Of a stretch of DNA of 64,000 nt, positions 1 through 64,000 are shown in pieces. Origin of the DNA: Picosynechococcus sp. PCC 7117. Its GTDB lineage: Bacteria; Cyanobacteriota; Cyanobacteriia; Cyanobacteriales; MRBY01. The stretch covers positions 2,356,001-2,420,000 of the forward strand of contig NZ_CP016477.1 in the NCBI RefSeq assembly GCF_001693275.1. The letters run 5' to 3'. Each line of letters opens with the position of its first letter. Positions within the stretch are counted from its first letter, which is position 1. Both the position numbers and the translations under genes were made by a program. Under the pieces are notes generated by a model, which made no database searches, was not told where the DNA came from, and saw only the letters and a list, made by a program, of their open reading frames with translations.

Positions 1-43
1 TCTCCAGCCCTGAGGATGTAATGTTATGCAATCAAAAAATGGT

Positions 44-1126
44 TTACTCGTCTTCTTCTAGACCAAAGACACGGGCGACAATTTTCTGGACTTTGTAACC
101 AGAATCAATCGACTCGAGGGGATCTTTCCGCAGACGGTGTCGCAGACAGAGGGTAACGACCCGGCGAATATCATCCACGGTCACTTCGGTACGTCCTTCA
201 TAGGCGGCGAGGGCTTTGGCGGCGCGGTTAGTAACGATATCACCCCGGAGACCATCCACATCCGCTTCGGAACAAACTTCGGAGATCTTCACCTTTAGTT
301 CTCGATCAATGGTGACCTGGGGTAAAAGTTCCTGGGCGCGGACAAGGCGTTCCTGTTCTGCTTTTTGCTCGGCGTCGTATTGTTGCAGAAATTCTGTGGG
401 ATTTTGGTCAAAGGCCGAACGACGTTCGACAATTTCAACGCGCTGTTCGGGATTGCGTTCGGTGCGGATCTCAGCGTGCATCCCGAAACGGTCGAGAAGT
501 TGAGGGCGCAGTTCTCCTTCTTCGGGGTTACCGGAACCAACGAGGACGAAACTGGCAGGGTGACGAATGGAAATCCCTTCCCGTTCAACGGTATTCCAGC
601 CGCCAGCGGCAGAGTCGAGGAGGACGTCTACGAGGTGATCATCGAGGAGGTTAACTTCATCCACATAGAGGACACCCCGGTTTGCTTTTGCCAACAGGCC
701 GGGTTCAAAGGCTTTTACCCCTTCGGAGAGGGCTTTTTCGATGTCGATGGTGCCACAAACCCGGTCTTCTGTTGCGCCGAGGGGCAGGTCAATCATCGGC
801 ACTTTTTTGCGGGCGACTTCGATTGGTTCGTTGTTTTCGAGTTTTTGCCGCACTTCATCGCCCATGAGTTCGGGGTTTGTGGGGTCACTGTTAAAGGGAT
901 CGTTGGCAACCACTTCGATTTCGGGCAGGAGATCGGCTAAAGCACGGATGGTGGTGGATTTTCCGGTACCGCGATCGCCCATGATCATCACGCCGCCGAT
1001 CTTGGGGTCGATGATGTTGAGTTTGAGGGCCAGTTTCATTTCATCTTGGCCGATTACCGCCGTAAAGGGGAACACCACACGACGTTTTACTTTTTCTTGG
1101 GGAGGAGCTTCAGCCGTTACTGTCAT
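44..1126 (-). CDS. chlI: Magnesium chelatase ATPase subunit I
   Basis: AAA+ ATPase subunit of the Mg-chelatase (ChlI-ChlD-ChlH) that inserts Mg2+ into protoporphyrin IX, the first committed step of chlorophyll synthesis. The 360-residue product has the family's usual length. Walker A (GDRGTGKST) lies at residues 50-58 and a Walker B-type segment ([13 protein letters not shown]) near 151-163; arginine-rich sensor segments follow ([10 protein letters not shown], and [15 protein letters not shown] near the C-terminus). The ATG start [10 protein letters not shown] gives a short N-terminal tail before the AAA core, as in other cyanobacterial ChlI. It is a monocistronic-looking gene reading out of the left part of the window; chlD and chlH are not nearby. 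Assignment is secure from sequence. Confidence 0.97.
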
Positions 1127-1180
1127 ATCAATAGAAACTTTTGTAAGGGAACGTAATTTTTTATCTTAAAAATTCACAAT

Positions 1181-1939
1181 TTATGATTGCTGATCACCCA
1201 TCGTAACAGGTGCTGGGACGATAATGTAACCGGAGTGGCGATCGCCAAGGGTTTGGTTTTTCGCCTGGCCCCAGTACCACCAGTAGGCGCCCACATAGGC
1301 ACAAACTAAGGCATCGATGCGGTCTTCGATTTCCTTGAGATCAGTGCCTTTGGCCGTTGGGATCGGTTGAACGAGATCGTCCCAGCGGTGATTTAAGCTC
1401 AATTGCGGGGTAAGAGTCGTCAATACCGCTTCAATCAGACCCACCAAACGTTGTAATTCCTGGCGGCGATCGCCTAACTTTCCTTTTTTGTATTTGATAA
1501 TTCGATCCAGTTGAAATAGACGCACCATCGCCGGGTGGGGAAACACCTCAATCTGGTAACGGCCCGGTTTTCGAGCATCAATTTCTGGGACATGGCCAAA
1601 GCCTAAGGCCTCAAGATCAAAGCCCAATTGGGTGGTACGGGGCGCGAAGGGGCGGTTTAAATTCGCTGGATAACAACCCGCGTGGTATTTCCCAAAATAT
1701 TTGTGGGTGAGGCGATCCGGGAGGCGCGTTCCCGTTTCATTGGGGATAACTGTCGGTGCATCCACCGCAACGAGGCCCATTGTTTCTTTCGGGAGCAGTT
1801 GATCAACCCAAGTGACGATCTCGCGGGGATCAAGAAGCAGGTCAAACTGGGCGATCGCCAATTGCTGATCTTGTATTTCTAAACAACACAAACCACTGGC
1901 ACCGGACGTCCAACCAAAATCAACCCCCAGAAATTTCAC
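1181..1939 (-). CDS. DUF429 family protein (predicted RNase H-like fold)
   Basis: A 252-residue DUF429 protein. The N-terminus (KFLGVDFGWTSG) resembles the first beta-hairpin with a catalytic-type Asp of the RNase H/actin-like fold, and further acidic positions occur in VAVDAPT and in EIEDRIDALVCAYVG, as expected for a predicted nuclease-like superfamily. The biochemical role of DUF429 is not established, so no function is claimed. Its start codon immediately follows the stop of the upstream pentapeptide-repeat gene, so the two are almost certainly co-transcribed and probably translationally coupled. Confidence 0.8.
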   Translation of the reverse strand: MKFLGVDFGWTSGASGLCCLEIQDQQLAIAQFDLLLDPREIVTWVDQLLPKETMGLVAVDAPTVIPNETGTRLPDRLTHKYFGKYHAGCYPANLNRPFAPRTTQLGFDLEALGFGHVPEIDARKPGRYQIEVFPHPAMVRLFQLDRIIKYKKGKLGDRRQELQRLVGLIEAVLTTLTPQLSLNHRWDDLVQPIPTAKGTDLKEIEDRIDALVCAYVGAYWWYWGQAKNQTLGDRHSGYIIVPAPVTMGDQQS

Positions 1940-2788
1940 TTAATTACCCACATCAAGACCTTCGGGGAGAATTGTCCCATCAAAAATCGCGTTGTGGAAA
2001 TTTACTTGATCCACCGTTGCATCCAGCAGCACGGCCCGGGTCAGATTCGCACTGGTGAAATTTGACCAATAAAGCTTACTACGGAAAAGTTGAGCCTCAC
2101 TCAGATCCGCCCCCCGCATGGTTGTCCAGGCCATTTGCACCTTCCGGAGTACCGCCTGGCGCAGTTTAACGTTGGTAAAGTTGGCGCTATTGAGTTTCGC
2201 CTGGCTAAAGTCTGCGTGGTCGGCGATCGCCCCAGTGGCATTGACCCCGTGCATAATTGCGTGGGAAAGGTTGGCTCCCTTTAAATTCGCGCCGATCAAA
2301 ATCGTGCTGGTGAGGTTCGCATTGGCAAGGTTGGCCCCTTCTAGGTTGGCCTGGGTTAAGTTCGCCCGCCCAATAAAGGCATCCGTTAAGGTCGCGTTGG
2401 TCAGGTTGGCTTCCCGCAAAATCGCTTCGTTGAGGGTGGCACAACTGAGATCCGCTGAGACCAGTTGAGCATTGGTTAAATTGGCTGCCCGGAGTCCCCC
2501 ATAGGTGAGTTGGGCGGTGGTTAAATTCGCGTCGGTCAGGTCACAAGAAATTAAATTCGCTTCACTGAGATTGGCTTGGAGACTGCTATTGGTAAGATCT
2601 GCCTCCCGAAAATTTGCCTGCTTAAGGGATGCCCCCGTGAACACAATCCGGGACAAATGACTTTCCCGCAGATTGATCCCATCAAAGTTGCCGCCCCCCA
2701 AAAACGCCCCTTCAAGGTCTACTTCCCGGAAATCCCGTTCTCCGGCCGCATAGCGTTTTAATAATTCTCCCGCATCCATTCGTTTCAA
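1940..2788 (-). CDS. Pentapeptide repeat protein
   Basis: The 282-residue protein is almost wholly made of A(N/D)LXX-type pentapeptide repeats from about residue 20 to the end (for example ANLTNAQL, ANLEGANLANANL). Such tandem repeats fold into a right-handed quadrilateral beta-helix. No signal peptide or membrane segment precedes the repeats, so it is probably cytoplasmic. Cyanobacteria carry many such proteins and most have no known role. The stop codon abuts the start of the DUF429 gene, which links the two in one transcript. The family call is certain; the function is unknown. Confidence 0.92.
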   Translation of the reverse strand: MKRMDAGELLKRYAAGERDFREVDLEGAFLGGGNFDGINLRESHLSRIVFTGASLKQANFREADLTNSSLQANLSEANLISCDLTDANLTTAQLTYGGLRAANLTNAQLVSADLSCATLNEAILREANLTNATLTDAFIGRANLTQANLEGANLANANLTSTILIGANLKGANLSHAIMHGVNATGAIADHADFSQAKLNSANFTNVKLRQAVLRKVQMAWTTMRGADLSEAQLFRSKLYWSNFTSANLTRAVLLDATVDQVNFHNAIFDGTILPEGLDVGN

Positions 2789-3053
2789 AATGGTATTCCT
2801 CCTGAGACTGTGATTGGGCCAAGGCTGTGACCCAAGACATGGCGAATATGAACTTTATGAGTTTTATGAATCTTTGGTCTGCTTTATCGCATTGTAGAGT
2901 TAGTGGTCTGGGGATTGGCGATCGCCGCAATGAAACGATAATTGTCAGATGAAATTTTCCCCAATAAAAATCCCACAGACGATCTGGAGTTGTAATCAAG
3001 CATCGATCTATGGGGAACCTAATGGAAATGGGCCGAGGCCACAAAAGTCGGTT

Positions 3054-3422
3054 TTATTCGAAGGTTTCTGTGGGGGTGATGAGCGAACTTTCCTCCGGAG
3101 TTCCATTAACAGCAGAGGTTTCGGCTTGTTTTTTCTGACGCCAATATTCCTGTAGTCGGGAGCGATAATCGGCAGCCGCGTTATTAATGTTGGAGTTTGT
3201 GCTCTCGCGGAATTGTTCTGGATCCTTATTGCCTAAGCGCATCATGTGGATCAAATCATAGGGATTGAAGCCATCTGTGTTGCCATAGAGGGAAGAATTT
3301 TCGCTTTGCTGATAGTTTCCTTCGAGATCGCTGGCAGTTTGGGCTTGGCTCGGCGCGAAGGGCACACTGGCGATCGCGACACTAAAACCACAGATGAGAG
3401 TTAGTAGAGCAGGTTTTTTCAT
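3054..3422 (-). CDS. Secreted hypothetical protein
   Basis: Small exported protein of unknown function. From the ATG at 3422 it is 122 residues: MKKP, then a hydrophobic stretch (ALLTLICGFSVAIASVPF) and a cleavage-like SQAQTA site, which together make a typical Sec signal peptide. The mature part is polar, rich in Asn, Ser and Gln, and contains no Cys. In-frame ATGs at 3449 and 3479 would add 9 or 19 residues before the signal peptide; I prefer 3422 because the MKK start is a typical signal-peptide n-region. I see no recognised domain. Confidence 0.6.
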   Translation of the reverse strand: MKKPALLTLICGFSVAIASVPFAPSQAQTASDLEGNYQQSENSSLYGNTDGFNPYDLIHMMRLGNKDPEQFRESTNSNINNAAADYRSRLQEYWRQKKQAETSAVNGTPEESSLITPTETFE

Positions 3423-3543
3423 GGGCTTATCGGCAATGGAGTTGCGCATAGATCGTCTTTGATGACCATTGTGCCGCAAAAAAGTTTCAGGCGTGAGGAT
3501 AATTACCCTCGGTTTATGGTGAAATTTTGGCTTTGGCGCACCG

Positions 3544-3570
3544 ACAAAAAACGTCCCCCCACGGGAGACG
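3544..3570 (-). terminator. Rho-independent terminator downstream of petP
   Basis: Read on the minus strand, an 8-bp stem CGTCTCCC / GGGGGACG (one G-T pair) is followed directly by TTTTTTG. It lies about 40 bases after the petP stop codon and before the next minus-strand gene, which fits an intrinsic terminator for petP. Confidence 0.75.
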
Positions 3571-3607
3571 CCTCGGTGGTCTAATTGGGCAGTTAGAAAA
3601 ATGTGTC

Positions 3608-3802
3608 CTAGGATGCAGGACGCAGTTCATCCCCAAAAAACCAAGTGGCGGTTTTATCATCAAAGGTCACGATCGCCCCAATGCCGCTACCGTCGGTGAC
3701 GCGAAAGTCTGTGATGGTGCCTACTTTACCGAGTTTATCGGCGAGATCTTTACCAACACGATCCCGCAAACGGTAGATTTGTACTTTTTGCCCGATTTCC
3801 AT
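3608..3802 (-). CDS. petP: Cytochrome b6f-associated subunit PetP (DUF2862)
   Basis: A 64-residue protein matching the cyanobacterial PetP/DUF2862 family, an SH3-like peripheral subunit of the cytochrome b6f complex on the cytoplasmic side of the thylakoid. The sequence starts MEIGQKVQIYRLRDRVG and contains the family's KLGKVGTITDFRVTDG and WFFGDELRP segments. There is no membrane span, as expected for a peripheral subunit. It is followed by its own hairpin terminator and preceded on the same strand by the recombinase-like gene about 40 bases away. Recognition rests on remembered family sequence rather than a search. Confidence 0.8.
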   Translation of the reverse strand: MEIGQKVQIYRLRDRVGKDLADKLGKVGTITDFRVTDGSGIGAIVTFDDKTATWFFGDELRPAS

Positions 3803-3843
3803 GCCAATTATTGCTGTACTAATAAAGGTTTAGTTAGATTAAA

Positions 3844-5169
3844 TCATTCATCAGTGTATCGGAAACTGGTCGCAAAGATGAATTTTAGCTGGATTTGCCA
3901 ATCGTCACGGCTAGTACGGCGGAGTTGGATTTGTTCGATAAATTCCCGCAGGTAAAAGCGCCGCTCGGCTTCGGATAGGTCATACCAAAAAGATTCGAGG
4001 GTGATGGTTTTGGCGATCGCCCCCAGGTTAGCGGGGGGAAGTTGGTTTAGTTGGGTTTGCAGTTGGCTAATTTCGCTACGCAGCACATAGCGGCGTTGGG
4101 CAGCCGTTTCTGGGTCAAAAATGCCCTGGGCCGTGAGATCCGGGAGGGCGGCAATGAGGCTTTCCTTTTGTTGAATCTCCTGTTGAATCTGGCCCTGTTG
4201 CTGATCTAGGGAGGGGCCTTGGTATTGCTGGGCGATCGCGGGGAACTCCTGGCAAATGCTTTGTACGGTGGCCCGGAAAATTTTGTCGTAGGCGATCGCC
4301 CGGCATTTGGGCTTGCGGGGGCAGGCGAGGGGACGCAGGTATAAATAGGTTTTGGAATGATTACGCCGACTGACACGGCTAATGGTGAGGGCACTGCCAC
4401 AGGTTTGACATTGCACCAGCCCGGCCAAACAGCGGGGGGCACTGGCACTGCGGGGGGCGAGGGGACGATTACGGCGCAGGAGGCGATCAATTTGGGCGGC
4501 TTCGTTGTCGGTGAGGATTGCGGCGTGGGTTTTGGGAATGGTTGTTCCGTCACAGTAATGGAGCTGACCCCGGTAGACAGGATTGCTTAACCAGTTGCGC
4601 CCGGTGGATACGGCAATTTTTTTCCCAAAGCGCTGTTCTAGGTGACGCACGGCCCCCCGCAGGGAACCGAAGAGAAGAAAATGTTCACAAAAATCTTTGA
4701 CCACGGGGGCGGTACTGCGGTCGATGAGGTAACGGTCTTGGCCTCGCTTGTAACCGTAGGGGGCTTTGCCTGGGGGTGGCAGAAATTGGCGGCGGTTTTT
4801 GGCGTGGCCCCGTTGAATTTTTTGTTGTCTGAGGCGATCGCCAATGGTTTGAAAGAGTTGGCCCAGGGCTTTTTGATCCAGCGGTTGATCGCTTTGGTAA
4901 TCTTGCTCGGTAGCGATAATCCCCACACCATAATTTTCGATGTGCTGGAGGCGATCGCCAATCTCGCTGAGGTTATCCCCCAATTCATCGAGGCGACGTA
5001 GTAGTAAATAATCAGGGCGATCGCCGGCGTCGAGATCCGTGAGTAACTGGGTGAGCTGTTGCCGTTGCCCCCAATCGCTATAAATGCGATCGACCTCGAC
5101 CCCCCATAGTTCTGGTTCTGGGGCGGCATCCAGGAGTGGGTCACTGTAGCTGTAGACAAAAATTGTCAT
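3844..5169 (-). CDS. Serine recombinase homologue (XisF-like) with altered active site
   Basis: A 441-residue large serine recombinase-like protein. Order: resolvase-type N-terminal domain (about 1-130), recombinase domain (about 140-240, APYGYKRG...), a zinc ribbon (CQTCG with a later CPRKPKC), then a Gln-rich coiled coil (about 320-380). Family: XisF/CcrB-type recombinases that excise DNA elements. The active site is unusual. Ser9 lines up with the nucleophile, but the usual YARVS is YSYS, so the first Arg is Ser. The usual LDRLGR is LDELGD (61-65), which puts Glu and Asp where two essential arginines sit. Arg36 is kept. No inverted repeats, att sites or other mobile genes flank it. It may be a domesticated DNA-binding or regulatory descendant. 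A GGAGG lies 13 bases before the ATG. Confidence 0.82.
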   Translation of the reverse strand: MTIFVYSYSDPLLDAAPEPELWGVEVDRIYSDWGQRQQLTQLLTDLDAGDRPDYLLLRRLDELGDNLSEIGDRLQHIENYGVGIIATEQDYQSDQPLDQKALGQLFQTIGDRLRQQKIQRGHAKNRRQFLPPPGKAPYGYKRGQDRYLIDRSTAPVVKDFCEHFLLFGSLRGAVRHLEQRFGKKIAVSTGRNWLSNPVYRGQLHYCDGTTIPKTHAAILTDNEAAQIDRLLRRNRPLAPRSASAPRCLAGLVQCQTCGSALTISRVSRRNHSKTYLYLRPLACPRKPKCRAIAYDKIFRATVQSICQEFPAIAQQYQGPSLDQQQGQIQQEIQQKESLIAALPDLTAQGIFDPETAAQRRYVLRSEISQLQTQLNQLPPANLGAIAKTITLESFWYDLSEAERRFYLREFIEQIQLRRTSRDDWQIQLKFIFATSFRYTDE

Positions 5170-5191
5170 CCGCCTTGAACCCTCCTTCGGT

Positions 5192-5698
5192 TTAGCTTTC
5201 CTCTGGGTTGGCGGATTGGCTGTGGCGAATTAAATCTTCGGGGCTAAGTTGATCGACAAAGGCGCGAAATGCTTGTCGTTCTTCTTCATCGGCATCTCGG
5301 TCTACGGGAATTGAGGCCTCAGAAATCACTTCTTCGACGACCCAGATCGGGCTTTCGGTGCGTAGGGCAATGGCGATCGCATCACTGGGGCGACAGTCAA
5401 TTTCTTGGGTTTCTTCCCCCTGGGAGGTACAAAGCACCGCATAGAAAGTGTGTTCTTCTAGGGCATGGATAATAATTTTATCGAGGGTGAGATCCCAAGC
5501 TTCCAATAGATCCGCAAAGAGATCATGGGTGAGGGGCCGTGGCGGTGTTTTTTGCTCCAAGACATTCATAATTGAGCGGGCTTGATCCTGGGCAATATAG
5601 ATCGGTAAGGCACGCCGTTCCGAGGCATCCTTCAGGAGAATGATCGGGCTCCGAGTAATGGCATCAAGGGCAATGCCAGCAACGTGCATTTCAATCAT
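5192..5698 (-). CDS. Bifunctional nuclease family protein (DUF151)
   Basis: A 168-residue DUF151/BFN-domain protein. The N-terminal domain (MIEMHVAGIALDAITRSPII, then LPIYIAQDQARSI) and the segment DCRPSDAIAIALRTESPIWV are hallmarks of the family. Plant members have reported nuclease activity; the bacterial role is not settled. A short acidic C-terminal tail (RDADEEERQAF...) is common in cyanobacterial forms. It is soluble and lacks a signal peptide. It lies just upstream of the recombinase-like gene on the same strand and diverges from riboflavin synthase. Confidence 0.85.
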   Translation of the reverse strand: MIEMHVAGIALDAITRSPIILLKDASERRALPIYIAQDQARSIMNVLEQKTPPRPLTHDLFADLLEAWDLTLDKIIIHALEEHTFYAVLCTSQGEETQEIDCRPSDAIAIALRTESPIWVVEEVISEASIPVDRDADEEERQAFRAFVDQLSPEDLIRHSQSANPEES

Positions 5699-5859
5699 GG
5701 ATCTGGGCCTCGGGGTAGGGATGGCAACGGGAGCAATATTTGATTCCCTTACTAACTAGTATCCTACAGCTTCGATATTCTGGGGGGATGTTGGGCCTGA
5801 TTTTCGGTCAATTCCCGCTACAATCGAATGGCCCTTTTACTGCGATCGCATCACGCCCT

Positions 5860-6543
5860 GTGTTTACTGGATTGATTCAAGCCCTTGGTACCGTTAAAGC
5901 CCTTGGTGGCGATCGCTTTGCCATCGATATCCAGGGCCATGGGGCCAGTCAAGTGATGTCGGATCTGGCCCTCGGTGATAGTGTAGCCGTAGATGGCGTT
6001 TGCCTGACCGTCGAAACCATTGCCGAACAGGGGTTTGTTGCTACGGCCTCCCCCGAAACCCTAAAACGCACCATCCTCGGTGATGCCGTTTCCCGCTCCA
6101 ATTGGGTGAATATTGAAACGTCCCTGCGGGTGGGCAGTAAGATCGGTGGTCATTTTGTGTCAGGCCATGTGGATACCATTGGCGCTTTAGAGAAGGTTGT
6201 CGAAACTGCCCGTGCCTGGGAATTGTGGTTTACGGCGATCGCCGATTACCAGGCAACCTGGGATATGAATATTTCCCCTTGTTTGGTGTCCAAGGGAAGC
6301 ATTGCGGTCAATGGCATTAGTCTAACGGTGGCCGAATGCGATCGCCTGGGCCAGTGGTTCAAAGTGGCAGTGATCCCCCATACTTACGCCGAAACGAATT
6401 TGGCCTACCTCAAGCCGGGCAGTTGGGTGAACCTAGAGGGGGATATCCTCGCGAAATATGTCCAGCGATTTGTCAGTTACCAACGGGAGCAAAAAGCCCC
6501 GGACATTGGCCTCGACTTCCTCCAGGAACACGGTTATTTATAA
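5860..6543 (+). CDS. ribE: Riboflavin synthase alpha subunit
   Basis: Catalyses dismutation of two 6,7-dimethyl-8-ribityllumazine molecules to riboflavin. The 227-residue product has the two-lobed lumazine-binding structure: the first repeat begins FTGLIQALGTV and the second is marked by GHFVSGHVDTIG and KGSIAVNGISLTV. I start the gene at the GTG at 5860 because family members begin MFTGLI at exactly this point. The open frame runs 120 bases further upstream to an ATG at 5740, but that extension looks like non-coding leader. Transcribed divergently from the DUF151 gene and convergent with the next gene, which it overlaps by 6 bases at the stop codons. Confidence 0.95.
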   Translation: MFTGLIQALGTVKALGGDRFAIDIQGHGASQVMSDLALGDSVAVDGVCLTVETIAEQGFVATASPETLKRTILGDAVSRSNWVNIETSLRVGSKIGGHFVSGHVDTIGALEKVVETARAWELWFTAIADYQATWDMNISPCLVSKGSIAVNGISLTVAECDRLGQWFKVAVIPHTYAETNLAYLKPGSWVNLEGDILAKYVQRFVSYQREQKAPDIGLDFLQEHGYL

Positions 6544-7491
6544 CGACTGAATTGCCAGTTTTTTCTGGTGGGGCGTAACCTGGGTTTCTTCGCCCACAAC
6601 GCTCGGTAATTGTGCCTCGGCTGCTTGGGTGCGGGGCCGCATCCGAATTAGGTAATAGCCTTTTTCTCCCAGGGGATCACAGGTTAAATTTTCGGTGATT
6701 TTTTGCCAACGCAGGGGAAAACTGGCGCGGTTATAGAAGGTGAGATAAAAATCAAAGCTCTGTAGCCAAGGTGATTGGATGGTAATTTCTAAACGTTCTG
6801 CTGCATCTAAAGCGCCGTAGAAAAACTGGGTATCGGTGGCGCCAACGGGCAGAAATTCTCCTTTGACAAAAGCTTCTGGTAAGACATCCCGAAATTTAAA
6901 TAGCGTAAAAATATAGTAGTGGAGCAGACAAAAATAAGGGTTTGTTTTCTGGGCTAGGGTTTGATAAAAATCATTATTTTGGGGCGAAACGACCAAGGTC
7001 GCTACGGTTAGATCTAGGTCTGTTTTAACTGTCGGAAAGCGGGGATTCACCTTGGGGTGGTAGTAGCGTAAACCGACGGTATATTTGCCCTTGGGTAAGG
7101 AGATCTTGAGTTCTGTTTGGCTGGGGTCATCGGTGAGTTGCGTGAAATTCAACACCGTACGATAGCCCGGAAAGTCGTAGATACAACCGACCCAAGCTTC
7201 TGTAGATTGACGAATCGTTTCGAGGTTAATGGTGAGTTCTTTTTCGACAGAAAGTGGCCCCAGGGTACCGATAATGGCGTGGGTATTCCAGCGGGGCGCT
7301 TTGGTCATTAAAACGGGTAAGCTGAGGAATTTTTGGAGGGATTTTTCTCCAATAATGCGCCATTCTTTTGCATTTTTTTTATTCAGCGCTAAATACAAAG
7401 TGTAGAGATTGCCAATTAGGAATTTATTGACTTTATAAAAGCCAAAGGAAAAGATTGCTAAGGGCAGTTCTAACCAGGGTTTACGCGCCAT
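6538..7491 (-). CDS. Conserved hypothetical protein, cyanobacterial type
   Basis: A 317-residue protein with no domain I can name with certainty; it resembles a cyanobacterial-only DUF family. The N-terminus is hydrophobic in patches (LPLAIFSFGFYKVNKFLIGNLYTLYLAL), perhaps membrane-associated, followed by a mainly beta region (about 90-170) that includes a GKYTVGLRYYHP motif and a second region rich in Phe/Tyr. There is no signal-peptide cleavage site. The stop overlaps the ribE stop from the opposite strand. Confidence 0.6.
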   Translation of the reverse strand: MARKPWLELPLAIFSFGFYKVNKFLIGNLYTLYLALNKKNAKEWRIIGEKSLQKFLSLPVLMTKAPRWNTHAIIGTLGPLSVEKELTINLETIRQSTEAWVGCIYDFPGYRTVLNFTQLTDDPSQTELKISLPKGKYTVGLRYYHPKVNPRFPTVKTDLDLTVATLVVSPQNNDFYQTLAQKTNPYFCLLHYYIFTLFKFRDVLPEAFVKGEFLPVGATDTQFFYGALDAAERLEITIQSPWLQSFDFYLTFYNRASFPLRWQKITENLTCDPLGEKGYYLIRMRPRTQAAEAQLPSVVGEETQVTPHQKKLAIQSL

Positions 7492-7513
7492 TATTTATCA
7501 GAAAAATTGTGTC

Positions 7514-8188
7514 CTAGATTCTACCGTAGTGGGCGATCGCCCTTTGGGTTTGCCAGGCCCAGAGCTGATCCCCATAGGAAAAATGCCACCATTCGTTGGG
7601 GTGAATCACGAAGCCTGCCTGTTCCATGGCCTGCCTAAGCAATTGGCGATTGTGATGGTACTGCTGTTCTGGGGGCGTGGTGGCGGCAGCATAAAAATCT
7701 GGGTAGGAGCGATCGCCAATGTCGTCAATCTCTCCTCCCATCGGCAGAGGTTCTTGGACGAGGTTCACCAAACGCACATCCAGGGCCGCGCCGGTGCTGT
7801 GGGGTGGCGGTGTCGCTGGATCGCGGCTCGGTACGGCCCAAAATTGCAACACCTGCTCCCAAATCTGGGCTGTTTCGGGGGGAGTTAGGGGGCGATCGCC
7901 TTTTAGCTGGGCGAAAGTGTAGTCCACCATAAATTGCTGCACCGGGATCGGTCGGTAGGCATCGAAGATTTGAATTTGGAACTCTGGATGGGCAGCCCGC
8001 AAAAAATCCTGGGCTTGGATGAGTTTGTCGAGGACTCGACGGCGTAAAAAATAAGGCGATCGCCCCCCATAATCAGCTCCCAAAGCCATGTAGGGGTGGG
8101 GCGTCACCAAAGAAAAAAGACCTGCGGGGATTGGCACCAGGGGGTCATCACTTGTTGCGATGGGGATCCGTTGATAGGGTTTGGTCAT
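7514..8188 (-). CDS. D-alanyl-D-alanine dipeptidase (VanX type, M15D)
   Basis: Zn-dependent dipeptidase of the VanX/DdpX family that splits D-Ala-D-Ala. The signature zinc-site motifs are present: HSTGAALDVRL (His and Asp ligands) and, near the C-terminus, EWWHFSYGD (catalytic Glu and third His); FDAYRPIPVQ carries the conserved Arg. I start it at the ATG at 8188 (MTKPYQRIP), giving 224 residues; the frame extends further upstream into ktrA and that part looks non-coding. There is no vanH/vanA partner, so it is likely a peptidoglycan-recycling enzyme rather than a resistance gene. Confidence 0.88.
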   Translation of the reverse strand: MTKPYQRIPIATSDDPLVPIPAGLFSLVTPHPYMALGADYGGRSPYFLRRRVLDKLIQAQDFLRAAHPEFQIQIFDAYRPIPVQQFMVDYTFAQLKGDRPLTPPETAQIWEQVLQFWAVPSRDPATPPPHSTGAALDVRLVNLVQEPLPMGGEIDDIGDRSYPDFYAAATTPPEQQYHHNRQLLRQAMEQAGFVIHPNEWWHFSYGDQLWAWQTQRAIAHYGRI

Positions 8189-8201
8189 GGGACGGGGCAA
8201 C

Positions 8202-8930
8202 TTAGGACAACGGTAGGCGATGGATCGCGTCATTAGTCCCAATCACCATCATCATTAGCGACTTATCCAGGCGATGCTCTGGCCCAGGGTTAATTTCAAA
8301 ATGCTCTTCATTGCCCACTGCTAACACATTCACCCCGTAGTTGGCCCGTAGGGACAGTTCCGCTAGGGTTTTATCATGGAAAGCCTCTGGGATTTTAATC
8401 TCAACAATGCTGTGTTCTTCGTCAATATCAAAGCGGTCGAGGATTGACGGTTTTGTGAGGGTCATCGCGAGGGCGGCCCCAGCTTCATATTCTGGGTAAA
8501 CAATGCGGTCGGCCCCCACCCGTTTTAGGAGCTTGCCATGTACCTCCGAGGAGGCCTTAGCCACCACATGTTCGACGCCCCCTTCCTTCACGTTTAAGGT
8601 TGTGACAATGCTTTCTTGGAGGTAATTCCCAATCGCCACAATGACAGTGTCAAATTCAAAAATACCCGCCTGACGCAGGGCCATCACCTCGGTGGAATCC
8701 AATTGCATTGCGTGGGAGACGAGTTTTTCGGAAACCACCTGGGCGACTAATTTCGGGTTGATATCGGTGCCGAGGACTTCGTAGCCCATGTTATGTAATT
8801 TTGTGCAGACGGCGCGACCAAATCGTCCCAGGCCAATGACCGCAAACTGACGACTTTCTTCCTGCCGAAAACCCTGAAAGAGAAAATTCCAATTCCGTAA
8901 ATTCACCGTTTGTTTTACTCCAAAACCCAA
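8202..8930 (-). CDS. ktrA: K+ uptake regulatory subunit KtrA (TrkA family)
   Basis: Cytoplasmic RCK-domain subunit of the Ktr Na+-dependent K+ uptake system. The 242-residue protein has an N-terminal nucleotide-binding RCK_N domain beginning FAVIGLGRFGRAVC (GxGxxG) with an acidic residue after the second strand (VLGTDINP), then an RCK_C domain (about 150-235). A 20-residue N-terminal extension precedes the Rossmann fold. It lies downstream of ktrB on the same strand with a 142-base gap containing one HIP1 site, so the pair is likely co-expressed. Confidence 0.9.
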   Translation of the reverse strand: MGFGVKQTVNLRNWNFLFQGFRQEESRQFAVIGLGRFGRAVCTKLHNMGYEVLGTDINPKLVAQVVSEKLVSHAMQLDSTEVMALRQAGIFEFDTVIVAIGNYLQESIVTTLNVKEGGVEHVVAKASSEVHGKLLKRVGADRIVYPEYEAGAALAMTLTKPSILDRFDIDEEHSIVEIKIPEAFHDKTLAELSLRANYGVNVLAVGNEEHFEINPGPEHRLDKSLMMMVIGTNDAIHRLPLS

Positions 8931-9072
8931 ATGGTTGTTAACTCGTGGCTAATGTGATTGCGAAAGGTTCAAAATGCTGTGGAGGCGATCGCCGCATCTT
9001 AACCGATGATCCTACTCGAATTTCAAGCGCTAGTGAAGCCTTGGGACATTCCTCTGGCCGAGGTGCTGCGGC

Positions 9073-10407
9073 TCAACCCACCAATAAATTTTCTTCGGGA
9101 TAGCTAATGCGGCGTGGGGTGATTTCCCCGACGATGGCCGACATCAGCAAGAGTACCCCGACCCGACCACAGTACATGGTGGCAATTAGGGTCAGTTGAC
9201 CGACAGCAGAAAGGCTGGCAGTAATCCCCGTGGACAGGCCAACGGTGGCAAAGGCCGAAATCACCTCAAACAAAATCGCAATCAATTCGATCTCAGGGTT
9301 GCTGATGGAAATAATCGCTGTAGCAATGGTAATCACGGTGGCAGAACCGAACACAACGGCGATCGCCTTAAAAACGATACTCTGGGCAATTTCACGGTCA
9401 AAAACAGTGACACGGGTTTGACCATAGAGCACGGATTTGGTGCAATTCGCCAGGATATTAATGGTGGTTGTTTTGATCCCGCCCCCGGTGCCACTGGGAC
9501 TCGCCCCAATAAACATCAAACCCATGGTGATAAACAGTCCGGCGGTACTCAGCTTGCCGATGTCAATGCTATTAAACCCAGCGGTGCGGGTGGTCACCGA
9601 TTGAAACCAAGCGGCGATCGCCTTATCACCCCAACTCATCCCCGCAAAGGTGGTTGGATTGGCCCATTCCACAAACAAAAAAGCCACAGTCCCCAGACCC
9701 AGGAGCCAGAAGGTGGTAGAGGTGACCACTTCAAAATTCAACGAAAAGGTAAAGCGTCGGCTTTTGCGCTGGAGACGGTGCCGCAACCACAGATACATTT
9801 CGATGATCGCCTCATAACCAATGCCACCAAAAATGATCAAGCCAGAGATCGCCCCGTTCACCAGGAGAGAATTTTGATAGCCCACTAAACTATCCGCAAA
9901 CAAACTGAAGCCCGCATTGTTCCAGGCGCTGATGCTGTGAAAAATTGCGAGCCATAACCCCTCACCAGGATCAAAATCTCGACTAAACCGCCCAAAAAGC
10001 AGGAAAATCCCCGTCAGTTCCCCAATGAGCGTGGTAGCGATAATCGAACGAATCAAATTTCGACTACCTTGGTTGTAGGGTTGGTCAAAGGATTCTTTAA
10101 TGGCAAATTTTTGGGCCAAGTCAAACCGACGCCCCAGCAGCAGCATGAGAAATGTCGAGAGGGTCATGTAGCCTAGTCCCCCCAGTTGGATCAACAGAAG
10201 AATAACTCCCTGGCCAAAGTTGGAAAAGGCTGTGCCTGTATCCACCACAATTAATCCTGTAACACAAACGGCGGAAGTCGAGGTAAATAGGGCGACGAGG
10301 GGACTATTCCATTCCCCGGAGGCGGTGGAAAAAGGCAACATTAAAAGCAACGTACCCAATAGAATAGCTCCGAGAAAGCCGAGGCAAATGGTTCTGGCGA
10401 TGGTCAT
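9073..10407 (-). CDS. ktrB: K+ uptake channel subunit KtrB (TrkH/NtpJ family)
   Basis: Integral membrane K+-translocating subunit of the Ktr system. The 444-residue protein shows the fourfold membrane-pore-membrane plan with pore-loop motifs such as TSAVCVTGLIVVDT (near 45-60), SAWNNAGFSLF, SVTTRTAGFNSID and SAFATVGLSTGIT, each with the filter glycine. About ten hydrophobic segments are visible. KtrA follows downstream, and a glycosyltransferase gene lies 55 bases upstream on the same strand. Confidence 0.95.
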   Translation of the reverse strand: MTIARTICLGFLGAILLGTLLLMLPFSTASGEWNSPLVALFTSTSAVCVTGLIVVDTGTAFSNFGQGVILLLIQLGGLGYMTLSTFLMLLLGRRFDLAQKFAIKESFDQPYNQGSRNLIRSIIATTLIGELTGIFLLFGRFSRDFDPGEGLWLAIFHSISAWNNAGFSLFADSLVGYQNSLLVNGAISGLIIFGGIGYEAIIEMYLWLRHRLQRKSRRFTFSLNFEVVTSTTFWLLGLGTVAFLFVEWANPTTFAGMSWGDKAIAAWFQSVTTRTAGFNSIDIGKLSTAGLFITMGLMFIGASPSGTGGGIKTTTINILANCTKSVLYGQTRVTVFDREIAQSIVFKAIAVVFGSATVITIATAIISISNPEIELIAILFEVISAFATVGLSTGITASLSAVGQLTLIATMYCGRVGVLLLMSAIVGEITPRRISYPEENLLVG

Positions 10408-10462
10408 GGCCGATCAAGATTACAAAAAAGCATTTATAAAAGATCAAAAAAATGAAATGGCA

Positions 10463-11464
10463 TTAGGCGCGCCACTGGGCAAGCTGTTGGCGGAGGGCCA
10501 AGCGGAGGCGCACCAGGAGAGGATTTTGTCGCTGGAGTTGGATATTGCCTGGGTATTGGCCTTGGTAATCAAAGAAATGATTAACCTCCTGGAGAATGGT
10601 GGCAAACCGGAGCAAAATCGTTTCGGTGCGGTATTCCTGAAAGAGGGCTTGGGCATTGGTGGCGGCTGGGGGATTGTTGAGGGCGGCCAAAAGGCGATCG
10701 CCATCGTATTCGACACAATAGGTACTGATTTTTTGACAATTGAAGCCCGGATCTAAGTAATCTGCTAAAGCACCGTTGACGCTACTAAAAACTTGGCAAC
10801 CACAGGCGATCGCCTCTAGGGGGGGCAAACCAAAGCCTTCACTCACCGCATTATTCAGCCAATATTCCGCAGAATCATAGAGATAAATTTTACTGCGATT
10901 AAAGAGGGCCGCAAGGTCTGGCACGAAGGAATTTATCACTTCTACGCGACATCGTTGCTGGAGGTAGGGCACCAGTTGCTGGAGCACATAGCTAGAAGTT
11001 TTACGGGTTTGCACCAATACATCAATATCCCGTTCTTGCTGCCAGTTCTCGAACTCCGGGGAAATTTGATTGGGTAGATAAAACAAAGGATTATTCGGTG
11101 CCCGTTGTCCCCAATAGCCTAGGGAATTGCGACTCACCGCCCAAATGGGAATGCGACTGGGGAGCTTAAACCCATAGCCGGTGCTGTGGGCATGGTAAAC
11201 CACCGGATGCGATCGCAGTTGTTTGACCAGACGCGGAATATCAAAGCCCCAACTGATCACAAAAATAGCTTCCTGGGGCTGCACCTGGGGCAGCAGTTCC
11301 GGTAAATAAAGGTGATCTGGGGATTTTTCTCGGTAGGTGACTAAATGGGCGGATTGCAGTTGTTGGGCCAGTTCACAGGTCTTGATTTCGGCAAAGAGGC
11401 CACCGCTGGCAAATTTTTTACTGACACCGGGGACGAGGAAATAAAGCGATCGCATAGTAGCCAT
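10463..11464 (-). CDS. Glycosyltransferase, GT4-like
   Basis: A 333-residue GT-B-type glycosyltransferase. The C-terminal half has the retaining-GT signature: SEGFGLPPLEAIACGCQVFSS (a conserved E-x7-E-like motif and nucleotide-sugar loop). The N-terminal domain is short. Substrate cannot be read from the sequence. It sits directly upstream of ktrB on the same strand. In Synechocystis the gene before ktrB (slr1508) is a glycosyltransferase reported both as KtrE and as the digalactosyldiacylglycerol synthase DgdA, so this could be its positional counterpart, though it looks shorter. An internal ATG at 11455 is an alternative start. Confidence 0.75.
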   Translation of the reverse strand: MATMRSLYFLVPGVSKKFASGGLFAEIKTCELAQQLQSAHLVTYREKSPDHLYLPELLPQVQPQEAIFVISWGFDIPRLVKQLRSHPVVYHAHSTGYGFKLPSRIPIWAVSRNSLGYWGQRAPNNPLFYLPNQISPEFENWQQERDIDVLVQTRKTSSYVLQQLVPYLQQRCRVEVINSFVPDLAALFNRSKIYLYDSAEYWLNNAVSEGFGLPPLEAIACGCQVFSSVNGALADYLDPGFNCQKISTYCVEYDGDRLLAALNNPPAATNAQALFQEYRTETILLRFATILQEVNHFFDYQGQYPGNIQLQRQNPLLVRLRLALRQQLAQWRA

Positions 11465-11565
11465 TGGAAGAGTCTCTAAAAATATACTGTTTATCTGGAA
11501 AAATACTCGGCAGGGCCAGAAATCCCCTTAAAATCAGAGGGTCAGTGTTCCTTGGTAAGTTCGTC

Positions 11566-13197
11566 ATGACCCCTCCTCTGCTTCAGGTTCAAGATCTACA
11601 CATCGCCTATCCTGCCCAGGGTCAAGCTTTACAGTGGGCCGTTGCTGGGGTGTCTTTTCAGGTGAATCAAGGCGATCTCCTCGGCCTCGTGGGCGAATCC
11701 GGCTGCGGTAAATCCACCATTGGCCGCGCCCTGTTGCAACTACTGCCACGGGGTTCCCAGGTAACTGGCAATGCCACTTTTCAAGCAAAACCAATCCTCA
11801 ATTTACAGGGCGAAGCCCTACGCCACTACCGGGGCGAAGTAGTGGGGTTAATTTTCCAAGACCCAATGACCAGGCTCGATCCCCTGATGACCATCGGCAA
11901 CCACTGCCTCGAAACCCTCCGTTGCCACCGCCCCGACCTCAGCGCCCAAGCCGCAAAACAAAAAGCCCTCGAAACCCTGACGGCTGTGCGCATTCCCGAA
12001 AACCGCTGGCATCAATATCCCCACGAATTTAGCGGCGGGATGCGTCAACGGGTGGCGATCGCCCTAGCCCTGCTGCTCGATCCCAAATTCATCATCGCCG
12101 ACGAACCGACCACTAGCCTCGATGTCACCGTTGCCAACGAAATCCTCCAGGAACTGACCCGTCTCTGCGCCGAACGGGAGATGGGCTTGTTGCTGATTTC
12201 CCACGATCTCGCCATGGTCGCCGAATATTGCACGGACATTGCCGTGATGCACCAAGGTCAAATCGTCGAAACTGGCCCCGTTAAACAAATCTTCAATGAC
12301 CCTCAGCATCCCTACACCCAATCCCTCCTCGAAGCCGCCCTCCACCTCCACAGCGATCAAGAAATTTCCCCTCACCAAGAGAAACAAGCGATCCTCTCCC
12401 TCGAAAACCTAGAGCAACATTACACCCTGGAGATCAACCTGTTTCAACGGCTAATCACGGGCAAAAAAACCCAGGTGATCCGCGCTGTCGATGGGATTAA
12501 CCTTGACATCTATGAAGGGGAAATTTTGGGCCTTGTCGGGGAATCCGGCTGCGGCAAATCCACCCTCTCCCGGACAATTTTGCAACTGATCAAACCTACG
12601 GGTGGCAGAGTTATCTTTGCAGGGAAAGAATTAAACCGACTGTCAGTGGGACAAATGCGACCGGAGCGACGGCACCTCCAGATGATTTTTCAAGATCCCC
12701 ATGCTTCTTTGAATCCGTTGATGACCGTGGGGGAAAATATCGGTGATCCGCTCCACATTCACCAGTTAGCGACGGGGCCAGCGGTTAAAGAAAAGGTCTT
12801 GCAAATGCTCGAAAAGGTCGGTCTAACGCCCGCTGAGGAATATTATGCTCGCTATCCCCGGCAACTGTCTGGGGGGCAACAGCAACGGGTGGGCATTGCC
12901 AGGGCTTTGATTACCGAGCCGCGCCTTGTGATCTGTGATGAACCCGTGAGTATGCTCGATGCGAGTATCCAGGCTCAGGTTTTAGATTTAATGCAAGCCC
13001 TAAAAGCGGAGTTTAACCTAACTTATCTATTCATTACCCATGATCTGTGGGTGGCGAAATTTTTGTGCGATCGCATTGCGGTGATGAACCAGGGCAAAAT
13101 CGTTGAATTAGGCCAGACTACCGACATTTTCAATTATCCCCAACACCCCTACACTCAGAAACTTCTGGGGGCTGCCCCCCTCCTCCACTCCGCGTAA
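11566..13197 (+). CDS. Fused two-domain ABC transporter ATPase, peptide/nickel type
   Basis: A 543-residue protein with two complete ABC ATPase domains of the Dpp/Opp (DppD-DppF) class in one chain, like YejF or GsiA. Each half has Walker A GESGCGKST, a signature (FSGGMRQRVAIA; LSGGQQQRVGIA), Walker B (FIIADEPTTSLD; LVICDEPVSMLD) and the oligopeptide-specific C-terminal segment with HPYTQ. Start chosen at the ATG at 11566 because homologues begin just before the first ATPase strand; the 34 codons upstream look non-coding. No permease or binding-protein gene lies next to it, so the membrane partners must be encoded elsewhere. Confidence 0.92.
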   Translation: MTPPLLQVQDLHIAYPAQGQALQWAVAGVSFQVNQGDLLGLVGESGCGKSTIGRALLQLLPRGSQVTGNATFQAKPILNLQGEALRHYRGEVVGLIFQDPMTRLDPLMTIGNHCLETLRCHRPDLSAQAAKQKALETLTAVRIPENRWHQYPHEFSGGMRQRVAIALALLLDPKFIIADEPTTSLDVTVANEILQELTRLCAEREMGLLLISHDLAMVAEYCTDIAVMHQGQIVETGPVKQIFNDPQHPYTQSLLEAALHLHSDQEISPHQEKQAILSLENLEQHYTLEINLFQRLITGKKTQVIRAVDGINLDIYEGEILGLVGESGCGKSTLSRTILQLIKPTGGRVIFAGKELNRLSVGQMRPERRHLQMIFQDPHASLNPLMTVGENIGDPLHIHQLATGPAVKEKVLQMLEKVGLTPAEEYYARYPRQLSGGQQQRVGIARALITEPRLVICDEPVSMLDASIQAQVLDLMQALKAEFNLTYLFITHDLWVAKFLCDRIAVMNQGKIVELGQTTDIFNYPQHPYTQKLLGAAPLLHSA

Positions 13198-13210
13198 TCA
13201 TCTTGCTTAT

Positions 13211-15109
13211 TCAATTGTGGTCTGGGGTACGGGCCAGCTCCGGGACAGGATGGCTCAAAAACGTAAAGTAAAAAGAAGCCCCATAACTCTGGGGATCGAG
13301 TTCACCGGGGGTAAACCAGTCTGGCGGTGGATCACCGGCCAGCTCACCATTGCTCTCAACCCAAATTTTGCCACCCATGAGATTCACCAGACGTTTGGCG
13401 ATCGCCAACCCTAAGCCACTACCCCCGTAGCGACGACTAATGGAAGCATCAGCCTGGATAAAGGGTTGAAATAGTTGATTGAGTTGCGCAACCTGAATGC
13501 CAATGCCCGTATCTAAAATTTGAAAACTCAGTTCCTCCGTTGGGGGGTCGCTCAGGGACGGCACCGTGTGGCTTGTGATCACCAATTGCACAGATCCCGT
13601 TGCCGTAAATTTGAGGGCATTACCCAAAAGGTTAAACAGAATTTGCCGCAGCCGTAAATCATCCCCCATCAAAATATTGGGAATCGAATCCGCCACACAA
13701 TATTGCAAATCAATATCCTTTTGGTCGGCCTGTACTTTCAGGAGGGTGAAGACAGATTTCAACAGTTCCTGAAACGAAAAACAACGGGCTTCTAAGCGGA
13801 GGCTGCCCGACTCAATCCGAAGAAAATCAAGGATATCGTTGATGATATTCAGTAGGGTTTTACCACTGTCTTCAATAATGGCGACCAATTCTGCTTGATC
13901 GTCCTTGAGATCCATAGTCAGTAGCAATTGGGCCACACCAATTACCCCATTTAGGGGCGTGCGAATCTCATGGCTCATGTTGGCGAGAAATTCACTCTTT
14001 TCCTGGGCCGCCATTTCTGCGGCTTGTTTAGCTTGGATAAGGTTTAGTTGTCGTTTCAGGGCTTGATTATATTTAACCAAGAGATTTTCCCGCTGCTGAT
14101 GGGCCAATTCTTTCTGGGTCGCCAGCTCTTCGAGGCGTTGATTTTGGCTGGCAAGGGTTTGATTCATCGCCTTGAGATCGGCTTTGGCTTGCTTTTTTTC
14201 GTTTAGTACCGCGATTAACATCAACGTCATCAGGCCAATGCAGGCAATAAAAAATTGCGAAAGCAGCAGGGAATTACGTAACGACTCCCCCACAAAGGTG
14301 CCATAGCCCTGGACGGTGCTAATCGCCACCATCAAAACGATCATCACCATCAGGAGTGTTGCGCCAACTTCTTTAAACTGAAAGGTTGTCCACACCAGGA
14401 GAGGGGCAAGGAGATATTCACCGTGGTAGCCGTTGATCACCAGGTGACTAATGCCGAGGGTCAGGGCGGCGATGCTGATGGCCGCTAACCAATATTTTTT
14501 GAGGTGATGGATAAATTCACGGTAGCCATGCTGGGTGGCAATAATTAGAGGCGCAAAAATGAGAATGCCAAAGCTGTCACTGAGAAACCAAGTCCCAGCA
14601 ATTTCTGGATACAGCGACCAAGGGGCTTTTCCGGCCAGGCAAACGATGAGGGCACAGGCGATCGCCACGGGGAGGTGGCTCAGGATGCAACTGTAGAGGA
14701 TAAAATTTTGGGTCGTCTCCGGTCGGTCTAAAAAATAACGGTGTTGGTTGCGACATTGTAACCAATAGGCCGCTAGGACTTTTCCGGCGGTGGCGATCGC
14801 CGTAATGCCGAGGGTCATCAACAAATTAGGCACACTGAGCCAAGCTTGGTAAATGACGATCTCTGCGACCAAAATGCCCCCCAAGACCCCCCACCACATG
14901 GGTAGTCCCCACACGACCAGGAAGCCCACCGCTAGCCCCCCCGGAATCCAAATGGGCGTCGAACCTGTTTCTGGGTAAACCGTAAAATTGTGAGAAAACA
15001 GGGCCGTAACACAATAGGCGATCGCCACGACCACGTGCTTCCACCAAGGTTCCGGTTGATGAATCAAAAAACGGGAAGACAAACGAGATAATGACGACAA
15101 AACCATCAC
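13211..15109 (-). CDS. Membrane sensor histidine kinase with MASE1 domain
   Basis: A 632-residue kinase. The first 300 residues form a MASE1-type sensor of about eight membrane spans (motif [18 protein letters not shown]). A coiled coil follows (about 305-370, rich in Lys/Gln), then the HisKA domain with phosphoacceptor His380 in [11 protein letters not shown], and the ATPase domain with N box (LLGNALKFT), G1 (DTGIGI) and G2 ([12 protein letters not shown]). There is no receiver domain, and no response regulator gene is adjacent, so this is an orphan kinase. The ligand is unknown. It converges with the ABC ATPase gene, with only 13 bases between their stops. Confidence 0.92.
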
Positions 15110-15238
15110 AGAGAAAAGATTAGGGAAAATAATTGGCTACCGATGACTAGATTCTATTGTGGGGTGTGCTCGAATCGTTCATGACACCTATGCAATGAAT
15201 CTCTAAGTACCTCGTCACCGAGCCAATCCCCCAGTATT

Positions 15239-16780
15239 CTAGACGCGACAAAATTTGCGGTCATTATCAAATTGTGGTTCCTGCCAAGAGTAAGCAAAAT
15301 GACTCACCTGGGTAATGTCCGGGAAGCTAGCTTTGATGGCGGCCATTTGATCCTTGAGGGAAGGGCGATTATCCTGGGCACGGTTCCAATCTCCCGCCAA
15401 GGCCGGAATAATCTTTGTCCCCGCTGGCGCAAACTGACGCACCCGGTTAATTTCGTCAACGATGCAACTGCTGTTGCCACAGACGGCATAGGCCATGGGG
15501 TGCCACTCCATCGAACCAGGAAATTTATCCCAAGGTTGGAGGCGAGAATCAAAACCCCGTTGGCCGACGGGTTGATTACCCCCCGGAAAAAATACGGCCC
15601 CCGCAGGAATATTGCGACTTTGGGCCTGGGCGGCGGCGCTGTTTACAAAATCCACAACCCCTTGGGCCGCATGGCTGACAGTGAGATACCAAAGTTCAGC
15701 GACAAGGCGTTGATGGAGAACATTGACGTCTAGATCGGCTTCATCCCCCAGGATTTTTCGACCCTGCCACCGGGGCGTGCCTTCTTCGGGGTATTGGGCT
15801 AAAACTGCCGCCACATCCCCGACGGTAATGTTGCCCTGGCGGAGATATTTTTCGATGAGGGTTAGACCCTGACGATTTTCGGCGCGGTCGTAGAGGGCTT
15901 GGGCTGAGGCGGGGCTATAGATCCACAGATCTGCCACGGAAGCAGCCACGGAGCGGGCACCGGTGCCCCGGGGGTAGCGGATGTAATCAAATAAAATGCC
16001 ATCGGGTTGCCGTTGGAGCATCTGATTGACAAGATTTTTATAGTCGGCTTGGGCGATCGCATTGTAGGGATCAGCGAAGGCTTGGGCACCATCTTGGACA
16101 AAGTCGAGGCTAGTTTCACCATAACCATTACGGGCCATGGCACTTTGGCGATCGCCCCGATTTCCATAGACATAGCCGTAGTTCATCCCAAAGAGCCAAG
16201 CATAGACCTCTAGACCACGCGCTCGGCCTTTCTCGATGATTTCAGCCATCACATCGCGATTTTCGAGGCCGGGGGTTTGGATACGGGATGGCCAGGGGGT
16301 ATTGTTTTGGTTTTTGGGTAACAGGGCCTGGCTATCGGCAAAGACTTCGAGATAAAGCTGGTCGTAGCCTTTATTGACAATGTCGTCGAGAATCCGCTCA
16401 ATCATCCCGGCTTTTGTGTCGCAAGGATAGACACGGAGCCACATGGCCTGGTGCCGTGGCCAGTAGGTTTGACGGCAACGCTGCAGTTGATCTTTGTGTT
16501 GTTGTAGGAGCGCTTGGTACTCGGCTTGGGCGCTACGATCACCTTGGATCGCGGCGGCGCGCCGTTGATCTTTCGCGGCGATCGCCCCAGCATTGAGGCG
16601 ACAATATTCGTCTAGTTGATTATTGACTTGGGCCTGGGCGGTGAGGGGATCGATACCGAGGGAAAGGCCACCCAAACCAAGGGCGAGACAAAAGGCCTGG
16701 AGACGGTGACGCCAAGGTTGCTGCCGGGCCTGGGTAATTTTTCTGGGGCAAGTTCCCGTTGATGGTGGCCGCTGATCCAT
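15239..16780 (-). CDS. Secreted glycosyl-hydrolase-like family 10 (GHL10) protein
   Basis: A 513-residue exported protein. A long n-region (about 25 residues) precedes a hydrophobic segment (LQAFCLALGLGGLSLG) and an AQAQ cleavage site. The mature part matches the GHL10/YddW-type TIM-barrel family: a LYLEVFADS strand, RGLEVYAWLFGMNYG, then DGILFDYIRYPRG, which carries the conserved Asp and Arg of the predicted active site, and a late WHPMAYAVC. Related proteins are thought to act on cell-wall or extracellular polysaccharide; this member's substrate is unknown. Monocistronic in appearance. Confidence 0.8.
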   Translation of the reverse strand: MDQRPPSTGTCPRKITQARQQPWRHRLQAFCLALGLGGLSLGIDPLTAQAQVNNQLDEYCRLNAGAIAAKDQRRAAAIQGDRSAQAEYQALLQQHKDQLQRCRQTYWPRHQAMWLRVYPCDTKAGMIERILDDIVNKGYDQLYLEVFADSQALLPKNQNNTPWPSRIQTPGLENRDVMAEIIEKGRARGLEVYAWLFGMNYGYVYGNRGDRQSAMARNGYGETSLDFVQDGAQAFADPYNAIAQADYKNLVNQMLQRQPDGILFDYIRYPRGTGARSVAASVADLWIYSPASAQALYDRAENRQGLTLIEKYLRQGNITVGDVAAVLAQYPEEGTPRWQGRKILGDEADLDVNVLHQRLVAELWYLTVSHAAQGVVDFVNSAAAQAQSRNIPAGAVFFPGGNQPVGQRGFDSRLQPWDKFPGSMEWHPMAYAVCGNSSCIVDEINRVRQFAPAGTKIIPALAGDWNRAQDNRPSLKDQMAAIKASFPDITQVSHFAYSWQEPQFDNDRKFCRV

Positions 16781-16938
16781 AAAATACTCACACTTGAAAT
16801 AATGACAAAATAACTAGAAATCGGAATCGTGGCGATCGCCTTTTGCCGTCTTAAGGATAGCCAAAATTTCCAGGGACTACACGGCCCCGTTGCAAAGCCA
16901 AGAATTCAAACGCGCCACAATTGTTCCCCAAGGTCAGG

Positions 16939-17733
16939 CTAGGGGCGCTGGGGGGATGGGATTTCCATGGTGTCCGGCAGTTCAAACCCGGAGAGGTCTA
17001 GGTTTCCGGGTAAAGATTCTTGGGCATATTGGAAAGAACCGGGCAAAATTTCTTCAAAGAAAAACAAGGATAATTCTTCGGTGAGGGCCGCTCCAAGGCT
17101 TTCGCCTAATTTGTCGCCCAGATTGAGGTTCGTCACTCCTGTAAGGCTAACATCCGGTACGGTAATCTGCCGGGCGATCGCCTGCTCCTGCCAGGGCACC
17201 GTGAGGTTTAAATTCACCTGGATATTTTGCACCGCTAGTTGATCCACCGTAAATGTCGTGGTGGGTTGGCCATCGGCCGTGGTGGAAGCTTGGATCTGTG
17301 GCTCTAGTTGTTCGATCAATTGGGCGATGTTGACATTGGGTAGGGCACCCACAAGGCGCGGATCCGGCAAGTCATTTAGATCACCTTCGATGTTCACTGT
17401 GACCCCTTCGAGGTTGGCGATCGCCACCTGGAGGGGTTTGCCTTGCAGTTGGGGGTTTTGCAGTTCGATGTGACGAATTACCAATAGATTTTCCCCAGAA
17501 AAGCCCGGCACATTCGCAAAGGCCAAATCATGGAACATCACCCGACGTTGGAGGAGTTGCACCTCGGTCTGCCCCACTGCTGCCTCAATGCCCGTGCTCT
17601 CAGTGAGTTCGCTTTCGAGTTCCGTTTCCAGGCGCTGGCCTAACCAGTTTTCCGTTGCTAGCAAAGCTCCACCCCCCACTACACCGAGGGCCAAAATTGA
17701 ACTCGCAATGATCAGGATGGGTTTTTTCATCAA
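16939..17733 (-). CDS. Membrane-anchored AsmA-like protein of unknown function
   Basis: A 264-residue protein with one N-terminal membrane anchor (PILIIASSILALGVVGGGALLA) and a periplasm-facing beta-rich body. The pattern of a stretch such as VMFHDLAFANVPGFSGENLLVIRHIEL cut into short strands is typical of AsmA/DUF748-like repeats thought to contact lipid. The C-terminus is Pro/Ser-rich. I cannot assign a specific function. The gene is read in the same direction as the long acidic protein upstream, 56 bases away. Confidence 0.6.
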   Translation of the reverse strand: MMKKPILIIASSILALGVVGGGALLATENWLGQRLETELESELTESTGIEAAVGQTEVQLLQRRVMFHDLAFANVPGFSGENLLVIRHIELQNPQLQGKPLQVAIANLEGVTVNIEGDLNDLPDPRLVGALPNVNIAQLIEQLEPQIQASTTADGQPTTTFTVDQLAVQNIQVNLNLTVPWQEQAIARQITVPDVSLTGVTNLNLGDKLGESLGAALTEELSLFFFEEILPGSFQYAQESLPGNLDLSGFELPDTMEIPSPQRP

Positions 17734-17789
17734 AATGCTCCGTTATGCCAGACAGACCGAGTAGAACGATTCTTTGCCCAAGGGTAACA

Positions 17790-19994
17790 TCACCAAGATT
17801 CTCCAGATTCGAGGGCGGGCCAGTCTCCGTTTGTGGCTGCGGTTGGCAACACCTGACAGTCTTGGCTCACTTTACGGCTTTCTTGTTGGGAGTGGGGGTC
17901 AAGGGCGATCGCCTCAAACCTCAACGCCAAAGCACCGGGGGGAATCGAAACCACTTGGCGACAATAAAGCCGTCCTTCGGGGCCTGGGGTAAAGGTCATT
18001 AGTTGAAATGGCCCGGCTAAAAGTTCCCGTGTTTGGCGATCCTGGAGCCACAGTTGTCCATGGAGGCGATCGCCCCCGGCGGGTAAACTCAATTCAACAA
18101 CGGCTAAATCTGCCACCTGGTAAGCCGTTTTATCAAGGTGAAGCTGGGGTTCTGGAATCGGTAATGGTGGTGGATCAGTTTGTGTTTCTGGAGCGAAAGG
18201 CATTTCCGACTCAGGGAATTCGGCAGTTGTTTCTGGGGTAGCTTCCGGTACCTCTTCTGGGCTTTGGACTTCAAGTTGCTCATCCCAGAGGCTATCAACA
18301 ACAATTTCCAAGCGGGGCGATGGTGTCGGTGTTGGGTTCTCTGCTTCTAGGGTTGCTTCAGGGGGGACTGTCGGCGGTTCCGGCTCCGGCATTAACCAGG
18401 TGGAATCTTCCCCATCCACGGCCAGGGCATTTAACCGGGTAAAAAACCGTGAATTCCAATCCAAATCCTCTGCCGGATGCGTTTCTGAAGCTTCGGCAGC
18501 AGGGGGATTAGAGTCTTGTGCAGCAGTATCTTTGTCTGTCTTTGGTGCCGCTGTCTGGGGGTCATTATCTTCTGAGGCTTTTAGGGCATGATCCGACGAG
18601 CTTACAGGTGCTTCATCGGTCGGTTCAGTTTGGTCTGACGGGGGAACATCAGGTACAGTTGCCTTGGCAGTGAAGTTGGGCAATTGCAGGCCCGTGGTTG
18701 ACTTTTGACCTTTGGTTTTGAGCTTGGGGGGCAGAATGGTCGGGGTTTGCTGACTTTGGGGCTGGGGACTAGGAGCCACGGCCTCAGGGGTAGGAAGCTT
18801 GAGGGGTTTAGGTGTGGGCGTAGTTGGCGCTGGGGAGTCTGGTTTTGGGGGCGCGGTTGCTTGGAGTTGACTGGCGATCGCCCCATAATCTGCCATGAGG
18901 CTAAAGGTTTGCTGGGCGAGTAATACCTCTGCCTCTGTGTGTAGGGTGATTTCTCCGACCAGGAGCAGAGTTGTTAGAGGCCCATCGATGGTAATGGTTT
19001 GGCTAAAGGCACAGGGAAAATCATCAAGGGCGATCGCCGCCGTTAAGGTGGTTACCACTGTGGCTGTCTGGGGATCCCGAAGGGTAAACGTTAGGGTGCT
19101 AGGCTCAGAAATTGGTTGGCGATCGCCAGCGGCGGGATTGGGTTGAATGTCTCCCCGGAGTTCCGGTGCATGAGTTGTGTCCCAAGGATAAACGGTCTGC
19201 GCCAGGACAATCTGATAGGGGAGTGGGGCCGGAGGAATATCCAAAGTGGGCGGCGCGGGTGGTGCAGCGGCAATTTGAGCTTGGGCCACTTGATCCATTT
19301 CTGCCCAAATCGGCTCTAATTCTTCCCTGAGCAGCTCATCTAATGCCGTGAGGGAATTTTCTAGCAGGGCGGTGGCGTGTTCCTCTTCATCTGGTTCTGG
19401 GGATGCTGGGGGTGTGGATGTTTTTGACGTTTCTAACAGAGTGGGAGCCTCATCTACTCCGGCTAATTCTTCTAACGTTTCATGGTTTGCTGCACTTTGG
19501 TCAGCGTCGGCCAAAGAATTCATCACGGGTGTTGCTGCTGTTTCCTCCCGTGGAGGGGGAATGTCGTCGCTTATTTTTTGGGTAGACTGATCTGCTGTTT
19601 CTGGGTGACTGTCTGCTAAGGAAAACGTTGTTTCAAAGGAAAAGACATTGGGGTTTGGGGGCAGCGGCAACGGCTTAAATGTTGGCTGGGTGACCTGGAG
19701 CGTGAGACGTTTTTCCCAGGGGTTAGTCACCTCAAGGCTCCGGCAGATGATCACCCATTCTCCAGTGCCGAGGTGTTGCAGGGGCATGATCGCAAATAAG
19801 CCCTGGTCGGTGGTGACATCTATGCGCTGCGACCTTTGTCCTTGGGGGAAGCAAATCTCACAGTGAATTTCTACTTGGGCGTCGCCCCGGGCAGCTAGAC
19901 GATACTCCCCAGGCGCTAAGCTCAGGGTCTCGGTCTGGAGGATGTCCCAATTGCGATCGCCTTTTTTTTGTAGCAGAAATTGCCAGTGCACCAT
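17790..19994 (-). CDS. Large Pro/Glu/Thr-rich protein of unknown function
   Basis: A 734-residue protein starting at the ATG at 19994 (MVHWQFLLQKKGDRNW). The frame runs open a further 84 codons upstream into hisS but that part is not a gene. An N-terminal folded region (about 1-130) and a C-terminal beta-rich region (about 620-734, YQVADLAVVELSLP) bracket a very long low-complexity middle rich in Pro, Glu, Thr, Ser and Ala, with a second folded island near 290-420. There is no signal peptide or membrane span. Proteins of this build are found downstream of hisS in some cyanobacteria, but I do not recognise a domain. Confidence 0.65.
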   Translation of the reverse strand: MVHWQFLLQKKGDRNWDILQTETLSLAPGEYRLAARGDAQVEIHCEICFPQGQRSQRIDVTTDQGLFAIMPLQHLGTGEWVIICRSLEVTNPWEKRLTLQVTQPTFKPLPLPPNPNVFSFETTFSLADSHPETADQSTQKISDDIPPPREETAATPVMNSLADADQSAANHETLEELAGVDEAPTLLETSKTSTPPASPEPDEEEHATALLENSLTALDELLREELEPIWAEMDQVAQAQIAAAPPAPPTLDIPPAPLPYQIVLAQTVYPWDTTHAPELRGDIQPNPAAGDRQPISEPSTLTFTLRDPQTATVVTTLTAAIALDDFPCAFSQTITIDGPLTTLLLVGEITLHTEAEVLLAQQTFSLMADYGAIASQLQATAPPKPDSPAPTTPTPKPLKLPTPEAVAPSPQPQSQQTPTILPPKLKTKGQKSTTGLQLPNFTAKATVPDVPPSDQTEPTDEAPVSSSDHALKASEDNDPQTAAPKTDKDTAAQDSNPPAAEASETHPAEDLDWNSRFFTRLNALAVDGEDSTWLMPEPEPPTVPPEATLEAENPTPTPSPRLEIVVDSLWDEQLEVQSPEEVPEATPETTAEFPESEMPFAPETQTDPPPLPIPEPQLHLDKTAYQVADLAVVELSLPAGGDRLHGQLWLQDRQTRELLAGPFQLMTFTPGPEGRLYCRQVVSIPPGALALRFEAIALDPHSQQESRKVSQDCQVLPTAATNGDWPALESGESW

Positions 19995-20013
19995 CGACGC
20001 CTCCTCTGGGATT

Positions 20014-21294
20014 CTAATGTTTTGCCTGCTGAATTTTTTGACGCCACGACTCAAGATTTCCCAGCAGATCTGCTTGGGCCAGGGTTTCTTGGGCCTTGGT
20101 CTGGAGCCACTTGAGTTGTACCTGCTGGTTGGCGGCTTCTTCATCGCCGAGCACCAAACAGGCGATCGCCCCACTACGGTCAGCCCGTTTAAATTGCTTC
20201 CCAAAGGCACTACCACTGAGATCAAGCTCCACCGAGAACCCCGCAAAACGCAACTTATGGGCCAAAATCACAGCGGCGGCCTCGGCCTGTTCTCCTTTGG
20301 AAACGAGGTAAAAATCAAGTTGGGGGCCGGGGGCTTCTCCCAATTGTTGTAACAGGATCACCAAACGCTCTAAACCAATGGCCCAACCTACTGCTGGCGT
20401 TTCGGGGCCACCCAATTCCGCCACGAGGCCATCATAACGCCCGCCTCCACAGACCGTGGCCTGGGCACCGAGGTCGCTGGATTGGATTTCAAAGGCGGTG
20501 TGGGTGTAGTAGTCTAGGCCCCGCACGAGGCAAGGGTTTAACACATAGTCAATGCCCAGGGCCGTGAGGGAAGCTTGCACTTGGTCAAAATGTTTTTTTG
20601 AGTCATCCCCCAGATAATCCAGGATACTGGGGGCATTTTGGGCGATTTCCTGGGTTTTTTTATCTTTGCTATCCAAAATGCGCAGGGGATTGCGCTTGAG
20701 CCGCTCCTGGGAATCGGCATCGAGATCCGCCTTAAAAGGGAGTAAGTAATCCACCAGAGCTTCACGATACCGTTGGCGATCGCCGCCATTCCCCACCGAG
20801 TTTAATTGCAGGCTGAGATTTTTCAGGCCCAGTTTCTGCAAAATTTCCGTGGCGATCGCCATCACTTCCACATCGGCGCGGGGATCCGCACTGCCAAGCA
20901 CCTCGACCCCCACCTGGTGAAATTGCCGTTGACGGCCCGCCTGGGGTCTTTCGTAGCGAAACATTGGCCCTGTGTACCACAGCCGCTGCACACCACCTTG
21001 GGCAAACAATTTCCGCTCAATATAGGCCCGGACTGCCCCTGCTGTCCCTTCAGGCCGGAGGGTAATCGGGCGATCGCCCCGGTCTGTGAAAGAATACATT
21101 TCCTTACTGACCACATCCGTCGCCTCACCAATCCCCCGCTCAAACAGGCTGGTCTGCTCAAAGATGGGCGTGCGGATCTCCTGGTACATCGCCCGGCCGA
21201 GGCAATCGCGCACCACCGCCTCCACCTGCTGCCAGTAGGCGATCTCCGGCGCAAAAATATCCTTTGTTCCTCGTAAAGCTTGAATTGTTGCCAT
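20014..21294 (-). CDS. hisS: Histidyl-tRNA synthetase
   Basis: Class II aminoacyl-tRNA synthetase, 426 residues, of usual length. It begins ATIQALRGTKDIFAPE, the typical HisRS start. Motif 2 is in GPMFRYERPQAGRQRQFHQ, and the histidine-binding signature GLDYYTHTAFEI and motif 3 (GWAIGLERLV) follow; the C-terminal anticodon-binding domain starts near residue 325. Its stop lies 19 bases before the start of the large acidic protein, so the two may share a transcript. Confidence 0.97.
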   Translation of the reverse strand: MATIQALRGTKDIFAPEIAYWQQVEAVVRDCLGRAMYQEIRTPIFEQTSLFERGIGEATDVVSKEMYSFTDRGDRPITLRPEGTAGAVRAYIERKLFAQGGVQRLWYTGPMFRYERPQAGRQRQFHQVGVEVLGSADPRADVEVMAIATEILQKLGLKNLSLQLNSVGNGGDRQRYREALVDYLLPFKADLDADSQERLKRNPLRILDSKDKKTQEIAQNAPSILDYLGDDSKKHFDQVQASLTALGIDYVLNPCLVRGLDYYTHTAFEIQSSDLGAQATVCGGGRYDGLVAELGGPETPAVGWAIGLERLVILLQQLGEAPGPQLDFYLVSKGEQAEAAAVILAHKLRFAGFSVELDLSGSAFGKQFKRADRSGAIACLVLGDEEAANQQVQLKWLQTKAQETLAQADLLGNLESWRQKIQQAKH

Positions 21295-21323
21295 TATGTC
21301 TAGAAAAAAGTACCAATCCCAGC

Positions 21324-21848
21324 TTATCGGGATGGGGCGTTGTTATTGTTCAGCAGAGGTAAAACTACCATGTATCCTGCCCCAAATGCTGTCAAAATCA
21401 TGGCGATCGCCGCTACCAAGAGCACCCAAGCACTCACCCCAGCATCAAAATCCGTCCTACTCTCAAACTGCTCCGGGGGAACCGTCGTAAACTGCCGTAC
21501 AGGTTCTGGTGTCGGTAGAGCCGCGATCACATTACTCGCAGTTGGCTTTCCCTGTGGGGGACGGTGGTGGGGCGTAACCGGTGGCAGTGGCTCGATGCCA
21601 AAATCGTGGCGGTTGACCATTTCCTTGAGGCGCTCTGTAGATTGCACTACCTGATGCACCTGGTTATATAGCTTCCGGTTGTGAACCCGTAACTGTTGAT
21701 TTTCCTGCTGGAGGGCTGTCATCTCCGCTTGGGTGGCCCGGAGTTTCTCGGCCAGTTGTTGATAAACAGAAATGGGTACCGAAGCACCACTCTGGGGTAG
21801 GGGCGTAACGTTATCGAAGCTCGGAGAACTAGAAGGATTGGCAATCAT
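21324..21848 (-). CDS. Hypothetical coiled-coil protein with C-terminal membrane anchor
   Basis: A 174-residue protein. Residues about 25-75 form a coiled coil (repeating Leu/Gln/Glu, LQQENQQLRVHNRKLYNQV), then a Pro-rich linker, and a single membrane span near the C-terminus (WVLLVAAIAMILTAFGAGYMVVLP) with a short Asn-rich tail. This tail-anchored layout suggests a cytoplasmic coiled coil tethered to a membrane. No known family recognised. It lies upstream of hisS on the same strand (29-base gap). Confidence 0.6.
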   Translation of the reverse strand: MIANPSSSPSFDNVTPLPQSGASVPISVYQQLAEKLRATQAEMTALQQENQQLRVHNRKLYNQVHQVVQSTERLKEMVNRHDFGIEPLPPVTPHHRPPQGKPTASNVIAALPTPEPVRQFTTVPPEQFESRTDFDAGVSAWVLLVAAIAMILTAFGAGYMVVLPLLNNNNAPSR

Positions 21849-21933
21849 GGTCAGCTCACACCAAAAAGAGCAAATATCCCTACATTATGATCGAATTCCA
21901 GGATTGTCATCTGTCGTGGGGAGCCAATCTACC

Positions 21934-23100
21934 TCAGGGGCCGTAGGTTTCCGACAGGGGACGGGCGTAGGGTTGTAAGGTACCCTGGTTTACCGTCAAA
22001 ATTTGTGAATGCTTTAGCCAGTCTGCCCCAAAGGAATTGAGGTGAGTGGTTGTAATCAGGGTTTGGAAACGGGTTTGAATCGTGTCTAGCAGTTGATTTT
22101 GGCGGGAGGGATCAAGCTCAGCCAGGACATCATCTAAAAGCAACAGGGGCGGTTCTCCGATGATCGTCTCAATGAGTTGCAGCTCGGCGAGTTTGAGCGC
22201 TAAAACCAAGGTGCGTTGCTGCCCCTGGGAGCCATAGAAGCGGGCGGGGGTGCCGTTAATGGAAAATTCGATTTCGTCCCGGTGGGGGCCAACCATGCTG
22301 CTGCCCTGGTGTTGTTCTGCTTGGCGGCGTTGTTCTATTTTGTCGAGGCAGGCCTGTTGCACATGGTGGGGGTCATCCCGTTGCCAGGGAATATTGGGGC
22401 AGTAGGTGATTTCTAAGGTTTCGGTTTGGCTACTGATATCACGGTGCCAAGCTTGGGCCAGGGGCATCAGCCTGAGCAACCCCCGCGATCGCCTTCTGGT
22501 GACCCGCGAACCTGTAGCTGCCAATTGCAGATCCCAGAGGGTCAACTGTTGGGTCAAATCAGTGGGGATCGCCGCTTGGTTCCGGTGGAGTTTTTTGGCC
22601 GTCCTTAAGAGGGCATTGCGTTGCTTCAGCACCTGTTGATACTCCTGCAAAATCCGGGCATAGACAGGTTCTAACTGGATCAAAAGATTATCAATCCATT
22701 GGCGACGACAGTCAGGCCCACCCCGCACGAGGTCTAAATCAAGGCAGGAAAATTCCACGGCATTGAGGGTACCGAGGCCATCGAGTTGGCGACGGAGGGT
22801 TTCGCCATTGAGCTTGAGGGTGCGTCCCCCCTGGTTGCGGAGCAAAAGATCAAAGTCAACGGTGCCATAGCCGCGCTGAATTTGGGCTTGGATGCGGGCG
22901 GTGGCTTCCCCTTGTTTCACTAGGTCGGCGTCCCGGCTGGTGCGGTGGGTTTTAAGGCTGGCGAGCAGTTCGACGGCTTCGAGGAGGTTTGATTTTCCCT
23001 GGGCGTTGTTGCCGATCAAGATGGTTTTTTGGGCCGAAAAATCAACGTACTGATGCTGGTAGTTGCGAAAATTACGGAGGTGCAAGGTTTGCAAATACAT
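21934..23100 (-). CDS. recF: DNA replication/repair protein RecF
   Basis: SMC-like ATPase of the RecFOR pathway, which loads RecA at single-strand gaps. From the ATG at 23100 (MYLQTLHLRNFRNY, the standard RecF opening) it is 388 residues. Walker A GNNAQGKS is at 30-37, the ABC-type signature is represented by GSQGQQRTLVLALKLAE, and Walker B by LLLLDDVLAELD. A 6-codon upstream extension of the frame is dropped. dnaA, dnaN and gyrB are not adjacent, as usual in cyanobacteria. Confidence 0.95.
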   Translation of the reverse strand: MYLQTLHLRNFRNYQHQYVDFSAQKTILIGNNAQGKSNLLEAVELLASLKTHRTSRDADLVKQGEATARIQAQIQRGYGTVDFDLLLRNQGGRTLKLNGETLRRQLDGLGTLNAVEFSCLDLDLVRGGPDCRRQWIDNLLIQLEPVYARILQEYQQVLKQRNALLRTAKKLHRNQAAIPTDLTQQLTLWDLQLAATGSRVTRRRSRGLLRLMPLAQAWHRDISSQTETLEITYCPNIPWQRDDPHHVQQACLDKIEQRRQAEQHQGSSMVGPHRDEIEFSINGTPARFYGSQGQQRTLVLALKLAELQLIETIIGEPPLLLLDDVLAELDPSRQNQLLDTIQTRFQTLITTTHLNSFGADWLKHSQILTVNQGTLQPYARPLSETYGP

Positions 23101-23210
23101 TCTTTTTCTGTCGCCCAAGTCCCGAAACAGAACCCTGATTTTAGCGTGTTATGCCCAGGTTAAGGCAGTGGCGATCGCCTGGGGAATCGCAAACCAAAAA
23201 TTGAGCCTGA

Positions 23211-23816
23211 TTAATCACAGAAACGGTAATTAATGTGACCGCCGGCTTCGGCCATGACAGATGTCCAGGCGTAATCCTGCTGAAAGGGAATATAAAGCCA
23301 AGTTCGCCCGGTGGTGTCTTCACTGAGGTAGGCGGGCGATCCTGTCACCATAATCTGACTGCCGTTGCTGAGAAAGCCCACAACTGGCGCTGAGACAGTG
23401 GGTTCCTGCCTAACATTAAGACCCGTCCCCAAATCACTCTGAACGATCAAACAACCGCGAGAGGGTTGATCATTTAAGGTGGCTGTACTGGTGTGTTGGG
23501 CAACGATTTGATCATTGACGAGGCAGCGATATTGCACCTGACCTGTGCCAATGGCTTTCACTAAACTATTTAAGCGATATTCAAAAACGGGTTCTTGCTC
23601 TGCTGCTGTGGCGGCTTGGGTGCAGGTATATTCGTAGTCCATGTAGCCCCCCAGTTCCAGATTAGAAAACCCCGCACTAAATGACCAGTTGTCGTCTTCT
23701 GTTTCGTTGGGTCGCCAGGGTTCCCAGCCGGGTTCCGGATTGGCGATCGCCCCTGGGGTCGCACCCAGCCAACACCCGATCGCCAAACAAAATAGGTAAG
23801 GTTTGACTCGCACCAT
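23211..23816 (-). CDS. Secreted protein with bacterial SH3-like domain
   Basis: A 201-residue exported protein. Starting at the ATG at 23816 (MVRVKPYLFCLAIGCWLG) it has a clear signal peptide ending near GAIANPEP. The mature part has several Cys residues (YTCTQ, YRCLVND, RGCLIV and a C-terminal FCD) that could form disulfides, and a C-terminal SH3b-like module (LNVRQEPTVSAPVVGFLSNG, then TWLYIPFQ). Bacterial SH3 domains usually bind cell-wall peptides. The 60 codons upstream in frame are not part of the gene. Confidence 0.65.
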   Translation of the reverse strand: MVRVKPYLFCLAIGCWLGATPGAIANPEPGWEPWRPNETEDDNWSFSAGFSNLELGGYMDYEYTCTQAATAAEQEPVFEYRLNSLVKAIGTGQVQYRCLVNDQIVAQHTSTATLNDQPSRGCLIVQSDLGTGLNVRQEPTVSAPVVGFLSNGSQIMVTGSPAYLSEDTTGRTWLYIPFQQDYAWTSVMAEAGGHINYRFCD

Positions 23817-23908
23817 GTTTTTTCTTCCTTCCCTTGCAGATGACTTTGTTTCCACATTAGAAGGAAATCTTAGATCTGAAGCCCAGAACCGCAGATAATG
23901 TCCGGAGC

Positions 23909-24451
23909 TTAGGACAAAGTCAGGGCGGTGGCGATCGCCCAACCATCCACGAGGCACAGCAGCACCGTAAACCCCAGCAAAATCATGTACATCCACGGTT
24001 GAGACAGGGGCCGCACATCGCTGGTATCAATATTGGTTTGTGCTTCAATCAAGCCCACCATCTTCGCAAAACCTGCCACCCGCATCGGTAACAAATAAGC
24101 GCGATCGCGTTCTGGGGTGACGAAATAATAAACCAAGCCCCCTTGACCCGTGGTGCGCATTTTCAGTTGGTCGATTTTTTCCCAGGGCAATGACCAGCCC
24201 TTACGGGTCAGCCAGCGGAACCAAGTCGGATAGGTGACGGTAATTCCGGTTTCATCCAGACAGACTTTTTCACTGAGGGCACCGTAAAGAAAAATCGCCC
24301 CCAACCCCAAACCAACCCAGAGAAGTGCTGGCGAAACAGGGGCTTGGGTGACGTCCGCTAAAAACGGAATCGGGACTGTGAGTGAAACATAGAGACTCAA
24401 CAGGGTAATGCGGATGAGGGGTGAAAGATTAAAAGTGGTCGCCATCGTCAT
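23909..24451 (-). CDS. Conserved membrane protein with PH-like domain, unknown function
   Basis: A 180-residue protein with two N-terminal membrane spans (ITLLSLYVSLTVPIPFL and LLWVGLGLGAIFLYGAL), a cytoplasmic beta-rich module that reads like a bacterial PH/YdbT-type domain (ETGITVTYPTWFRWL ... LPWEKIDQLKMR), and a final hydrophobic segment at the C-terminus (MILLGFTVLLCLVDGWAIA). Starts at 24451 or 24445 are both possible; earlier in-frame ATGs overlap the hydrolase gene. I recognise it as a cyanobacterial type but cannot name it. Confidence 0.55.
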   Translation of the reverse strand: MTMATTFNLSPLIRITLLSLYVSLTVPIPFLADVTQAPVSPALLWVGLGLGAIFLYGALSEKVCLDETGITVTYPTWFRWLTRKGWSLPWEKIDQLKMRTTGQGGLVYYFVTPERDRAYLLPMRVAGFAKMVGLIEAQTNIDTSDVRPLSQPWMYMILLGFTVLLCLVDGWAIATALTLS

Positions 24452-24473
24452 TGCACCAAAATTGCTTGATTTC

Positions 24474-25358
24474 CTAAAACGTTTGGTTGAGCCAATCACG
24501 AATTAAAGGATTGACCAGTTCCGGTGTGTCGTCATGGGGGCAATGGCCGGACTCTAGGTAATGTTCCACGAGGCTAGGACAGTGTTGTTTAAACTTTGCG
24601 CCCCGCTCCCGCGCCCGAATCCAGGGATCTTTTTCACCCCAAATCATCAATAACGGTCGATCTAGTGCTTCCAGGAGATGATCGACTTTGGCTCCTTCTG
24701 GGGTGTTAAAAACCGCCGCGAAAACCTTGGCTGCCCCCGGATCATTGGAAGGGCGCTGAATTTCGTCGATCAAACGTTCGGTCACCGCCCCTTGGTTGAC
24801 GTAAACCTTTTGCAGAGTTTTACGGATGGTGGCGCGCCGTTTGGTGTATTGGAAAATAAGCTGGGTCGAAAGGGGACTAAACAGAACTTTGCGGAGGGCT
24901 TTTTTCCAGGGTGAAGGTTGGGCCTTAACTTGGTCACTGAAGGGGCCAGCACTGTTGAGGAGAATAAGACCTTTAGCAACCTCTGGACATTGGGCTGCTG
25001 CACAAAGAGACGCATAACCTCCCAGGGAATTCCCGGCTAACACCACGGGTTCACCAATGACTTCGTTAATAAAATCCCGCAGTTGATCCCGCCACAGAGC
25101 GCCGCTATAAACAATGGGAGCCTTTGGCGATCGCCCGAAGCCGAGTAAATCAATCGCCCACACCGAAAAATCCCCTTGTAGTACCGTAATGTTTTTGCGC
25201 CAGTGGTCTGTGGAAGCCCCAAAGCCATGGACTAAGAGTAAGGGAGGTTTTCCTTGGCTGGTGCCGGCCTGGACATAGTGGATGTTATAACCCCGCCATC
25301 GCCAAAACTGACTGGGGGGATTTTCAGCGAAAACATGGGGGGAAACGGTCGCACTCAT
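24474..25358 (-). CDS. Alpha/beta hydrolase
   Basis: A 294-residue hydrolase with a complete catalytic set: oxyanion loop LLVHGFGASTDHWR, nucleophile elbow GNSLGGYAS, an acid in IWGEKDPWIRARE, and the catalytic His in LESGHCPHDDTPE. Cyanobacterial homologues are soluble enzymes of unknown substrate, some thought to act in pigment or lipid metabolism. Its stop lies 22 bases before the start of the PH-like membrane protein gene, suggesting an operon. Confidence 0.88.
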   Translation of the reverse strand: MSATVSPHVFAENPPSQFWRWRGYNIHYVQAGTSQGKPPLLLVHGFGASTDHWRKNITVLQGDFSVWAIDLLGFGRSPKAPIVYSGALWRDQLRDFINEVIGEPVVLAGNSLGGYASLCAAAQCPEVAKGLILLNSAGPFSDQVKAQPSPWKKALRKVLFSPLSTQLIFQYTKRRATIRKTLQKVYVNQGAVTERLIDEIQRPSNDPGAAKVFAAVFNTPEGAKVDHLLEALDRPLLMIWGEKDPWIRARERGAKFKQHCPSLVEHYLESGHCPHDDTPELVNPLIRDWLNQTF

Positions 25359-25584
25359 CGGAGATTTTTTTGTAAATAAATGTTAACTACTGCCATTGTA
25401 TCGTTTTCTTCCGGGGGGTTCTGGGACGATCGCCGGGTGAGGTTCCCGTGAAATTTGTGCTATAACCTAAGCGACGGTTTTTGATTGTGACATTGTTTAC
25501 TGCGGCAAAAACTCAACAGTTGCCGAGACAGTAAAAGTTCATCTTTTCCCTTGAATCCAATATTGCCTAGGAGGTTTCTTCATC

Positions 25585-25872
25585 ATGTCTACCGGTGTGA
25601 TCGAACAACGTTCCACTTCGACCATCCGTAAACCAGCCCCCCGCTACCGGGTACTGCTCCATAACGACGACTTTAACTCCATGGAACATGTGGTACAGAC
25701 CTTGATGCAAACGGTGGCCGGTCTGACCCAACCCCAGGCGGTCAGTATCATGATGGAAGCCCACACCAACGGCATTGCCTTGGTGATCACCTGTGTGCAG
25801 GAACATGCGGAATTTTATTGTGAAACCCTGAAAATGCACGGCCTCACCAGCACCATCGAGCCGGACGAGTAG
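25585..25872 (+). CDS. clpS: ATP-dependent Clp protease adaptor ClpS
   Basis: Adaptor that delivers N-degron substrates to ClpC/ClpA. The 95-residue protein carries the ClpS core: RYRVLLHNDDFNSMEHVV (substrate-binding pocket residues) and the MMEAHTNGIALV helix. A strong Shine-Dalgarno AGGAGG sits at 25569-25574, ten bases before the ATG. The short polar N-terminal tail (about 20 residues) is the part that gates Clp binding in characterised ClpS proteins. Confidence 0.96.
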   Translation: MSTGVIEQRSTSTIRKPAPRYRVLLHNDDFNSMEHVVQTLMQTVAGLTQPQAVSIMMEAHTNGIALVITCVQEHAEFYCETLKMHGLTSTIEPDE

Positions 25873-25963
25873 AGATATTTTGCTTTTTTAATCAAGGCGA
25901 TCGCCAGATTGCGGCCCAGAAACAGATTAAATAGAAGGTGGCAAACCTCAACGACTTTTTCCC

Positions 25964-26818
25964 TTGAAACGATTTTGGCATCTCTGTAAAACCACCCCAG
26001 TACCCCTGCGGCTGGGACTTTTTTTCTTGAGTTTGGGGATCATCTGGCTTCCCCTCGCGGCCCCGTTGTACCTGATTTTTCGCGCCGACGAAAACCTGAC
26101 CACCATCCTGACCATGGGACTGTTGTTTGTGGAATTTTTGTTTTACCTGCCCTTTTGGGTGAAGCAAGTCCACGGGGAAACGCAACCCTTCCGGCGCTAT
26201 GGTTTGGTGTGGCAACGGGCGAATGGCGTGGATTTGGTTACAGGTTTGGCCTATGGCCTGGGGTTCACCTGGGCTTTGCTGATTTTTGAAGATCTGTTGG
26301 GTTTTATCGAGATTATTCCGCCTACAACGGCCTTGATTCGCATTGTGATCGAAGGAGCCTTGAGCGGTCTGGGGGTGGCCCTCGCAGAAGAATTGGTCTT
26401 TCGGGGCTGGGTTTATGACGAGCTAGAGCGGGACTATGGCTCAAAAATAGTGCTTTGGGGCAGTGCGATCGCCTTTGCGGTTTTACATTTCCTGAAACCC
26501 CTCCCGGAGATGATCCGAACGCTCCCGGTATTTCCCGGTTTGGTGCTATTGGGATTGACTTTAGTTTGGGCGAAGCGATCGCGCTTTGGTCGCCTCGGCA
26601 AACCCATCGGTCTCCATGGGGGCTTAGTTTGGGGCTATTACATTTTTAATGTGGGGGGTTTGATCCAATCCAAAGAAGGCGTTTCCCCTTGGCTAACGGG
26701 CGTTGACGGCAATCCCCTTAGTGGCCTGTGGGGCATTCTCTTCCTCGCAGTATTGGCCTGGCTTATGGCCCGCGCCGCCCAAAAATCCCAAAAACCCTCT
26801 CCCCTAGAGGGGAGTTAG
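25964..26818 (+). CDS. CPBP family intramembrane glutamic protease
   Basis: A 284-residue multi-span membrane protein of the CPBP/Abi (Rce1-like) family. Hallmarks: EELVFRGWVYDEL (Glu-Glu and Arg motif), FAVLHFLKP with the second conserved His, and a final HGGLVWGYYIFN. Members are proteases or bacteriocin-immunity proteins. The start is a TTG at 25964 with no strong Shine-Dalgarno; no in-frame ATG occurs before the first membrane span is complete, so I keep the TTG. The stop codon falls inside the first copy of a 22-base tandem repeat. Confidence 0.82.
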   Translation: MKRFWHLCKTTPVPLRLGLFFLSLGIIWLPLAAPLYLIFRADENLTTILTMGLLFVEFLFYLPFWVKQVHGETQPFRRYGLVWQRANGVDLVTGLAYGLGFTWALLIFEDLLGFIEIIPPTTALIRIVIEGALSGLGVALAEELVFRGWVYDELERDYGSKIVLWGSAIAFAVLHFLKPLPEMIRTLPVFPGLVLLGLTLVWAKRSRFGRLGKPIGLHGGLVWGYYIFNVGGLIQSKEGVSPWLTGVDGNPLSGLWGILFLAVLAWLMARAAQKSQKPSPLEGS

Positions 26819-26848
26819 AGGGGTGGCCCTAGAGGGGAGTTAGAGGGG
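26802..26848. repeat. Tandem 22-bp repeat, two copies
   Basis: Two identical 22-base units (CCCTAGAGGGGAGTTAGAGG plus GG) start at 26802 and 26827, separated by three bases. Each contains a short hairpin (CTCCCC / GGGGAG around TAGA in the first copy). The first copy supplies the stop codon of the CPBP gene. It resembles the short CCCCTCTAACTCCCCT-type dispersed repeats common in cyanobacteria. Confidence 0.85.
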
Positions 26849-26880
26849 TTTTAAACTGGAGAGAACTTAGAAAAATGTCT

Positions 26881-27825
26881 CTACTGCGCTTTGTGACCTT
26901 TCCCGAAGAATTTCGGCGGTTCCGCTAGGGTAAAGACTTCGGTGTGGGTGGCGATCGCCTCGCGGACATGGCGAAAAGTTTGCAACATCCCCAACAGCGT
27001 TAAGCCATCGATAATCTTGAAGCCACCGGTGGTTTGCTCAGCCAAAAGTTGATCCACGGCTTCCGGGTCGGGGCGCAGATTCAAATCCCCATCGGTGCAG
27101 ATCGCAAAACCCCAGGGGGAGCCGTAGCTCGAAATGGGTGTCGAGTAGGAGGAAACATTAGTGTAAACGGCCTTGAGGGTGTTCACCAGCCGCGCATGGA
27201 GCCGCAGATTCGCCGGAGCCGTGGGGCCAGCCTGTACTGCCACAACCCCACCGGGCGCGAGCACATCCTTCAATTGCGTGAAATATTCCTTGGTAAAGAG
27301 CTTAAAGGAAGGGCCTTCCTCGATGGGATCAGACAGGTCAGAAATGATCACATCCCACTTCTCGGTGGTGGTTTCTAAAATCTTAAAGGCATCTTCAATG
27401 CGCAGATCGAGGCGTGGATCATCAAAGACCCCCTGGTGCATCTCTGGTAAAAATTCCTTACAGGCTTCTACTACTTCGCCATCGATATCGACCATCATCA
27501 CCTTTTCGACGGACTGCCAGCGCAGCACTTCGCGCACCGTTGCCCCTTCCCCAGCACCGAGAATTAACACTTTTTTCGGCGCACCGTGGGCAATCATCGC
27601 CGGATGAACAAGGGGTTCATGGTAGAGAAATTCATCGCCGGTACAGGACTGCCATTTTCCATCCAGCACCAGGGCTTTACCATAGGCACCGCTTTCAACG
27701 ATCGCCATCTCCTGAAATTGGGTTTGTTTATAGGCCAAAATCTTGGTGATCCCGTGACTATAAATATCCCAGGGCGTAATGTACTCGTTAATCCAATAGT
27801 CGGCTTTGACTTCGCTACCTGCCAT
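26881..27825 (-). CDS. speE: Spermidine/thermospermine synthase family protein
   Basis: Aminopropyltransferase-like enzyme with a SAM-type Rossmann fold, 314 residues. An N-terminal beta domain (WINEYITPWDIYSHGI, then VLDGKWQSCTGDEFLYHE) is followed by the nucleotide-binding core VLILGAGEGATVREVL, the acidic VDIDGEVV strand end and the catalytic DVIISDLSDP. The EYITPWDIY opening resembles the ACL5/thermospermine branch more than classical SpeE, so the product may be spermidine or thermospermine. It is followed on the window's plus side by a long non-coding leader of pstS. Confidence 0.85.
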   Translation of the reverse strand: MAGSEVKADYWINEYITPWDIYSHGITKILAYKQTQFQEMAIVESGAYGKALVLDGKWQSCTGDEFLYHEPLVHPAMIAHGAPKKVLILGAGEGATVREVLRWQSVEKVMMVDIDGEVVEACKEFLPEMHQGVFDDPRLDLRIEDAFKILETTTEKWDVIISDLSDPIEEGPSFKLFTKEYFTQLKDVLAPGGVVAVQAGPTAPANLRLHARLVNTLKAVYTNVSSYSTPISSYGSPWGFAICTDGDLNLRPDPEAVDQLLAEQTTGGFKIIDGLTLLGMLQTFRHVREAIATHTEVFTLAEPPKFFGKGHKAQ

Positions 27826-28709
27826 AATTTTTCCCTTCTGACAATTGACCGGATACCAGTATCGCAGACTTTTTCATTTTTTTAGTGATCGCCCCCCAAA
27901 ACCTTGTCCGGTAAGCTTTTTAAAACTTTATGCTTCCTAAAACTCTGGGGATTGAACCCGCGTCAGTGACTCCCTAGGCCAAAAGGCGATCGCCAAAAAG
28001 ACAATCAATGCATTGATCCGTAAACTTGCCGTGAATAACCATTGGGAATTAACTTCATTTCTGCTATCTCGAACCCACAGCTTTCCATAAAAACTGAAAG
28101 TACAATATTTTTAGAAAAAGTACATTACTTTTTAGCCAAAATGGAACTATTTTTTTTGGCATCAAAACTATTTTACGATTGCTAGAATAATGCTATTGTG
28201 AACTGGTTTTTCACGATTTAAGTCAGTCCTTCAAAAAAAGATTACTTCTTGAACCATCAACAATCTAAATGCCTCCCATGATGCCCTGAATGTCGCCTAA
28301 GATTTTTAGCAGTCAAATCAAATTAAACTGGTCACTGCCTTGATATTTGGCTGAAAATTCCCCCCTGAATTTACCTCGACTTTTGCAAAGATTAACCTTC
28401 ATTTAACCTCCCTAAAAACTTTGCTTAAGGCTGATGGACTTTTTGGAGAGAGGAGAGAAAAAACAAACATAAATTCTGCATTGATTTTCTGTAGTTATGG
28501 TATAAACATCTTGAAAAGTTTTGTGAATCTCAATTCATTTTTTCGAAGATTTACAAATTCATCAGAGCTTCAGAGAGTTTAAGCCTAGAAAAATCGCTCT
28601 AATCTTAATCTCTGACTAGCAGTCAATGCCTGAAAGCCTCGATCTCGCTAAAAAGTTTTAATCCATCGCTCACTTACGCTTAATTGCACAGTACACAATA
28701 GAGGAAACT
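27826..28709. other. Long AT-rich intergenic region before pstS
   Basis: 884 bases without a gene I can support. The left end holds the leader of the spermidine-synthase gene on the minus strand and one HIP1 site near 27987. From about 28080 the composition becomes strongly AT-rich with many TTAA and TTTT runs. The Pho box lies at 28392-28420, about 290 bases before the pstS start, so the pstS mRNA should have a long 5' leader. No open frame with a Shine-Dalgarno was found; a small RNA or leader peptide cannot be excluded. Confidence 0.7.
28392..28420 (+). promoter_or_regulatory. Pho box upstream of pstS
   Basis: Two TTAACCT motifs start at 28392 and 28403, exactly 11 bases apart, and a third degenerate repeat (CCTAAAAAC) follows in register at about 28411-28419. 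The 11-base period and the TTAACCT core match the cyanobacterial PhoB/SphR Pho box, so phosphate-starvation control of the operon is expected. Confidence 0.85.
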
Positions 28710-29774
28710 ATGAAACAGAGCGCTACTCGCCTCCGTACCTTATCTTTGGGTCTTGCTGGCCTCACCCTTACCGCTGCACTTGCAGCTTGTAATACTACCC
28801 AAACACCGACTGAAGGCACTGGCACAACTGATGCTCCTGCAGATAGTGCGTCTGGTTTGTCTGGCGATGTCCTCATTGATGGTTCTAGTACCGTTTTCCC
28901 GATTACCGAAGCCATGGCCGAGGAATTCCAAATCGCAAACCCCGATACCCGCGTAACCGTTGGGGTTTCCGGGACTGGTGGTGGCTTTTCTAAGTTCTGC
29001 GCTGGCGAAACCGATATTTCTAACGCTTCCCGCCCGATTTCCACCGAAGAAATCGAAGCTTGTGAACAGGCTGGCATCGAATATATCGAAATTCCCGTTG
29101 CCTATGATGCGATTTCCGTTGTTATTAACCCCGAAAACGACTGGGCCACTTGTTTAACCACCGAAGAATTGGCTAGCATTTGGTCTCCTGATTCTCAAAT
29201 TAACAACTGGAGTCAAGTACGGGAAGGCTTCCCGGATGCTCCCCTCACTCTCTATGGGCCAGGGACTGACTCTGGGACTTTCGACTACTTCACCGACGCC
29301 ATCAATGGTGAAGAAGGAGCTAGCCGGGGTGATTACACTGCCAGTGAAGATGACAACGTTGTTGTCCAAGGGGTTGTTAATGATCCCAACGCCATGGGCT
29401 ACTTCGGTTTGGCTTACTACGAAGAAAATGCTGACAACTTGAATGCGGCGGCCATTGATGACGGCGATCCCAGCAATGGTGATGGCTGTGTGGCTCCTAG
29501 CACTGCGACGGTAGACGACTCTACCTATCAGCCTTTGGCTCGCCCGATTTTCATCTACGTCAGTGCAGCGTCTTTGGATGAGAAGCCCCAGGTTCAAGCT
29601 TTCATGGACTTCTACTCGGCTGAAGAAAATTCTTCCCTCGTTTCTGAAGTTGGCTATGTTGCCCTCAATTCTGAACTCTACGCCAAGGCCCAGGAACGCC
29701 TTGCTGCTCGCACCACTGGTTCGATCTTTAATGGTGGTTCCACCGTCGGTGTTCGATTGGGTGAAGTTCTCTAG
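28710..29774 (+). CDS. pstS: Phosphate ABC transporter substrate-binding lipoprotein (PstS/SphX)
   Basis: Periplasmic phosphate receptor, 354 residues. Lipoprotein signal with lipobox LAAC at Cys27, then a Thr/Ser-rich linker. Phosphate-binding segments are visible: [41 protein letters not shown] and [12 protein letters not shown]. Acidic overall, as usual for a marine periplasmic protein. The internal Cys pair (FCAGE ... EACEQAG) is typical of the SphX/PstS group in cyanobacteria. First gene of the pst operon, under the Pho box. Confidence 0.95.
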
Positions 29775-29910
29775 GTTTTATTTTTAGGTTTCGCTGGGGA
29801 GTGGGGCAGATTCATTCAGAAAAGGCCCGACTCCCTTTATGCTTTGAATGAATGCCGCTGTTTTTGTAGTGGCATCGCTGATAAATCAAAATCATAAGTA
29901 TTTAAAAATT

Positions 29911-30849
29911 ATGACAACTAGTCCTTTTCCCCCCCTTGCTGATGCGGGACTCTGGCGGACAACACGGACATTTAGTAAATGGAGCCAACGTTTAATCGTG
30001 GGGCTTTTTGGTTTATTTGCCCTGGTGTCAGTGTTAACCACGTTTGGGATTGTCATCACATTGGTCGTCGATGCGGCGGGCTTCTTTAATGAGGTTTCCC
30101 TGTTTACTTTCCTAACGGATACCCGCTGGACGCCGCTATTTGTCGATCCACAATTTGGTATTTTTGTGCTGGTTTCTGGCACCCTGATGACGACGGCGAT
30201 CGCCATTTCCGTGGCCTTGCCGTTGGGTCTGTTAGCCGCTATTTGCTTAAGTGAATATGCTTCCCCTGGGATCCGAAAATGGCTCAAGCCCGCCCTCGAA
30301 ATTCTGGCAGGGGTGCCCTCCGTTGTCTATGGTTATTTTGCCCTGTTATTGGTGACCCCAGCGCTACGGGCGATTATTCCAGGGCTTTCTCCCTTTAATG
30401 CCTTGAGTGCCGGTTTAGTGTTAGGGATTTCAATTTTGCCCTTGGTTGCCTCCCTCAGTGAAGATGCAATCTATGCCGTGCCCGATAGCCTACGTCAAGG
30501 TTCCTACGGACTGGGGGCCACCAAACGAGAAACCATCGTGAATGTCGTCTTACCCGCCGCCTTGTCCGGGATTGTTTCTTCCTTTATTTTGGCTATTTCT
30601 AGGGCCGTCGGAGAAACGATGATTGTGACCATTGCCGCTGGTTTAAACCCGACCCTCACCCTCAATCCCACGGTGCCCATCGCCACCATGACTGCTTTTA
30701 TTGTTCAAGTTAGTCTTGGGGATGCCCCGGCTGGCAGTTTGGCTTTTAAGACCATTTATGCCGTTGGTTTATCTTTATTCTTAATCACCCTGACCCTAAA
30801 CATCCTCAGTTACTGGGTTGTGCGTCGCTATAGACAGAAATACGAATGA
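29911..30849 (+). CDS. pstC: Phosphate ABC transporter permease PstC
   Basis: Membrane permease of the high-affinity phosphate importer, 312 residues from the ATG at 29911. The upstream part of the frame (from 29848) is leader. About six membrane spans; the ABC-permease EAA loop is at [20 protein letters not shown], and the PstC segments [17 protein letters not shown] and [16 protein letters not shown] are present. Its last four bases (ATGA) overlap the start of pstA, so the two are translationally coupled. Confidence 0.95.
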
Positions 30850-31757
30850 ATAGTAACCCTCCCAATTCCCAAAATACGAACACCCTGTTCGATACTCGTC
30901 TTAAAACCCGTTACCGCTGGGATACCGCATTTCAAACTCTCAGTTGGATCGCTGTAATTTTAAGCATTGTGGTGCTGACCGTTCTCTTGATCGACGTTTT
31001 CTTCGATGGTCTGCCGCGCCTCGATTGGAAATTGTTAACTTCCTTTCCCTCTAGACGCCCCGAAGATGCCGGCCTCAAATCAGCCCTTGTCGGGACAATT
31101 TGGTTGATGATCCTAACTGCCATAATCACCTTTCCCATCGGTGTGGGTGCGGGGATCTTCCTAGAGGAATTTTCCGCTGAAAATACTTTCACGAAAATCA
31201 TTGAAGTCAACATCAACAATCTCGCTGCCGTTCCTTCAATTATTTATGGTCTTTTGGGGCTACAGGTTTTTGTCCGGCTCCTTTCTCCAATGACAGGGGG
31301 ACGCAGTGTTTTAGCTGGTGCTTTAACCCTCAGCCTATTGATCTTGCCGATCGTAATCGTTGCAACCCGCGAAGCCCTCAAGGCTGTACCCGATAGCCTC
31401 AGGCAAGCTGGTCTAGCCCTCGGAGCGACCAAATGGCAAGTGGTGCGCGAACAAATTTTTCCCCTCGCCCTACCGGGGATTTTAACAGGGACTATCTTGG
31501 CCCTTTCCCGTGCAATCGGTGAAACAGCCCCACTGATTACCCTAGGGGCCTTGACCTTTATCGCTTTCTTGCCTTCTTTATCCCTAGAAGGGCTCCAGAC
31601 GCCATTTACGGCGCTGCCGATTCAAATTTTCAACTGGGTTTCCCGCCCCCAAGAAGAGTTTCACACGGTGGCAGCAGCGGGGATTATTGTTTTGATGGTG
31701 GTATTATTGGCGATGAATGGCACAGCTATTTTTCTCCGGAATAAATTCCAGAAATAA
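30846..31757 (+). CDS. pstA: Phosphate ABC transporter permease PstA
   Basis: Second permease of the phosphate importer, 303 residues. Family segments: [17 protein letters not shown], the EAA loop [20 protein letters not shown] and [16 protein letters not shown]. Start overlaps the pstC stop by four bases. A hairpin terminator follows 33 bases after the stop, and no pstB or phoU gene follows; the ATPase must be encoded elsewhere. Confidence 0.95.
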
Positions 31758-31790
31758 AGCTCTAAAACAAAATTGAGATTGATAAATTAG

Positions 31791-31820
31791 ATCCTCCATA
31801 CCCTGGAGGATTTCTTTTTG
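31791..31820 (+). terminator. Rho-independent terminator after pstA
   Basis: Perfect 8-bp stem ATCCTCCA / TGGAGGAT (31791-31798 and 31804-31811) with a 5-base loop, followed by TTCTTTTTG. It closes the pst operon directly after pstA. Confidence 0.9.
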
Positions 31821-31839
31821 CGCTATTCGACGAAAGCTT

Positions 31840-31938
31840 TTATTTTTCTTCCGGCAAGAGCCATGTCCGCAATCCCAAAATGAGCAAAAAGGCCATGACA
31901 TCAGCGGTAATGAGAAAAGCAATCCAGTTTTGATCCAT
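31840..31938 (-). CDS. Small single-span membrane protein, 32 residues
   Basis: Frame of 32 residues (MDQNWIAFLITADVMAFLLI and onwards, ending in RTWLLPEEK). It has a short polar N-terminus, one hydrophobic span of about 20 residues and a charged C-terminus, the same build as small photosystem, b6f or NDH-1 subunits. A GGAG lies about 12 bases before the ATG and an AT-rich promoter-like stretch (TATAACAGTATAG on the minus strand, near 32000) lies upstream. Longer in-frame starts reach 32037 but lack a good ribosome site. I do not recognise it as a named subunit. Confidence 0.6.
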   Translation of the reverse strand: MDQNWIAFLITADVMAFLLILGLRTWLLPEEK

Positions 31939-32069
31939 GGTGACTGAGCTCCGGTGTCCTAGATATTGTTTTTGGGCTATGCAATCTAGGTAAACTATAC
32001 TGTTATATCTATGGATTGGGGCAAAGAAAAACCTCAAAAATTTTGAGGGCTGTGATTAGATTTTGTTAT

Positions 32070-32879
32070 TTATTGGGGGGTGGGGTTAGCCAACTGAATG
32101 AACATCGCCCCCTGGATTTGGCGATCGCCGGTTTGAAGTTGGAGAAAGCGGGCCGTTAAACCCCGGTCTTGGAAGATCCGCAGATTGAAGCGACGACTAA
32201 ACCCCTGGGCAAAGCCATTCAGGAGGGGCGGAGGGAGGGGTTGATCATTCACTGCCCCTTCAAAGTCTGTGAGTTGGAATTGGCTACCAGATGCGAGGCC
32301 GAGGGTAAAACTGAGTTGGAGCGTCGCCCGCTCTGCTTCGCCTGTTTCGGGATTGATCTGAAACATTTCTCCGGTGAACTGGAGACGGTTTTCGCCGAGG
32401 AAATCGACGGTGGCATTTTCTAATTGGAAACGGGGTGGATTGGTGCTGCCGGGACGGGTGAGCAGACGATTAATGAGAGGTTGTATCAAGGCCGTAACTT
32501 GTGGAGACGTTAAGGCTTGATTGAGATCAGTTTCGGTGAGAACAAAGCGCACGCCTGCCTGGAGGGGCTGATCCAAAACACCGGGGCCAGGTTTGCCACT
32601 GCGAACTTTAGCCAGGTCAAAACTGAGGGGATCGGTTTCAAGTTCTAGCACCTCAAAACGTAGGCCAGGAAAAAGTTCAACGCCACGACTAGCAATCTGA
32701 ACGCGGTCAATTTTGCCCTTGAGAAGTTGGTGACTAGGAACATTATCGACCCGCACTTCAAAGGTTTCTGCGGCTTGGAGGCGATCGCCAATGCGTTTAC
32801 CGCTGACTTCCTCTAGGATCAAGCCCACTGGGGAAAGGGCCGTCAGAAAACCGGACATTAAGATTGCGAGAAATTCCAT
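32070..32879 (-). CDS. DUF2993 family protein
   Basis: A 269-residue protein of the DUF2993 (LmeA-like) family, with N-terminal hydrophobic anchor (MEFLAILMSGFLTALSPVGLIL cut by a short signal-like region) and alternating beta strands typical of the family (VEVRVDN-type pattern, RVQIASRGVELFPGLRFEVLE). The mycobacterial family member LmeA acts in lipoglycan elongation in the periplasm; the cyanobacterial role is unknown. Monocistronic in appearance. Confidence 0.78.
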   Translation of the reverse strand: MEFLAILMSGFLTALSPVGLILEEVSGKRIGDRLQAAETFEVRVDNVPSHQLLKGKIDRVQIASRGVELFPGLRFEVLELETDPLSFDLAKVRSGKPGPGVLDQPLQAGVRFVLTETDLNQALTSPQVTALIQPLINRLLTRPGSTNPPRFQLENATVDFLGENRLQFTGEMFQINPETGEAERATLQLSFTLGLASGSQFQLTDFEGAVNDQPLPPPLLNGFAQGFSRRFNLRIFQDRGLTARFLQLQTGDRQIQGAMFIQLANPTPQ

Positions 32880-32926
32880 GGTGCGCCCCAGGCTGATGGT
32901 TCGTCCTTAACTTTAGCTGAAAATTT

Positions 32927-33382
32927 CTAAGAGACAAGCAATTTTAAATCCGCATTGACCGCAGACACAGTCGCTTGCCGCTGGTCATTGGTGGTGTGGC
33001 TCAGTTCAATTTGGAAATAAGATTCCGGGAGATAGGGTAAGCGTTCTGACCATTCAATGACCGTCAGGCCAGGGTCACATTCTTCGCCCTCCCAGTAGGT
33101 TTCGGGATAGAGACCATCGACTTGTGCAGGTTCAAGACGGTACAAATCCAGGTGATAGAGGGGAATGCGTCCGGTGTGGTATTCGTTCACCAGGGTAAAA
33201 GTCGGACTGGCGATCGCCTCGGTAATTCCCAAGCCGAGACCGATGCCCTGGGTGAGGGTCGTTTTTCCGGCCCCCAGATCGCCCTTGAGCAAGATTACTG
33301 AATTTTCTGGCAACCTTTGCCCTAGCTTTACCCCAAGAGCTTGGGTGGCGGCTGCATTTTCTAACAGAATAATTTCTGCCAT
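32927..33382 (-). CDS. tsaE: tRNA N6-threonylcarbamoyladenosine biosynthesis protein TsaE
   Basis: P-loop ATPase partner of TsaB/TsaD in making t6A37 on ANN-decoding tRNAs. 151 residues from the ATG at 33382 (MAEIILLE), preceded by GAGG; a TTG four codons earlier is the alternative. Walker A is GDLGAGKTT, followed by the conserved SPTFTLVNEYHT and YHLDLYRL segments and VIEWSERL. It is the third gene of a tight three-gene group (2TM protein, DUF3181, tsaE). Confidence 0.95.
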   Translation of the reverse strand: MAEIILLENAAATQALGVKLGQRLPENSVILLKGDLGAGKTTLTQGIGLGLGITEAIASPTFTLVNEYHTGRIPLYHLDLYRLEPAQVDGLYPETYWEGEECDPGLTVIEWSERLPYLPESYFQIELSHTTNDQRQATVSAVNADLKLLVS

Positions 33383-33395
33383 TGCTCGCCTCAAA

Positions 33396-33695
33396 TTACC
33401 AATTGTCTTGATAGTCTTCGAGGAGCTTGAGCAGATCCCCTTGGCCGGCGGTGGGGATCAGTTGGGCCAGGGTGACAAAAGCTTGTTTACCACCCAGGGG
33501 AACTTGGATCGAGCGTAAAACATCCATCACTTTTGCTTCGTCCACTGCACGGTCTTCAATGGCCGGGAAAATTTTCTCAGCGACGGTGGTGTGTAAATGG
33601 GCATCGGCTAAATATAAATGCCACCCAGACACATCGATATAAATATTTTCGCCAATCTCTGCGGCGAGTTTTTCGATTTGAATTGTGCTAGCCAT
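33396..33695 (-). CDS. DUF3181 family protein
   Basis: A 99-residue soluble protein of a cyanobacteria-restricted DUF3181 type. It starts MASTIQIEKLAAEIGENIYID and contains WHLYLADAHLHTTVAEKI and VPLGGKQAFVTLAQLIP. No known function. Its start overlaps the end of the 2TM gene by eight bases and its stop is 13 bases before tsaE, so it is in an operon with both. Confidence 0.75.
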   Translation of the reverse strand: MASTIQIEKLAAEIGENIYIDVSGWHLYLADAHLHTTVAEKIFPAIEDRAVDEAKVMDVLRSIQVPLGGKQAFVTLAQLIPTAGQGDLLKLLEDYQDNW

Positions 33696-33945
33696 TGGAA
33701 GCCTCCGAATAATCGGCGATCGCCGTAATGTAAAGCAGGTGTAACCCTAGAATGCCCAGCCAAACAAGGCTAAACGGTTTTACCCAGGGGCGCTCTACCG
33801 TCGTTTGAATCATGGCAGTAAACCAAATGGGCGAATTAATCGCGAGGTAGACCATCACATGGACAATAAAATTCATCCGGTCTTCGGCGCGACGGAATTC
33901 AGGATCAGTTTTACGGTCAGGTTTGCGCGGCCAACTGCGAGGCAT
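33688..33945 (-). CDS. 2TM domain protein
   Basis: An 85-residue small membrane protein. A basic N-terminal tail (about 25 residues, PRKPDRKTDPEFRR) precedes two hydrophobic spans (MNFIVHVMVYLAINSPIWF and VKPFSLVWLGILGLHLLYI), the 2TM-domain layout. No assigned role. First gene of the group with DUF3181 and tsaE, overlapping the former by eight bases. Confidence 0.7.
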   Translation of the reverse strand: MPRSWPRKPDRKTDPEFRRAEDRMNFIVHVMVYLAINSPIWFTAMIQTTVERPWVKPFSLVWLGILGLHLLYITAIADYSEASNG

Positions 33946-34000
33946 AGGTTTTACCCATCACATTTACGGAACACAGGTGATCCTATCACAAGGATTTTCT

Positions 34001-34510
34001 TCAGGCTTGCCGGGTATAATCGCCGGATTTGCCCCCGGTTTTTTTCAGCAGTTGAATTTCAGAAATCACCATCCCTTTATCCATTGCCTTCGCCATGTCA
34101 TAAAGGGTTAAGGCCGCTACGGAAACCGCTGTCAACGCCTCCATTTCGACCCCCGTTTCGGATTTTGTCGTCACACTGGCCTCGATGCGATAACCGGGTA
34201 AGTTTGCGTCGGCAATAAAATTGACCGTCACCTTTTTAATCGGTAGCGGGTGGCACATAGGGATTAAGTTCGAGGTTTGTTTCGCTGCCATGATCCCAGC
34301 AATGCGAGCTGTACCTAAAACATCGCCCTTGGGGGCATCTCCCGCTTGGATCGCCGTAAAGCAAGCGTGGGTCATAGTGATTATCCCCGTGGCGATCGCC
34401 TCCCGTTTCGTCACATTCTTTTCAGAAACATCCACCATCTGCGCTTCACCGTGGGCGTTGAGATGGCTCAGGGGAGGGAGGGAAATCTTTTTTTCAGAAA
34501 ACTCTTGCAT
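34001..34510 (-). CDS. moaC: Cyclic pyranopterin monophosphate synthase MoaC
   Basis: Second step of molybdenum-cofactor synthesis, converting the MoaA product to cyclic pyranopterin monophosphate. 169 residues, normal length. Signatures: [17 protein letters not shown] at the N-terminus, [20 protein letters not shown], and [22 protein letters not shown] with the catalytic DMAKA Lys. The neighbours are not moa genes. The start is 60 bases from the tRNA gene on the other strand. Confidence 0.96.
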
Positions 34511-34570
34511 TTACCCAAAACGTCTGTTAGATTAGATGACTGTTGGTCAAACAACACAACTCTTCTCCAT

Positions 34571-34644
34571 GGGTCTGTAGCTCAGCGGATTAGAGCAGCT
34601 GACTACGGATCAGCAGGTCGGGAGTTCGAATCTCTCCAGGCTCG
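34571..34644 (+). tRNA. tRNA-Arg (anticodon ACG)
   Basis: 74 bases folding as a complete cloverleaf. The acceptor stem GGGTCTG pairs with CAGGCTC (two G-T pairs), the anticodon stem GCTGA/TCAGC encloses the loop CTACGGA with anticodon ACG, and the T arm contains GTTCGAATC. No CCA is encoded. ACG tRNA-Arg is normally deaminated to ICG by TadA to read CGN codons. Confidence 0.95.
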
Positions 34645-34660
34645 TAAGAAGAGAAAACAG

Positions 34661-34691
34661 CCCTCCTAGGTTAGCCCAGGGGGGTTTGTTG
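34661..34691 (+). terminator. Terminator downstream of tRNA-Arg
   Basis: Stem CCCTCCT / AGGGGGG (34661-34667 and 34678-34684, one G-T pair) followed by TTTGTTG, 17 bases after the tRNA 3' end. Confidence 0.7.
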
Positions 34692-34805
34692 TGGCAAGAA
34701 TCTGAAGAGTCGTGATGTTTTGTTGACAAGCCCAGAGGGAAACGCAGAATATGACAAGAGACCAGTCAAACTGCACTCTTTCAAACAAACTCATTTCCCT
34801 CCGTC

Positions 34806-35906
34806 ATGACCAAATTTTTAAACTATTGCCTATCTGTGGCTTTGGCGATCGCCGTTTGTTTTGGCGTGACCCAACCGGCCTCGGCTTTACCGCAACCGAG
34901 CTTTACCCTCGCCTCCCTCGCCCAAGGGGATGCGATCACTGATCCCGAAGCCATCCTCCGCTACGCCCTGCCCATTGAAAATCAGCCCATTCGCCGCCTC
35001 CAGGACAGCATGGAATTTATGTCCAAGGATCTACGGGCGAAACGCTGGGGGCCGATTGCAGCCAATGCCAAGAAAGCCAGCCGCGTCCTCTCCATTAGCC
35101 AAGATGGCATCCTCGAAGATGTTGTCCCCAGTTTTAAGGAACAGGCCCAAACGCTCCTGAGCGAAATGGAACAGGATGTCGCCACCATGAGAGAGGCGAT
35201 CGCCGCCAAAGACCGTGAAGTGATCTGGACAAAACGTCGGGAAATCCTCAACAAAGTCGGTACGATCGAAGAAAATATGATCGCCGAATATCCGACCACG
35301 ATCCCCGAAAACTATGCCAATCTACCGCGCTTATTGGGTCGGGCCACCGTCGAACTCGAAACTACCCAAGGGGACATTACCGTTGTCGTTGACGGTTACA
35401 ACGCCCCGATTAATGCCGGAAACTTTGTTGATTTGGTGCAGCGGGGCTTCTATGATGGCCTACCGTTTAACCGGGCTGAAGATCTCTACATTCTGCAAAC
35501 GGGCGATCCCGAAGGTGATGCCGATGGTTTCATTGACCCGAAAACCAATGAGTACCGTGCCATCCCCATGGAAATTATGCTCACTGGTGACCACGAAGCG
35601 ACCTATGGGGCAACCCTAGAAGACCTCGGCATTTACCTAGCAGAGATCAATCTTCCTTTTAATGCCTATGGTGCCTTAGCCCTGGCCCGCCCCGCCGATG
35701 ATGCCAATGGTGGTTCTTCCCAGATTTTCTTCTTCAAATTTGATAATGAATTAGCGCCGCCCGGATTTAACTTAATGGATGGTCGTTACTCTGTGTTTGG
35801 CTATACCGTCACTGGCCAGGATGTTCTCGAAAGCCTCAGCAAAGCTGACAAGATCATTACGGCTAAAGTTGTTAATGGCTCTGAAAATTTAGTTGTCCCC
35901 AACTAG
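34806..35906 (+). CDS. Lumenal cyclophilin-type peptidyl-prolyl isomerase (TLP40-like)
   Basis: A 366-residue exported protein. The signal peptide (MTKFLNYCLSVALAIAVCFG) ends near ASALPQ. Residues about 40-170 form a helical domain seen in the plant thylakoid protein TLP40 and its cyanobacterial relatives, and the C-terminal half (about 180-366) is a cyclophilin fold (VELETTQGDITVVVDGYNAPINAGNF cut by insertions, GGSSQIFFFKFD, DGRYSVFGYTVTGQDVLESL). It likely assists folding in the thylakoid lumen or periplasm. Some active-site residues differ from classical CypA, so isomerase activity is likely but unproven. Confidence 0.85.
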   Translation: MTKFLNYCLSVALAIAVCFGVTQPASALPQPSFTLASLAQGDAITDPEAILRYALPIENQPIRRLQDSMEFMSKDLRAKRWGPIAANAKKASRVLSISQDGILEDVVPSFKEQAQTLLSEMEQDVATMREAIAAKDREVIWTKRREILNKVGTIEENMIAEYPTTIPENYANLPRLLGRATVELETTQGDITVVVDGYNAPINAGNFVDLVQRGFYDGLPFNRAEDLYILQTGDPEGDADGFIDPKTNEYRAIPMEIMLTGDHEATYGATLEDLGIYLAEINLPFNAYGALALARPADDANGGSSQIFFFKFDNELAPPGFNLMDGRYSVFGYTVTGQDVLESLSKADKIITAKVVNGSENLVVPN

Positions 35907-35937
35907 ATTGATCACCCTTTAATTTTTCGATTTAAAA

Positions 35938-35971
35938 AAACACCCTTTACCAACAACGGTTTGGGGTGTTT
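35938..35971. terminator. Bidirectional terminator between cyclophilin and DUF805 genes
   Basis: Perfect stem AAACACCC / GGGTGTTT (35938-35945 and 35964-35971) preceded by an A-run and followed by a T-rich stretch, between two convergent genes. It can end transcription from both sides. Confidence 0.75.
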
Positions 35972-35998
35972 ATCCTTTTGCAGGTTAGTTTTTAAAAG

Positions 35999-36376
35999 TT
36001 ATGCCATCGTGTCAGCATTATATTGATTAGGGCCTGGTTGACTGTCGGAAGCAAAGAAGACAATTAAGACAATTACACCAATAAGCGGTACAAATCCAAT
36101 TAAGAGCCACCAACCACTGCGGCCAGTATCATGCAAACGCCTGATGCTAAGGGCTATTCCAGGTAAAATAAAGGCTAAGGAATAGATAATACTAACCAAA
36201 GAGGCGATCACCCCAAGAAATGTTTCCTGGAAAACACCCAAGACAAGGGAAATCAAAAGGTTGATGATAAAAACATACCAGAATTCTTTGCGGCGGGCTC
36301 TACCACTAAAGTTTGTATAATTTTGCCAAGCCTTAATGTAATAATCGATAAATTCTTCAAATATACTTTTATCCAT
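35999..36376 (-). CDS. DUF805 membrane protein
   Basis: A 125-residue DUF805 protein. Family marks: an aromatic N-terminal helix with NFSGRARRKEFWYVF, then RRLHDTGRSGWWLLIGFVPL and the C-terminal DSQPGPNQYN. Four hydrophobic segments are visible. DUF805 has no settled function. The AT-rich 243-base gap upstream is shared with the antiporter gene and contains no other gene that I can support. Confidence 0.88.
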   Translation of the reverse strand: MDKSIFEEFIDYYIKAWQNYTNFSGRARRKEFWYVFIINLLISLVLGVFQETFLGVIASLVSIIYSLAFILPGIALSIRRLHDTGRSGWWLLIGFVPLIGVIVLIVFFASDSQPGPNQYNADTMA

Positions 36377-36619
36377 TGTTTTATTATTGTATTAACAATT
36401 GATTGGGCTTTTATTCTACATAAAAGATTCATAAAGAATTCAAGTCAATGCTAAAAGTCAACATTTTGTAATTATTAAATTGACACAAAAACAACAAGGT
36501 GACGGAAGCGTGAATTAAATGCTTTTCTATGCAATATACCTTTGAAATACAAGATGTTCTGGGCTAATGATCGCCTTCAAAAATTTAAAGACTCTTGATA
36601 TTTCTGATGACAGAGGTCA

Positions 36620-38245
36620 ATGCCTGTTAGCATCTGTAGAGATTATCTAGACATGCCTTTGGTCATGATTGTTTTAGCAGAACTTGCAGAAGCGGCGATT
36701 TCAACAAACTTGCAACAGTTTGTGTTGGTTTTATCGATCTCCCTAACCGTTGCAACCTTTTCACGGATTTTTAGTTGGTTGCGTCAGATCCCCTATACCC
36801 TCTTGTTGGTGATTGTGGGGCTGGGTTTGGCTTTTATTAATGTGCGTTTAGTGAATCTTTCGCCGGAGCTAATCCTTGAAATTTTCCTCCCACCGCTCTT
36901 GTTTGAAGCTGCTTGGAATATTCGTTGGCGCGAACTCCAGAAACAATGGTTGCCGATTGCGTTGTTTGCCTTGGCTGGGGTGGCGATCGCCATCTTTGGG
37001 ATTGGTTTTGCCCTCAGTCAGTGGACGAGCTTGGCCCTGAGTTCTGCCTTGCTAGCGGGGGCGGCCCTCTCGGCGACGGATCCGGTGTCGGTGGTGGCTT
37101 TGTTCCGGGAGTTGGGGGCCAGTAAAAAACTCACGATGGTGATGGAAGGGGAAAGCCTCTTTAACGATGGAGTCGCAGTCGTGGCGTTTCTGTTGCTGGT
37201 GGGAATTCCCCTCGGTACCCAGACCTTTTCGATGTCGGCGACGGTGGCAACTTTCCTGGTGTTTGTGGGCATTGGTGTCGGCTTCGGTTGTTTGATTGGT
37301 TTTGGCATTTCTTTCTTAACCCAACGATTCGATATTCCCCTCGTGGAGCAATCTTTAACCCTGGTATCGGCCTATGGTACTTACCTTTTGACGGAGGAAT
37401 TGGGCGGTTCTGGGGTGATTGCGGTGGTGACTGTGGGGATGATTTTGGGGAATTTTGGCTCGAATATTGGCATGAATCCCCGTACTCGCCTAGTTGTTTC
37501 GGAATTTTGGGAATTCCTCGCGTTTTTTGTGAATTCGATTGTGTTTCTGCTCATTGGTGATCAGGTCAATTTTGGCACCCTAGGGGAAAGTTTAGATGCA
37601 ATTTTTGTGGCGATCGCCGCTGTGTTGGTGACGCGGGCCATTTCCGTCTATGGCTTGGGTTGGCTCTCCAATCAATTTAGTAATAATCCCTTGAGCTTCT
37701 CTGAACAAACGGTGCTGTGGTGGGGCGGTCTGCGGGGATCAGTTTCCATTGCCGTGGCCTTGAGCGTGCCTGTGGTGCTCGGCGATCGCCAAGAAATTAT
37801 CAACATCATTTTTGGGGTGGTGCTATTCACCCTTCTGGTACAAGGCCTGACAACCCAGTGGGTTTTAGAAAAACTCGATTTGATTGGTGATCAACCGATT
37901 CGTCAGAAATATTCCGAGTATCTTGCCCGCCGCGTCGCCCTCAAACGAGTATTAAATTACCTCGACCAGTTAAACCTCGCTGCCGATGTGGACGAAGAAT
38001 TTTACCGCTATGAACGGGATCTCGTCGAAGGGGAATTAGAAACCATCGAAGAAAAAATTGAAAAACTCAAAGGCAGTCATCCCCAACTGCAAGAACTAGA
38101 TATGAAGCAGTTGCGCGATACCCTCCTGGATATTGAAGCGGACACCTATGCCGAATTTATCCGGGTGGGCCGTTTAAATAAAGATCTTTCGCCCCTCCTC
38201 CAGGAGACCTTGATCAAAGCCACCGAAAAAACAATCCAAAGTTAA
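36620..38245 (+). CDS. Na+/H+ antiporter, CPA1 type
   Basis: A 541-residue monovalent cation:proton antiporter (NhaP/NhaS type). About twelve membrane spans from residue 30 to 410. The conserved transport-site motif is ALSATDPVSVVALFREL (Asp in TDP), with EGESLFNDGVAVVAF and WGGLRGSVSIAVALSVP, all typical for CPA1. A charged cytoplasmic tail of about 130 residues follows. The start at 36620 has AGAGG eight bases upstream and is preferred over the ATG at 36653. Likely role: Na+ and pH homeostasis in a salty habitat. The stop overlaps the small reverse-strand gene by four bases. Confidence 0.9.
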   Translation: MPVSICRDYLDMPLVMIVLAELAEAAISTNLQQFVLVLSISLTVATFSRIFSWLRQIPYTLLLVIVGLGLAFINVRLVNLSPELILEIFLPPLLFEAAWNIRWRELQKQWLPIALFALAGVAIAIFGIGFALSQWTSLALSSALLAGAALSATDPVSVVALFRELGASKKLTMVMEGESLFNDGVAVVAFLLLVGIPLGTQTFSMSATVATFLVFVGIGVGFGCLIGFGISFLTQRFDIPLVEQSLTLVSAYGTYLLTEELGGSGVIAVVTVGMILGNFGSNIGMNPRTRLVVSEFWEFLAFFVNSIVFLLIGDQVNFGTLGESLDAIFVAIAAVLVTRAISVYGLGWLSNQFSNNPLSFSEQTVLWWGGLRGSVSIAVALSVPVVLGDRQEIINIIFGVVLFTLLVQGLTTQWVLEKLDLIGDQPIRQKYSEYLARRVALKRVLNYLDQLNLAADVDEEFYRYERDLVEGELETIEEKIEKLKGSHPQLQELDMKQLRDTLLDIEADTYAEFIRVGRLNKDLSPLLQETLIKATEKTIQS

Positions 38246-38337
38246 CCCCCCTTCGCAAAACAGATCATCACAATAAACGACAGGGCCAACCCAGGGCTAA
38301 GGAGGGTTGCCAGGGTTAAAAGTTCTTCGCCGGACAT
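38242..38337 (-). CDS. Small single-span membrane protein, 31 residues
   Basis: A 31-residue frame hidden between two plus-strand genes. The N-terminus is MSGEELLTLATLLSPGLALS, and it ends FIVMICFAKGG: short acidic N-terminus, one hydrophobic span of about 22 residues, and a short basic tail. An AGGT lies about ten bases before the ATG. Its stop overlaps the antiporter stop by three to four bases, end to end. It has the build of small photosynthetic or respiratory complex subunits, but I cannot match it to a named one. Being shorter than usual cut-offs, it would be missed by automatic annotation. Confidence 0.55.
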   Translation of the reverse strand: MSGEELLTLATLLSPGLALSFIVMICFAKGG

Positions 38338-38504
38338 AAAAATACCTGTAATTGTGGGGATTCCTTTTCACGTTAAAGGGTTTTTCTGGCGATCACCCAC
38401 GGGTTCACAGAAATTTAATTGTCTTTGCTCCAGCTCACACTGCCGCCGCCGCCAAAAAGCCTGTGTTACACTCTCCAACAGCATTTTTCGGGAGAGAAAA
38501 GCCC

Positions 38505-40040
38505 ATGACCGTCGGGATTTGGGTACTGGGGGATCAACTGTGGGCCACCCAAGCCGCCCTCCAACAACGGGAAGACCAACGCTCAAGAACGCCGGTTTTG
38601 TTGATCGAAGCGGCAGACTATGCCCGCCAACGGCCCTACCACGGTCAAAAGTTGGTGCTGGTCTGGTCGGCCATGCGTCACTTTGCCCAGGAGCTAGAAC
38701 AGGCCGGGTGGTCTGTCCATTATGCGATCGCCGCTGATTTGCAAAGTGCTTTAATCGACTGGATCACCGCTGAAGGAATTACGGAATTGTGGGTGATGCA
38801 GCCTAGCGATCGCCCCTTCGAGACCTTGATCCAGACCTTAGATCTCCCCTGTTCCCTCAAGTTCATTCCCAATAATCACTTCCTGTGGTCGCGGGCAGAA
38901 TTTCACACCTGGGCCAAGAATCGTAAACGCCTCGTCCTCGAAGATTTTTATCGGGCGGGTCGCAAACGGTTTAATATCCTGCTCGATGAAGCGCAGCAGC
39001 CCCTTGGGGGTCAGTGGAACTTTGATAAGGACAATCGCAAGCCTCCTAAAAAAGATCTCAATCCTCCCCAACCGCTGACCTTTGCGCCCGATGAACTGAC
39101 CCAAGCCGTGATCAACCGGATTAAAGATTTAGGTCTTGTCACCTACGGGCAGCTTGAACCTTTCCGTTGGGCCGTGACCCGCACCCAAGCCCTCCAGGTC
39201 TTTGAGCATTTCCTCGCTACGGGCTTAGAAAAATTTGGCACTTTCCAAGACGCGATGGTCACGGGGGAATATACCCTCTGGCATGGTCTGATTTCGCCCT
39301 ATCTCAATCTGGGTCTGTTGCATCCCTGGGAATTGATCAAAAAAGCAGAGGCAATCCGGGAACAAAAGGCGATCGCCCTCAATAATCTCGAAGGTTTTAT
39401 CCGGCAAATTTTGGGCTGGCGGGAATATCTCCATGGCCTTTACCATTACGTGGGCGCTGATTATGCCCAGAAAAACCATTTCAACCATCAACAACCCCTA
39501 CCCGATTTTTACTGGGACAGCCGCAAAACCGATCTCAACTGCCTCAAACAAGTCTTACAACAAGTAGAACAAACGGGCTATGCCCACCACATCCAACGCT
39601 TGATGATCCTCAGCAATTTTGCCTTAATCTTGGGGGTCAAGCCCCAGGCCCTAGAAGCTTGGTTCCACGCCGCGTTTATCGACGCCTACGATTGGGTAAT
39701 GCAAACTAATGTCATCGGCATGGGGCAGTTTGCTGACGGGGGAATCCTTGCCAGTAAGCCCTACGCCGCCTCGGCCAACTACATCAATAAAATGAGTGAT
39801 TACTGCCGCGACTGTCGCTACCACAAAGGCGATCGCCACGGAGAAAATGCCTGTCCTTTTAATACCCTCTACTGGCACTTCCTCGACCGCCACCAAGGTC
39901 AACTCCGCAGCCAAGGTCGGATGAATTTAATCCTCAAAAATTTAGAACGGCTCTCCCCAGATGAATTGCAGGCCATCCGCGCCCAGGGCCAAACTTGGCA
40001 AAACCGCCTAAAGCCCGCTCCACAAGGGGAACTACCATAG
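38505..40040 (+). CDS. FeS-type cryptochrome/photolyase (PhrB/CryB family)
   Basis: A 511-residue FeS-BCP protein, a prokaryotic cryptochrome/(6-4) photolyase relative. The N-terminal domain starts TVGIWVLGDQLW; the C-terminal FAD-binding domain carries NVIGMGQFADGG, SKPYAASANYI and MSDYC. Four Cys at 346, 434, 437 and 450 match the spacing of the [4Fe-4S] ligands of Agrobacterium PhrB (350, 438, 441, 454) with a constant offset of four, so the cluster is very likely intact. The ATG at 38505 follows GGGAGAG; upstream in-frame codons from 38352 are leader. Confidence 0.92.
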   Translation: MTVGIWVLGDQLWATQAALQQREDQRSRTPVLLIEAADYARQRPYHGQKLVLVWSAMRHFAQELEQAGWSVHYAIAADLQSALIDWITAEGITELWVMQPSDRPFETLIQTLDLPCSLKFIPNNHFLWSRAEFHTWAKNRKRLVLEDFYRAGRKRFNILLDEAQQPLGGQWNFDKDNRKPPKKDLNPPQPLTFAPDELTQAVINRIKDLGLVTYGQLEPFRWAVTRTQALQVFEHFLATGLEKFGTFQDAMVTGEYTLWHGLISPYLNLGLLHPWELIKKAEAIREQKAIALNNLEGFIRQILGWREYLHGLYHYVGADYAQKNHFNHQQPLPDFYWDSRKTDLNCLKQVLQQVEQTGYAHHIQRLMILSNFALILGVKPQALEAWFHAAFIDAYDWVMQTNVIGMGQFADGGILASKPYAASANYINKMSDYCRDCRYHKGDRHGENACPFNTLYWHFLDRHQGQLRSQGRMNLILKNLERLSPDELQAIRAQGQTWQNRLKPAPQGELP

Positions 40041-40272
40041 GCGATCGCCACCGATTGTTCGCCATAACCACTTCATAAAAATCATAAAAATCAGGGAACT
40101 TTTTTTGCCCATTGATATCTTTCTTTATATTTTTCTTAGAAAGAAAAGTACATCAATATTGCTTTTTTGAAAAATTAGTAAAAATCGAAAAAAACACGGG
40201 AAAATCGATCAAGGCGCGACTACAATACCCCATAATGACAACATCTTTTGTGTGAGGCGATAGAAAGTAGAT

Positions 40273-40743
40273 ATGGCAGTTGCACCTCGACCCTGGCAGG
40301 TTTCCCCCTCCCGTCCGCAAAAATCCAGACCCCTCAAAATGGTAGAGTCCAAGGTTCGCAGCTTGCCAGCGCGGCCAGAACAGCCCTCTACAACCCCTTT
40401 GGTACAAACGCTCCGAATCAGTAAGCAGGTGACCCAATGGGTGGCGATCGCCGCCGTGACAACGGCCATGGGTTTATATGCCGGAAAAGCCTATTACCAA
40501 AAGGGCTGGAGTGAAGCGTTTAGTCACCTCCTCCAACTCCAAGACTACGAGGCAGATCTCATCGCCACCAGTGCCAGCCTCGGAGAATTTTTCCAGCACC
40601 AGGCAGAGCAACCGACCGCAGGACTTGTGGCGCCAACCCCAGCCCACAGCGTTTATGTCAAAACGCCTGCCCAGGTCTCTCTCCCCGCTGCGCCCCAAGA
40701 TACTCTCCCCCACGTCCGCGAACAATCTCCCATTGGCTATTAA
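40273..40743 (+). CDS. Small bitopic membrane protein before ftsI, FtsL-like by position and topology
   Basis: A 156-residue protein. A basic, Pro-rich N-terminal tail of about 52 residues is followed by one membrane span (about 55-75, VTQWVAIAAVTTAMGLYAG) and an extracytoplasmic part whose first 35 residues are helical with regular Leu/Phe spacing (FSHLLQLQDYEADLI, SLGEFFQHQ), then a Pro-rich tail. It lies 60 bases upstream of ftsI on the same strand, the position ftsL holds in many bacteria. FtsL is poorly conserved in sequence, so I make no firm call. A promoter-like TACAAT is at 40221-40226. Confidence 0.65.
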   Translation: MAVAPRPWQVSPSRPQKSRPLKMVESKVRSLPARPEQPSTTPLVQTLRISKQVTQWVAIAAVTTAMGLYAGKAYYQKGWSEAFSHLLQLQDYEADLIATSASLGEFFQHQAEQPTAGLVAPTPAHSVYVKTPAQVSLPAAPQDTLPHVREQSPIGY

Positions 40744-40803
40744 TCATTGGTTTCTTGGTAGAGTGTTGAGCAGATTTGCCCTTAGCAATCAGGGGTCAAA
40801 CCG

Positions 40804-42729
40804 ATGACCATGCCTTCCCCCCACTCCCACCAACAACGACGGCAACTGTATCGGCGCAAGCAACAAGCCATCCGGTCTCGGCCGCCCGCACCGAAGCTGC
40901 TCCAACGGCGTTTATTCCTCGTCTGGGGCATTTTTGTGGTGGGGTTATTGGCTTTGGCTGTCCGGGTGTTCTACTTACAGATCATTGACTACGACAAGCT
41001 AGGGGCGATCGCCCAGTCCCAGCATCAGATCACCCTCCGCCCCTATATTCCCCGACGGACTATTGTTGACCGCGAAGGCAATATTCTAGCCCTAGACCGC
41101 ATTTCCCATACCCTTTACGCCCACCCCGTCGGTTTCCGACTTCCCCAGGAGCTAGTAGACAATCTCCCGGAGGCGATCGCCCCCACAGACCTCCCGAAGG
41201 CCGTTGCCCATTATCTCGCTCCTATTTTGGGGGATGTTTCCCCCGCAGACCTAGAGACCACCTTACGCCGCCAAAAAAGCGGGATCTTGTTGCGGGCCAG
41301 CCTCGACGCCACCAAGGTCAGCGCCATTCGCCAATTACGTATTGATGGCCTGGAACTGGTGGAACGATATGGTCGGTTCTATCCCCAGGGGGACGCGACC
41401 GCAGAAATTACCGGCTATGTCCAAAAAGACGACCACCTGGGCCGGGCTGGCATTGAACTTGCCCAGGAAAGCTTAATCCAACGGGAGCCCATTTCCCTGA
41501 GTCTCCGGCGCAATGGCAATGGGGCGATCCTGCCGGGGAACCTCCAGGCAGAGGCGATGAAATATGATGACTGGGAATTGGAACTGTCCCTCGATCTCCC
41601 CCTCCAAAAGGCCGCCCGCCAAGCCCTACAAAAACAGATGGCTGCCTACAAAGCGAAACGGGGTGTTGTCATTGTCATGGATGCCCAGTCTGGGGAACTG
41701 CTGAGTCTGGTGACAGAACCCAACTACGATCCCAACAATTACGCCCAAGTTCAGCCTGAAAATTATGGTGTTTTTAAAAATTGGGCAGTCACAGATCTCT
41801 ATGAACCGGGGTCTACCTTTAAACCGATCAATGTCGCCCTCGCCCTCGATGCTGGGGTGATTACCCCCAACACGTCGGTGAATGATCCGGGATCAATTCA
41901 GGTTGGCCCCCACCGGATGAAAAACTACAACGGTGCCGGAAACGGTGTGATTGATGTGGCGGGGATTTTGCGGGTTTCTAGTAACGTGGGGATGATTCGG
42001 TTGATGCAAAATCTGTCCCGGGATGATTATTATGACCGACTGCAAAGCTTGAGACTCACTGAACCCACAGGCATTGATCTACCGGGGGAAGTAACAGGCA
42101 CCCTCAAGAGTCGCGAAAAATTTACCGCTAGCCCCGTCGAAGCAGCCGTGAATTCCTTTGGCCAAGGGTTAACTGTGACGCCCATCAAGCTGGTGCAACT
42201 CCACGGGGCGATCGCCAACGGTGGCACCCTCGTCGAACCCCATCTGGTGCGGGGACTATTCAACAGCCAAGGGGAACCCCAAACCGTCACTCCCAAAGCA
42301 GAAATCCCCAATAGTGCCCAGCAGCTTGCGGCAACCACGACTGAACCGGAAAACCCACAAATTTTTTCCCCGGCAGTGGCGAGAACTGTACTCGACATGA
42401 TGGAAACCGTTGTGGACGATGGCAGTGGCGAAAAATCAAAAATTGCCGGCTATCGGATTGGTGGGAAAACAGGCACGGCCCAAAAAGCGCGCAACGGCCA
42501 ATATATTCCGGGAGCCTACATCACAAGCTTCGTCAGTATCTTCCCCATCGATAATCCCCGCTATGTGGTCTTTGCCGCTGCCGATGAACCCACAGAGCCC
42601 AATTCCTTTGGGGGGACTGTCGCCGCTCCCGTCGTCCATGATGTGCTCCAGGCCCTAATTGTCCGCGAAAAAATCCCTCCTACTGGCCCTACAGTGGTAC
42701 CAGAAGATTCCACAGAAACATCCCCCTAA
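40804..42729 (+). CDS. ftsI: Peptidoglycan transpeptidase FtsI (PBP2B/PBP3 type)
   Basis: Class B penicillin-binding protein that makes septal peptidoglycan. 641 residues: short basic cytoplasmic tail (about 40), one membrane span (LFLVWGIFVVGLLALAVRVF), dimerisation domain, and transpeptidase domain with nucleophile Ser337 in the STFK motif (Ser337-Lys340), SSN in RVSSNVGMI, and KTG at 555-557. All three catalytic motifs are intact. Only about 60 bases separate it from the upstream FtsL-like gene. No PASTA domains are present. Confidence 0.94.
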   Translation: MTMPSPHSHQQRRQLYRRKQQAIRSRPPAPKLLQRRLFLVWGIFVVGLLALAVRVFYLQIIDYDKLGAIAQSQHQITLRPYIPRRTIVDREGNILALDRISHTLYAHPVGFRLPQELVDNLPEAIAPTDLPKAVAHYLAPILGDVSPADLETTLRRQKSGILLRASLDATKVSAIRQLRIDGLELVERYGRFYPQGDATAEITGYVQKDDHLGRAGIELAQESLIQREPISLSLRRNGNGAILPGNLQAEAMKYDDWELELSLDLPLQKAARQALQKQMAAYKAKRGVVIVMDAQSGELLSLVTEPNYDPNNYAQVQPENYGVFKNWAVTDLYEPGSTFKPINVALALDAGVITPNTSVNDPGSIQVGPHRMKNYNGAGNGVIDVAGILRVSSNVGMIRLMQNLSRDDYYDRLQSLRLTEPTGIDLPGEVTGTLKSREKFTASPVEAAVNSFGQGLTVTPIKLVQLHGAIANGGTLVEPHLVRGLFNSQGEPQTVTPKAEIPNSAQQLAATTTEPENPQIFSPAVARTVLDMMETVVDDGSGEKSKIAGYRIGGKTGTAQKARNGQYIPGAYITSFVSIFPIDNPRYVVFAAADEPTEPNSFGGTVAAPVVHDVLQALIVREKIPPTGPTVVPEDSTETSP

Positions 42730-42910
42730 GGAAAAACCAATTACAATTCCCGACACCGCGATAATTGCAGGAATTTCTGGAGAAATTCTGTGTATCCCGC
42801 AACCGCTGGTTCCTTGAAGGGATACACTAATAGAGCACACAGGTTAAACTAATGTGCTGGCACGCTTTGACCCAGGCTGCTCACCTTTATCTGCATTTTG
42901 TATCGACGCT

Positions 42911-43876
42911 ATGAGCCCCCGCAAACTAACCGACCATGATAAAGAAGAATTACTCGTTGCCTACCGTGAAACGGCAGAAACGACTTCTACTTTGGCGTCC
43001 CGCTATGGCGTGAGCAGCTCTACCATTAGTCGCTTTCTTAAGAGTCGTCTCAGTGCCAGTGAATATGAGGAATTGATCCAACGCAAACGCCTGGGTCGTG
43101 GCAACCGTGGGACAAAATCAACCCCCGACCCGGAGCCATCGACGGCTAAAACCGTGGAAAAACCAAAGCTAGTCAAACGGGTTGAGACAGCTCCAGAATC
43201 TACCGATACAGCCGAGGAAACGCCACCCAAAACGGAACGGCGGCGCACCAGACGTAAATCCCGTGACCCAGAGCCAGAGGCAATCCCAGAGCTGGACACC
43301 TCCGACGCAGTGACCGCATTGGCCCTAGAGGATTCTGAGCCTGAACCGGAAGCTGCAACCTTTGAGGAGATCGAAATTAATCCGGATTTACTCGCCCTAG
43401 CCCAGGAAATTCAGTTGGGCGATCGCCAACAGGCTCTCAAGGAATTATTGGGGGAAGACATCGGTGATGACGATGAATTTGATGATGAAGATGATGAGGA
43501 ATTTGATGATGAAGACGACGACGATGAAGAATTTGATGTGACCCCGGTCGCCCCCTCGGAAACGGTGGAAATTTTGCCCCTCGAAGCAGCCCAGTTCCCC
43601 CGCAATTGCTATGTGGTGACGGATCGTTTGTCGGAGTTGATCGCCCGGCCAATGCAGGATTTTCAGGATTTAGGGGAAATTCCCGACGAAGAAATTAGCC
43701 AAAAAACCCTCCCCATTTTTGATAACCACCGTGTCGCTAAACGGTTTATCCGGGGGCGCACCCAAAAAATCATCAAAATTCCCAATGGCGACCTTTTCCT
43801 CAAAACGAGCGGTTGTCTCGCGGCCAAGGGCATTACCCGCCTACTGCTCGATGGCAAGGTTTATCAGCTCCGTTAG
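42911..43876 (+). CDS. HTH protein with acidic repeat tract
   Basis: A 321-residue protein from the ATG at 42911 (MSPRKLTDHDKEELL). Residues about 5-55 read as a transposase-type helix-turn-helix (TSTLASRYGVSSSTISRFL). A basic and Pro/Thr-rich linker (about 60-125) follows, then an acidic region (about 125-215) ending in three near-repeats of DDEFD/DEDDEEFD/DEDDDDEEFD, and a C-terminal folded domain (about 228-321, NCYVVTDRLSELIARPM, IIKIPNGDLFLKTSGC). It looks like a cyanobacterial DNA-binding protein rather than a transposase, since no catalytic domain is present. Function unknown. Confidence 0.75.
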   Translation: MSPRKLTDHDKEELLVAYRETAETTSTLASRYGVSSSTISRFLKSRLSASEYEELIQRKRLGRGNRGTKSTPDPEPSTAKTVEKPKLVKRVETAPESTDTAEETPPKTERRRTRRKSRDPEPEAIPELDTSDAVTALALEDSEPEPEAATFEEIEINPDLLALAQEIQLGDRQQALKELLGEDIGDDDEFDDEDDEEFDDEDDDDEEFDVTPVAPSETVEILPLEAAQFPRNCYVVTDRLSELIARPMQDFQDLGEIPDEEISQKTLPIFDNHRVAKRFIRGRTQKIIKIPNGDLFLKTSGCLAAKGITRLLLDGKVYQLR

Positions 43877-43878
43877 GA

Positions 43879-44559
43879 TCAGCGATTACGTCTCAAGGCC
43901 GCAAATCCGTGGAAAATAAGCCCCGGATCGTAATTCAAAATAGGTAACTGTTGGGCCAGCCACGCCCCATCTCCCCCGGTGCTGAAGATCTGACCCTGGG
44001 GAAATTCGGCTTGCCAAGCGCGAATAAAATCTTTGACCCCAGCGAGGACTGTGTAGGTAATGCCACTGGTGATCGCCCCGGCGGGATCATTGGCCCAACG
44101 GGGGGGCAATTGCGTCGGTAAATGGACTTTGGGTAAGGCGGCAGTGTGCTGGGTGAGGCTTTGAAACTGGAGGTTTAAACCCGGTAGAATCGCACCACCG
44201 ATCCATTGGCGATCGCCGTTGGCCGCTGAAAAGGTTAAGGCCGTTCCCCCATCAACCACTAAACAGGGAAAGCCATACCGTTGTCCGGCCCCCCAGACCG
44301 CCAGGGCGCGATCAATCCCCAATTGGGGATAGAGATTTTCGAGGGGAATATCGGCCAAGGTAATGGGCTTGGCAGTGGGAAAATGAGCCTGTATCCAAGT
44401 GGTTTGTTGGGGGACGACCGAGGCCAGATAGTGCAACTGTTTCACACCAGGGGGACAAGTGCCATGGGCTGTGTGGTGCACCGTTTGCAAGGTATCTCCC
44501 GTAAATGTCGCCCAATGGAGCCGGGAGTTGCCAATCATTAAGGCCCACCATTGATCCAT
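43879..44559 (-). CDS. coaX: Type III pantothenate kinase
   Basis: First step of coenzyme A synthesis in lineages lacking CoaA. 226 residues, with ASKHA-fold signatures VDGGTALTFSAANGDRQWIGGAILPGL (split), TSGITYTVLAGV and STGGDGAWLA. The N-terminal phosphate-binding loop reads ALMIGNSRLHWA, so the Asp of the usual DxGN motif appears to be Met; I recall similar openings in other cyanobacterial CoaX. It converges with the HTH gene, two bases apart. Confidence 0.88.
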   Translation of the reverse strand: MDQWWALMIGNSRLHWATFTGDTLQTVHHTAHGTCPPGVKQLHYLASVVPQQTTWIQAHFPTAKPITLADIPLENLYPQLGIDRALAVWGAGQRYGFPCLVVDGGTALTFSAANGDRQWIGGAILPGLNLQFQSLTQHTAALPKVHLPTQLPPRWANDPAGAITSGITYTVLAGVKDFIRAWQAEFPQGQIFSTGGDGAWLAQQLPILNYDPGLIFHGFAALRRNR

Positions 44560-44568
44560 AACCCTGGC

Positions 44569-45765
44569 CTAACTCGGAAACTCCGTAGGCTGGACGGTTA
44601 ACTGCCGCATTTTACCCCGGCGCTTGAGATCAATGGGTAAATCAGCACCGATGCTACTCCGTTCTACGACATCCTGGACATCAAAGGCGGTCAGGACGGG
44701 TTGATCCCCCACCTGCTTGAGGATATCTCCCACCTGGATATTGGCGATCGCCGCCGGAGAATCTGGGGCAACCTCAATCACCAACACACCTGTTTCCTGG
44801 TTTAAATCAAGATCCTGGGCCATGGCAGGCAGGGTTTCCCGCAATCGATTTTTCCCTTCTCCGTCCAATGCCAGCATCCGAATCCCCAGGTAAGGGTGAG
44901 TCGCTTTCCCCTCCGTAAAGAGTTGCTGGGCAATGCGTTGGGCGGTTTCGATGGGAATGGCAAATCCCAGACCTTGGCCATCGGCGCGAATCGCTGTATT
45001 TAAGCCAATCACTTCCCCCCGCACATTGAGGAGGGGGCCACCGGAATTACCAGGGTTAATGGCGGCATCGGTTTGGATAAAGCGTACCCGTTTGTCCGGA
45101 ATGCCGACCTGGGCACTGGGGCGGTCAAGGGCACTGATAATGCCGACGGTGACACTGTTGTCAAAACCGAGGGGATTACCAATGGCGATCGCCCATTCCC
45201 CTGGGGTCAGACCCGCCGCATTCCCTAACGTTGCGGTGGGTAACCCCGTGGCGTCGATTTTAATCACGGCAATATCCGTTAGCTCATCAACACCCATCAC
45301 TTGTCCTTCAAAGACCTGGCCATCTTTGAGAGTCACCTTTACCTTAGAGCTATTTCCCACCACATGGGCATTGGTCACCAGTTGGCCGTCACTACTGAGA
45401 ATAAAACCGGAGCCCGTGCCCTGGGGTTGGCGATCGCCGTCAAAGGTGGGAAAGCCCTCTTCTAATTGAAAAAACTTCTTAAATAATGGTGTGGATGATG
45501 CCGAGGCCTCCGTCTGATCCAGGGCATCAATGCGCACGACGGTCGGCCCAACGGTTTTGACCGCTTCAGCAATAAAATTTACCGAGTCTTGGTTGAGATC
45601 CAGCGCAGCCAGGGATTGCTCATATTGACGAAACTCACCATAGGCCTGCAAAGATGCATTTAGCTGTCTTTGGAACCAATAGGCATGGCCCAAAAACCCC
45701 AGGCTTCCCCCGAGGATAAGGAAAGTCGTGTAGAGGCTCCACTGACGAAAAGATTGATTTAGCAT
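44569..45765 (-). CDS. Deg/HtrA-type serine protease with PDZ domain
   Basis: Trypsin-like protease of the HhoA/HhoB/HtrA group. 398 residues: signal-anchor at 9-28 (WSLYTTFLILGGSLGFLGHA), protease domain with catalytic triad His134 (TNAHVVG), Asp164 (LTDIAVIKI) and Ser241 (PGNSGGPL), and one PDZ domain (about 285-390). Periplasmic or lumenal quality control is the expected role. Which of the three cyanobacterial paralogues it matches cannot be told by eye. It ends nine bases before the coaX start, so the two may be co-transcribed. Confidence 0.93.
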   Translation of the reverse strand: MLNQSFRQWSLYTTFLILGGSLGFLGHAYWFQRQLNASLQAYGEFRQYEQSLAALDLNQDSVNFIAEAVKTVGPTVVRIDALDQTEASASSTPLFKKFFQLEEGFPTFDGDRQPQGTGSGFILSSDGQLVTNAHVVGNSSKVKVTLKDGQVFEGQVMGVDELTDIAVIKIDATGLPTATLGNAAGLTPGEWAIAIGNPLGFDNSVTVGIISALDRPSAQVGIPDKRVRFIQTDAAINPGNSGGPLLNVRGEVIGLNTAIRADGQGLGFAIPIETAQRIAQQLFTEGKATHPYLGIRMLALDGEGKNRLRETLPAMAQDLDLNQETGVLVIEVAPDSPAAIANIQVGDILKQVGDQPVLTAFDVQDVVERSSIGADLPIDLKRRGKMRQLTVQPTEFPS

Positions 45766-45993
45766 GGGTGTGAGGAGACTGGAGGCGCAAAGATAAACGC
45801 AAGCTTGCCTTAAAATTATGGCAAAAATCTTGCTTGATTCCCTACTTTAACCAGCCCAGAAAACCTCTTTTGTTAATTGCGGTCAATTTTTAAAAAACTT
45901 TTTAAAAAAATCGGCTGCTAACTGCCTGAATACTCCTGCCACCCCAAGGAATATCTAGATTCAGAAAAAATCTCCCCAGTCACTTTCGCCAAC

Positions 45994-46020
45994 AAAAAAC
46001 CAGAGCTTGCTGACTCTGGC
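45994..46020 (-). terminator. Terminator after the secreted protein at 46053
   Basis: On the minus strand, the stem CCAGAG / CTCTGG (46014-46019 and 46000-46005) with an 8-base loop is followed by TTTTTTG. It lies about 33 bases after the stop codon of the secreted hypothetical gene. The remaining gap to 45766 is AT-rich and has no gene I can support. Confidence 0.75.
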
Positions 46021-46052
46021 ACAATATCAACCCCCGACAACTCGCCAAATTG

Positions 46053-46403
46053 TTACTGGCTGGTATGTTGGTAAACCTGGATTGAGGTACGGCTCGAACT
46101 TTGAATGTGGGACTCCTTGGGGTGGCTCGGATCGATCTGAGCGCCAGTTTGGATAATTCGCAGTTGTTGCACCTGCACCTGGGCCGGTTGTCGGCTGAGA
46201 TCCGCGAGCGTTGGGAGGTGGATATTTTTGGGTAAACAGACACGGATCTGGGGATTGAGTTCTTGGGTATGGAGACGCCATCCCTCTGGACAGGTCATTT
46301 CTGTGGGGGTGGCGATCGCCGCTGGGGCACCAGACAACAGCACCATCAACCCCAAAGACAGACTATCCAACAACTGTACGCCGATACCTTGTGTTGATTT
46401 CAT
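46053..46403 (-). CDS. Secreted hypothetical protein
   Basis: A 116-residue exported protein from the ATG at 46403 (MKSTQGIGVQLLDSLSLGL), preceded by GGAG. The signal peptide ends near PAAIATPT. The mature part has two Cys (MTCPEGW, RVCLPKN) that could form one disulfide, and a Gln/Ser-rich C-terminus. No known family. The frame extends 37 codons further upstream but the leader there lacks coding character. The 293 bases upstream, up to 46696, contain promoters only as far as I can see. Confidence 0.6.
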   Translation of the reverse strand: MKSTQGIGVQLLDSLSLGLMVLLSGAPAAIATPTEMTCPEGWRLHTQELNPQIRVCLPKNIHLPTLADLSRQPAQVQVQQLRIIQTGAQIDPSHPKESHIQSSSRTSIQVYQHTSQ

Positions 46404-46696
46404 GGTTTTGCTCCATTGCAAAGGAGAATAAATTGAGAGATTAGGGACTAACCTCCACGGGGTTGTAGTGGCGGCCCCCCAGAACCTATGCAGTTCGTTC
46501 CCCAAGGCCGTCAAGATCGCTACCGAATTTGTCCTGGGCTGTCGGTGAAAATTTTGTCTTTTGTTGCAATCTAAAAGGCTTCTGGGAAAAGCTCACTATA
46601 CTAATGGAGCAGATTTTCGGGCGGCGGAAAAATCCTGAAAAGTGCCCCAATGCTGTTGTGATTGTTTGAAGTCAAGTATTACTGAGGGAGAAAGCT

Positions 46697-47314
46697 GTGA
46701 TGTTCCAGGTTTTGCGTCGTTATCTGAGTGCCAGTGTGGGCCTTGGTTGTCTCATGGGGCAAATGATCTGTGCACCAGCCCAAGCTAATCCAGTGGGAAT
46801 TCAGTTCCAAGGGGATGCCAATGCTGTCTTTGTGGCCCAACAGCTCGGCTTTCCTCCTGTGCCTCCCAATACTGGGATTATCGGCCCTTTTTCCGATGAT
46901 CAGGGTTTAATTTATCTGGATGCCCAAGGACGAATCAGTTATTTTTCGCCGAGTCAGGTGACGGTTTTTTTCGCCCAGGCCAACGCCAATAATGACCCCA
47001 AAATTCTCTATGCCTTGACCCCCACTGCCACCTACAGAATGCAAAATAATCAGGCGATCGCCGTTGACCCAAACACTATCGAAGCGGCGATTACCCCCTG
47101 GCCCTATTCGGGGGTGATGGTGAATGTTTTAATCGCCTACCTCCAGCAATACCAAGCCCAGCTAATGGTGAGTGGAGGCGTTACGGTTTCCGCCGAACAG
47201 CAATCCTATGTCAGTTCAATGCTCCACAACACCAGCATGAATATTTTGAATAATATTGGCAGTGAAGGTTGCACTGAACACTACGAAGATGTTTACTACC
47301 TCGGCTGCTGGTAA
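46697..47314 (+). CDS. Secreted hypothetical protein
   Basis: A 205-residue exported protein. Signal peptide: MMFQVLRRYLSASVGLGCLM, cleaved near PAQANP. A GGGAG lies about ten bases before the start. The mature part is mixed alpha/beta with two tyrosine/aromatic stretches, and the C-terminus ends in EGCTEHYEDVYYLGCW, which looks like a disulfide-closed loop. No known domain recognised. Confidence 0.6.
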   Translation: MMFQVLRRYLSASVGLGCLMGQMICAPAQANPVGIQFQGDANAVFVAQQLGFPPVPPNTGIIGPFSDDQGLIYLDAQGRISYFSPSQVTVFFAQANANNDPKILYALTPTATYRMQNNQAIAVDPNTIEAAITPWPYSGVMVNVLIAYLQQYQAQLMVSGGVTVSAEQQSYVSSMLHNTSMNILNNIGSEGCTEHYEDVYYLGCW

Positions 47315-47414
47315 GGTGAGTACATCGCGTTCGGCCCCAAGCACAATCATTTGTTTGTCATTGGGTGCAGAGCGGCAAATATCGCTATCGTAAAATCGCA
47401 ACACATTTTTGGTA

Positions 47415-48689
47415 ATGGGCTCCCAACTCCTCAGCCTCGTCCCAGCAGATGCCTATAAGCTTCTGGTGGTTTTATTTTTGTCGTTTCTCATTGGCCTCGA
47501 ACGGGAGGAACACAAACTCAATAAGGGCTATGCCTTTGGGGGCGTGCGCACCTATCCGCTCATTGGTCTGATTGGTTATAGTGTCGCTTTTTTGGCCCAA
47601 ACCCAAATGCTAGCAGTGATCGGCGGTTTGGCGGTGATTGGTGGCTTTATGATGATTTCCTACTGGCACAAGGCGGAAACGTCACGGGTCGGTCTTACTT
47701 CGGAGATGGCGGGTTTGGCGACCTATATTCTGGGGGCGCTGGTCTACCACGGGCATTTTTGGGTGGCGTCTTCCTTGGCGATCGCCAGTTTGATTTTGTT
47801 GGAACTGAAGACGTTTCTCGAAGGATTGGCCGAGCGGTTTTCTGAGGAGGATATTTTCACCTTCACCAAATTTCTGCTGCTGACCATCGTTATTTTGCCC
47901 ATTTTGCCCAATCAAGCCCTGACTACCTTTGATCTCAACCCCTTTAAAACTTGGTTGGTGGTGGTGGCCGTGAGTACCGTTTCCTACGGCAGTTTTCTGC
48001 TCCAAAGGCTCATTAAAGGTCAAGGTAGCATTCCCCTGGCGGCTCTTTTGGGGGGAGCCTATTCTTCGACTGTGACCACCGTCGCCCTGGCGAAACGTTC
48101 TAGCGTCGATCCCGCAAATTCCCAGCGTTATGTGGGAGGCATGGTGATGGCTTCGGGGATGATGTATTGGCGCTTAATTCTGCTATTGGAATTGTTTAAT
48201 GGGGCTTTGTCGGAACGGCTGATGGGTTCGTTTTTCCTGTTAGGGTTGGTGGGAGTTGTGGGGGGCTTGGCGATCGCCCTCCGGAAAAAAAATGGGACTG
48301 ATCCCCAGGCGATCGCCGCGACCCATCCCCAGGGCAACCCCTTGGAATTGAAGGCGGCCTTTAGTTTTGCGCTACTCTTTGTGGTGATCTCCCTCTTGAC
48401 CCGGTACATCGTCGATTATTTAGGCGATCGCGGTGTGTATTCCTTTGCGGTGATTATGGGGATCACCGACGTAGATCCCTTTATTCTGAGCTTGACCCAA
48501 TCGGCGGGCCAGTCCTTGTCTTTACCCCTAGCCAGTATTTCGATTTTGATTGCGACGGCGAGTAACAATGCGGTCAAAGGAATCTATGCCCGCTCCTTTG
48601 GCGATCGCCAAACGGGCCAACAAAGTTTATATTTTTTGCTGGGCTTTAGTGTGTTGGGCTTACTGCCCATTTTGACCCAGCTATTTTGA
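47415..48689 (+). CDS. MgtC/DUF4010-type membrane protein
   Basis: A 424-residue integral membrane protein from the ATG at 47415. The N-terminal part (FLIGLEREEHKLNKGYAFGGVRTYPLIGL) is the MgtC/SapB-like motif, and the remaining spans (for instance GGAYSSTVTTVALAKRS and ATASNNAVKGIYARSFG) are those of the DUF4010 group. Eleven or so hydrophobic segments. Substrate unknown; MgtC relatives are linked to Mg2+ stress but this is not proven for DUF4010. Confidence 0.8.
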   Translation: MGSQLLSLVPADAYKLLVVLFLSFLIGLEREEHKLNKGYAFGGVRTYPLIGLIGYSVAFLAQTQMLAVIGGLAVIGGFMMISYWHKAETSRVGLTSEMAGLATYILGALVYHGHFWVASSLAIASLILLELKTFLEGLAERFSEEDIFTFTKFLLLTIVILPILPNQALTTFDLNPFKTWLVVVAVSTVSYGSFLLQRLIKGQGSIPLAALLGGAYSSTVTTVALAKRSSVDPANSQRYVGGMVMASGMMYWRLILLLELFNGALSERLMGSFFLLGLVGVVGGLAIALRKKNGTDPQAIAATHPQGNPLELKAAFSFALLFVVISLLTRYIVDYLGDRGVYSFAVIMGITDVDPFILSLTQSAGQSLSLPLASISILIATASNNAVKGIYARSFGDRQTGQQSLYFLLGFSVLGLLPILTQLF

Positions 48690-48730
48690 AGTCATCTTCA
48701 CCGCTTGGGAGGGGATAGAGGGGTAGGTTT

Positions 48731-49771
48731 CTAACCTTTGAAATTAATCAACTGGTCGGGAGCCACGGCCCCTTTTTCTGTAATGATCGCCGTGATTAGG
48801 TGGGCCGGGGTCACATCAAAAGCCGGATTATAAAATTGCACCCCTTCCGGGCAGATGCGCGTATCACCAATTTGATAGACTTCCTTAGGATCCCGCTCCT
48901 CAATGGGAATTTGCTTACCATCGCTGAGGGAAAAATCCACCGTTGATAAAGGAGCCGCCACGAAAAAAGGAACATTGTGGGCCTTCGCGACGATCGCCAA
49001 ACTGTAGGTGCCAATTTTATTCGCTGCATCGCCATTGGCCGTAATCCGGTCGGCTCCCACCACCACTGCATCGATGCGATCCTGTTGCATACAGTGGGCC
49101 GCCATGTTGTCACAAATTTGCGTCACCGGAATCCCTTCCTGGACGCATTCCCAGGTAGTGAGCTTGGAACCCTGGAGCCGGGGTCGGGTTTCGTCAGCAT
49201 AGACCATCCCTAAACGATTTTCCCGCCAAGCTGAACGAATCACGCCCAAAGCTGTGCCATAACCCGCTGTGGCTAAACCACCCGCATTGCAATGGGTGAG
49301 GATGGTTAATTTTTCGGGGATTTCGGGAAGAACCGCCAACCCCTGATCACCGATCGCCTGGCAGGTGGCGAGGTCTTCATTGTGGATCGCCTTGGCGGTA
49401 TCAAGAATTAAATTTTGCAACTCAGGAATATTACCAGTCGCCTCTTGAACCGTTGCCATTACCCGATCAATGGCCCAAAAAAGATTGACTGCGGTGGGAC
49501 GGGTTTGGCGGAGGGTTGCGGCGATCGCCTCTAGTTTTTCCAGAAAAATGGTGCGGTCTGTGGTTTGGATCTCCTTTGCCCCCAGGTATAGACCATAGGC
49601 CGCCGAAACCCCAATCGCCGGCGCTCCCCGGACAATCATTGTGCGGATCGCCTCAGCCATGGCCTGGTAGGTTTTAATTTCGACGACTTTACAGGCGAGG
49701 GGGAGCAGGGTTTGATCCACGAGGAGAACGCGGTCTTCTTGCCAAACGATGGGGTTAATGGAGTTGCTCAT
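48731..49771 (-). CDS. mtnA: S-methyl-5-thioribose-1-phosphate isomerase
   Basis: Methionine-salvage enzyme converting methylthioribose-1-phosphate to methylthioribulose-1-phosphate. 346 residues from the ATG at 49771 ([13 protein letters not shown]). Signatures: [38 protein letters not shown] and [20 protein letters not shown] (each partly quoted), including the catalytic Cys in HCNAG and the Asp in the GADR loop. The upstream 40 codons in frame are leader. No other mtn gene is adjacent. Confidence 0.95.
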
Positions 49772-49934
49772 TAAACTGGGAAAATTCCAACGGTGAAAAA
49801 TCTTCCCTATTGTGGCCTGAGGGCGGACGAAAAAAAATACATTCGGTAAATTTCTCCGGCGATCGCCTTGCATCTCCGCTACCATGGCCATGTAAGGTAA
49901 CTAAAACCCCCTAACGGCTTGGAGAAGCGGGAAA

Positions 49935-50171
49935 ATGAGTGAATTCGCTGATTTTATGAGCATCATGCACGATGACCTTGGCGAACATTATCAACGCATC
50001 ATGATGACCTATAAGGGGAATATCACCCCCGATACAGCGTTCCAGGCGGCGGCACTCCTCACGGCAGCCCAGAGTAACGCGACTTATACGAGTCAGCTCC
50101 AGGGGGAAATTGAGTCCCTCCGCAAAACCTTGATCGCCATTGAAAAATCCCGCCGGGATTCCCAAAGTTAA
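49935..50171 (+). CDS. Small conserved hypothetical protein
   Basis: A 78-residue soluble, helical protein (MSEFADFMSIMHDDLGEHYQ, C-terminal GEIESLRKTLIAIEKSRRD). A coiled coil is likely in the last 30 residues. It has no membrane span and no motif I recognise. It lies between mtnA (divergent) and rsmE (convergent). Confidence 0.55.
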   Translation: MSEFADFMSIMHDDLGEHYQRIMMTYKGNITPDTAFQAAALLTAAQSNATYTSQLQGEIESLRKTLIAIEKSRRDSQS

Positions 50172-50177
50172 ATCCAG

Positions 50178-50888
50178 TTAATTTCCTGGACGACAGTGAC
50201 TATTCACTAAGGCGATCGCCGTAATTGAGGCTGTCACGGCCCGCAGGATCGAATTTCCCAAGGAAACGACTGGAATACCTTTGGCGATCGCCTGTTGGAT
50301 TTCCGTTTCTGTCCAGCCCCCCTCCGGCCCGATCAGTACCGTAATTGCTGGCGGGAGCGTTTTAGGTAACGCATCGAGGAGATGCAGCGATTTCTCCCGT
50401 GCGCCACAGAGATAGGTTTGCTCTGGGGAAAGGGTTTCTAAAAGATTGAAAAAAGGTTGGGGTGCAGCAATTTCTGGCACAATCGCCCGTTCCGATTGTT
50501 CTGCGGCTTCGGTGGCAATTTTGCGCCAGCGTTTTAACTTATTCTCACTCGGTTTTAAAATTGTCCGCTCAGAAATCACCGGATAGATCTGCGTCACCCC
50601 CAATTCTGTACAGCAACGCACCACTTCATCGAAGCCATTTTTCGGTAAAGCTGCCACTAATTTCACTGGAATCGGGCATTCTGTTTGGAGATGCTGGGAT
50701 TCGATTAATTGAATCTGCTCAGTCTCTGTCAGTTCACCAAGCCAAGCTTGGCCTAAACCATTTAACACAACCAGGCGATCGCCCGCCCGCAACCGTAGCA
50801 CACTTAGCAGATAATGCCGTTGTTCTGTCGTTAAATTAACCCTAGAAAGATCAGTAAATTGCGCCTCAGAAACCACCAAACGCTGCAT
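50178..50888 (-). CDS. rsmE: 16S rRNA m3U1498 methyltransferase
   Basis: SPOUT-class methyltransferase that modifies U1498 in 16S rRNA. 236 residues with an N-terminal PUA-like domain (about 1-70) and the trefoil-knot SAM-binding core: LIGPEGGWTETEI and SLGNSILRAVTASITAIAL. Start and length fit the family. It diverges from the type II NADH dehydrogenase gene. Confidence 0.94.
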   Translation of the reverse strand: MQRLVVSEAQFTDLSRVNLTTEQRHYLLSVLRLRAGDRLVVLNGLGQAWLGELTETEQIQLIESQHLQTECPIPVKLVAALPKNGFDEVVRCCTELGVTQIYPVISERTILKPSENKLKRWRKIATEAAEQSERAIVPEIAAPQPFFNLLETLSPEQTYLCGAREKSLHLLDALPKTLPPAITVLIGPEGGWTETEIQQAIAKGIPVVSLGNSILRAVTASITAIALVNSHCRPGN

Positions 50889-51037
50889 TAAATTAACCGT
50901 CTCCGCCCTATTTTTTCGAGCAATAGCACCATTGAAATCTCACCTTTTATCTCTTTGGGTAGATTTCTGTTAGTATTCTTACCTAACACAGGCCGATTGA
51001 AATAAAAGTTTATATTTTCCCCAACCCCAGCGAACCC

Positions 51038-52420
51038 ATGGTCAATACCCAACTCCCCAATCTCACCCCCCAGACAGACAAGCATAAAGTGGTGATTATC
51101 GGTGGCGGTTTTGGTGGTCTTTATGCCGCGAAAACCCTCGGTAAATATGAGGCTGCCGTGGATGTCACCCTGATCGACAAACGGAACTTCCACCTGTTTC
51201 AACCGCTGCTGTACCAAGTGGCAACGGGAACTCTCTCTCCGGCGGATATTGCCTCACCCCTGCGCGGTGTCCTCAGCGGCAACAAAAACACCCATGTGCT
51301 CCTTGATGAAGTTGTAGACATTGAGCCCGATAGCAAAACGGTGGTGATGAACGAAGGGATCGTCAACTATGACAGTTTGATTGTCGCCACGGGGGTCAGC
51401 CACCACTATTTTGGGAATGACCATTGGAAACCCTACGCACCGGGCCTGAAAACCGTTGAGGATGCCCTCGAAATTCGCCACCGCATCTTTATGGCCTTTG
51501 AAGCGGCGGAAAAAGAAACAGATCCGGCACTCCAACAGGCTTGGTTGACCTTTGTGATCGTGGGTGGTGGCCCGACGGGGGTAGAATTGGCCGGGGCGAT
51601 CGCCGAAATTGCCTATAGCGTTCTGAAAAAAGATTTCCGCAAAATTGATACCACCCGCGCCCGGATTATTCTCCTAGAAGGGATGGATCGGGTCTTGCCC
51701 CCCTACGATCCAAGTTTGTCGGCAAAAGCGCAAAAATCCCTGGAAAATCTGGGTGTGCAGGTACAAACCAAGAGCCTCGTGACGAATATCGAAGACCACC
51801 TTGTCACCTTTAAGCAGGGCGATGACCAGCTTGAAATTGCTGCAAAAACCATTGTCTGGGCCGCTGGGGTGAAAGCGTCTGGCATGAGTAAAGTCCTCGA
51901 AGACCGTTTAAGCGCGACCCTAGACCGAGCTGGTCGGGTCATCGTCGAGCCGAACCTGAGCGTTGCGGGCTACCCCGATGTATTCGTGATTGGGGACTTG
52001 GCCAACTTCCCCCACCAAAATGAACGGCCTTTACCTGGGGTTGCACCGGTGGCGATGCAAGAAGGGGAATATGTGGCAAAACTGATCAAACAACGGGTCA
52101 ATGGTCAGGAGATGGCGCCTTTTCGTTACATGGAATTGGGTAGCCTAGCCGTGATCGGCCAAAATGCCGCCGTTGTGGATCTCGGTTTTGTGAAATTCTC
52201 TGGGTTCCTGGCCTGGTTAATTTGGATCTTCGCCCACGTTTACTACCTGATCGAGTTTGATAACAAGATGGTGGTGATGCTCCAGTGGGGTTGGAACTAC
52301 TTTACTAGAGGTCGGGGGGCTCGTCTGATCACCGGAGAAAAGGATCTCGTCTCTGGATTCAAGCTCTACCAAGAAACTGCTGATAAGGAAACGAAGGTCA
52401 ACATCAAAGTCGAAGCCTAA
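51038..52420 (+). CDS. ndbB: Type II NAD(P)H dehydrogenase
   Basis: Single-subunit, non-proton-pumping NAD(P)H:quinone oxidoreductase, 460 residues. FAD-binding IIGGGFGGLYAAKTL, NAD(P)H-binding IVGGGPTGVELAGAIAE, and the C-terminal FAD loop DVFVIGDLANF are all present. The C-terminal part is hydrophobic (FLAWLIWIFAHVYYLIEF), probably the membrane-dipping segment. Which of NdbA/B/C it corresponds to cannot be told with certainty by eye; the symbol is tentative. A perfect palindrome terminator follows. Confidence 0.88.
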   Translation: MVNTQLPNLTPQTDKHKVVIIGGGFGGLYAAKTLGKYEAAVDVTLIDKRNFHLFQPLLYQVATGTLSPADIASPLRGVLSGNKNTHVLLDEVVDIEPDSKTVVMNEGIVNYDSLIVATGVSHHYFGNDHWKPYAPGLKTVEDALEIRHRIFMAFEAAEKETDPALQQAWLTFVIVGGGPTGVELAGAIAEIAYSVLKKDFRKIDTTRARIILLEGMDRVLPPYDPSLSAKAQKSLENLGVQVQTKSLVTNIEDHLVTFKQGDDQLEIAAKTIVWAAGVKASGMSKVLEDRLSATLDRAGRVIVEPNLSVAGYPDVFVIGDLANFPHQNERPLPGVAPVAMQEGEYVAKLIKQRVNGQEMAPFRYMELGSLAVIGQNAAVVDLGFVKFSGFLAWLIWIFAHVYYLIEFDNKMVVMLQWGWNYFTRGRGARLITGEKDLVSGFKLYQETADKETKVNIKVEA

Positions 52421-52444
52421 TAAATTCTTAACCCATTAACCTGT

Positions 52445-52475
52445 AGGGGCGTTCCATGGAACGCCCCTGTTTTTC
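52445..52475 (+). terminator. Perfect 24-base palindrome plus T-run after ndh
   Basis: AGGGGCGTTCC fused to its exact complement, AGGGGCGTTCC / GGAACGCCCCT around a central AT (52445-52468), followed by GTTTTT. It makes an uninterrupted 11-bp stem with almost no loop, suitable as a terminator, and the same sequence type (AGGGGCGTTCCATGGAACG...) is widely dispersed in cyanobacterial genomes as a repeat. Confidence 0.8.
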
Positions 52476-52567
52476 GTTGAGTATGTTAGTGATTTTGGGG
52501 TGGATGGTGTTGGGGTTGGGCGATACTATGGAGAAATTATTGTTTTTTCTTGTGGGCTGAGTGACCG

Positions 52568-55312
52568 ATGGCAGTAACCCGTGATTCTCTCCAGGCGTTT
52601 GTGGATTACTGTAATGCCTATATCCAGGGGGATGAAAAGTCAGAGGCACAGACATTTTTAACGCGATTTTTCCAAGCCTTTGGCCATGCTGGGATCAAGG
52701 AAGTTGGGGCCGAGTTTGAGGAGCGGGTCAAAAAAGCGAGCAAGAAAGATAAAACAGGTTTTGCAGATTTGGTCTGGTCGCCCGCCCCTGGGGTAAAGGG
52801 AGTCGTGGTGGAGATGAAAAAGCGCGGGACAGATCTGGCGCTGCATTATTCTCAGCTCGAAAAATATTGGCTGCGGCTCACCCCGAAACCACGCTATTCG
52901 ATTCTCTGTAATTTTGATGAGTTTTGGGTCTATGACTTTAACAACCAGGTCGATGAGCCTGTAGACCGGGTCAAGCTAGAAGATCTCCCGAATCGGGTAG
53001 GGACATTTTCGTTTATGGAGATCGGTGGTCGGGAGCCGATCTTTCGGAACAATCAGGTCGAGGTGACGGAACGCACGGCCAAGCGCATGGGGGAATTTTA
53101 TCGGCTGGTGCGATCGCGGGGCGAAAGGGAAAAGTTTGTTTATTTCACAGAAGCGCAACTGCAACGGTTTACCCTGCAATGCGTCCTAGCGATGTTTGCC
53201 GAAGACCGGAACCTCCTGCCACGGGATCTATTTGTGGGGTTGGTGCAGGACTGTTTAGCGGGGCGAGATAATGCCTACGATGCCTTTAGTGGGTTGTTTC
53301 GGGCGATGAACTTGCCGGGGATCGTGCCCCAGGGTCGTTACAAGGGGGTGGATTATTTTAATGGGGGTTTATTTGGGGAGATTCAGCCGATTCCGTTAGA
53401 AAAGAGCGAGTTAGAAATTCTCGATGTGTGTGCGCGGGATAATTGGGCGAATATCCGACCGTCGATTTTTGGAAATATTTTTGAGAGTGCCATTGATGCG
53501 GATGAGCGCCACGCCAGGGGAATTCATTACACTTCTGAGAAGGATATCCGGCAGATTGTGCGCCCGACGATCGCCGACTATTGGGAAGGGAAAATTGACC
53601 AAGCGACGACCTATGAAGATCTCGAAAAGCTGAAGCAGGAATTACGGGAATATCGGGTATTGGATCCGGCGTGCGGTTCGGGAAATTTCCTTTATGTGGC
53701 GTATCAGGAGTTGAAGCGGCTGGAACGGGTTTTGCTCAACAAAATCTATGAGCGGCGCAAACGGTTCCAGGGGGAAGTTTTACAGCAGGAAGAAATCGGG
53801 ATTGTGACGCCGTTGCAGTTTTTTGGGATGGATACAAATCCGTTTGCGGTGCAGTTGGCGCGGGTGACGATGATGATCGCCCGGAAGATTGCGATTGATA
53901 AGTTTGGGTTGAATGAGCCTGCTTTGCCGTTGGATTCTTTGGATCAAAATATTGTCTGCCAAGATGCGCTGTTTAATGACTGGCCAAAGGCTGACGCGAT
54001 CATCGGGAATCCGCCTTTTCTTGGTGGTTCAAGAATTCGTTTAGAGCTTGGAGATAAGTATGCAGAAAAAGTATTTCAACAATTTTCTGATATGAGAGCA
54101 CAAGTAGATTTCGCAAGCTACTGGTTCCGAAAAGCACATGATTATCTAGATAAAACTGGTCGAGCTGGTTTGGTTGCAACTAACTCTATTAGTCAAGGAA
54201 AAAGTAGATCTGTATCCTTAGATTATATATCTAATAATGGAGGAGTAATTCATAATGCAATATCGACTCAGCCATGGTCTGGAGAAGCTGCAGTTTATGT
54301 CAGTATAGTAAATTGGTGTAAACAAGAAGCTGATATTTATTGGCTTGATAACAAACAGGTTGCAAGCATAAATTCCGCGCTTAAATCTAGCATAGATTGT
54401 TCCCTATCTATTCATCTCAATGCAAACTCAAAATTTTCTTTTATTGGATGTCAGCCTAATGGCAAAGATTTTTTCATAGAAGAATCACTAGCTAGTGAAT
54501 GGATTAAAACAAAAGCATTTAATTCTGAAGTAGTCAAAAAAACTTACTCAGCACAAGATTTAGTGAATTCATTATTTTTAGAGCCTCAAAAATATATTAT
54601 TGACTTTGCTGATCGAAATCTAGAAGACATAATTAAGTATAAAATCCCTCTTGAGCATATAAAAAAATACGTCAAACCAGTAAGAGAAAAAAATAGGGAG
54701 TCTGTACTGCGAGAAAAATGGTGGAGATTCAAACGAACCAATTCTTCAATGCGTAAGGCATTAAAAAATCTCAAGTATTATTTTTGTGTTCCATGCCATT
54801 CAAAGTGGTTTATTTTTTTGATTGCAAAACAAGAATGGTTACCAAATAATTCCGTCGCAGTGGTAGCTTCGGATGATTTTTATGTGTTGGGAATTTTGAC
54901 ATCGGATGTCCATCGCCAATGGGTCAAAGCTCAAAGCTCATCATTGGGGGAGACACTCCGCTACACTCCGAATACTTGTTTTGAAACCTTTCCCTTTCCC
55001 CAGATGGCGATCGCAAAACTCACCCAACAGATCCACCAAGCGATGATCGATCTCCATGACTACCGCACCGCCCAAATGGAAGCCAAACAATGGGGGATCA
55101 CCAAACTTTACAACGCCTTTTTCGACGAACCCGCCAGCCAACTCCATAAACTCCACAAAAAGCTCGATGCCCTTGTGCTCAAAGCCTACGGCTTCAAAAA
55201 AGACGACGACATTCTCGAAAAACTGCTCCACCTAAACCTTGCCCTGGCCGAAAAAGAAAAAAATGGCGAAAATATAGTTGGCCCCTGGGCGATCGATAAC
55301 CCACCAAAATAA
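52568..55312 (+). CDS. MmeI-like type IIL restriction-modification enzyme
   Basis: A 914-residue single-chain enzyme: it cuts at a fixed distance and methylates its site with the same subunit. N-terminal PD-(D/E)xK nuclease: Asp67 and Glu82-x-Lys84 (in VVVEMKK), close to MmeI's 70/80/82. Helical spacer about 150-340. N6-adenine methyltransferase: SAM motif DPACGSGNF at 366-374 and catalytic NPPF at 481-484. The target-recognition region (about 485-800) ends near YTPNTCFETFPFP. The bases encoding it (about 54020-54970) are clearly AT-rich, while both flanks are GC-rich and HIP1-bearing. This suggests a swapped specificity module. A separate R or S gene is not needed and is not present. Confidence 0.92.
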   Translation: MAVTRDSLQAFVDYCNAYIQGDEKSEAQTFLTRFFQAFGHAGIKEVGAEFEERVKKASKKDKTGFADLVWSPAPGVKGVVVEMKKRGTDLALHYSQLEKYWLRLTPKPRYSILCNFDEFWVYDFNNQVDEPVDRVKLEDLPNRVGTFSFMEIGGREPIFRNNQVEVTERTAKRMGEFYRLVRSRGEREKFVYFTEAQLQRFTLQCVLAMFAEDRNLLPRDLFVGLVQDCLAGRDNAYDAFSGLFRAMNLPGIVPQGRYKGVDYFNGGLFGEIQPIPLEKSELEILDVCARDNWANIRPSIFGNIFESAIDADERHARGIHYTSEKDIRQIVRPTIADYWEGKIDQATTYEDLEKLKQELREYRVLDPACGSGNFLYVAYQELKRLERVLLNKIYERRKRFQGEVLQQEEIGIVTPLQFFGMDTNPFAVQLARVTMMIARKIAIDKFGLNEPALPLDSLDQNIVCQDALFNDWPKADAIIGNPPFLGGSRIRLELGDKYAEKVFQQFSDMRAQVDFASYWFRKAHDYLDKTGRAGLVATNSISQGKSRSVSLDYISNNGGVIHNAISTQPWSGEAAVYVSIVNWCKQEADIYWLDNKQVASINSALKSSIDCSLSIHLNANSKFSFIGCQPNGKDFFIEESLASEWIKTKAFNSEVVKKTYSAQDLVNSLFLEPQKYIIDFADRNLEDIIKYKIPLEHIKKYVKPVREKNRESVLREKWWRFKRTNSSMRKALKNLKYYFCVPCHSKWFIFLIAKQEWLPNNSVAVVASDDFYVLGILTSDVHRQWVKAQSSSLGETLRYTPNTCFETFPFPQMAIAKLTQQIHQAMIDLHDYRTAQMEAKQWGITKLYNAFFDEPASQLHKLHKKLDALVLKAYGFKKDDDILEKLLHLNLALAEKEKNGENIVGPWAIDNPPK

Positions 55313-55385
55313 TTAGTTCAACCAAACTCTATAATCTAATAAAACGTTTTATTTCTCAATTTATAATTCGGAATTATGGCTAAAA

Positions 55386-55694
55386 ATGATTATCGATCAA
55401 ATTAAACATAAGCTTAAAAAAGGACAATTTGAATTTAGTCGTCATGCTTTTAAACGGGCAGTCGAAAGAAATATCAATGAACAAGAGTTAAAAGAAATAG
55501 CCGACACCATAGAAATCATTGAAGATTACCCTGACGATAAATATTCCCCTAGTTTTCTTTTGCTTGGATTTACCTATAATAATCGCGCTTTACATTTACA
55601 AGTTTCAAAATTGGAAACCAATTTATTAAAAATAATCACCCTATACGAACCAGATTTAAACGAATGGGACAATTACAAAATAAGGAGAAAGTAA
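55386..55694 (+). CDS. DUF4258 toxin-like protein
   Basis: A 102-residue small basic protein of the DUF4258 type (FEFSRHAFKRAVERNINEQEL, then YSPSFLLLGFTYNNRALHLQVS). This fold is related to RelE/MqsR-like toxins. It precedes a YgiT-type zinc-finger gene with a 2-base gap, the toxin-first order of mqsRA-type modules. The coding is AT-rich, unlike the host genes around it. Confidence 0.78.
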   Translation: MIIDQIKHKLKKGQFEFSRHAFKRAVERNINEQELKEIADTIEIIEDYPDDKYSPSFLLLGFTYNNRALHLQVSKLETNLLKIITLYEPDLNEWDNYKIRRK

Positions 55695-55696
55695 AA

Positions 55697-55936
55697 ATGT
55701 TTCAATGTCATGTCTGCCAATCTCAGCATTCAAAACAAGAAGTGACCAGTGAAGTTTTTCAAATCAACGGTAAATTTTATTTAGTTGAAAATATCCCTGT
55801 GGAAGTCTGCCAACAGTGCGGAGAAGAAACTTTTAGTCGTGAAACAACAGAAAAAATCCGCAAAATGCTCCATGAAGATCAACAGCCAGCAAGAACAATC
55901 ACAATGGACGTTTTCTCCTATCAAGCCGCCTCTTAA
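55697..55936 (+). CDS. YgiT-type zinc-finger antitoxin (MqsA-like)
   Basis: A 79-residue protein from the ATG at 55697, preceded by GGAG. Two CxxC knuckles (CHVCQ and CQQCGEE) bind zinc; the segment FYLVENIPVEVC between them matches the YgiT/MqsA family N-terminal domain. It lacks the DNA-binding HTH domain of MqsA, so it may only neutralise the toxin. The upstream start of the frame at 55664 overlaps the toxin gene and is rejected. Confidence 0.82.
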   Translation: MFQCHVCQSQHSKQEVTSEVFQINGKFYLVENIPVEVCQQCGEETFSRETTEKIRKMLHEDQQPARTITMDVFSYQAAS

Positions 55937-55980
55937 ACCTTGCTTTAATCTGTAAAACATTTTATAGAAAGCATCAGTAA

Positions 55981-58478
<2,498 letters not shown>

Positions 58479-58562
58479 GGCGAACTTTCCTCGATGATTC
58501 AAGTGCTGGCTCCAGGATAAAAGCTCTAGTGCACTGGAGAGTCAAGGCCGCAATTTCACGTT

Positions 58563-60002
58563 TTATGAAGCGGGTAGAATTTCCAATTGGCCCATCATGC
58601 CGAGGTCTTCATGGTCGAGAATGTGACAGTGGTAAACCGTCTTCCCTGCAAAATCCCGGAAAGCGATTCTGATTTTGACCGTTTCCCCGACCCGCACCAA
58701 TACCGTATCCGCCCAGGCAATATTTTCTTCCGGTACACCGTTGCGGCTCACCACTTGAAAGCCATTCACATGGACATGGAAGGGGTGATCCATTGTGCCC
58801 GTATTCACAATTTCCCAATCCTCCACATCGTTCAAGCGGACGGTGGTTTGGGGTTGATCCCGGTAGGCTTCCCCATTGATCAAAAAAGCCATTCCCTGTC
58901 CTGGTACCATGCCATGGTTCAGGGTAAAACGACGGGTTCGGCTCGGCTCCGGTAAAGGTTCAACGGAAATTAATTGGGCGGGAATTTGCACCGGGGCGAA
59001 GGTTTGAGCACTGGGGGTAAAATCGGCGATCGCCACGGTGGCATTGTTGTATTGCTGGCCCATCATCCCCATCTGGGTGCGTTGATAAGGAAGGTTGAGT
59101 AAATGGATCGGCGTTTTCGGTAGATCCTGGGTTTTGATGAGCACCTCCGCCCGTTGACCTGGGGTTAAAAGTAATTCATCCCGCTCCAGGGGTTGAGAAA
59201 AAGCACCACCATCTCCAGCAATTTGCATTAACTTTTGGCCATAGAGTTGGAGACGATAGAACCGCGAGGGGGACGCATTTAGCAAACGCAGCCGCACCAG
59301 GTCTTTGGTCACAGCGATTTCTGGGTGAAAAAGGCCATTGACCGTAATTAGATTCCCTTCTCGACCCGCCATCAAATTCATGTGGGAGCCCATCATTCCT
59401 TGGGGTGGGCGATCGCGGTTAAAATCCTGGAGGACAAAAAATTCCTCTTGGGTGGCGCGGATTTCTGGCAGTTCATCCAAGTCCCCCCGCACAACGATCA
59501 GCCCAGCTAACCCCTGAAATAACTGTTCGGCGACAAAACCATGGTGGTGGGGGTGGTACCAGTAAGTGCCAGCCCGCTGTTGGGGATGAATTTCCAGTTC
59601 GTAGTGAAAAGTTTCCCCTGGTTCGATGTGGAGGAACACATTATCTTGGTTGCCTTCTGGGGAAAGATGCAGTCCGTGGAAGTGTAGATTTGTCGGTTGA
59701 TCGAGGCTATTTTTAAAGTGAATAATTAGGCGATCGCCCGGTTGAACTTCTAGGCGGGGGCCAGGGATTTGACCGTTGTAGGTCATCATGTTGCGCGTGG
59801 GTTCTCCCCCAAGGATTACATCTTCATAGCGGGCTTCGAGGTTAATTTCCAGGGAACCCCCTTCACTGCGATAAATCTCTGGTATGGGGGCGGCTAAAGG
59901 ACTAGAGTTTCGGCTTCGGAGGAGACTACACCCCTGCCAAAGCAATGCTCCCGTTGCGCCCAAGGCCGTTAAACCGAGAAACTCACGCCGCTTAATGCCC
60001 AT
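58563..60002 (-). CDS. Multicopper oxidase, Tat-exported
   Basis: A 479-residue three-domain multicopper oxidase (CueO-like). The Tat signal has the twin arginine at 5-6 (KRREFLG) and a hydrophobic stretch to about residue 25. Copper-site motifs: HFHG at 107-110, YHPHHHG at 149-155, HPFHVHV and YHCHILDHEDLGMMG near the C-terminus. Full T1 and T2/T3 ligand set is present. Likely oxidises Cu(I) in the periplasm. Starts 12 bases after the DUF411 gene's stop. Confidence 0.93.
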   Translation of the reverse strand: MGIKRREFLGLTALGATGALLWQGCSLLRSRNSSPLAAPIPEIYRSEGGSLEINLEARYEDVILGGEPTRNMMTYNGQIPGPRLEVQPGDRLIIHFKNSLDQPTNLHFHGLHLSPEGNQDNVFLHIEPGETFHYELEIHPQQRAGTYWYHPHHHGFVAEQLFQGLAGLIVVRGDLDELPEIRATQEEFFVLQDFNRDRPPQGMMGSHMNLMAGREGNLITVNGLFHPEIAVTKDLVRLRLLNASPSRFYRLQLYGQKLMQIAGDGGAFSQPLERDELLLTPGQRAEVLIKTQDLPKTPIHLLNLPYQRTQMGMMGQQYNNATVAIADFTPSAQTFAPVQIPAQLISVEPLPEPSRTRRFTLNHGMVPGQGMAFLINGEAYRDQPQTTVRLNDVEDWEIVNTGTMDHPFHVHVNGFQVVSRNGVPEENIAWADTVLVRVGETVKIRIAFRDFAGKTVYHCHILDHEDLGMMGQLEILPAS

Positions 60003-60014
60003 TGTCTGTAACCC

Positions 60015-60536
60015 TTAATTACCTGGATATTCCTGAAAGACAGAAGTCGTGCCATCTTCATGGAGTGCCAAAACTTGGTAGGGCTGTTGGCGATCGCCCG
60101 CTTCCATCCCCGGAGAACCGATGGGCATTCCTGGCACCGTTAACCCAAGCACATCGGCAGGAGGATTTGCTAAAAACCGTTGAATATCGGCGGCGGGAAT
60201 ATGACCCTCAAACACGTAACCATTGGCAATGGTGGTGTGACAAGACGCAAGTTCTGGGGTGATGCCAAATTGTTCTTTGATGGCGCTGATATCCGGCTGG
60301 ATGTTGTCTGTAAAGGTGAAACCATTGGCTTTAGCATGGTCAACCCAAGCACCACAACAACCGCAGGTGGGCGTCCGGTAAACCTCTGCGGCGATCGCCT
60401 GGCTGGGCACCGGCGTTTGACTTTCCACAAGGCGGCGTTGATCTCCCTGGGCCTGGGATTGACTAAAGGCGGCAACTCCCCCGATACCAAGCAAAAAGGC
60501 GATCGCCCCGACAGCAAACCAAGATTTTTTCACCAT
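60015..60536 (-). CDS. DUF411 metal-binding exported protein
   Basis: A 173-residue DUF411 protein from the ATG at 60536 (MVKKSWFAVGAIAFLLGIGG). A signal peptide or anchor precedes the domain. The domain has the signature CGCCGAWVDHAKANGF (Cys cluster) followed by SCHTTIANGYVFEGHIPA, and the GMPIGSPGMEAG Met motif near the C-terminus. DUF411 proteins lie in copper-resistance loci and are thought to be metallochaperones. First gene of the copper operon. Confidence 0.9.
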   Translation of the reverse strand: MVKKSWFAVGAIAFLLGIGGVAAFSQSQAQGDQRRLVESQTPVPSQAIAAEVYRTPTCGCCGAWVDHAKANGFTFTDNIQPDISAIKEQFGITPELASCHTTIANGYVFEGHIPAADIQRFLANPPADVLGLTVPGMPIGSPGMEAGDRQQPYQVLALHEDGTTSVFQEYPGN

Positions 60537-60647
60537 TACTAACACCGCAAATACAATTTACTTTCATCATAGACTCTCCCCTCAGCTAGAAAGTCAACGG
60601 GGTCAGGCGATTCAATAAGATATTGAAAAATAAGTTTGGTTTTCGTG

Positions 60648-61400
60648 ATGGATCTTTTGACAAATAACTGGCTCGTGGCGATCGCCTTGAATTCGATCTT
60701 GATCTTGATCGCCTTTTTAGTGCCGAAAAAATTACTGACTCCCTGGGGTTATCTCCACGCTTGGCTGTTGGGGGTGCTGGTGTGGGGTTGTCTCGGTTGG
60801 CAGGGCTATGGGGTGGTGATGTTTTATTTCCTCGTGGGGGTAGGGGTGACAAAAATTGGCAAAAACATTAAAGAAGCCGCTGGGATCGCTGAAGGTCGGG
60901 GTGGTTTGCGGGGGCCAGAAAATGTTTGGGGTTCGGCCTTAATTGGCACCATTTGCGCCCTGGGCACTCTAATTGCGCCAGAAACGATTCAACCTCTACT
61001 CTTGCTCGGTTATGTCGCTAGTTTCTGCACAAAGCTCTCCGATACAAGCGCCAGTGAAGTGGGTAAAGCCTACGGGAAACGCACATTTTTAATCACCACT
61101 TTCCAAGCTGTCCCTAGGGGTACAGAAGGGGCCGTGAGCTTAGAAGGAACCTTGGCGGGAGTGGTGGCTTCGGTGGCGATCGCCTTGGTGGGGTATGGGG
61201 TCGGCTTAATCGATCCTCTGGGAATCTTCTGGTGTGTGGTAGCGGCTTTTGTGGCAACGAATATCGAAAGCGTGATCGGCGCAACGGTTCAAGAAAAATT
61301 TGCGGTTCTTACCAATGAGGTGGTGAACATTCTCAATACTTTGGTGGGAGCAACGGTGGCGATCGCCTTAGCTTCGTTATATTGGGCGGTAACTTCTTAG
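60648..61400 (+). CDS. DUF92/TIGR00297 protein, phytyl-phosphate-kinase-like
   Basis: A 250-residue membrane protein of the DUF92 family, from the ATG at 60648. It has about seven spans and the segments RGPENVWGSALIGT, SDTSASEVGKAYGKRTFLIT and PRGTEGAVSLEGTLAG, which are conserved. The plant homologue VTE6 phosphorylates phytyl phosphate in tocopherol and phylloquinone salvage, and the Synechocystis homologue (sll0875) is linked to that reaction. No other vitamin E gene is close. Confidence 0.82.
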   Translation: MDLLTNNWLVAIALNSILILIAFLVPKKLLTPWGYLHAWLLGVLVWGCLGWQGYGVVMFYFLVGVGVTKIGKNIKEAAGIAEGRGGLRGPENVWGSALIGTICALGTLIAPETIQPLLLLGYVASFCTKLSDTSASEVGKAYGKRTFLITTFQAVPRGTEGAVSLEGTLAGVVASVAIALVGYGVGLIDPLGIFWCVVAAFVATNIESVIGATVQEKFAVLTNEVVNILNTLVGATVAIALASLYWAVTS

Positions 61401-61442
61401 ATTTTAAATCCTCTTTTTTAAAAATTATTTTGTGCAGTACCG

Positions 61443-61808
61443 ATGACGACTTTTAACCCAGAAACCCAAATCACCAAGCCTTCTCCCCTCTCGAAAACCA
61501 AATTTCTTTCCATTGGCATCTCCGCCCACGGCACCATTGCAATTGGTATCTCTGCCCACGGGATCGTTGCGATTGGGGTCGCGACCCACGGCATTATTTC
61601 CCTAGGAGTTGTGGCGATGGGGGTGATCTCCTGTGGCCTGGTTTCCATGGGAGCCTTGAGTGTGGGGGCCGTTTCCATGGGGCTTTATTCCTTTGGGCGG
61701 CAAAATATGACCCTCAACGAACCCCACCAGCACAGTTTACCGAGCGAAAACTCAACAATGCCCACCGCTGCACCGCTGGCAGAACCCAGCCATGACCACA
61801 GCCACTAG
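61443..61808 (+). CDS. Decapeptide-repeat hydrophobic protein with His-rich tail
   Basis: A 121-residue protein. Residues 25-84 are six consecutive 10-residue repeats with glycine at positions 25, 35, 45 and so on and another at 30, 40, 50 and so on (unit GISAHGTIAI). The residue before the second glycine is His29, His39, His49, then Met59, Met69, Met79. The remaining positions are small or aliphatic. The C-terminal tail has five His (95, 97, 117, 119, 121). There is no clear signal peptide. His and Met are copper ligands, and the copper operon lies about 900 bases away, but this link is inference. Function unknown. Confidence 0.7.
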   Translation: MTTFNPETQITKPSPLSKTKFLSIGISAHGTIAIGISAHGIVAIGVATHGIISLGVVAMGVISCGLVSMGALSVGAVSMGLYSFGRQNMTLNEPHQHSLPSENSTMPTAAPLAEPSHDHSH

Positions 61809-62440
61809 GGACTATTTTTGCGGTTGGCTTTCAGGGCGATAATTTCTTCGCAACTCACCCGCTTCAGGTTCATATCCCGGCCATTGCTAAACACATTGCG
61901 ATTCAACGTCCAGGTTTCCTGGGAGTTTTGCACATCGTTCTCAATGTTGGTGACAACGGCGGCGCTTAGGGTTTCTGTGTCCAAGACCCCGGCAATTCTC
62001 TGGTTATAGGAAGTGTAATAGCCCGCTTCATCGTTGGTAATCGTCGCTTCCAGGGTGCCACTGACATCGTTTGTGGGTTCTACGAGCAGTTCGGCGATCG
62101 CCTGGATGGTTTGCTCTTCGGTGCGGTAGCAATAGGCCCCGGCCTCTAGGGTCGTTTTATTGGTGATCTTGGGGGCGGCACTGTCGGCGGGCGCACTTTG
62201 GATCGGCTCCCCCTGCACCACCAGATTATCTTTGGGGGGGCTATTGTTATTTTTCGCGTTAGGAACTTGGGGCGCATTTTCTACGGGGATTTCTTCCGTT
62301 GGCAGAGGTTGAGACTCAGGGATAACGGCCTCCTCTGGGGAATTTTCACCACCACCACAACTACTCAGCAGCATCAAAGTCAGCAGCAGAACTGGCCCCA
62401 AAAATTTTGTCCTGTGTTGGGCAGAGAACAACGCAACCAT
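61805..62440 (-). CDS. Hypothetical lipoprotein
   Basis: A 211-residue protein with a lipobox-type signal (LLLTLMLLSSCGGG, Cys28), a Pro/Glu/Ser-rich linker (about 30-90) and a C-terminal beta-rich domain with Cys residues (AYCYRTEEQ, VSCEEII) that could pair. No known family. Its stop overlaps the stop of the repeat protein from the opposite strand by four bases. Confidence 0.6.
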   Translation of the reverse strand: MVALFSAQHRTKFLGPVLLLTLMLLSSCGGGENSPEEAVIPESQPLPTEEIPVENAPQVPNAKNNNSPPKDNLVVQGEPIQSAPADSAAPKITNKTTLEAGAYCYRTEEQTIQAIAELLVEPTNDVSGTLEATITNDEAGYYTSYNQRIAGVLDTETLSAAVVTNIENDVQNSQETWTLNRNVFSNGRDMNLKRVSCEEIIALKANRKNSP

Positions 62441-62514
62441 AATTTTCCCAAGGTAAATCGTGACTCTATTTTATCGAGCGGCATGGGCCGAGAGCGGCGA
62501 AGTCGGGGAAATAT

Positions 62515-63474
62515 TTAGGTTTGGCCCAGGGCAGCCCGTTGGATTTGGGCGGCCACCTGGAGAGCGTACAGGCTTTGTTCTGGCTGAATGTAGAGGGGTT
62601 TGCCCGCGGTTAAATGATCCAGCACTGCCACCGTATCCTGCAAGAAAACGCCGCGCCGACTGCCCGCATCGAGGTTTGTCTGGCGATCGCCTTGGGTGAG
62701 AATGCCTTGGTTGCCGTTGAATTCCAAAGTGCCTTTTTCGCCATAGAGACTAAAACGGCGATCGCCTTTGGGGATCAAGACTCCTTTACCGTAGGTGAGG
62801 TGGGCAATCACACCACTTTGAAACTTCAGTTGCGCCGTACAGAGACAATTTTGATAATAGCCGGGCAACTCCGCCGGGAGAAATTGGGCCGCCCCGGTGA
62901 CTGTTTCGACCGTGCCAAAGAGATCTAGCAATCGGTTTACCCGTGACAGGGCCGCCACAAACGGAAAACCATAATCCTCGTAATGGTATGTCCAGTGGGG
63001 TAGGGTTTTCGCTTTGGGAGCAAGGGTAATGTAATGGCCATAGGCGATCGCGCCCAGTTCCGGTAAGGTCTGCCGAATCGTTTGGTGCAGTCCCCCCAAC
63101 AGTTCAATATGCTCCACATGGAGGAGTCGTTTTTTCGCCTGGGCCAGTTGAATCAATTCAGCCGCTTCGGTGGGATCCAAGGACAAAGGATATTCCACAA
63201 CTACGTGTTTCCCCGCTTCGAGGGCCGCCCGCACCACTGCCCCATGGCGTCGGTTGACCGTACACACGACGATTAAATCGAGATCGTCCCGCTGGATTAG
63301 ATTTTCCCAAGAGGCGATCGCCGCTAAATCATAGTTACTAGCGAACTGTTCCCGTGCCGTTTGCCATTGACCCGCCACGGCCATTAGTTCTGCCCGTCCA
63401 TCCCGTAAAAAGGCCTCTGCCCGCCGTTTCGCTGCGTAACCAGTACCGACAATGCCCACTCGAAATTTTGCCAT
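62515..63474 (-). CDS. bvdR: Biliverdin reductase, NAD(P)H-dependent
   Basis: Gfo/Idh/MocA-type oxidoreductase that reduces biliverdin to bilirubin. 319 residues. NADPH-binding Rossmann start VGIVGTGYAAKRRAEAF; next conserved segments are VVVCTVNRRHGAVVRAALEAGKHVVVEYPL in parts, and LLHVEHIELLGGLHQTIRQ, which closely match remembered Synechocystis BvdR (slr1784). The SRRGVFLQDTVAVLDHLTAGKPLY segment also matches. It diverges from petF. Confidence 0.92.
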   Translation of the reverse strand: MAKFRVGIVGTGYAAKRRAEAFLRDGRAELMAVAGQWQTAREQFASNYDLAAIASWENLIQRDDLDLIVVCTVNRRHGAVVRAALEAGKHVVVEYPLSLDPTEAAELIQLAQAKKRLLHVEHIELLGGLHQTIRQTLPELGAIAYGHYITLAPKAKTLPHWTYHYEDYGFPFVAALSRVNRLLDLFGTVETVTGAAQFLPAELPGYYQNCLCTAQLKFQSGVIAHLTYGKGVLIPKGDRRFSLYGEKGTLEFNGNQGILTQGDRQTNLDAGSRRGVFLQDTVAVLDHLTAGKPLYIQPEQSLYALQVAAQIQRAALGQT

Positions 63475-63590
63475 CGCCTAACGCTTTTTCCTCAAACTGC
63501 TGTGTGCTTGCTGGGGCAGGTATTTTCCCGGAGCCCCCAAACGGGTTTAATGGAAACTGAAAACCCTAGTTGCAAAATTACATTACCGCA

Positions 63591-63884
63591 ATGGCAAGTT
63601 ACGAAGTTACTCTGAAAACCCCCGAAGGCGAATATACCGTCAGCGTTCCCGATGATATGTATATCCTCGACGAAGCCGAAAACCAAGGGATCGATATTCC
63701 CTATTCCTGCCGAGCCGGGGCTTGTTCTAGTTGTGCCGGAAAACTGATTTCGGGCACCGTTGACCAGAGTGATCAAAATTTCCTCAGCCCTGAACAGGTG
63801 GCCGCAGGTTATGTGCTCACTTGCATCGCTTACCCCACATCTAACTGTGTGATCGAGACTCACAAAGAAGAAGATCTCTACTAA
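63591..63884 (+). CDS. petF: Plant-type [2Fe-2S] ferredoxin
   Basis: Photosynthetic electron carrier between photosystem I and ferredoxin-dependent enzymes. From the ATG at 63591 ([13 protein letters not shown]) it is 97 residues, the normal length. Cluster ligands are Cys40, Cys45, Cys48 and Cys78 ([10 protein letters not shown] and LTC), counting the initiator Met. The C-terminal EEDLY is the usual FNR-interaction tail. The seven codons upstream in frame (from 63570) are leader. The 116 bases after the stop hold no gene I can support. Confidence 0.97.
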
Positions 63885-64000
63885 TTGGGCGATCCAGCGG
63901 CGATCGCATAAGTATTCCTGATGCAGTTTTAAAGGAAGATGACAAGGGGCGATAACCACATTCCATGACTTAGGTCGCTGAAGCACTCGGATTTGCAAGC

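Follow-up and report, generated by a model that had tools for sequence, protein, structure and literature searches.

Sequence comparison indicates that the MmeI-like restriction-modification gene in the window (the whole stretch of 64,000 nucleotides that was analysed) combines a frame like that of its sister species, G002, with a specificity module like that of G003, a more distant species of the same genus. We put at about 90% the probability that this single-chain type IIL enzyme consists of an inherited frame and an exchangeable cassette: the N-terminal frame (nuclease, spacer, and methyltransferase to the NPPF motif) and the C-terminal helical part would be inherited with the genome, and the segment that starts in the loop behind NPPF and stops close to the end of the target-recognition domain (TRD) would be replaced through recombination in the conserved flanks. 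The earlier note proposed that recognition modules are exchanged in this type IIL gene, and mosaic alleles, mapped breakpoints, and contradictory trees strongly support this. The features are as follows.

52568..55312, + strand: type IIL (MmeI-like) fused restriction endonuclease/N6-adenine methyltransferase of 914 aa (Pfam, PADLOC, phmmer)
52568..54028, + strand: N-terminal frame, codons 1-487, with nuclease, helical spacer, and methyltransferase to motif IV NPPF (GC3; identity and dS against G002)
54008..54019, + strand: NPPF motif IV, codons 481-484 (position 481; pairs with MmeI N481-F484)
54014..54883, + strand: AT-rich (low-GC3) stretch, codons 483-772 (maximum-likelihood change-point scan)
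54029..54973, + strand: exchange block, codons 488 to about 802, with the second methyltransferase half and the TRD (crossover sites, divergent blocks, tree conflict)
54029..54034, + strand: codons 488-489 (S, R), the first residues of the exchanged block (aligned with MmeI S488, K489)
54863..54991, + strand: right crossover zone, codons 766-808 (block ends at 766, window versus G002, or at 802, G003 versus G005)
54944..54961, + strand: codons 793-798, aligned with MmeI 805-810, the loop reading positions 4 and 6 (alignment to 5hr4)
54992..55312, + strand: C-terminal frame, codons 809-914 and stop, G002-like again (GC3 0.579 over codons 801-914; identity to G002)

Domain layout and neighbourhood of the MmeI-like gene

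The 914-aa protein matched four MmeI models of Pfam, all above cut-off and in the order of the family: the nuclease-type N-domain (MmeI_N, 5.2e-23), the helical spacer (MmeI_hel, 9.3e-14), the methyltransferase (MmeI_Mtase, 8.2e-42), and the TRD (MmeI_TRD, 2.7e-13). PADLOC assigned residues 1-914 to Type IIG REase-MTase (PDLC03599, 1440 bits), and a phmmer search against solved structures returned MmeI (5hr4) as the sole match at E <= 0.001 (E 2.2e-67, residues 21-882). On the basis of these four domains and the 5hr4 match, the gene at 52568-55312 (+) is assigned as a fused type IIG/IIL restriction-modification gene. Enzymes of the MmeI family (type IIL) methylate one strand and cleave about 20/18 bases downstream. 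A D..ExK segment was found in the N-domain within codons 55-100, presumably the active residues of a PD-(D/E)XK nuclease, and the window enzyme is probably active. The Asp of this presumed motif is kept in the window, G002, G003, and G040. In the N-domain of the G005 allele (L004, codons 55-100) Ala replaces this Asp, and that allele may therefore methylate without cutting.

NPPF at 481-484 and Trp at 570 were present in all 18 tabulated alleles, the latter being the equivalent of MmeI W570, which stacks on the flipped adenine (PMC4833311). The window protein shares with MmeI (5hr4; PMC4833311) the domain order over residues 21-882, NPPF, Trp 570, and, in the N-domain, the D..ExK segment presumed to belong to the nuclease; unlike MmeI itself, it belongs to a cyanobacterial branch. 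The PglX methyltransferases of BREX and DrmMI of DISARM are recognisably similar to it, chiefly in the methyltransferase and TRD parts, but the window protein carries a fused MmeI-type N-terminal domain and scored at most 41.5 bits against the BREX PglX models of NCBIfam, far under their cut-offs of 400-900.

A small AT-rich gene pair lies directly behind the MmeI-like gene at 55386-55936 (+). It encodes a DUF4258 protein (Pfam, 8.8e-20) and a YgiT/MqsA-type zinc-finger antitoxin (NCBIfam, 9.9e-12) and is probably a toxin-antitoxin pair. The corresponding place in G002 is taken by a different sort of frame, 76 codons long, and similar frames were seen by eye in G005 and G001. The NADH dehydrogenase gene is separated from the MmeI-like gene by about 64 bases in the window (52420-52484) and by about 765 bases in G002 (L141). 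In G001, no copy of the MmeI-like gene was found in the 12 kb around the NADH dehydrogenase gene (L184), and only a 101-base piece, 94% identical to the 3' end of the window gene, is retained (L144, about 9439-9539), about 150 kb from that NADH dehydrogenase gene.

Mosaic alleles and the exchange unit

One genome per species was compared, so that the allele differences are between species, not strains. The sister species G002 carries a syntenic allele, the neighbouring DNA being 88-92% identical. Amino-acid identity between the window and G002 alleles was 95-100% in five bins of codons 1-480, 38-68% in five bins of codons 481-780, and 90-96% in two bins from codon 813 on. The dS of the N-terminal frame was 0.28-0.34, and the synonymous sites of codons 481-780 were at or near saturation. 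Between the window and G003 the frame was 76-89% identical over codons 1-480 and the middle 70-95%, and the frames place the window-G003 split before the window-G002 split. When informative sites were counted in 20-codon bins, G002 was favoured in 23 of 24 bins over codons 1-480, G003 in 16 of 16 over codons 481-800, and G002 in 6 of 6 from codon 801 on; the single exception in the N-terminal frame was bin 141-160, which favoured G003 by 8 sites to 3. Trees of 30 hand-picked rows, made by a quick method, were contradictory (AU p<1e-50): the frame rejected a grouping of the window with G003 (p 2e-104), and the block rejected a grouping of the window with G002 (p 3e-57). The block tree, with the same 30 rows, also rejected the four genus alleles and G040 as a single group (p 2e-6). 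The conserved frame with a variable middle that the earlier note expected among relatives was found here between related species. A middle conserved at normal divergence in every relative, which by the note would have refuted it, was not seen: G003 keeps the middle of the window gene, and G002, G005, and G040 do not.

It could be argued that no exchange took place and that selection for new specificities drives very rapid change of the middle through point mutations. TRDs do diversify, and the L115, L123, L125, and L129 pairs differ mainly from codon 605, codons 488-600 being 0.96-0.99 identical. Nevertheless, the window shares far more of its middle with G003 than with G002 despite the earlier split of the frames from G003, the frame and block trees conflict, and the edge at codon 487/488 is sharp. 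We therefore rejected fast point evolution in place of exchange, which we regard as extremely improbable.

The window gene is not the only mosaic. G003 and G005 form a second case, with a divergent block at codons 487-802. G002 and G005 are 78-82% identical over codons 481-600 but only 45-57% over 601-780, which indicates that the exchange block is mosaic within itself. A second MmeI-type enzyme encoded in the same genome (L188, G000:C1:388000-394500, ORF 1684-5172, 1163 aa) is a third case: identity to the G002 copy (L190) was 0.82-0.98 over codons 1-540, 0.25-0.48 over 601-900, and 0.78-0.92 from 961 on, with intermediate values in bins 541-600 (72%, holding NPPF at codon 569) and 901-960 (76%). 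Since the window module is also found in G003 of the same genus, it may be an older resident, and the G002 module may be the newcomer.

Informative sites mapped the left crossover sharply to codon 487/488, in the loop after NPPF. The divergent block between the window and G002 covers codons 488-766. The right edge is blurred over codons 766-808, with mixed informative sites in 775-807, and this zone holds a tract, VVASDDFYVLGILTSDVHRQW, that the alleles of the genus conserve well. In the MmeI-DNA structure, K487, S488, and K489 directly behind NPPF make minor-groove contacts at positions 2 and 4, and R810 is the last residue described as contacting a base (PMC4833311). By the 5hr4 alignment, K487-K489 correspond to window codons 487-489 and R810 to codon 798. 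The cyanobacterial cassette therefore does not begin where the TRD begins but already within the loop that makes the first base contacts, and its end lies close to the last of them.

Eleven contact columns were mapped (488, 489, 629, 743, 744, 761, 762, 793, 794, 796, 798). The window and G002 differ at seven of them (488, 489, 629, 743, 761, 794, and 796) and agree at four (744, 762, 793, and 798); codons 488-489 are SR in the window and G003, KH in G002, and KN in G005. The window and G003 agree at all contact columns except the position-6 pair, which is G-T in the window, E-R in G003, and K-D in G002, G005, and G040. In the cyanobacterial-type rows, 53 in number with the window itself and 52 relatives, the pair was K-D in 36, G-T in 8, E-R in 7, A-T in 1, and G-S in 1. 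These contact columns vary in the cyanobacterial alleles as they do in the MmeI family, with K-D and E-R pairs (PMC4833311). By the rules of that study, K-D (G002, G005, G040) predicts G:C and E-R (G003) predicts C:G at position 6, and R with D at the position-3 columns of G002, G005, and G040 predicts G:C there; the window combinations C/N and G/T, the latter at the position-6 columns, match none of the rules taken from it. The swap probably changes the recognised sequence. The differing position-6 loops of the window and G003 suggest that, on its right side, the window gene crossed over within the conserved tract of codons 766-791, so that this loop would be shuffled separately.

The family set comprised 117 matched loci, of which 97 spanned most of the gene and gave 92 aligned rows once duplicates had been removed; with the window's own copy (L111) left out, there were 53 cyanobacterial-type rows and 38 others. 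The two types were divided at a block identity to the window of at least 0.40, and a few of the others are cyanobacteria as well, L050 and L051 by title. The rows are mutually related, so that counts over rows or pairs are not independent events. In the cyanobacterial type, the rank correlation of pairwise distances with those of the frame was 0.46-0.87 over codons 1-480 and 0.08-0.30 over 481-800, and after the block it was 0.54 (801-840), 0.40 (841-880), and 0.21 (881-920). In the other 38 rows, rho stood at 0.37 in the first bin and 0.45 in the second, then at 0.61-0.80 over codons 81-600, 0.24-0.46 over 601-800, and 0.45-0.69 thereafter. Among 67 cyanobacterial-type pairs with a frame identity of at least 0.80, identity was lower by more than 0.15 in 62 pairs over codons 605-760 and in 48 over codons 488-600; the latter segment was thus exchanged in 48/67 close cyanobacterial-type pairs versus 2/16 of the others (Fisher p 2e-5, the pairs being non-independent).

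Two further observations concern the family. L012 and L050/L051 have frames 91% identical, codons 488-600 45-46%, codons 605-760 30%, and the C-terminal part 41-49%; here the exchange apparently took place across both block types of the family and extends as far as the gene end. The L006, L007, and L011 matches have one internal stop codon each, and G011 and G028 have tandem partial copies, so that decayed or split copies of the MmeI-like gene may be common.

Base composition of the specificity module

The GC-rich ends and AT-rich middle described in the earlier note were borne out by calculation, and the composition is not uniform. GC and GC3 were 0.505 and 0.576 for codons 1-484, 0.348 and 0.241 for codons 485-800, and 0.485 and 0.579 for codons 801-914. 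The change-point scan gave the low-GC3 block a log-likelihood gain of 56.4, far beyond the maximum of 11.8 among 300 synonymous-codon shuffles that preserved the amino acids and codon usage of the gene. The lowest GC3 over 120 codons was 0.17 in the MmeI-like gene, the next lowest being 0.39 (54 window ORFs of at least 150 aa). A left boundary right after NPPF (481-484) was correct within a few codons, the low-GC3 block starting at 483. On the right, AT-richness in this gene stops about 30 codons short of the boundary proposed at 54970; GC3 is already 0.50 in codons 781-812. HIP1 is indeed missing from the middle, the only two sites of the gene being at codons 181 and 814, one on each side. 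Since the chance of finding no HIP1 in 945 bases is 0.16 at window density and 0.22 at genome density, that is, 16-22% of the time, its absence has no significance for this gene and was rejected as evidence of a foreign middle. Over the 53 related rows, HIP1 occurred 8 times in 50,679 bases of block versus 32 times in 90,576 bases of frame (p 0.046).

The middle was AT-rich in 53/53 cyanobacterial-type rows, including quite different modules and AT-rich hosts, and the depression of GC3 was present even in hosts with a frame GC3 of about 0.2. The GC3 of the middle was below an amino-acid-matched expectation, calculated from the frame codon usage of each gene, in 53/53 cyanobacterial-type rows (mean 0.228 versus 0.416 expected) and, more weakly, in 35/38 others. 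Fourfold sites were below the frame over codons 605-800 in 53/53 cyanobacterial-type rows and 33/38 others, and over codons 488-600 in 51/53 and 20/38, respectively. The deficit runs from codon 481-488 to near 800 in the cyanobacterial type and over about 601-820 in the others. In both groups the composition edge tracks the exchange edge, with left edges at codon ~485 (53 rows) and ~600 (38 rows). A smaller GC3 dip is found within the frame of the cyanobacterial type at codons 456-470. The deficit is independent of low conservation: variable frame bins lack it and conserved block bins have it, so that low conservation as its cause is unsupported.

The depression always affects the same part of the protein, as expected if the TRD amino acids or their translation intrinsically required AT-rich codons. 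However, the deficit remains intact against the amino-acid-matched expectation and at fourfold sites, and in the 38 other rows the same methyltransferase half (488-600) shows no such deficit, being lower in only 20. Amino-acid composition was therefore rejected as the cause, and an intrinsic need, already contradicted for codons 488-600, is improbable.

Similar depressions were seen in other specificity genes. In the second MmeI-type gene, GC3 over codons 601-900 was 0.18-0.28 in both species. For type I systems, 30 loci were taken, and 18 were dropped because no HsdM was recognised beside HsdS in the fetched stretch; in 12/12 usable loci the GC3 of HsdS was below that of the adjacent HsdM. 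A type I hsdM-hsdS pair also lies about 15 kb before the window start (L189, G000:C1:2338000-2348000), with a GC3 of 0.33 for hsdS and 0.52 for hsdM.

That the base composition reveals a foreign origin, as the earlier note had it, is unsupported, the same block being AT-rich in all 53 cyanobacterial-type rows. Since the module is AT-rich in nearly all relatives, composition alone marks no newcomer. AT-richness appears to be a standing property of the exchanged specificity modules, not the dated trace of one import.

A recent import from an AT-rich organism, with a composition still unadapted to the host, is a possible but doubtful source of the low GC3. For the window and G003 modules, drift from an initial GC3 of 0.09 towards 0.55 gives as good a fit as stationarity. 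The dS between the window and G003 was lower in the block (0.53) than in the frame (0.79) in 199/200 bootstraps, which points to a somewhat later origin of the shared module than of the species themselves, the estimates being affected by codon bias. Against an import, the depression occurs in every cyanobacterial-type row down to a frame GC3 of about 0.2, and regressing the GC3 of the module on that of the frame gave a slope of 0.47 and an intercept of 0.03, which implies a source GC3 of about 0.06, below all 53 frames (lowest 0.19). No donor allele was found: the nearest, that of G003 in the same genus, is 86% identical over codons 486-795 and too distant for a donor. Outside the genus, the best match to the module was 58% among 386 genomes of the phylum and 60% among family loci. 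A search for a phage or plasmid reservoir found nothing close: all 119 plasmid records were below 60% to the module, the one matching phage record reached 27% only, and a viral-contig scan with a reach of close relatives only gave no module match. Four viral contigs encode the frame at 48-50% identity.

We tentatively favour, at somewhat less than even odds, a local equilibrium, in which a heterologous cassette that cannot pair with other alleles would escape GC-biased gene conversion and settle at a GC3 below that of the adjacent frame. In two groups that differ in their left edge, the GC3 step falls together with the exchange edge, the depression is also present in AT-rich hosts, in the second MmeI-type gene of two species, and in HsdS relative to HsdM, and low conservation fails to explain it. 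Across a wide variety of bacterial clades, GC has been reported to increase with recombination inside genes (PMC4450053); however, H. pylori and the Bacillus anthracis/cereus group are named as exceptions there, and the word cyanobacteria is absent from that report. In addition, relaxed codon selection would give the same picture, the small dip at codons 456-470 lies inside the frame, and a two-state fit ties with amelioration at equal likelihood. Because of this tie between stationary and ameliorating fits, dating the module by an amelioration model was rejected. Between an AT-rich reservoir and a lower equilibrium of the module itself, the evidence leans to the equilibrium, since the reservoir would need a GC3 below that of all frames and no source was found.

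Known parallels and implications

The exchange of TRDs is classic in type I HsdS, where recombinational replacement has been demonstrated to create new specificity (PMC3874165), and has been described in a type IIG S subunit (PMC3077401). As in these subunits, recombination in conserved flanks would replace the recognition domain of the window gene, and homologous recombination presumably made the swap. Unlike them, the window enzyme is a single chain with one TRD, and the cyanobacterial unit begins in the loop that follows NPPF and includes one half of the methyltransferase domain. The study of MmeI itself stresses residue changes that were engineered and residue changes that covary (PMC4833311). 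A partial literature search, which is no proof that none exist, found no report of natural cassette exchange or AT-rich modules in the MmeI family. The enzyme family and the kind of exchange are known; what deserves pursuit is where the unit has its edges and how, across the family, the edge in composition matches that of exchange.

Since cutting and methylating rely on a single reading module within one polypeptide, a replacement of the module would shift both specificities at once and non-lethally, the cell surviving. This would provide a natural route by which a one-chain restriction-modification enzyme changes its target safely, and the natural cut points, in the loop after NPPF and near the end of the TRD, would be useful for engineering. 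The results also correct a common inference, as low GC within a gene need not date an import. The match of composition and exchange edges, seen in two groups whose edges differ, opens the cause of AT-richness in accessory DNA to tests within single genes. It is conceivable, though we would not count on it, that specificity modules of type IIL enzymes and HsdS in general are AT-rich as unpairable heterologous cassettes that escape recombination of the GC-raising kind, and that a synonymous GC step marks the edges of the exchange units. If so, such a step within a gene could map exchange units from one genome.
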